Virus record (IMG/VR): IMGVR_UViG_3300030117_002964
Location: 1 to 21,756 of that record
Reading direction: 5' to 3' (one strand)
Length of the DNA stretch: 21,756 nt
Source: a virus
Made by a program: the position numbers and the translations under genes. Shown piece after piece: positions 1 to 21,756 of the stretch; the first letter of the stretch is position 1; each line of letters begins with the position of its first letter. Below the pieces are notes generated by a model. The model was not told where the DNA came from. It was given only the letters and a program-made list of their open reading frames with translations, and made no database searches.

Positions 1-2
1 AG

Positions 3-7
3 AGGAG
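3..7 (+). promoter_or_regulatory. Shine-Dalgarno site for the TTG start of terL
   Basis: AGGAG lies 9 bases before TTG at 17. Since no other start codon is in frame nearby, this site supports TTG as the true start rather than a gene running in from outside the window. Confidence 0.7.
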
Positions 8-16
8 AGTGTCTGC

Positions 17-1303
17 TTGACTGAGATCAACATCCCTTATTCACCTAGACCTTTGCAGAGAGAGCTTCACAATCGCTTACAGGACACTCGCTGGAGCGTT
101 GTGGTCTGCCACAGACGGTTTGGTAAGACTGTGATGGCTATCAATCATCTATTGCGCGATGCAATCCTTACCAGTAAACCTAATCCAAGGTTTGCTTATA
201 TTGCTCCGACCTATCGTCAGGCAAAGAGTGTGGCTTGGGATTATTTGAAGCAGTTTGCTGGGTCTATACCAATGGTGAGTTTCCATGAGACAGAGTTGCG
301 GTGTGATCTCCCGAATGGATCGCGTATACAGTTACTGGGTGCTGAGAATCCGGATAGCTTGCGTGGGATATATCTTGATGGTGCGGTGTTGGACGAAATG
401 GCTGATATGCCAGAGTCGTTGTTCCCTGAGATCATTCGTCCTGCTCTTTCGGACAGAAAGGGCTGGGCCGTATTTATTGGAACGCCCAGGGGTCATAATG
501 CGTTTTTTGAATTATACGATGCGGCTCAAAAGCAGGATGATTGGTTTACTGTCATTTATAAAGCGAGTCAGACTAAGATTCTGGACGAAGAAGAGTTAGA
601 TGCTGCGAAGCAGATGATGACCAATGATCAGTTTGAGCAGGAGTTTGAATGTTCATGGGTTGCTAATGTGGCGGGTGCGATTTTCGGAAAAGAGCTTCAG
701 GCTCTTCAGGAACAGGGTCGCATCGATGATGTGCCCTATAGTCCGTCTTCTCCGGTAGAAACCTGGTGGGATCTTGGTATAGGAGATTCCACAGCCATCT
801 GGTTTACCCAGACTGTAGGACGATCTGTTCATGTGATAGACTTTTATGAGAACAGGAATGAGGGATTGCCTCACTATGCGAAGGTGTTACAGCAGAAAGG
901 TTACTTCTATGGGGCTCATAACGCACCACATGATATTGAGGTAAGGGAGCTTGGGTCGGGAAAATCGAGAAGGGAGATCGCCTATGATCTGGGAATCAAT
1001 TTCAGAGTCGTTCCGAAGCTTCCGCTCGAAGACGGTATCCACGCAGCACAGTTACTTATCCCAAGGTGCTGGTTTGATCACACAAATTGTAAGGAAGGTC
1101 TTGAATGTTTGCGGCAATATCACAGGAAGTATAATGAAAAGGCTAGAAGTTTTAGGACAACGCCTGTCCACGATTGGTCAAGTCATGCGGCAGATGCTTT
1201 CAGATACTTGGCAGTCGGTATTAAAGACACTAAAATGCAGTATCAAAAGCCCCCGCAAGCAATTGCGGATTCAAGATACAACCCACTTGGAGTCAGCTTG
1301 TAA
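17..1303 (+). CDS. terL: Terminase large subunit (DNA-packaging ATPase/nuclease)
   Basis: This is the packaging motor that translocates phage DNA into the prohead and cuts the concatemer. The 428-residue protein shows a Walker A variant CHRRFGKT (31-38), a Walker B strand GAVLDE (122-127, D126/E127), a coupling motif IGTPRG (154-159), and an RNase H-like nuclease with acidic residues at WDLG (D252), around HDIEVRE (305-311) and at ADAFRY (D393). The start is TTG at 17; no ATG, GTG or earlier TTG exists in frame within the window, and AGGAG at 3-7 lies 9 bases upstream. It is shorter than T7 gp19 (586 residues) and looks more like Sf6/P22-type large terminases. The stop TAA shares one base with the next ATG. 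The identification is firm; the exact subfamily is inferred. Confidence 0.96.
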   Translation: MTEINIPYSPRPLQRELHNRLQDTRWSVVVCHRRFGKTVMAINHLLRDAILTSKPNPRFAYIAPTYRQAKSVAWDYLKQFAGSIPMVSFHETELRCDLPNGSRIQLLGAENPDSLRGIYLDGAVLDEMADMPESLFPEIIRPALSDRKGWAVFIGTPRGHNAFFELYDAAQKQDDWFTVIYKASQTKILDEEELDAAKQMMTNDQFEQEFECSWVANVAGAIFGKELQALQEQGRIDDVPYSPSSPVETWWDLGIGDSTAIWFTQTVGRSVHVIDFYENRNEGLPHYAKVLQQKGYFYGAHNAPHDIEVRELGSGKSRREIAYDLGINFRVVPKLPLEDGIHAAQLLIPRCWFDHTNCKEGLECLRQYHRKYNEKARSFRTTPVHDWSSHAADAFRYLAVGIKDTKMQYQKPPQAIADSRYNPLGVSL

Positions 1304-1545
1304 TGTCAAACCTATTCAAACCAAGCGCACCCGCACCACCTCCACCACCTCCACCACCACCCGCACCACCAATGAAGGCGGTAAAGCCAGCCGAGGTCGA
1401 AAGACAACAAAGAAGAATGAAAGACCCAAGAAAACTCGGTAGACAACGCACTATTGTTACCGGACCCAGGGGTTTGACCGATGAAGATGGTGAGGAAAGA
1501 ATCTACACAAGAACGCTTATAGGTTCGAAAAAGGATGACAATTAA
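1303..1545 (+). CDS. Small polyproline protein with C-terminal TIVTG...TLIG motif
   Basis: Unknown function, 80 residues. It has a proline tract at 10-23 (APAPPPPPPPPPAPP, encoded by CCA/CCT/CCC repeats), a basic middle (30-48) and a C-terminal segment RQRTIVTGPRGL...TRTLIG (48-74). Small Pro-rich proteins ending in a pattern of this kind are common next to terminase, GNAT or portal genes in podoviruses; their role is not established to my knowledge. The ATG overlaps the terL stop by one base, and the end overlaps the GNAT-like gene by 11 bases, so it is translationally coupled within the packaging/head block. A reading of the proline repeat in another frame gives a Thr-rich shadow that I reject. 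Confidence 0.8.
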   Translation: MSNLFKPSAPAPPPPPPPPPAPPMKAVKPAEVERQQRRMKDPRKLGRQRTIVTGPRGLTDEDGEERIYTRTLIGSKKDDN

Positions 1546-1936
1546 AGCGCAAGTTATTGATTTAGAAGGAAGTAGACTAAGATTAGAGGATGCAATGTCT
1601 GAAACATGCTACCCAAACAGGCATTTGCATTTCAATATACTTGAGAAAGCGATTGTCTTTGAGTGTATTGATGAAAGAGAGTTTATTGCAGGTTGGTTGT
1701 GGTTTTACAGCACTCTGGGTGAAGAGCATGTATGGACAATTCATGCGATGGTTCTTCCAAACTACCGTAAAAAGTTCTTTACCAGATCACTTGTTAATAC
1801 AGTTAGCGGTGTGCTATATGCGCTGGGATGTGAGATAGTGCGTGGTGAGAATGAAAATCAGGAGTTGCTGTACCATTTTGGGGCAACAAAGACTTACGAT
1901 GGAGTTGATCTTCAGTTACCGTTTTTTTGGAGTTGA
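1535..1936 (+). CDS. GNAT-like (acyltransferase-fold) phage protein
   Basis: 133 residues, about the size of a minimal GNAT domain. Visible features are a central strand pair around 39-56 and 66-74 (VWTIHAMVLPNYRKKFF), a helix (82-97), and a late strand YALGCEIVRG followed by HFGATKTYDG (114-123), which resembles the terminal part of GNAT enzymes. A clear acetyl-CoA pyrophosphate loop (Q/RxxGxG/A) is not obvious: NYRKKFFTRSL stands where it would be expected, so catalytic activity is doubtful. Phage GNAT-like proteins of this type, including a family around T7 gp13, sit among head genes in podoviruses. It overlaps the upstream gene by 11 bases and its stop lies 2 bases before the next ATG. 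The fold is inferred from pattern only. Confidence 0.6.
   Translation: MTIKAQVIDLEGSRLRLEDAMSETCYPNRHLHFNILEKAIVFECIDEREFIAGWLWFYSTLGEEHVWTIHAMVLPNYRKKFFTRSLVNTVSGVLYALGCEIVRGENENQELLYHFGATKTYDGVDLQLPFFWS
1929..1932 (+). promoter_or_regulatory. Shine-Dalgarno site selecting ATG 1939
   Basis: GGAG is 6 bases upstream of ATG 1939. It overlaps the alternative TTG at 1927, which has only a T-run upstream and no SD, so it decides the start. Confidence 0.65.
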
Positions 1937-1938
1937 CT

Positions 1939-2289
1939 ATGGGTAGACCTCAGAGAAAGAAAGTCAGACGCGTTTTGCAGAACGTTGAGGTGCTTCCAGC
2001 CGACCCGGCACCACCACCACAAGAGACTTCACAAGAGCAGCAGAAAAAACAGCAGGGTATCGGGCCTGACTTAGTGCCAACCTTAGCCGCTTCACCAGAA
2101 GTGCAGCAATCTGTTGCTGAAACAGGGAACCAGCCTAAACCAGCTGCCGTAACACCAGCTTCAGGCGAATCTGAAATGGCTCAGACTCCAGGGCAATATC
2201 AAAGAAGAAGAGCAAGAGGTATACGCACAAGTTCTCAAGGAGTCACTGGTTCGGCAAGGGTTACTCGTAAACGGTTATTAGGACAGTAG
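1939..2289 (+). CDS. Small Pro/Gln-rich protein with basic C-terminus
   Basis: Unknown function, 116 residues from ATG 1939. A TTG at 1927 is also in frame, but GGAG at 1929-1932 lies 6 bases before ATG 1939, which also follows the upstream stop by 2 bases, so ATG is preferred. The protein has a basic N-terminus (GRPQRKKVRR), a low-complexity Pro/Gln/Ala middle (20-85) and an Arg-rich tail QRRRARGIRTSSQG (88-101) ending TRKRLLGQ. The tail resembles the end of the polyproline protein two genes upstream. The low complexity predicts disorder outside the tail. It ends one base before the portal ATG and is probably a virion or assembly accessory protein (inference). Confidence 0.75.
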   Translation: MGRPQRKKVRRVLQNVEVLPADPAPPPQETSQEQQKKQQGIGPDLVPTLAASPEVQQSVAETGNQPKPAAVTPASGESEMAQTPGQYQRRRARGIRTSSQGVTGSARVTRKRLLGQ

Positions 2290-2290
2290 G

Positions 2291-3895
2291 ATGGCAGATC
2301 CATTAGCAGTTTTATTAATGAGGCGATTTGATTCGTTATACCAGCAAAGACAGGTGTGGGAATCTCACTGGCAAGAAATAGCTGATTTTGTTGTCCCCAG
2401 AAAAGCTGATGTAACAAAAAAAAGAACAGATGGAGATAAGCGCACAGAGTTAATTTTCGACAGCACTGCGATCCTCTCTTCTGAGTTGTTAGCCGCTTCT
2501 TTACATGGAATGCTGACGAATGCTTCTACCAGATGGTTTTCTTTGCGTTACAGAGATCGTAGTCTGATCAACAATGATGCGGCAAAAGAATGGCTTGAGT
2601 CTGTTGAAGATGATATGTACATGGCTTTTGCGCGGTCCAACTTTCAGGAACAAATACATGAGCTATACCATGACCTGATTTGTTTTGGCACAGGCGTTAT
2701 GTTTATTGAGTCTGATCCTGATTTACAAATCAATTTTCAGACAAGGCATTGTCGTGAGTCATTTTTGTCAGAAGATAATAAAGGCAGGGTAGACACTGTA
2801 TACCGTGAGTTTCATCTACCAGCACGAGCTTTCATTATGCAGTTCGGCGCAGACAATGTAGATAACTCAATTCTTAAAAAATCTGAAACCAACCCATATG
2901 AGAAGATTCGCTGTATTCATGCAGTCTATCCAAGAGATGAACGTGATCCTGTAAAGGTTGACAGTAAGAATAAACCTTTTGCATCTGTATACCTTGATCC
3001 AAAAAATAAAAAAGTTCTATCTGAATCAGGTTTTGATGAGATGCCTTATGTTGCTCCCAGATACCTGAAAGCCAGTTTTGAGATTGGCTACGGTCGGTCG
3101 CCAGCAATGAGTTGTCTGAGCGATATAAAAATGATTAACAAGATGAGTGAAGTTACAATCAGGGCTGCTCAGAAACAAGTTGATCCTCCTCTTTTAGTAC
3201 CTGATGACGGTTTTATGTTGCCGATTCGCACAGTGCCTGGTGGACTGAACTTTTATCGCAGTGGCACAAGAGATCGTATCGAGCCGTTGAATATCGGAGC
3301 AAACAATCCGCTTGGGTTGAACATGGAAGAGCAGCGAAGACAAGCGATTCGGTCAGCGTTTTATGTTGATCAGTTAATTATGGCGCAAGGCCCACAGATG
3401 ACTGCAACAGAAGTTGTGCAGAGAACAGAAGAAAAAATGCGGCTACTTGGTCCAGTGCTTGGTCGATTACAGGCTGAGTTGCTTCAACCGCTGATAAGCC
3501 GTGTTTACAATATTATGGTCAGACAAAAAGCTTTTGCTCCTGCGCCTGATTTTATGCAGGATCTTGACCTTGAGATCGAATACGTTTCACCTTTGGCGAA
3601 GGCTCAGAAGTCTGGTGATGTGCAGTCTGCTCTCAGAATGCTTGAGTTGTTTGGCCCACTGGCGCAGTTGGATCAGTCAGCACTTGACTATATTGATGTT
3701 GATGGAATGTCGAAATATCTATTGCGTATGTTGTCTGTTCCGGCAACGACAATTCGTGGAGAAGAACAGGTCGCACAGATAAGGCAGCAACGTGCGGAAC
3801 AGCAGCAACGGATGGCAGAGCAGCAAGAAGCAATCCAAGCCGCAGAAGCAGCAGGGGCAGCCGCACCGATGATAAAGGCAGCAAATAACTTATGA
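2291..3895 (+). CDS. Portal protein (T7 gp8-like head-to-tail connector)
   Basis: Forms the dodecameric ring at the unique capsid vertex through which DNA enters and leaves and to which the tail binds. The 534 residues compare with 536 in T7 gp8. Family landmarks are an N-terminal helix with FDSLYQQRQVWESHWQEIADFV (13-34), FGTGVMFIE (132-140), YGRSPAMSCLSDIKMINKM (267-285), DPPLLVPDDG (298-307), the C-terminal helix TATEVVQRTEEKMRLLGPVL (371-390), and YVSPLAKAQ (431-439). The last about 45 residues are a Gln/Ala-rich coiled-coil tail. This is the bacteriophage head-to-tail connecting protein family (PF12236 type). Its stop overlaps the TerS start by four bases (ATGA). Confidence 0.95.
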   Translation: MADPLAVLLMRRFDSLYQQRQVWESHWQEIADFVVPRKADVTKKRTDGDKRTELIFDSTAILSSELLAASLHGMLTNASTRWFSLRYRDRSLINNDAAKEWLESVEDDMYMAFARSNFQEQIHELYHDLICFGTGVMFIESDPDLQINFQTRHCRESFLSEDNKGRVDTVYREFHLPARAFIMQFGADNVDNSILKKSETNPYEKIRCIHAVYPRDERDPVKVDSKNKPFASVYLDPKNKKVLSESGFDEMPYVAPRYLKASFEIGYGRSPAMSCLSDIKMINKMSEVTIRAAQKQVDPPLLVPDDGFMLPIRTVPGGLNFYRSGTRDRIEPLNIGANNPLGLNMEEQRRQAIRSAFYVDQLIMAQGPQMTATEVVQRTEEKMRLLGPVLGRLQAELLQPLISRVYNIMVRQKAFAPAPDFMQDLDLEIEYVSPLAKAQKSGDVQSALRMLELFGPLAQLDQSALDYIDVDGMSKYLLRMLSVPATTIRGEEQVAQIRQQRAEQQQRMAEQQEAIQAAEAAGAAAPMIKAANNL

Positions 3896-4296
3896 AGAAA
3901 GAGCGAGTAACACAAGATCAGTTTAAAAAGATTTGTGAACGCCTGATTGATGGCGAGTCGTTGACTCAGATATGCAAATCAGATGAGTTTCCCCACTACA
4001 GGACTGTATTGCGTCATATCAATGATAGTGAAAAAGCGCATACAGATTATCGAAAAGCAAGAGCATTTCAAGCTGAGATATTACGCGATGAGATTGTAGA
4101 TATTGTGAATCAACCTCTACCTAATGATCCAAAGCTTGCAATGGCAGAAGTTCAACGCAGACGATTAGAGGTTGAGCAGAAAGATAAGTATGTCAGACAA
4201 CTCGCACCACTCGGTCTGCGTAACAGGCCAGAAGACCAGGGTGACAAAAAGTTCAACGGAACAATTACTTTGAAATGGGATGAATCGCCAGCATGA
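3892..4296 (+). CDS. terS: Terminase small subunit, Sf6-like
   Basis: Recognises the phage packaging site and recruits the large subunit. At 134 residues it is close to Sf6 TerS (about 140). The pattern follows Sf6: a helix-turn-helix with LIDGESLTQICKSDEFP (18-34) and TVLRHI (38-43), then a long oligomerisation helix starting DYRKARAFQAEILRDEIVDI (52-71), then RRRLEVEQKDKYVRQLAP (89-106), and a short C-terminal strand GTITLKWD (123-130). Sf6 carries the equivalent GESLLKVCK, KATEARADSIFEEI and RVDTRKWALARMNP. The gene is coupled on both sides by ATGA overlaps. Its position after the portal, 2.6 kb downstream of terL, is unusual. Family assignment is by motif recall without a search. Confidence 0.8.
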   Translation: MKKERVTQDQFKKICERLIDGESLTQICKSDEFPHYRTVLRHINDSEKAHTDYRKARAFQAEILRDEIVDIVNQPLPNDPKLAMAEVQRRRLEVEQKDKYVRQLAPLGLRNRPEDQGDKKFNGTITLKWDESPA

Positions 4297-4514
4297 GAAC
4301 TCCGAAAGAGTTGAGAGCTAGGTATAAAGCGCTGTTTGAGTCTGATGATGGTGAGATTGTTCTCGATGATCTACGCAACCGATTTTACATTTTCAAACCT
4401 ACGTTTTCAGATTTGCCGCACGAGCAAGCGTACTGTGAGGGGCAGCGCACAGTCGTTTTGTTCTTACAATCCATGCTGTCCGATAACATGATTAAGGAAC
4501 AAACTGATGAGTGA
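4293..4514 (+). CDS. Bbp19-like small phage protein
   Basis: 73 residues. YKALFESDDGEIVLDDLRNR (11-30), then F31 and an aromatic-rich stretch, then EGQRTVVLFLQSML (49-62). This is the pattern of the Bbp19 family of small proteins from Bordetella phage BPP-1 and many podoviruses, usually encoded between the portal and scaffold genes, as here. The function is unknown; a role in head assembly or as a minor virion protein is inferred from position. The start overlaps TerS by ATGA and the end overlaps the scaffold gene by 8 bases. Confidence 0.8.
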   Translation: MRTPKELRARYKALFESDDGEIVLDDLRNRFYIFKPTFSDLPHEQAYCEGQRTVVLFLQSMLSDNMIKEQTDE

Positions 4515-5340
4515 AGAACAGGTAGCTGAAGTCTCAGAAGCCCCAGAAGCTGTTGAGGTAGCTCAGTCTGATTGGCGCGATAGTATTCCAGAGGAAGTCA
4601 GGGGTCATCGCTCACTTGAACACATTAATGATATTGGTGCTTTGGCAAAGAGTTATGTTCATGCTCAATCAATGATTGGTGCTGACAAGATTGCTTTGCC
4701 TGGTAAGTCAGCAACTGATGATGACTATCGACAGATATTTCAAAGACTTGGTATGCCGGAATCTAGTGAGGGATATGAAATCACTCATAATATTCCAGAG
4801 GGCGAACAGACTGATCAGGGTATGGTTGATTGGTTCGCATCAGCAGCACATCAAGCAGGATTAACGCAACGTCAGGCGCAAGCACTGGCTGATCAATGGA
4901 ATCAGAAAGCTATTGAAGGGGTCAAAGCAGACCAGGCTGACTATGAAGCTTACGTTGGCGAAGTCGAGCGCGAGTTGCGTAGTGAGTATGGTCAGGCATA
5001 CAACGATGCTCTGAATCTTGGTAATGATGTGATTGACCAGTTTGGAGATGCTGAGTTTCTTGAGCTTCCTTTGGCAGATGGTACTTTGATGGGAGACAAC
5101 CCACAGGTCATAAGGCTTCTAGCAAACATCGGTTCGTATATTGCTGATAAGGTCGGCGAGGATACGATCATTGGTGCGAAGTCAACAAATGCTATGACTC
5201 CAGCAGAAGTGCAGGATAAATTACGAGAGTTGCAGGCAAAGGATAGTCCGTACTTTGATAGTCGTCATGCACAGCATGATCATTATGTACAAGAAGTCCA
5301 AAAATACATGGGTATGCTTTACCCGGACGAGTTTGCTTGA
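4507..5340 (+). CDS. Capsid assembly scaffolding protein
   Basis: Guides procapsid assembly and is then lost from the head. 277 residues, strongly acidic, with an acidic disordered N-terminus (1-20). Next comes the podovirus scaffold signature: W23 with IPEEVRG, an L-A-K-SYVHAQSMIG segment (46-58), KIALPGKSATDDDYRQIF (61-78) and LGMPESSEGYEI (81-92). A long helical middle (105-180) follows, then a short C-terminal helix YVQEVQKYMGMLYP near the end, the usual place for coat binding. The start has AAGGAA (4494-4499) 7 bases upstream. The position just before the capsid gene fits. Comparable length to T7 gp9 (307). Confidence 0.9.
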   Translation: MSEEQVAEVSEAPEAVEVAQSDWRDSIPEEVRGHRSLEHINDIGALAKSYVHAQSMIGADKIALPGKSATDDDYRQIFQRLGMPESSEGYEITHNIPEGEQTDQGMVDWFASAAHQAGLTQRQAQALADQWNQKAIEGVKADQADYEAYVGEVERELRSEYGQAYNDALNLGNDVIDQFGDAEFLELPLADGTLMGDNPQVIRLLANIGSYIADKVGEDTIIGAKSTNAMTPAEVQDKLRELQAKDSPYFDSRHAQHDHYVQEVQKYMGMLYPDEFA

Positions 5341-5561
5341 TGAATGATCGTGAGTTTAAGCTTGCAGTTTTGCGATTAACATTAGAGAATGGTACAGGTG
5401 CTGTTTATCAAGATAGACTGAAAGCAGCACAAGAAAATCTGGAATGGTGTATAGCTCCACTTGATAAGCCTCGGCCCAAGGGTAAAGCACCAGAAAGAAA
5501 AAAGAATCCAGGACAAGCGAAAGCCCCTGGCGTTGACAGCGTACTGTTTACTATTGAATAA
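5340..5561 (+). CDS. Small hypothetical protein between scaffold and capsid
   Basis: Not recognised. 73 residues from ATG 5340, which shares one base with the scaffold stop (TGATG); a TTG at 5337 would add one residue. The N-terminal half is a plausible helix (FKLAVLRLTLENG, then AAQENLEWC), and the C-terminal half is a basic, Pro/Lys-rich linker (KPRPKGKAPERKK) ending in hydrophobic SVLFTIE. Its tight coupling to the scaffold gene suggests an assembly accessory role. It ends 65 bases before the capsid ATG. Confidence 0.7.
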   Translation: MNDREFKLAVLRLTLENGTGAVYQDRLKAAQENLEWCIAPLDKPRPKGKAPERKKNPGQAKAPGVDSVLFTIE

Positions 5562-5626
5562 ATAATCGTCCTGTTTCACAGGGTAGCGAGAAGGCGTTTT
5601 TTCTAGCTAAGTGGAAGGGGACAGAT
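5562..5626 (+). promoter_or_regulatory. Capsid gene leader with two tandem hairpins
   Basis: The only sizeable gap before the terminator at 7048. Hairpin 1: CCTGT (5570-5574), loop TTC, ACAGG (5578-5582). Hairpin 2: TAGC-G-AGAA (5584-5592), 8-base loop, TTCT-A-GCTA (5601-5609), eight pairs with one G/A mismatch. A strong purine SD (GGAAGGGG, 5613-5620) follows, 6 bases before ATG 5627. It could protect the 5' end, serve as an RNA processing site, or set capsid dosage. A T6 run sits inside the second hairpin's loop and arm (5597-5602), so it is not a classic terminator. Confidence 0.5.
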
Positions 5627-6526
5627 ATGTCTACACAAATTACAACTGCGTTTGTAAATCAGTTCTCCAGCAATGTCACTCTGCTCTCGCAGCAGCGTGG
5701 ATCATTACTGCGTAGTGCAGTAAGCGAGGAGTCTGTTACAGGCGAAAAAGCTTTCTTTGATCAAATAGGTGCATCAGCAGCCATCAAGCGTACATCGCGT
5801 CATTCTGATACTCCGATTGTGGATACTCCGCATTCCAGACGAATGGTGACTATGGATTCGTATGAGTGGGCTGATCTGATTGATGATGCCGATAAAGTGC
5901 GTTTGTTGATTGATCCAACATCAGCTTATGCTCAGACTGCTGCAAATGCGATTGGTCGGGCAATGGACGATGCGATTATTTCAGCGGCTACCGGAGCAGC
6001 AAGCACAGGAAAAGCGGGTACTACCAGTACTTCACTGCCAACAACCCAGCAAATCTTTGCTGATGGTGATGTTGGTTCAGATGGCGGTGGTACAGATGCT
6101 GATTTAACAATTGCAAAATTGTTATCGGCAAAAGAGATTCTCGATAAGAACTCGGTTGATCCGTCAATCCCACGGTTTATCGTGGTCGGCCCTGCTCAAA
6201 TCTCATCACTACTTTCAACGACTCAGGTAACATCGAGTGATTTCAATACTGTCAAAGCCTTAGCGCAGGGTCAGATTGATTCGTTCCTTGGTTTCCAGTT
6301 CATTGTGAGCAACCGATTATCACTCAACTCATCCAATAATGAGAGAACTTGCATTGCGTTTGCTTCTGATGGAATCAAGCTAGCAGTCGGAAAAGATGTG
6401 ATGGCTCGGATTGAGGAACGTGCTGATAAGAGTTTCTCAACTCAGGTTTACTACTGTGCAACTTTCGGTGCGACCCGCATGGAAGAAGAGAAGGTAGTTT
6501 CAATCATCTGCGATGAAGACGCATAA
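5627..6526 (+). CDS. Major capsid protein
   Basis: HK97-fold coat subunit of the head. 299 residues. It shows the Phage_capsid_2-type pattern common in podoviruses: an N-terminal arm TTAFVNQFSSNVTLLSQQRG (6-25), GEKAFFDQIG (39-48), RHSDTPIVDTPHSRRMV (58-74), DLIDDADKVRLLIDPTSAYA (83-102), GRAMDDAIISAATG (110-123), a variable Gly/Ser/Thr-rich insertion (about 121-156), then FIVVGPAQISSLL and a beta-rich end with DGIKLAVGKDV and FGATRMEEEKVV. It is preceded by the strongest SD in the window and a structured leader, as expected for the most abundant protein. It is shorter than T7 gp10A (345), and no frameshifted longer form is apparent. Confidence 0.93.
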   Translation: MSTQITTAFVNQFSSNVTLLSQQRGSLLRSAVSEESVTGEKAFFDQIGASAAIKRTSRHSDTPIVDTPHSRRMVTMDSYEWADLIDDADKVRLLIDPTSAYAQTAANAIGRAMDDAIISAATGAASTGKAGTTSTSLPTTQQIFADGDVGSDGGGTDADLTIAKLLSAKEILDKNSVDPSIPRFIVVGPAQISSLLSTTQVTSSDFNTVKALAQGQIDSFLGFQFIVSNRLSLNSSNNERTCIAFASDGIKLAVGKDVMARIEERADKSFSTQVYYCATFGATRMEEEKVVSIICDEDA

Positions 6527-6537
6527 GGAGATAAATA

Positions 6538-7041
6538 ATGGCTAATGTAAATCAAACTCTCGCGTCAAACTTTGTTGCTGATCCACAGGTTATGTCGCCA
6601 GCGCATCAGTTGGCTGGCTCAATGCGTGTCGCTTGCGGTACGATTGCTCTAGCTTCTGGTGATCTAAGTGCTGGTGACACTGTAATGTTGGCCCCTGTGC
6701 CTACAAATGCAGCGGTGATCAGCATCAAGCTCTTCTGCGATGACTTAGACTCTGGGACAACCAACACCTGTGATGTTGGCTTGTATACCTCAGATGGCGA
6801 GGTTACAGCAAAAGATGACGATGCGTATGCAAGTGCGATTACTGATCTACGCGCTGCGATTACCGTTGGATTAGAGGTTGCGTTTGAGGCACGAGACATC
6901 AATAAGATGGGTCAACAGGTATGGCAGGATGCGGGTCTTTCAGCAGATCCAAACGAGCAATACTTCATTGGCTTGAAGTTTGATGCCGCTGGTGACACCG
7001 CAGGAGATCTCTCCTTCATCATCACCTACGTTGTAGACTAA
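6538..7041 (+). CDS. Probable head decoration protein
   Basis: 167 residues, beta-rich, acidic, with many small residues and few aromatics. The middle region (CGTIALASGDLSAGDTVMLA, VISIKLFCDDL, CDVGLYTSDGEV) suggests a beta-sandwich of the kind seen in capsid cementing or head-fibre proteins. It follows the capsid gene by 11 bases that hold a strong SD (AAGGAG, 6525-6530) and lies before the transcription terminator, so it is probably made in amounts near those of the coat protein. Genes of this kind commonly follow Phage_capsid_2 coats in podoviruses. The function is inferred from position and composition. Confidence 0.65.
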   Translation: MANVNQTLASNFVADPQVMSPAHQLAGSMRVACGTIALASGDLSAGDTVMLAPVPTNAAVISIKLFCDDLDSGTTNTCDVGLYTSDGEVTAKDDDAYASAITDLRAAITVGLEVAFEARDINKMGQQVWQDAGLSADPNEQYFIGLKFDAAGDTAGDLSFIITYVVD

Positions 7042-7047
7042 GAGACA

Positions 7048-7069
7048 GGGGCAGTAATGCCCCTTTTCT
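7048..7069 (+). terminator. Rho-independent terminator after the capsid genes
   Basis: Perfect 5-bp GC stem GGGGC (7048-7052) and GCCCC (7059-7063), loop AGTAAT, then TTTTCT (7064-7069). It lies 6 bases after the stop codon of the decoration gene and before the SD (GAGG, 7070-7073) of the tail genes. The position matches T phi downstream of gene 10 in T7. Because the tail genes downstream have no obvious promoter of their own, read-through is expected to be partial. Confidence 0.85.
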
Positions 7070-7080
7070 GAGGAAAAACA

Positions 7081-7671
7081 ATGGCTTCAGTCGTTGACAT
7101 TTGTAACAGTGCCTTAAACCAGATTGGTGCATCCAACATAATCTCTTTGACTGAAGACAGTAAATCGGCTCGAATCCTGAACCAGCGTTATGACTTTGTG
7201 CGTGATGCTGTGTTCAGGGCTCACCCCTGGAATCCTTTGATTACCAGAGTTGTATTAGCTCCCGATGCAACAGCCCCAGCTTTTGAGTTTACGAATCAAT
7301 TTACTTTACCAACAGATCCATTCTGTCTGCGAGTTTTGAGTTTTGACTTTCACGATATTGTTTATCGGGTAGAAGGCAGAAAGATCTTGTGTAGCGAAGA
7401 CACAATTAATCTGTTATATGTCGGAAGAATCACTGATCCGAATCAATATGATACGCTTTTGATCGAGACTATTGCAGCGGCACTTGCTGCTGACATTGCA
7501 TATCCGCTTGTCGGAAGTAATACGCTTGCACAACAGTTTCGTATTATTTATGAAGAAAAACTCAGAGAAGCGCGGTTTGTTGATGCAACCGAAGGAACGC
7601 CAGCCAGTATAACCAGTGTCACGGATAGTGGTAGCATTGAGGCAGATACGTTTATCAGATCGAGGTTCTGA
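7081..7671 (+). CDS. Tail tubular protein A (T7 gp11-like adaptor)
   Basis: Forms the dodecameric adaptor between portal and nozzle. It has 196 residues, the same length as T7 gp11. The N-terminus carries the family pattern VDICNSALNQIGA (5-17), then a helix with SKSARILNQRYDFVRDAVFR (27-46) and AHPWN. The middle is beta-rich (EFTNQFTLPTDPFCLRVL), and a C-terminal helix includes LIETIAAALAADIAYPL and RIIYEEKLREAR. Its stop shares one base with the nozzle ATG (TGATG), so the two tail-tube proteins are translationally coupled. Confidence 0.93.
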   Translation: MASVVDICNSALNQIGASNIISLTEDSKSARILNQRYDFVRDAVFRAHPWNPLITRVVLAPDATAPAFEFTNQFTLPTDPFCLRVLSFDFHDIVYRVEGRKILCSEDTINLLYVGRITDPNQYDTLLIETIAAALAADIAYPLVGSNTLAQQFRIIYEEKLREARFVDATEGTPASITSVTDSGSIEADTFIRSRF

Positions 7672-10262
7672 TGGCGAAAGCAAGTCCAACCTTTTCAAAC
7701 TTTACCGCTGGCGAACTATCGCCAAAGCTTGATGGGCGCACCGAACTTTCAAAGTATTTTAACGGAGCGAAGCAACTTCAAAACTTTCTCGTTGTACCAC
7801 AAGGCGGCGCAACACGAAGACCAGGCACTCAATTTATTGCTGAAACAAAAACTAGTGCAAATGCTTCTAGGCTAATTGCCTTTGAGTTTAATGTGACTCA
7901 AGCTTACATCCTGGAGTTTGGAAACAATTATTTTCGTATATTCAAGGATGGTGGACAGGTTGTTGATGGCAGCAGTAATCCTATCGAGGTAACGACCACA
8001 TACACATCTGCTCAACTATCAGGCTTAAAGTTTGCTCAGTCTGCTGATGTGATGTTCATAGTTCACCCGGATCATAAACCAAGACAAATCACTCGGACAG
8101 ATCACGATGCATGGACGATCACGGATGTTGCATTCCGCAGGGGTCCAATGCTAGATGCACAGCTTGACGGAACGACATTAACTGCTAATGGAAGAACTGG
8201 GACAGGGGTAACTATTTCAGCAAGCGCCAATACTTTTGCCTCCACAGATGTCGGTCGTTTGGTAAAACTGCATGATGGGTTTGCTGAGATCACTGCGTTT
8301 ACTAATGCAACAACAGTCACCGCAACGGTAAAAGAGAATGAAGATCGCAGATCAGAGTTGATGCCAGCAATGACGGCAACAACGATTTCTTTCCATGAGG
8401 GCGATCCAAGTAGTACAGGTCTTGAGCATAATGATCGCTTGCAAGACTCTGCTGGTGGATTTTTGAGCGAAGGCTTTAAAGTCGGAATGAAAGTAACGAT
8501 CACAGGAAGCACTAGTAACAACAAAAGTTCTGCTCTTATCGTGACTATTACAGCTGATACGATGTTATTTGCTCCATCAGTTGATCTTGTTGATGAAGCA
8601 GCAGGAGATACAGTTACAATCAATGGTGATCTGGTTGCTGATGATGAGTTTGCTTTAGGGGCTTTTTCAACGACAACAGGGTTCCCAGCAGCAGTTTCAT
8701 TCTTTGAACAGCGTTTAGTTTTTGCCAACACGACAGCAAATCCTCAAACAATTTTCTTTTCTGTTGGCGGTGATTTTACAGATTTCGCAATCGGCACAAG
8801 AGATGATTCTGCTCTGGTCTATACGATTGGAAGCAACCAGGTCAATGTCATTCGTTACCTTACTAGCTCTCGACAGCTTTTGGTTGGAACGTCAGGTGGT
8901 GAGTTTGTTGTTCGGGCAGGATCAGTTGATGCACCAATTAGCCCAACAAATACACAAATTAAGCGTCAGGCAAGTTATGGTTCTGCTGATATACAGCCCA
9001 TAACAGTTGCAAACGTAGCTCTATTCGTACAACGAGCAGGACGAAAACTAAGAGAGTTGACGTATAACTTTGACACAGATTCTTATATAGCTCCTGATAT
9101 GACTCTTCTTGCAGAGCATATCACTGAGGGCTTGATCAAAGAGATGGCGTTTCAGCAAGAGCCAGATAACGTAGTCTGGTGTATTTTAAAAAACGGCAAG
9201 TTTGTCGGCATGACTTACAGGCGAGAAGAAGATGTTGTTGCATGGCATGAGCATATCTTTGGCGGTGTCAGTGGAGCTTGTACGATTACGGTCACAGATT
9301 TTACAAATATAGCAGTAGGAACTACATTGACTTTTACAAAGTCTGATGGAAATACGGTAACATTTACATCTGAAGCCTCCAGCGGTGAATCTCCCTCTTC
9401 ATCGCTGGGCTTCAGACCAAACGAGTCAAATAACACAACAGCAGACAATATTTTCACAGCAGTCAACGCCCATGCTGATTTTACCGTAGCGAATCCTAGC
9501 GCGAATGTGGTCACGATTGAGGAAACGCAAAGGGCTGGATCTGGGTTTCTTTCGGTTGTCAGTACAGATACGACTCGGCTGGCAACGACAGATCAAAGCT
9601 TTGCCCTGGCAGAATCAGTCGCAGTGATTCCATCTGAAACTACTGAGGATGAGGTCTACGTCCTGGTCAATCGCACGATCAATGGCTCGACTAAAAGATA
9701 TGTTGAGAGAATGAAGCCTATTGACTTTGGAACAGATATTGAGAATGCGTTTTTTGTAGACAGCGGATTGACTTACTCTGGAAGCGCAGCAACTTCAATT
9801 AGTGGGTTGAATCATTTAGAGGGCGAGAATGTTCGTATTATTGCAAATGGCTCAACACATCCCGATAAATTAGTCAGTAGTGGTGCTATTACTTTGGATC
9901 GATCAACAACAAAGGCACACATCGGATTGAGCTACGAATCAACACTGCAAACCATGCGGGTTGAAGCTGGAGGTACAGAAGGAACTTCTCAGGGTAAGAC
10001 AAAACGCATACGAGATTTAACTTTGCGTGTTCTCGATTCAGTTGGAGCAAAAGTTGGCCCAGATGAGAACAATCTTGAGTTGATTCCTTTCCGTGATAGC
10101 TCAATGAGTATGGATGAAGCAGTGCCTTTGTTTACAGGCGATAAAGACATTGAGTTTCCATCGGGGTATGATTCTGATGGGTTTATTGTGGTGAAGCAGG
10201 ATCAAGCACTTCCCTTGACAATCCTATCTATCTTCCCACGTTTACAGACATTTGATAGGTAA
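7671..10262 (+). CDS. Tail tubular protein B (T7 gp12-like nozzle), with inserted modules
   Basis: Hexameric tail nozzle that closes the DNA channel until ejection. 863 residues against 794 in T7 gp12. The N-terminal signature is SNFTAGELSPKLDGRTEL (9-26), then LQNFLVVPQGGATRRPGT (36-52). Other landmarks are FASTDVGRLVKL (189-200), GFPAAVSFFEQRLVFANT (337-354), the propeller-like centre with SSRQLLVGTSGGEF (399-412), VVAWHEHIFGG (522-532), ESVAVIP (648-654) and NRTINGSTKRYVER (667-680). Two segments appear to be inserted into this framework: about 235-320, with a GFLSEGFKVGMKVTITGS-type beta module, and about 533-645, a Thr/Ser/Asn-rich beta module. The end FIVVKQDQALPLTILSI is typical of the family. 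Confidence 0.92.
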   Translation: MAKASPTFSNFTAGELSPKLDGRTELSKYFNGAKQLQNFLVVPQGGATRRPGTQFIAETKTSANASRLIAFEFNVTQAYILEFGNNYFRIFKDGGQVVDGSSNPIEVTTTYTSAQLSGLKFAQSADVMFIVHPDHKPRQITRTDHDAWTITDVAFRRGPMLDAQLDGTTLTANGRTGTGVTISASANTFASTDVGRLVKLHDGFAEITAFTNATTVTATVKENEDRRSELMPAMTATTISFHEGDPSSTGLEHNDRLQDSAGGFLSEGFKVGMKVTITGSTSNNKSSALIVTITADTMLFAPSVDLVDEAAGDTVTINGDLVADDEFALGAFSTTTGFPAAVSFFEQRLVFANTTANPQTIFFSVGGDFTDFAIGTRDDSALVYTIGSNQVNVIRYLTSSRQLLVGTSGGEFVVRAGSVDAPISPTNTQIKRQASYGSADIQPITVANVALFVQRAGRKLRELTYNFDTDSYIAPDMTLLAEHITEGLIKEMAFQQEPDNVVWCILKNGKFVGMTYRREEDVVAWHEHIFGGVSGACTITVTDFTNIAVGTTLTFTKSDGNTVTFTSEASSGESPSSSLGFRPNESNNTTADNIFTAVNAHADFTVANPSANVVTIEETQRAGSGFLSVVSTDTTRLATTDQSFALAESVAVIPSETTEDEVYVLVNRTINGSTKRYVERMKPIDFGTDIENAFFVDSGLTYSGSAATSISGLNHLEGENVRIIANGSTHPDKLVSSGAITLDRSTTKAHIGLSYESTLQTMRVEAGGTEGTSQGKTKRIRDLTLRVLDSVGAKVGPDENNLELIPFRDSSMSMDEAVPLFTGDKDIEFPSGYDSDGFIVVKQDQALPLTILSIFPRLQTFDR

Positions 10263-10264
10263 AT

Positions 10265-10768
10265 ATGGGCGCACCATTAGCAGTAGGAGTAGCATTAGGG
10301 TCATCGCTTCTTTCAGCGAGAGCGACTCTACAGGCAGGAAAAGCCCAGGCTGCTGCTGCGTCTTTCAATGCTCAGGTTAATCAAAGAAATGCTCAGAAAG
10401 CGCAGATTGATAAGCGCAGTGCAAAGCTAGGTTCAGAACTTGCAATTCAACAATTTCAGAATGAGTTTCAGAAACTTCAAGCAACTACTGGATCAGTCCT
10501 CAGAAAAAATGGTTTTGATACATCTGGAGGCACTCCTGCATTGATTGCGTTGGAAAATGCAAGACAAGCAGATTTGGAAATAGCTGCAAGGAGATTCAAT
10601 GCGAGTGTCGAATCACAGGCATTTGATGAAGTTTCTGTTGAACAGGATCTACAAGCAAGTTTGTCTAGAATGGAAGGGGCAGCAGCAAGCAAAGCTGCCA
10701 GAACAAGGGCAGCAGCAACATTGCTGGGCGGCGCAAGTTCCGCTTACACAACGTATAAGATGGCATGA
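10265..10768 (+). CDS. Internal virion protein, T7 gp14-like
   Basis: Predicted smallest ejection protein, which in T7 leaves the head first and forms the outer-membrane part of the DNA conduit. 167 residues (T7 gp14: 196). It has an N-terminal hydrophobic Ala/Gly stretch (APLAVGVALGSSLLSA, 3-18), then a long Ala/Gln-rich helical and coiled-coil body (22-150) with TGSVLRKNGFDTSGGTPALI in the middle, a pattern seen in gp14-like proteins. Assignment rests on its place directly after gp12-like and before two large internal proteins, and on composition. ATGA overlap with the next gene. Confidence 0.78.
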   Translation: MGAPLAVGVALGSSLLSARATLQAGKAQAAAASFNAQVNQRNAQKAQIDKRSAKLGSELAIQQFQNEFQKLQATTGSVLRKNGFDTSGGTPALIALENARQADLEIAARRFNASVESQAFDEVSVEQDLQASLSRMEGAAASKAARTRAAATLLGGASSAYTTYKMA

Positions 10769-13329
10769 AAGTCCCAACATACAAGCAAGAAACAGCTAGA
10801 ACAAGAAAAACAGGCTCTCGCAACTTTTCAACTCAGGTCAGCGGCAGAGCTTTGGCTGCTCCGTTTGAAGCGCAGGCAGAGGCTTTTGGTCAGCTTGCCA
10901 ATCAATCTTTGGACTTTATGAGCGCACAACTCAAAAGAGAGCGTGATAGTCAAGAAGATGATGAACAAAATGCTTACATTGAAGAACGAGCAAGAGTTTT
11001 GCAAGTCATTGATGAAACTCCTGTCGGGCAAACTTTCCCTGATTTGTTTTTCCCAGAAACAAGTATTTCTGGGAAAGGAGATGCAATCACGTTCAATTCA
11101 GAATCAGATGCTGAAAGATTTTTTGAGCAATCTATGCAGAGATTCAAGGCGAATCGGGGTTTTCAGTTTGCCAATAAGCAGAGAGAAGATAGCTTTACAT
11201 CTAGGATTGAAAGAAACGATATCCTCATAAAATCCAAGTTAGTCACTAACTCAAGGGAAAGAGTGGTTGCGAAAGCGTTTGCTTCCTTCTCAAATAATCT
11301 CGACACTCTTGCTAATGATGCATTACAACAAGCAAGAGACTTGCCTGTCAGTTTTGTATATGACTTTCCCTCTGGTGATGAAGAACAATCTTTTGTTTTC
11401 GCATTGAATAATCCACAAATTCAAGCACAGTTCAATGAGATATTCGATAAAATTGACAACGGTGTTTCAAATGGATTTTTCTCAGAAGAAAAAGCAATCG
11501 AAATCAAAGCAAAAACAAAAAAAGACCTTTCACTTAACATTTTGAAAGATCAAATCAATCGAGCGACTAGCATCGAAAGCTTGGAATTTATGCAGCAACA
11601 AATTGAAAAACTGCAAACATCTGACATATCTACTCAAGATCGGATCACTTTGCTTGACGTAACAGAGGAAGATATCGATGCATTCAGAGCTGCGAAAACC
11701 GCAGAAGAAAAAGCGGAATTGGCAAGACAAAAAGGCTTTAGCACAGACCTTACTTTGCAACTGACAGAAGAATTAGAAAAAAATCCTGATGATGCTGAAA
11801 CCATCCGTGCATTACTGGTTGATGGTGCTCTTGACGAGCAATTGCTTCCTTCAGACAGAATAACATTGCTACGTCTGGTCAATTCCAAAGTGAATGAAGT
11901 AAGCGAATCGCAAAGGGCTCTGATAGAGTCTCTGAGGGCAAGAGCTGGGTATGTCGAAGATATTGTTGGACAAGGTGTTAGCCCTGATCGCCCAAGGACA
12001 GAGGCATTGGTTAGCGATTTGATTGATGTTGGAGAGATAGACAGAGCTAATCGTTTGAAGCTTGTTTTGAAAGTTGATGAATTGACTAGCTCCGTAGACG
12101 GAATGTCACCGGGGGCAATTTCTGCCCGAATCAACGATGTAAACGATACAGCACCATTGCAGATGTTTCCAGGTTCTTCTGTTGAGGAAGCAGCAGCGTT
12201 TCAGCAGATTGTTCTAAATTCATTAAAGAAGAAAGGATCTGAGGCATCTGTATTCTTTCAAAAAAGATTTCCATTAGATTATTTTGCGGAGACAAATGAA
12301 GTTCCCGAACTTGATTATACAAATAGAGAGTCGATTAATGCGAGGCTTGATCTAGCGGAGCAAGCCACGCAAAAATTTACACAGGGGTCGGGCCAATCGT
12401 TTGATCAAGTAAAAAAACAAATGCAGCCTTTGCGGGAGTCAGAGGTTAAGGGGATCGCGGATTTGTTGGACGGCGAGGATCTTACTCCTCAAGAAAAAGC
12501 AAACCTTTTGATTACGCTTCAGCCGTTGCTTTCTGAGTACCCTTCTACCATATCAAAACTGGCTGAGTCCAAAAAAGCTGACGTTTACGTTCTGGCTAGT
12601 CAGCTACCAATTGAGGTTGCAGGAGATATTGTCAGCGGTTTGAACCAGCCAAAGGTTCTTGGTCAGGTGACACTCAAAGATTTGGAAGATGGAGTCCGTG
12701 AAGCAGTTGGTGAGACATTTAACTACATTTCTGATGGCAGAAGAACTCAGGCCGTAGTTGAGAAATCGATTATTGCTCATGTTCGTGCGAATGCGCCAGC
12801 AAACTTTGAAGACGCTGATCTTCCTGAACTAATTGACAATGCTATTGATTTGATTGCGCCTATCGGAAAAAGGGGCGACAACACTTTCGAGCTTCCAAGG
12901 CCACTGAATGTGAACGGTGACGATGATTCGTTTGGCAGGATGTTTGATCGCGTTGGTAACGAAATCACGGATCTCGATCAGAAAAGAGATTTGATGGAAT
13001 TGTGGTTTGAAAATTTCTCTGTCGACATGATCAAAGCATTTGCTGGCGAGGGACTTTCGGACGGTTTTGAAACAAACGAAAAGTTAGAAGTTGTAGCGAA
13101 ACAGATTCGAGATGGAAAATTACTGCCTGTCAGCATCAACAATAATAAGTATGCCTTTGTGCAAGGCGGCCCGAACATGGAAAGATTGTCTAAAAAAAAT
13201 GGAAAACCCTTCTTTGTTTCTTGGACTCCAGACATCGAGCGTATCTTATACAGCATTCTGCTTGAGAAGCAAAAGGGTCGCGGCAGAGGCAATATTGCTT
13301 CACAAGCAGAAGATGGGGAAACCAGATAA
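10765..13329 (+). CDS. Internal virion protein, T7 gp15-like
   Basis: Predicted ejection protein of the periplasmic tunnel. 854 residues (T7 gp15: 747), almost wholly helical and highly charged, with no signal peptide or enzyme motif that I can see. The N-terminus is basic (TARTRKTGSRN), followed by AAPFEAQAEAFGQLANQSLDFMSAQLKR, a pattern also seen in other gp15-like proteins. The central part is rich in Glu/Lys/Gln helices (AAKTAEEKAELARQKGF and similar), and the tail RGRGNIASQAEDG is Gly/Arg-rich. It sits between gp14-like and gp16-like genes and shares one base with the next start. Function is by position and composition. Confidence 0.75.
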   Translation: MKVPTYKQETARTRKTGSRNFSTQVSGRALAAPFEAQAEAFGQLANQSLDFMSAQLKRERDSQEDDEQNAYIEERARVLQVIDETPVGQTFPDLFFPETSISGKGDAITFNSESDAERFFEQSMQRFKANRGFQFANKQREDSFTSRIERNDILIKSKLVTNSRERVVAKAFASFSNNLDTLANDALQQARDLPVSFVYDFPSGDEEQSFVFALNNPQIQAQFNEIFDKIDNGVSNGFFSEEKAIEIKAKTKKDLSLNILKDQINRATSIESLEFMQQQIEKLQTSDISTQDRITLLDVTEEDIDAFRAAKTAEEKAELARQKGFSTDLTLQLTEELEKNPDDAETIRALLVDGALDEQLLPSDRITLLRLVNSKVNEVSESQRALIESLRARAGYVEDIVGQGVSPDRPRTEALVSDLIDVGEIDRANRLKLVLKVDELTSSVDGMSPGAISARINDVNDTAPLQMFPGSSVEEAAAFQQIVLNSLKKKGSEASVFFQKRFPLDYFAETNEVPELDYTNRESINARLDLAEQATQKFTQGSGQSFDQVKKQMQPLRESEVKGIADLLDGEDLTPQEKANLLITLQPLLSEYPSTISKLAESKKADVYVLASQLPIEVAGDIVSGLNQPKVLGQVTLKDLEDGVREAVGETFNYISDGRRTQAVVEKSIIAHVRANAPANFEDADLPELIDNAIDLIAPIGKRGDNTFELPRPLNVNGDDDSFGRMFDRVGNEITDLDQKRDLMELWFENFSVDMIKAFAGEGLSDGFETNEKLEVVAKQIRDGKLLPVSINNNKYAFVQGGPNMERLSKKNGKPFFVSWTPDIERILYSILLEKQKGRGRGNIASQAEDGETR

Positions 13330-15383
13330 TGCCTTTTCTAAGCGATAGAGGAGAACGCTCTTTTGAACAAGAGTTTGCTCCGATTGAGTTGTTTGAGGAG
13401 TCAGGATTTTACGAAACTCTGGGCGCTGCTTTTGATCTAACCGTTGATGAAGAACTGTCGATTTCAGCGATGCGTAATCGTGAAATGTTTGAAGAGCGCA
13501 ATCAAAACGTCAGATCTCTCATTAGTGATGGCGTGATTGATCGAGACAAATATAGCGACCCAAGGGGTCGATTTGATTATGATCGCTTGTCGAGAGATCT
13601 TGAAGATACAGAATTTTCAGGTTTGGTCAAAAATAACAGAACTTTGCGTGACGAGCGCAATGAAATGTTGCGTATCCGTAGAGAGCGAAATGAGAAAGTT
13701 ATCGAGCGCGGGTCTGGTTTGGCGCAGTTTTTGGGTATGGGCGGTGGATTGTTACTTGATCCTGTGAACCTAGCAAGCGTTGGCGGCGGTCTTTTCATCA
13801 CTGCGGCCCGAAGCGGAACAGTTCTTGGTCGGGCGTTGTACGGCCTCAAGACAGAGGCTGGTCTTGCAGCAGCGTCAGAAGCAGCCATCCAACCACTTGT
13901 TTTTTATCATAAAAACGATATCGACTCACCTTACTCTGTCGGTGACGCTCTGACAAACATCGCAGTAGCTTCCACATTTGGTGGGGCTTTGGGCTTCGGC
14001 TTTGGTGGCATCGCAGGATATTTTGGTAGAGCAGCTGAAAAATCAAGAGAGGGATTTGTCAATTCTTTACCAGACAAGCCTATCGAAGTTGAAACAGGCA
14101 ACATTGCGTTTATTCAAGCAAGGTTTCCTTCTTTTGTCCCAACTGGCGAAGGCAAAACATCTGTCAAAACCACTTTTAACAAAAATCAGATTGATGAAAT
14201 CGTCAAAAGATCAAAACAAAATCGTGAAAGATTAACTAAAGCTCAAATATTGAAGCGCAATCAGCTTGAAGAGATACAGGATCAATATGATATCGGAAAG
14301 ATCGACAGCGCAGAAAAGTCTCGCAAAATCGATGATGCAGATGCGCTAGTGCGAGAAATCCAAGAAGAGATAGAGAAAGACGATATCATCCTTGATGCGA
14401 TTATGGATGCCAGTGGCTCAAAGATATTTCGCGTTGGTATAGAGAAGATTCGTCATTTCAGTAGGCTCGTTGAGTCTTTCGTTGTTGAGAGACCAGATAC
14501 TGCTAATAACATTTTGGCAAAAGAGCTTGAAGAATACTTAGAGCAAGATGTTGAAAAGCAGTTTGCAAATATTCCTAAACTGGTTGAGCGTCTGAACAAA
14601 AAGAAAGAACCTTTACAAAAATCAAGTGAACTTATGAAGGCTTGGGTCATTTCCATTGGTGGGCTGAATCGTAAAGATTTTCAGTCAATGACGAATTTCG
14701 ATGACGCTGTTTTCAATCCTCAAAAAAATAAGTTGGGTGTGGGATTCTGGAGGTCAGGGAATGACGGTAAAACTGTTGATGGATTGATTGAGGCGTTGGG
14801 GGAAGACGGGACACTAGCTTACAACTTCCGTTACGAAGAGGGCATCCAACCACAGCTTACAAACGAGGCCATTGCGTTTGTTGAAGCGATTGTTGCGAAC
14901 CCAAGGCTAGTCAAGTCTGATGACGCAAGAGCACAACTTGATGCCTTAGATCGAGAAATCGCAGACCTTGAAAGATTGACAGAAGAAGATATCCGCCAAG
15001 GTCAATTGAGAGAGAGGTTTGAATCTTTTGTTGAGAACGTCAACACTGAACACCGTGAGAACTTGGAGCGATTCCAGCAAGTTGTAGAAAACTTTGAAGA
15101 AGATTTGCTTGAGCCTCAGGACTTTCTTCCTGACAGAGACTTTGCTGATTTGGATGAAACTGAAATTGAGATTCGCGATGCAGAAAGGAGAGTGCTTGAA
15201 TCTCAAGGCTTGAGCGAAGCGCATGATCGTAATATGTCTGAGTATGCAAGGCTGTCAGACGAAGATCAGAATGTGACGATTGAGATCGATGGGGTTGAAA
15301 GAAACATCAAAGATTTTGTAGAGCAACAGGATAACGATTTGTCTGCTTTGAATGAACTGAAGAGGTGTGTGAGAGGTGTCTAG
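13329..15383 (+). CDS. Giant ejection protein, N-terminal part (T7 gp16-like)
   Basis: 684 residues. The N-terminal 125 residues are charged and helical. Three Gly/Ala-rich hydrophobic stretches follow: about 128-160 (LGMGGGLLLDPVNLASVGGG), 178-195 and 208-233 (GGALGFGFGGIAGYFG), compatible with membrane insertion after ejection. A coiled-coil region covers about 280-430. At 439-497, VISIGGLNRKDF, GVGFWRSGNDGKTVDGLIEAL and GEDGTLAY resemble the small linker domain recurrent in large polyvalent phage proteins (inference). The end is an acidic coiled coil finishing LNELKRCVRGV. I see no lytic transglycosylase motif like that of T7 gp16. It overlaps the next frame by 8 bases; together 1492 residues against 1318 in T7 gp16. 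Confidence 0.75.
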   Translation: MPFLSDRGERSFEQEFAPIELFEESGFYETLGAAFDLTVDEELSISAMRNREMFEERNQNVRSLISDGVIDRDKYSDPRGRFDYDRLSRDLEDTEFSGLVKNNRTLRDERNEMLRIRRERNEKVIERGSGLAQFLGMGGGLLLDPVNLASVGGGLFITAARSGTVLGRALYGLKTEAGLAAASEAAIQPLVFYHKNDIDSPYSVGDALTNIAVASTFGGALGFGFGGIAGYFGRAAEKSREGFVNSLPDKPIEVETGNIAFIQARFPSFVPTGEGKTSVKTTFNKNQIDEIVKRSKQNRERLTKAQILKRNQLEEIQDQYDIGKIDSAEKSRKIDDADALVREIQEEIEKDDIILDAIMDASGSKIFRVGIEKIRHFSRLVESFVVERPDTANNILAKELEEYLEQDVEKQFANIPKLVERLNKKKEPLQKSSELMKAWVISIGGLNRKDFQSMTNFDDAVFNPQKNKLGVGFWRSGNDGKTVDGLIEALGEDGTLAYNFRYEEGIQPQLTNEAIAFVEAIVANPRLVKSDDARAQLDALDREIADLERLTEEDIRQGQLRERFESFVENVNTEHRENLERFQQVVENFEEDLLEPQDFLPDRDFADLDETEIEIRDAERRVLESQGLSEAHDRNMSEYARLSDEDQNVTIEIDGVERNIKDFVEQQDNDLSALNELKRCVRGV

Positions 15384-17802
15384 GTACGAACAATGTATGC
15401 TAAAGCTCTCACAAGCAGAGCGTGATGAGGAACGGCTAAGTCAGTCTTTGAAACAATCCATTGAACAAAATATGGAGAAGGGGATTGATCCAGAGGCTGT
15501 CGTTGATGAACTTGTAAACAAGATATCAAGAGCCAAAAGAGAGGCAGCAATGCAAGCTGTTGTTCTCAAAAAACGCAAAAATGATTTTGATGGCTACACG
15601 CAGACGATTTCAGGCGAAACACCTAGCTATTACACAAAACTGATGGCCTTGTTGACGAAGGACTCAGCGTTTGGTGCGCCTTACAGGAATGTTGAGTACA
15701 CGGCAAGATCATACTCAAAGAGATTTCACACCGATTTAAGTGGTTTGCTCAATAGATTCCAAAAAAAAGGTCTTGGGTTTTCTGACGATGAAGCAAATTT
15801 GAACAAGCTCATTCGCGCCATCTATGGAGAGGCGACAGATGATGTTGAAATCAATCAGTTTGCAAAAGATTGGCTGAAGCTTGTAGATCGTACAGTAGAT
15901 TTGAAAAACAAATTTGGCGCATCTATCTCCAAGAACGAAGACTTCTTGTTACCTCAACGCCATGATCCAGGCGCTATATTGAAATTAGCAAAAGATCGGA
16001 ATGATGCAAAACGCATTTGGATAGACCGCATCAGGGACAAGCTTGATTACACAAAGATGCTTGACGACCAAGGAAGACAGCTGACTCAGCTTGAGATTTT
16101 TGGAACTCAGGATGAAGACGGCTTGCTTGGGAATGTGTTTGAAAGCATCGTTACTGGTGGTATGAACAAAGTCGGGCCACTGGAAGCGCCTCGGACGATG
16201 GGGCGTAAATTATCTCGCAAAGGTTCTGATCAAAGGGTCTTGTATTTTAAGGACGCTGAATCTTGGATTGAATATCAAAACGACTTTGGGCGAGGGGATA
16301 TTTTTGGGACTCTTGTTGACTTTATCGAGTCCTCTGCAAATGACATTGCTTTACTTGAGTTGATGGGGCCAAACCCAGAAACGACCTGGAGAGTATTTTT
16401 AGCGCAAGCGCAAAAATCAGGAATCAATACGCTTCAAGCCAGGCGATTGCAAGACACATGGAATGTTGTGTCAGGTTTTGTGAACGCAGGCAATCCAATG
16501 GCTTTTGGTAATATGTTCCAAGCAGCAAGGAACCTCGACCAAGCGGCTTTGCTGGGTTCTGCTTTAATATCAGCTATTTCTGATATCGGGTTCCAAACCA
16601 TTACAGCCCAATACAACAAGTTACCTACGTTTCGGATTCTGGGGAAAACGTTGCAGACTTTAGCAACTCCAGATGGAGATCTTAGAATCGCAGCACAGAT
16701 TGGTTTAGGTGCAGATGCATGGATCACAATGGCTCATTCTTCTAATCGCTTTGGGGAAACCTATGGGATTGGGCTGACATCCAAACTAGCGAATGCTGTT
16801 ATGAAGGCATCTTTCTTGGAGCCTTGGACAAATGGCAATAAACGAGCTTTTGGAATGGAGTTTTCTGGGGTTCTTGCAAGATCATTCGATACAGAGTGGG
16901 AAGCTTTGGATGCAGGGTTTCGCTCGATGATGGAGCGCAACGGCATCGTGAAAAGGGAATGGGATCAATTTAGATCTACTGAGGTGCTTGAATACGAGGG
17001 TGCAGTTTTTGCAAACTTCAATGCAGACGAATCTTTGAAGTTTCAGTCAATGGTTTTACAGGAGACTGATATTGCAGTACCTAGTCCCGATGCAAGGGTA
17101 AGGGCTGTAATGACGATGGGGCGGCAAAGGGGGACACCAGAAGGAGAGTTCTACAGATCGTTTTTTGCGATCAAATCATTCCCGATCACAATCGCCATGA
17201 CTCACATGACTCGCGGATGGTATGCAGGATCACAGGCTAGTCGGGCAAAGTACCTTGGGAGTCTTCTGGTTACAACAACAGCATTGGGTGCGATTGCTTT
17301 ACAGGCGAAAGATATTGTTGCAGGGCGTGATCCAAGGGCTTTAAACAAAGACGGAGGCATGATCCCTGACAGAGATTTTCTGACAGCAGCGATGCTCCAG
17401 GGCGGCGGTCTTGGTATCTTTGGAGATTTTGTTTTTGCTGATACGAGTCGCTTTGGAAAAGGGTTATTTGAAACACTTGCAGGGCCATCATTTGATACGG
17501 CTGACAGGTTTGTAAGATTTACTAAGGGAACTGTCCGTTCAGTAATCAGTGATGAAGAATTTAATATTCTTGGGGAAGGCGCAAAAATCATTGACCGATA
17601 TACACCAAGTATCTGGCAGACTAAATTGTTTGAGCAAGCATTCTTTCAATCATTGCAGGAAATGGTAGATCCAGAGGCAGACAAAAAATTAAGAAGGCTT
17701 ATGCGTTCAAGAGAAAAAGAATACAATCAAGGATTCTGGTGGAGTCCTGACAAATTTAGTCCAGATCGAGCGCCTGATTTTGGCGGCGTAATTAGGGAGT
17801 AA
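15376..17802 (+). CDS. Giant ejection protein, C-terminal part (T7 gp16-like)
   Basis: 808 residues from GTG 15376 (AGAGG at 15361-15365, 10 bases upstream); ATG 15397 (residue 8) is an alternative. It opens with a coiled coil (10-70) that could continue the one ending the upstream frame. Blocks of the kind common in podovirus ejection proteins include GASISKNEDFLLPQRHDPGA (181-200), LYFKDAESWIEYQNDFGRGD (289-308), SSANDIALLELMGPNP (319-334), EFYRSFFAIKSFPITIAMTH (591-610), a hydrophobic stretch (626-645), IVAGRDPRAL (647-656) and LQGGGLGIFGDFVFAD (674-689). In relatives I would expect this to be the end of one long polypeptide. Either a natural split, a +1 shift or a sequence error explains the two frames. 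Confidence 0.8.
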   Translation: MSRYEQCMLKLSQAERDEERLSQSLKQSIEQNMEKGIDPEAVVDELVNKISRAKREAAMQAVVLKKRKNDFDGYTQTISGETPSYYTKLMALLTKDSAFGAPYRNVEYTARSYSKRFHTDLSGLLNRFQKKGLGFSDDEANLNKLIRAIYGEATDDVEINQFAKDWLKLVDRTVDLKNKFGASISKNEDFLLPQRHDPGAILKLAKDRNDAKRIWIDRIRDKLDYTKMLDDQGRQLTQLEIFGTQDEDGLLGNVFESIVTGGMNKVGPLEAPRTMGRKLSRKGSDQRVLYFKDAESWIEYQNDFGRGDIFGTLVDFIESSANDIALLELMGPNPETTWRVFLAQAQKSGINTLQARRLQDTWNVVSGFVNAGNPMAFGNMFQAARNLDQAALLGSALISAISDIGFQTITAQYNKLPTFRILGKTLQTLATPDGDLRIAAQIGLGADAWITMAHSSNRFGETYGIGLTSKLANAVMKASFLEPWTNGNKRAFGMEFSGVLARSFDTEWEALDAGFRSMMERNGIVKREWDQFRSTEVLEYEGAVFANFNADESLKFQSMVLQETDIAVPSPDARVRAVMTMGRQRGTPEGEFYRSFFAIKSFPITIAMTHMTRGWYAGSQASRAKYLGSLLVTTTALGAIALQAKDIVAGRDPRALNKDGGMIPDRDFLTAAMLQGGGLGIFGDFVFADTSRFGKGLFETLAGPSFDTADRFVRFTKGTVRSVISDEEFNILGEGAKIIDRYTPSIWQTKLFEQAFFQSLQEMVDPEADKKLRRLMRSREKEYNQGFWWSPDKFSPDRAPDFGGVIRE

Positions 17803-17805
17803 TTA

Positions 17806-19632
17806 ATGACAGTATCAAGCACAACTAACAAGGTAAGTTACTCAGGGAACGGCTCAACAACTGTTTTTGCGTATACGTTCAAGATATTTGCTGATGCTGA
17901 TCTCAAGGTCTTCATCAGAAGCTCTGCGGGTGTAGAGACTCTGAAGACCCTAACGACTCACTACACAGTGTCGAACGCTGGTAACGCAAGTGGTGGGAAC
18001 GTGACGTTTACCACTGGTAACACGCCAGCATCAGGTGAAACGGTGGTGATTCAGCGTGAACTGGCCCTGACCCAGGGTACAGACTATGTAGAAAACGACC
18101 CATTTCCAGCGGAATCGCATGAGGATGCTCTTGATCGCTTGACGTTTATCACACAGCAGCAACAGGAAGAGATTGATCGGGCGATCAAAGCATCGGTCAC
18201 AAACACGATTTCATCAACAGAGTTTGCTGTTTCTGCTTCAGATCGAGCTAACAAGATACTGAGTTTTGATGGTTCAGGTGACTTGACAGTTACTGAGGGC
18301 AAGGTTGATACAGTATCAACATCTGTCTCTGCTGTATCGGCAGGAGGAACGCCTACGGCAAGTGCAACCTATACTGCAAGTAGTGGTGCTTTAGCTTTAG
18401 CGTTCGGACTAGTAACAGGAAACACAGGTGCTTCAGGAAGCACAGGAAGCCAAGGCGTTGCGGGAAGCGATGGATCAAACGCTGGTTTAGCGATGACTTT
18501 CAGCAACTCTACCTCTGATGCTGATCCTGGAAGTGGTAAGTTAGCTTTTAACAACGCAACTGTGAGTTCAGTCAGTATTTTATTTATTGATGATGCTGAC
18601 GATAATTCCGTGGACATTTCTGGATTCGTGCAATCATTCGATGATGTGGTGAACTCAACAGCCAGGGGAATCATACTGATCACCAAAGAAGGCACTCCAT
18701 CGACTTTCGCTTTGTTCAAGGTAAGTGGTGCAGTGACCGATGCATCAGGTTATACGAAGGTTCCTGTTACGCATGTTGTCAGTAATGGCACGTTCAGTAA
18801 TTCTGATGGAATCACAGTATCGTTCTCTTATTCTGGTGCAGATGGTAATGCAGCTGGAAGTTCCAGCTTAGTCACGACAGGCGCATTGGATTCTGGGTCT
18901 ATTACAAGCGGTTTTGGCAGCATCAATAATGGTGCTAGTGCTATTACTACTACAGGGGTTATTACTGGCGGCACAGTCGAGGCAACTGGAGATACATCTG
19001 CTGGTGACAATGCGGCCTTGGGTTTTACCGCTGCTGAAGGCGCAATCATTACAGGTCAGGGTTCGACTAATGATGTGACAATTAAAAATGATGCAGACGC
19101 TGCTGTTATTAAAGTACCTACAGGCACAACTAATGTTGAGGTCGTGGGCAACCTGACGGTTGGTGGAACACTAAGCGGAGTGACCACTGGTAAAGTTTTA
19201 CAGGTGGTTCAGGCTATTGAGCAGAGAGACTCCAACGCAAGCTCTTCAGGAACTTCTTATTCAAATGTAACTGGTTTAGAGTGTGCAATAACTCCAAGTG
19301 CTACAAGCTCTAAGATACTCGTTGAAGCAAGCTTTTATGTGCACACCCAATCCCAAAACTATTCTGATATCACTTTATTCAGAGACAGCACTAATTTAGC
19401 AACAAACACTTCTTCAAGATTCTTAAATCAAAGAGGTGATGGAGACAGTGATAATTCAAACAACGGTTTCGGATTTTTTGGAATGGTGACTTTGCAGATT
19501 CTGGACTCGCCTAGCTCGACTTCTGAGCTTGATTATACGCTTCAATCAAAACGAGGCGATCCGCAGAACGGAAGTATTATTTTCCTAGGCGGGGCGGTCA
19601 ATACAATAATCTGCACAGAAATCGCTGGATAA
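17806..19632 (+). CDS. Tail fibre protein (T7 gp17-type N-terminus, modular)
   Basis: Trimeric receptor-binding fibre. 608 residues (T7 gp17: 553). Residues 1-130 are the T7-type tail attachment domain: YSGNGSTTVFAYTFKIFADA, LKVFIRSSAGVE, then VIQRELALTQGTDYVENDPF (81-100), ending ALDRLTFITQQQQEEIDRA. After a linker, a short collagen-like run of Gly-X-Y triplets occupies 205-227. A beta domain covers about 230-345 (FIDDADDNSVDISGF), and a Gly/Thr/Ala-rich shaft 355-460 (SGSITSGFGSINNGASAITT; VVGNLTVGGTLSG). The C-terminal tip (463-608, KVLQVVQAIEQRD to the end) is probably the receptor-binding head. AGGGAG (17794-17799) is 6 bases upstream of ATG. Confidence 0.9.
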   Translation: MTVSSTTNKVSYSGNGSTTVFAYTFKIFADADLKVFIRSSAGVETLKTLTTHYTVSNAGNASGGNVTFTTGNTPASGETVVIQRELALTQGTDYVENDPFPAESHEDALDRLTFITQQQQEEIDRAIKASVTNTISSTEFAVSASDRANKILSFDGSGDLTVTEGKVDTVSTSVSAVSAGGTPTASATYTASSGALALAFGLVTGNTGASGSTGSQGVAGSDGSNAGLAMTFSNSTSDADPGSGKLAFNNATVSSVSILFIDDADDNSVDISGFVQSFDDVVNSTARGIILITKEGTPSTFALFKVSGAVTDASGYTKVPVTHVVSNGTFSNSDGITVSFSYSGADGNAAGSSSLVTTGALDSGSITSGFGSINNGASAITTTGVITGGTVEATGDTSAGDNAALGFTAAEGAIITGQGSTNDVTIKNDADAAVIKVPTGTTNVEVVGNLTVGGTLSGVTTGKVLQVVQAIEQRDSNASSSGTSYSNVTGLECAITPSATSSKILVEASFYVHTQSQNYSDITLFRDSTNLATNTSSRFLNQRGDGDSDNSNNGFGFFGMVTLQILDSPSSTSELDYTLQSKRGDPQNGSIIFLGGAVNTIICTEIAG

Positions 19633-19633
19633 T

Positions 19634-19637
19634 GGAG
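19634..19637 (+). promoter_or_regulatory. Shine-Dalgarno site selecting ATG 19644
   Basis: GGAG, 6 bases before ATG 19644; it lies inside the longer alternative that would begin at ATG 19632, which has no SD of its own. Confidence 0.65.
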
Positions 19638-19643
19638 AATATT

Positions 19644-20060
19644 ATGGCAAGTAGTGTTGAAGATGCTTTGTTTGCTCTAGGAATAACAGAATGGATTATT
19701 CGTGGAGAGCCTAAAAGCGAAGCTCAGTTCAAGTCTATGTTTAGAAAAATTACTGGTGTAGATTCAAGTGGTCGAGCAGTAGAATCGGCTAAATCATCAG
19801 ATTTTGGGGTTACATGGTCGCAAATTAAAAACAAGCAGACAGAGCTTGACGATGCTGCTCCGATGGCCGAGTTACGCAAACAAAGAAATATGAGGTTGGA
19901 AAACTCTGATTGGACTCAAAATCGTGACGTAAAACTCTCGAACGATACGGCTTGGAAAACTTACCGTCAAAGTTTACGAGATTTACCTTCAAGTGCTGTC
20001 CCTGCTTTCGATTCAAACGGTTTTCTTTCAAATGTTACCTGGCCTGATGAACCAAAATGA
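19644..20060 (+). CDS. Tail (fibre) assembly chaperone
   Basis: 138 residues from ATG 19644; an ATG at 19632 is in frame, but GGAG (19634-19637) sits 6 bases before 19644 and decides the start. The C-terminal block RNMRLENSDWTQNRDVKLS (81-99) with WKTYRQSLRDLP (104-115) is the hallmark of phage tail assembly chaperones (Phage_tail_APC type), commonly found next to tail fibre genes. The N-terminal half, with EDALFALGITEWIIRGEP, is common in marine phage versions. It probably helps the preceding fibre trimerise or attach. Its end overlaps the next gene by ATGA. Confidence 0.85.
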   Translation: MASSVEDALFALGITEWIIRGEPKSEAQFKSMFRKITGVDSSGRAVESAKSSDFGVTWSQIKNKQTELDDAAPMAELRKQRNMRLENSDWTQNRDVKLSNDTAWKTYRQSLRDLPSSAVPAFDSNGFLSNVTWPDEPK

Positions 20061-20317
20061 AAACCAAAAAGAAGCTGACAATTTTTGAAAAACCCTCTTT
20101 GACCCCAAAGCCCATCAAGTCAGTGCCCTTGAGTTCAGATCAGCTGGCTTTGATGAAACAAAAACAACAGCGAGAGAGAGAATTAGGAAAATTAACAACC
20201 GAGTTGAGAAAAAAGCACAAGCAAGAAAAAAGATATCAAGTGCCTTTACAGATTGAAGATCGGTTATCAATTATCAAAATGAAGCTTTCGGAAGATTATA
20301 AGACGCTTGTGAGGTGA
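20057..20317 (+). CDS. Small basic helical protein, unknown
   Basis: Not recognised. 86 residues, very Lys-rich, with a Pro-containing N-terminus (KKLTIFEKPSLTPKPIKSVP, 5-24) and then a helix or coiled coil (27-63) rich in Gln, Lys, Arg and Glu. No membrane segment or Cys. ATG overlaps the chaperone stop (ATGA), and its stop lies within the SD region of the next gene, so it is coupled to the lysis-like cluster. A nucleic-acid- or virion-associated role is possible but unsupported. Confidence 0.65.
   Translation: MKTKKKLTIFEKPSLTPKPIKSVPLSSDQLALMKQKQQRERELGKLTTELRKKHKQEKRYQVPLQIEDRLSIIKMKLSEDYKTLVR
20311..20314 (+). promoter_or_regulatory. Shine-Dalgarno site selecting GTG 20323
   Basis: GAGG, within GAGGTGAT (20311-20318), is a near-perfect match to the 16S complement. 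It is 8 bases before GTG 20323, which makes that the likely start rather than GTG 20314, which falls inside the SD itself. Confidence 0.65.
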
Positions 20318-20322
20318 TATCA

Positions 20323-20511
20323 GTGGACAATCGGACAGTAGCATCAGCACATTTAGCAATACAAAATCTCAAAACAAACATTGCGACTCACGAAGCTGTT
20401 TGTGCGGAAAGATGGCAAGAGATGCTTCATCGAGTCAAAAGACTTGAGCATATTATGATAGGAACGGCAGGAGCCACGATTCTGCTCTTGATCTCACTCC
20501 ATGTTAGCTGA
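20323..20511 (+). CDS. XhlA-like one-TM protein (possible holin accessory)
   Basis: 62 residues from GTG 20323. Residues 5-40 form an amphipathic helix (AHLAIQNLKTNIATHEAVCA, then RWQEMLHRVKRLEHIM), followed by one C-terminal membrane segment about 43-60 (IMIGTAGATILLLISLHV). The layout of a soluble coiled-coil helix followed by a single TM near the end is that of hemolysin XhlA-type proteins, which act with holins in some phages and PBSX-type elements. The similarity is in layout more than residues. It precedes another membrane protein and lies three genes before the 3TM holin. It overlaps the next gene by 11 bases. Confidence 0.6.
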   Translation: MDNRTVASAHLAIQNLKTNIATHEAVCAERWQEMLHRVKRLEHIMIGTAGATILLLISLHVS

Positions 20512-20965
20512 CGCATTACTGGTAATTCAAACGGCAAATACAGCTATTGGTGCTGTAAAAGAACTTTTGGGAAATGGCAAAGACATTACTGACTGCGCTC
20601 AACACCTTGGTAAATACTTTGATGCAAAAGCGGAGATACAAAAGAATGCTGGTAATTCGACATCAACTGGATCTGATCTTGAAAATTTTTTACATTTAGA
20701 AAAATTGAAACAGGCAGAAGCAGAATTGAAAGATATGCTGATTTATCAAGGGAGGGCTAATCTGTACACAGATTTTTTGAGGTATCAAGCGGAACAAAAG
20801 CAAAAACGTGAGGATCAAGCAGAAGCTCAAAAAAAACAAAAGGCAGAAAAGCGTAAAAGAATTGCTGGTTTTATTCGCACCGTTGTCATTATGGTTTCTG
20901 TGGTCTTGGGATTCGCTGCAATCGGTGGTTTTATTTATTTGCTCATCACTATGAGACAAGTATGA
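20501..20965 (+). CDS. Coiled-coil protein with C-terminal membrane segment
   Basis: Function unknown. 154 residues: an amphipathic N-terminal helix ALLVIQTANTAIGAVKELLG (5-24), DCAQHLGKYFDAKAEI (31-46), a Ser/Thr/Gly linker (50-60), a Lys/Glu/Gln coiled coil (64-120), and a strong membrane helix (122-149) with a basic stretch KKQKAEKRKR on its N-side, implying a cytoplasmic main body with the tail facing out. I recall proteins of this layout near the holin in marine phages. No SD is evident, so translation is likely coupled to the upstream gene through the 11-base overlap. It could be part of the lysis system or a membrane anchor for virion assembly. Confidence 0.7.
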   Translation: MLADALLVIQTANTAIGAVKELLGNGKDITDCAQHLGKYFDAKAEIQKNAGNSTSTGSDLENFLHLEKLKQAEAELKDMLIYQGRANLYTDFLRYQAEQKQKREDQAEAQKKQKAEKRKRIAGFIRTVVIMVSVVLGFAAIGGFIYLLITMRQV

Positions 20966-21147
20966 CATGGATTTTAATGTTGATTACAATAGAGGGCAGC
21001 ATGTTTTATATGAGCGTAGTTGATGCGTATCCAAGTGCAGAGTCTTGCAGGAGAGAACGTGCAGAGGGCGTTATACGGCTGGGTGAACCAATTATGAATT
21101 ATCAGTTAATTTGTATTCCAACAGATCAGCTTGGAGAAAATACATGA
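20962..21147 (+). CDS. Short exported or membrane-anchored protein with two cysteines
   Basis: 61 residues, start ATG 20962 overlapping the upstream stop (ATGA). A short hydrophobic N-terminus MTWILMLITI (1-10) runs on into EGSMFYMSVVDAY, and two cysteines (C29, C51) could form a disulphide if the rest is periplasmic. The pattern YPSAESC...YQLICIP is like small exported phage proteins found near holin genes. No lipobox is visible, so it is not an obvious spanin lipoprotein. Function unknown. Confidence 0.6.
   Translation: MTWILMLITIEGSMFYMSVVDAYPSAESCRRERAEGVIRLGEPIMNYQLICIPTDQLGENT
21133..21136 (+). promoter_or_regulatory. Shine-Dalgarno site selecting ATG 21144
   Basis: GGAG sits 7 bases before ATG 21144. 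The in-frame ATG at 21111 lies deep inside the upstream gene and would add 11 polar residues (YSNRSAWRKY) before the conserved-looking holin start. Confidence 0.6.
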
Positions 21148-21509
21148 TAGGTATCATTGGTAAGATCTTGGGGTCAGATAAAGTTATCGAATCAGGATTA
21201 AAACTGATTGACGATATGCATACCTCGACTGAAGAAGAGGTCAAAGCCAAGGCTGATGCGAAAACCCAGCTTCTGCAAGCTTACGCTCCATTCAAACTTG
21301 CTCAACGCTACCTGGCTTTGATGTTTGGACTAACTTTTCTAGCCAGCTATATCTTGGTGTTGGCGATGACCATTTCAGGCCAAGGCGACCCAGATGCAGT
21401 TACTAAGGTAATGGAACAATTCAGTATAAACTATGCGATGCTGATTATCTTGGGCTTCTATTTCGGTGGCGGTGCTGTTGAGGGCTTCTTGGATAGGAAA
21501 AAGAAATAA
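21144..21509 (+). CDS. Holin, 3TM (GTA-type)
   Basis: Inner-membrane pore protein that times lysis. 121 residues from ATG 21144. It has an amphipathic N-terminus MIGIIGKILG, a helical charged segment SDKVIESGLKLIDD...KADAKTQLL (11-44), QAYAPFKLAQRYLALMF (45-61) leading into membrane segment 1 (about 57-77), and membrane segment 2 (about 97-115, YAMLIILGFYFGGGAVEGFL), ending in a basic DRKKK tail. This fits the GTA_holin_3TM pattern, first described from gene transfer agents and common in marine phages. Two strong membrane segments are visible; the third would be the weaker N-terminal one. The stop shares one base with the next ATG. Confidence 0.8.
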   Translation: MIGIIGKILGSDKVIESGLKLIDDMHTSTEEEVKAKADAKTQLLQAYAPFKLAQRYLALMFGLTFLASYILVLAMTISGQGDPDAVTKVMEQFSINYAMLIILGFYFGGGAVEGFLDRKKK

Positions 21510-21700
21510 TGGCTAGATCGTTGATGCGGAAGTTCCGCGAAGTCAAAAAGAAAGATGGTGTCCCGGTCAAGTATACTGCTGGTGCTGCCAACCCCGAAGC
21601 CAGGAGAGCAGAGATTAAGCGCACAGCGGAGAAGTATCGTAAGGGTACGCTTACAAAAGAGGAGATGGATCGCATCTCAAAACAAAGGAGCAGATCGTAG
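21509..21700 (+). CDS. Small basic phage protein (DUF5872-like?)
   Basis: 63 residues, Lys/Arg-rich. The core DGVPVKYTAGAANPEARRAE (16-35), then IKRTAEKYRKGTLTKEEMDRI (36-56), resembles a small protein family that recurs near holin and terminase genes in marine phages, possibly DUF5872, but I recall this only from pattern. No membrane segment. It shares one base with both the holin stop upstream and the following GTG. Confidence 0.6.
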   Translation: MARSLMRKFREVKKKDGVPVKYTAGAANPEARRAEIKRTAEKYRKGTLTKEEMDRISKQRSRS

Positions 21701-21756
21701 TGGCGACATACAAAGGTATCAGCTCAAGATTTTCTCGGTCCACAATGGAGAAGGTC
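21700..21756 (+). CDS. Unknown protein, 5' end only (cut by window edge)
   Basis: GTG at 21700 overlaps the previous TAG by one base, with AAGGAG (21685-21690) 9 bases upstream. 19 codons are open to the window end, reading ATYKGISSRFSRSTMEKV after the start Met. Too little is present to name it; its position continues the late operon. Confidence 0.6.
   Translation, partial: MATYKGISSRFSRSTMEKV

Follow-up and report, generated by a model that had tools for sequence, protein, structure and literature searches.

The stretch of DNA analyzed here raises the question of why the tail nozzle protein of a marine phage carries, between two well-conserved flanks, a beta-rich segment of some 110 residues, and whether this segment is a part of the nozzle proper or a domain with a history of its own. 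A first-pass annotation had proposed the latter, namely a mobile, surface-exposed domain shuffled between virion proteins and possibly binding glycans.

The carrier is a gp12-type tail nozzle

The window, by which we mean the whole stretch of 21,756 nucleotides, comes from a pelagiphage of the HTVC010P type. This 21.8-kb viral fragment encodes the terminase, the portal and capsid proteins, tail tubular A, the nozzle and internal virion proteins, as well as a fibre whose anchor is T7-like. Three features of the nozzle gene concern us first:

7671..10262, plus strand: tail nozzle (tail tubular protein B, gp12-like), 863 residues, carrier of the module (phrog_376, E 2.3e-227)
8148..8648, plus strand: residues 160-326, variable domain in place of T7's nozzle tip, without sequence relation to the module
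9267..9605, plus strand: inserted module, residues 533-645, absent from L028 and most pelagiphage isolates

Membership of the carrier in the tail nozzle family (phrog_376/gp12-like) rests on both a full-length profile match and a propeller fold. The best stretch against the PHROG tail-protein profile phrog_376 covered residues 1-537, with a second stretch elsewhere in the protein, and the full-length AlphaFold model (pLDDT 87.6, pTM 0.83) matched the Carin-1 nozzle 8ck1 (VIA, Z 45.2, 1.9 A over 646 residues) and T7 gp12 (Z about 27). The tip-region domain differs greatly from one related nozzle to the next, in both length and sequence (tblastn gaps around residues 220-326), and it looks as though it may also be exchangeable.

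The insert is discrete and absent from close homologues

The insert proposed at 9267-9605 is real: residues 533-645 form a discrete, in-frame segment whose site is empty in close homologues, and its flanks, WHEHIFGG and ESVAVIP, are those originally given. By profile and model, the folded domain within it spans approximately residues 535-641 (9273-9593). Of the cores in the collections, that of L028 is the closest (84% identity across 422 columns) and is module-free; a short linker joins its flanks, and it reads VVAWHEHELGGEYDDGSNTYDYGFVESVASIP where the window has VVAWHEHIFGG, about 110 residues, and ESVAVIP. Among the isolates, only HTVC010P and HTVC034P have the module (49-50% identical), and the flanks are joined almost directly in HTVC203P, HTVC035P, HTVC100P, Greip, Skadi and Lederberg. 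The same site, called S533 hereafter, is empty in the solved Carin-1 nozzle.

Because 433 open reading frames carry the module (fetched loci, i-E < 1e-5, with some contigs counted more than once), the insert is not a chance feature. As expected of a mobile domain, it is present or absent among close homologues whose core is intact (L028, HTVC203P and others); by parsimony, S533 changed between filled and empty 12 times, at least 8 of these changes being forced by supported branches. No target-site duplication or direct repeats were seen by eye at the insert borders, the difference in GC content between module (45.6%) and core (43.6%) is not noteworthy, and our literature search found no paper describing this insert.

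In EXVC032P Baldr (L011:3022-3339), S533 is occupied by an unrelated beta-rich domain of about 84 residues, of the HGLSTGDAV type, relatives of which are encoded on four contigs (L302-L305). Since Baldr has an unrelated domain at this place and other nozzles have none, position 533 is an accepting site rather than a one-off. Three module-bearing nozzles (L227, L228 and L229) lie on contigs of Pelagibacteraceae single-cell genomes; these phages were therefore probably caught while infecting SAR11 cells.

The module is predicted to fold by itself

When the module was folded alone with 35 natural relatives (AlphaFold; pLDDT 93, pTM 0.86), it showed the topology beta3-alpha-beta4, with strands at residues 537-541, 552-556 and 562-567, a helix at 592-600, and strands at 604-606, 613-618, 628-631 and 637-640. 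By this model, it is a separately folding domain of about 110 residues. In the model of the 863-residue protein, a check suggested in the first-pass annotation, the module lies between strand 522-528 and strand 646-653.

The best structural match was the sheath of cyanophage A-1(L) (8kee, Z 10.9), followed by the nozzle tip regions of P-SCSP1u and T7-like phages, whose Z of 7.1-9.4 over 86-91 residues is at the edge of the common-fold level, and by the outer domains of FliD and flagellin (Z about 6-8). Eighteen predicted viral proteins share the fold at E<0.001 with low identity, and other virion proteins commonly have this fold too, at 12-25% identity. The likeness to motifs of marine virion proteins that the first-pass annotation had pointed to thus holds at the level of the fold but not of the sequence family. 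Pfam gave no accepted match, and Flagellin_IN, taken up as a motif lead, was rejected as the module's family on that account; the best PHROG match had E 0.002, and a PDB sequence search with the module returned nothing significant. Pfam Ig_3 reached E 0.0014 at best and in only 2 of the 35 members, while Foldseek matches to Ig domains had E 0.3 or worse and low probability. No profile match to lectin or carbohydrate-binding families was convincing. Two possible sources of the module were discarded: it is not a copy of the tip-region domain in the window's own nozzle (hhalign probability 0.2), nor is it derived by sequence from a T7-type tip, hmmsearch and hhalign being negative against the tips of HTVC309P, HTVC120P, HTVC105P and T7.

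The module occupies four positions in gp12-type nozzles

Positions are numbered by the residues of the window's core with the module removed. In gp12-type nozzles the module follows core residue 533 in most cases, and core residues 65, 562 and 594 in others (S65, S562 and S594). The equivalents of the last three sites are empty in the window:

7845..7868, plus strand: loop 59-66, equivalent of S65; module there in L231, L232, L265 and others
9678..9689, plus strand: hairpin at about residues 670-673 in RTINGSTKRY, equivalent of S562; module there in L273, L285, L292, L253 and others
9780..9791, plus strand: residues about 704-707, equivalent of S594; module there in L117 and L230

Close carriers may differ in position: L231 and L232 are 60% identical to L117, yet their module is at S65 and their S594 is empty. 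The two nozzles filled at S594, L117 and L230, are 96% identical in the core and 91% in the module. L273 combines a core of the window's kind with a module of the other of two subfamilies (see below), at S562.

Several nozzles were of unusual composition. L381 (ORF from 1803) carries two: next to a typical module at S533, it has a divergent one at S65. In L297 (ORF from 2382), a GETVTGGTSSATG-type repeat stretch of about 70 residues (residues about 102-164) is nested inside the S65 module, that is, an insertion within an insertion. The Carin-1 nozzle (PDB 8ck1) has a different extra domain at the S594 position (residues about 590-668), which weakly resembles the window's own residues 173-219; this hints at a candidate second mobile domain of this nozzle.

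Two other hub families carry the module, and no other kind of protein was found to do so

We scanned for the module with a DNA pattern of its conserved peptide, which is blind to gene context. This context-free scan yielded at least 117 new loci and one already collected; seven loci without a module were chance matches. Among the matches listed, 101 of the 110 genuine modules were in gp12-type nozzles and the other 9 in a hub of about 600 residues, so that the notion of a module confined to the gp12-type family had to be abandoned. The 600-residue hub belongs to phrog_3287 (E down to 9e-67) and is similar to the VP1 nozzle 8zkk (E 1e-13). L380 and its relatives are phrog_3287 hubs with the module, which the isolate HTVC106P, 73% identical, lacks. 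The first module position in this family recurs in eight contigs, and a second, some 40 residues further on, was found in one contig (L404). L490, also a single contig and retrieved by a search other than the scan, is a T7-type nozzle (Pfam Phage_nozzle, PF25675, E 1.9e-86) with a module, and the isolate HTVC309P, 64.5% identical to it, is empty at the exact place. In total, the module occupies at least seven positions in three hub families (four gp12-type, one T7-type and two phrog_3287). The same domain is thus found in different protein families (L490; L380 and others), as a mobile domain would be.

All 110 modules among the matches listed are in tail nozzle or hub proteins and none in a head, fibre or baseplate protein, although rare exceptions are possible. 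When 50,697 phage records were searched by tblastn with module variants (E<1), only HTVC010P and HTVC034P were found; plasmids gave no module match, and 13 of the larger records, searched whole, contained one clear copy each. The idea of shuffling between virion proteins therefore stands for the tail hubs of three families but not for other virion proteins. The first-pass annotation would have given up its proposal had all close gp12 homologues carried the segment and no match existed outside the nozzle family; instead, there are close homologues without the module and matches outside that family. The organ specificity of this movable domain appears, from the sequences compared, to be novel, mobile virion domains as such being already known.

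A proposed clustering of module positions around blades 7 and 1 of the propeller

The propeller of T7 gp12 has seven blades, Cys504 belonging to blade 7 and Cys554 to blade 1. Blade 1 is closed by the strand that comes first in the propeller sequence, and protomers touch through loops between blades (PMC6702177). The blades of the window's nozzle were assigned by DSSP on the model and by profile alignment to T7 (Cys504/Cys554):

9186..9203, plus strand: residues about 506-511, b-c loop of blade 7, equivalent of the T7-type site of L490 as judged via T7 numbering; empty in the window
9234..9254, plus strand: strand 522-528 (VVAWHEH), last strand (d) of blade 7 and left border of S533, by DSSP on the model; aligned to T7 539-545
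9606..9629, plus strand: strand 646-653 (about ESVAVIPS), first strand (a) of blade 1 and right border of S533; aligned to the Cys554 strand of T7

Site 533 is just before Cys554 in the T7 alignment and therefore lies between strand d of blade 7 and strand a of blade 1. The same alignment places site 562 in the b-c hairpin of blade 1 and site 65 after the closing strand, between blades 1 and 2; site 594 is outside the propeller. In such propellers, d-a and b-c loops are on one face by the usual convention. Because these loops share a face, four of the five gp12-type positions, that of L490 included, would be consecutive loops of it, and we infer, having seen the data, that these four cluster around blades 7 and 1 on a single side of the propeller. 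The proposed surface exposure has indirect support from the tolerated gain and loss, from the positions in propeller loops and from a fold shared with the outer domains of sheaths, flagellin and FliD; it is judged from topology and from a model of the protomer.

Module and core have separate histories

In pairs with the module at different sites, modules were mostly 48-63% identical and cores 28-31%, and up to 74% versus 23%. The exception was S594 compared with S65, where the core was 59% and the module 50% identical; these closer cores with less similar modules indicate separate histories, as expected if the module is exchanged. Within S533, flank-to-flank distances correlated (rho 0.52), whereas core-to-module distances did not (0.06). 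The module tree consists of two well supported subfamilies (S533 with S594, and S65 with S562), in contradiction to the core tree, and an AU test gave p = 0.039 against the S65 and S594 modules as one clade, a grouping chosen once the identities were known. The module sequence is conserved rather than hypervariable, with a dN/dS of about 0.05 in the one close pair with measurable dS, dS being saturated in most comparisons. The mobility claimed at the outset finds strong support in the empty sites, the several positions, the incongruent trees and the transfer into two other hub families.

Origin and possible function of the module

Since at least seven in-frame positions are filled in three propeller-type hub families, the history of the module is separate from that of its carriers, and the segment is probably an accessory domain of the nozzles of short-tailed phages, autonomous and mobile. 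Recombination between marine phages would transfer its coding segment among nozzle genes, and nozzles would tolerate the module because its points of entry are surface loops of the propeller. It is very improbable that the segment is instead an ancestral nozzle part lost in many lineages, its presence and absence reflecting deletion. Many of the changes at S533 could indeed be losses, parsimony counts being blind to the direction of change, but a single ancestral domain cannot give four positions in one family; moreover, T7-type and phrog_3287 hubs are filled while their nearest isolates are empty, and modules are more alike than their carriers, with core and module distances unlinked. Least probable of all is that the extra positions are chimeras of metagenome assembly: this could apply to L490 and L404, each resting on a single contig, but many contigs have the module at S65, S533 or S562, eight have it at the first phrog_3287 position and two diverged ones (L117 and L230) at S594; the reading frames are open and the insert borders clean.

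The module is best read as an optional decoration on the exterior of the nozzle, of which each hexamer would display six copies. Its conservation (dN/dS as given for one pair) speaks for a partner that is itself conserved, be it the tail or some common envelope feature of the host. We rank the envelope slightly ahead: the most likely function, which we put forward tentatively, is an accessory contact with a conserved host-envelope feature as the nozzle approaches. The suggestion that the module might bind a glycan or receptor and so set host range is improbable. It is in line with the occurrence of the fold in outward-facing domains of sheaths, flagellin and FliD, and accessory adhesion has been proposed for extra sheath domains (PMC9230969). 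However, HTCC1062 is listed as a host both for HTVC010P and HTVC034P, which have the module, and for HTVC035P, Greip and Skadi, which do not, so that the module does not set host range alone and probably does not decide it; strong conservation does not fit a variable receptor-binding surface, and no lectin or carbohydrate-binding family gave a convincing match. The main alternative, ranked only slightly behind the envelope contact, is that the module stabilizes the tail by packing against the fibre dock or in between adjacent protomers of the nozzle, several nearby loops being able to carry it. The succession of four of the five gp12-type positions along a single propeller face near blades 7 and 1, the contacts of T7 protomers through inter-blade loops (PMC6702177) and the purifying selection on a conserved module are all consistent with such a role, but the module is freely gained and lost between close relatives with no visible compensation, and the same module is found in three hub families whose surfaces differ. 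As to the family as a whole, we propose, with rather less assurance than for mobility itself, that it is dedicated to one organ: it would be exchanged among three kinds of propeller-type hub with little or no detectable shared sequence, at seven or more positions, and the gp12-type positions would converge in space on nearly one spot, a single face of blades 7 and 1, so that selection keeps a location on the nozzle rather than a place in the sequence.

Comparison with other accessory domains

Promiscuous domains of phage virion proteins are known; they are usually spread over many proteins, and their roles are obscure. The tip of T7 gp12 (residues about 148-250) and residues 148-242 of the P-SCSP1u nozzle resemble the module in fold class, with strands around one helix, at Z values that common folds may nearly reach, and the tip, too, is attached as a domain to the propeller of this organ (PMC6702177, PMC10575957). 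By contrast, the T7 tip follows blade 3 at the distal end, whereas the module is near blades 7 and 1 and optional, and HMM and hhalign detected no sequence relation between T7-type tips and the module. The outer domain of contractile sheaths (cyanophage A-1(L), PhiTE and Sf14), the best fold match, is similarly an extra, outward domain of a tubular tail protein, for which a role in accessory adhesion or in stability is suggested in PMC9230969; its identity to the module is 12-18% in the best alignments, and both the carrier protein and the tail type differ. The promiscuous Ig-like domains of phage virion proteins (Fraser et al. 2006, cited in PMC9230969) are, like the module, small, beta-rich, exchanged horizontally between phages and dispensable for assembly, but they are spread over many virion proteins, whereas the module is restricted to tail hubs; the module also has a central helix and no accepted Ig match. 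The D2/D3 variable domains of flagellin and FliD are outward domains of tubular assemblies as well, but they are 8-20% identical to the module and their Z is near the background of common folds.

What sets the present case apart is that the same domain, recognizable at 50-90% identity, can be traced as it shifts position in one family and enters two others, the carrier always being the DNA-ejection nozzle of abundant marine phages, largely of SAR11. The module may thus be an unusually organ-specific movable part of a virus, no other kind of protein having been found with it among the matches listed and the phage records searched, and the question arises of why only the nozzle accepts it. Natural matched pairs with and without the module, at different positions, offer material for testing the role of such domains.

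Other features of the window

In HTVC010P-type relatives a gene annotated as acetyltransferase lies 3' of the nozzle gene; this slot is missing in the window (10262-10265). A 133-residue ORF behind the terminase (1535-1936) has no PHROG match and is GNAT-like by eye. Two long ORFs (13329-15383 and 15376-17802) overlap in different frames, the second matching phrog_684 and the first a single phage record. In the tail fibre (17806-19632), the T7-like anchor takes up N-terminal residues 1-130, and a short GXX stretch of collagen-like type lies near residue 205.
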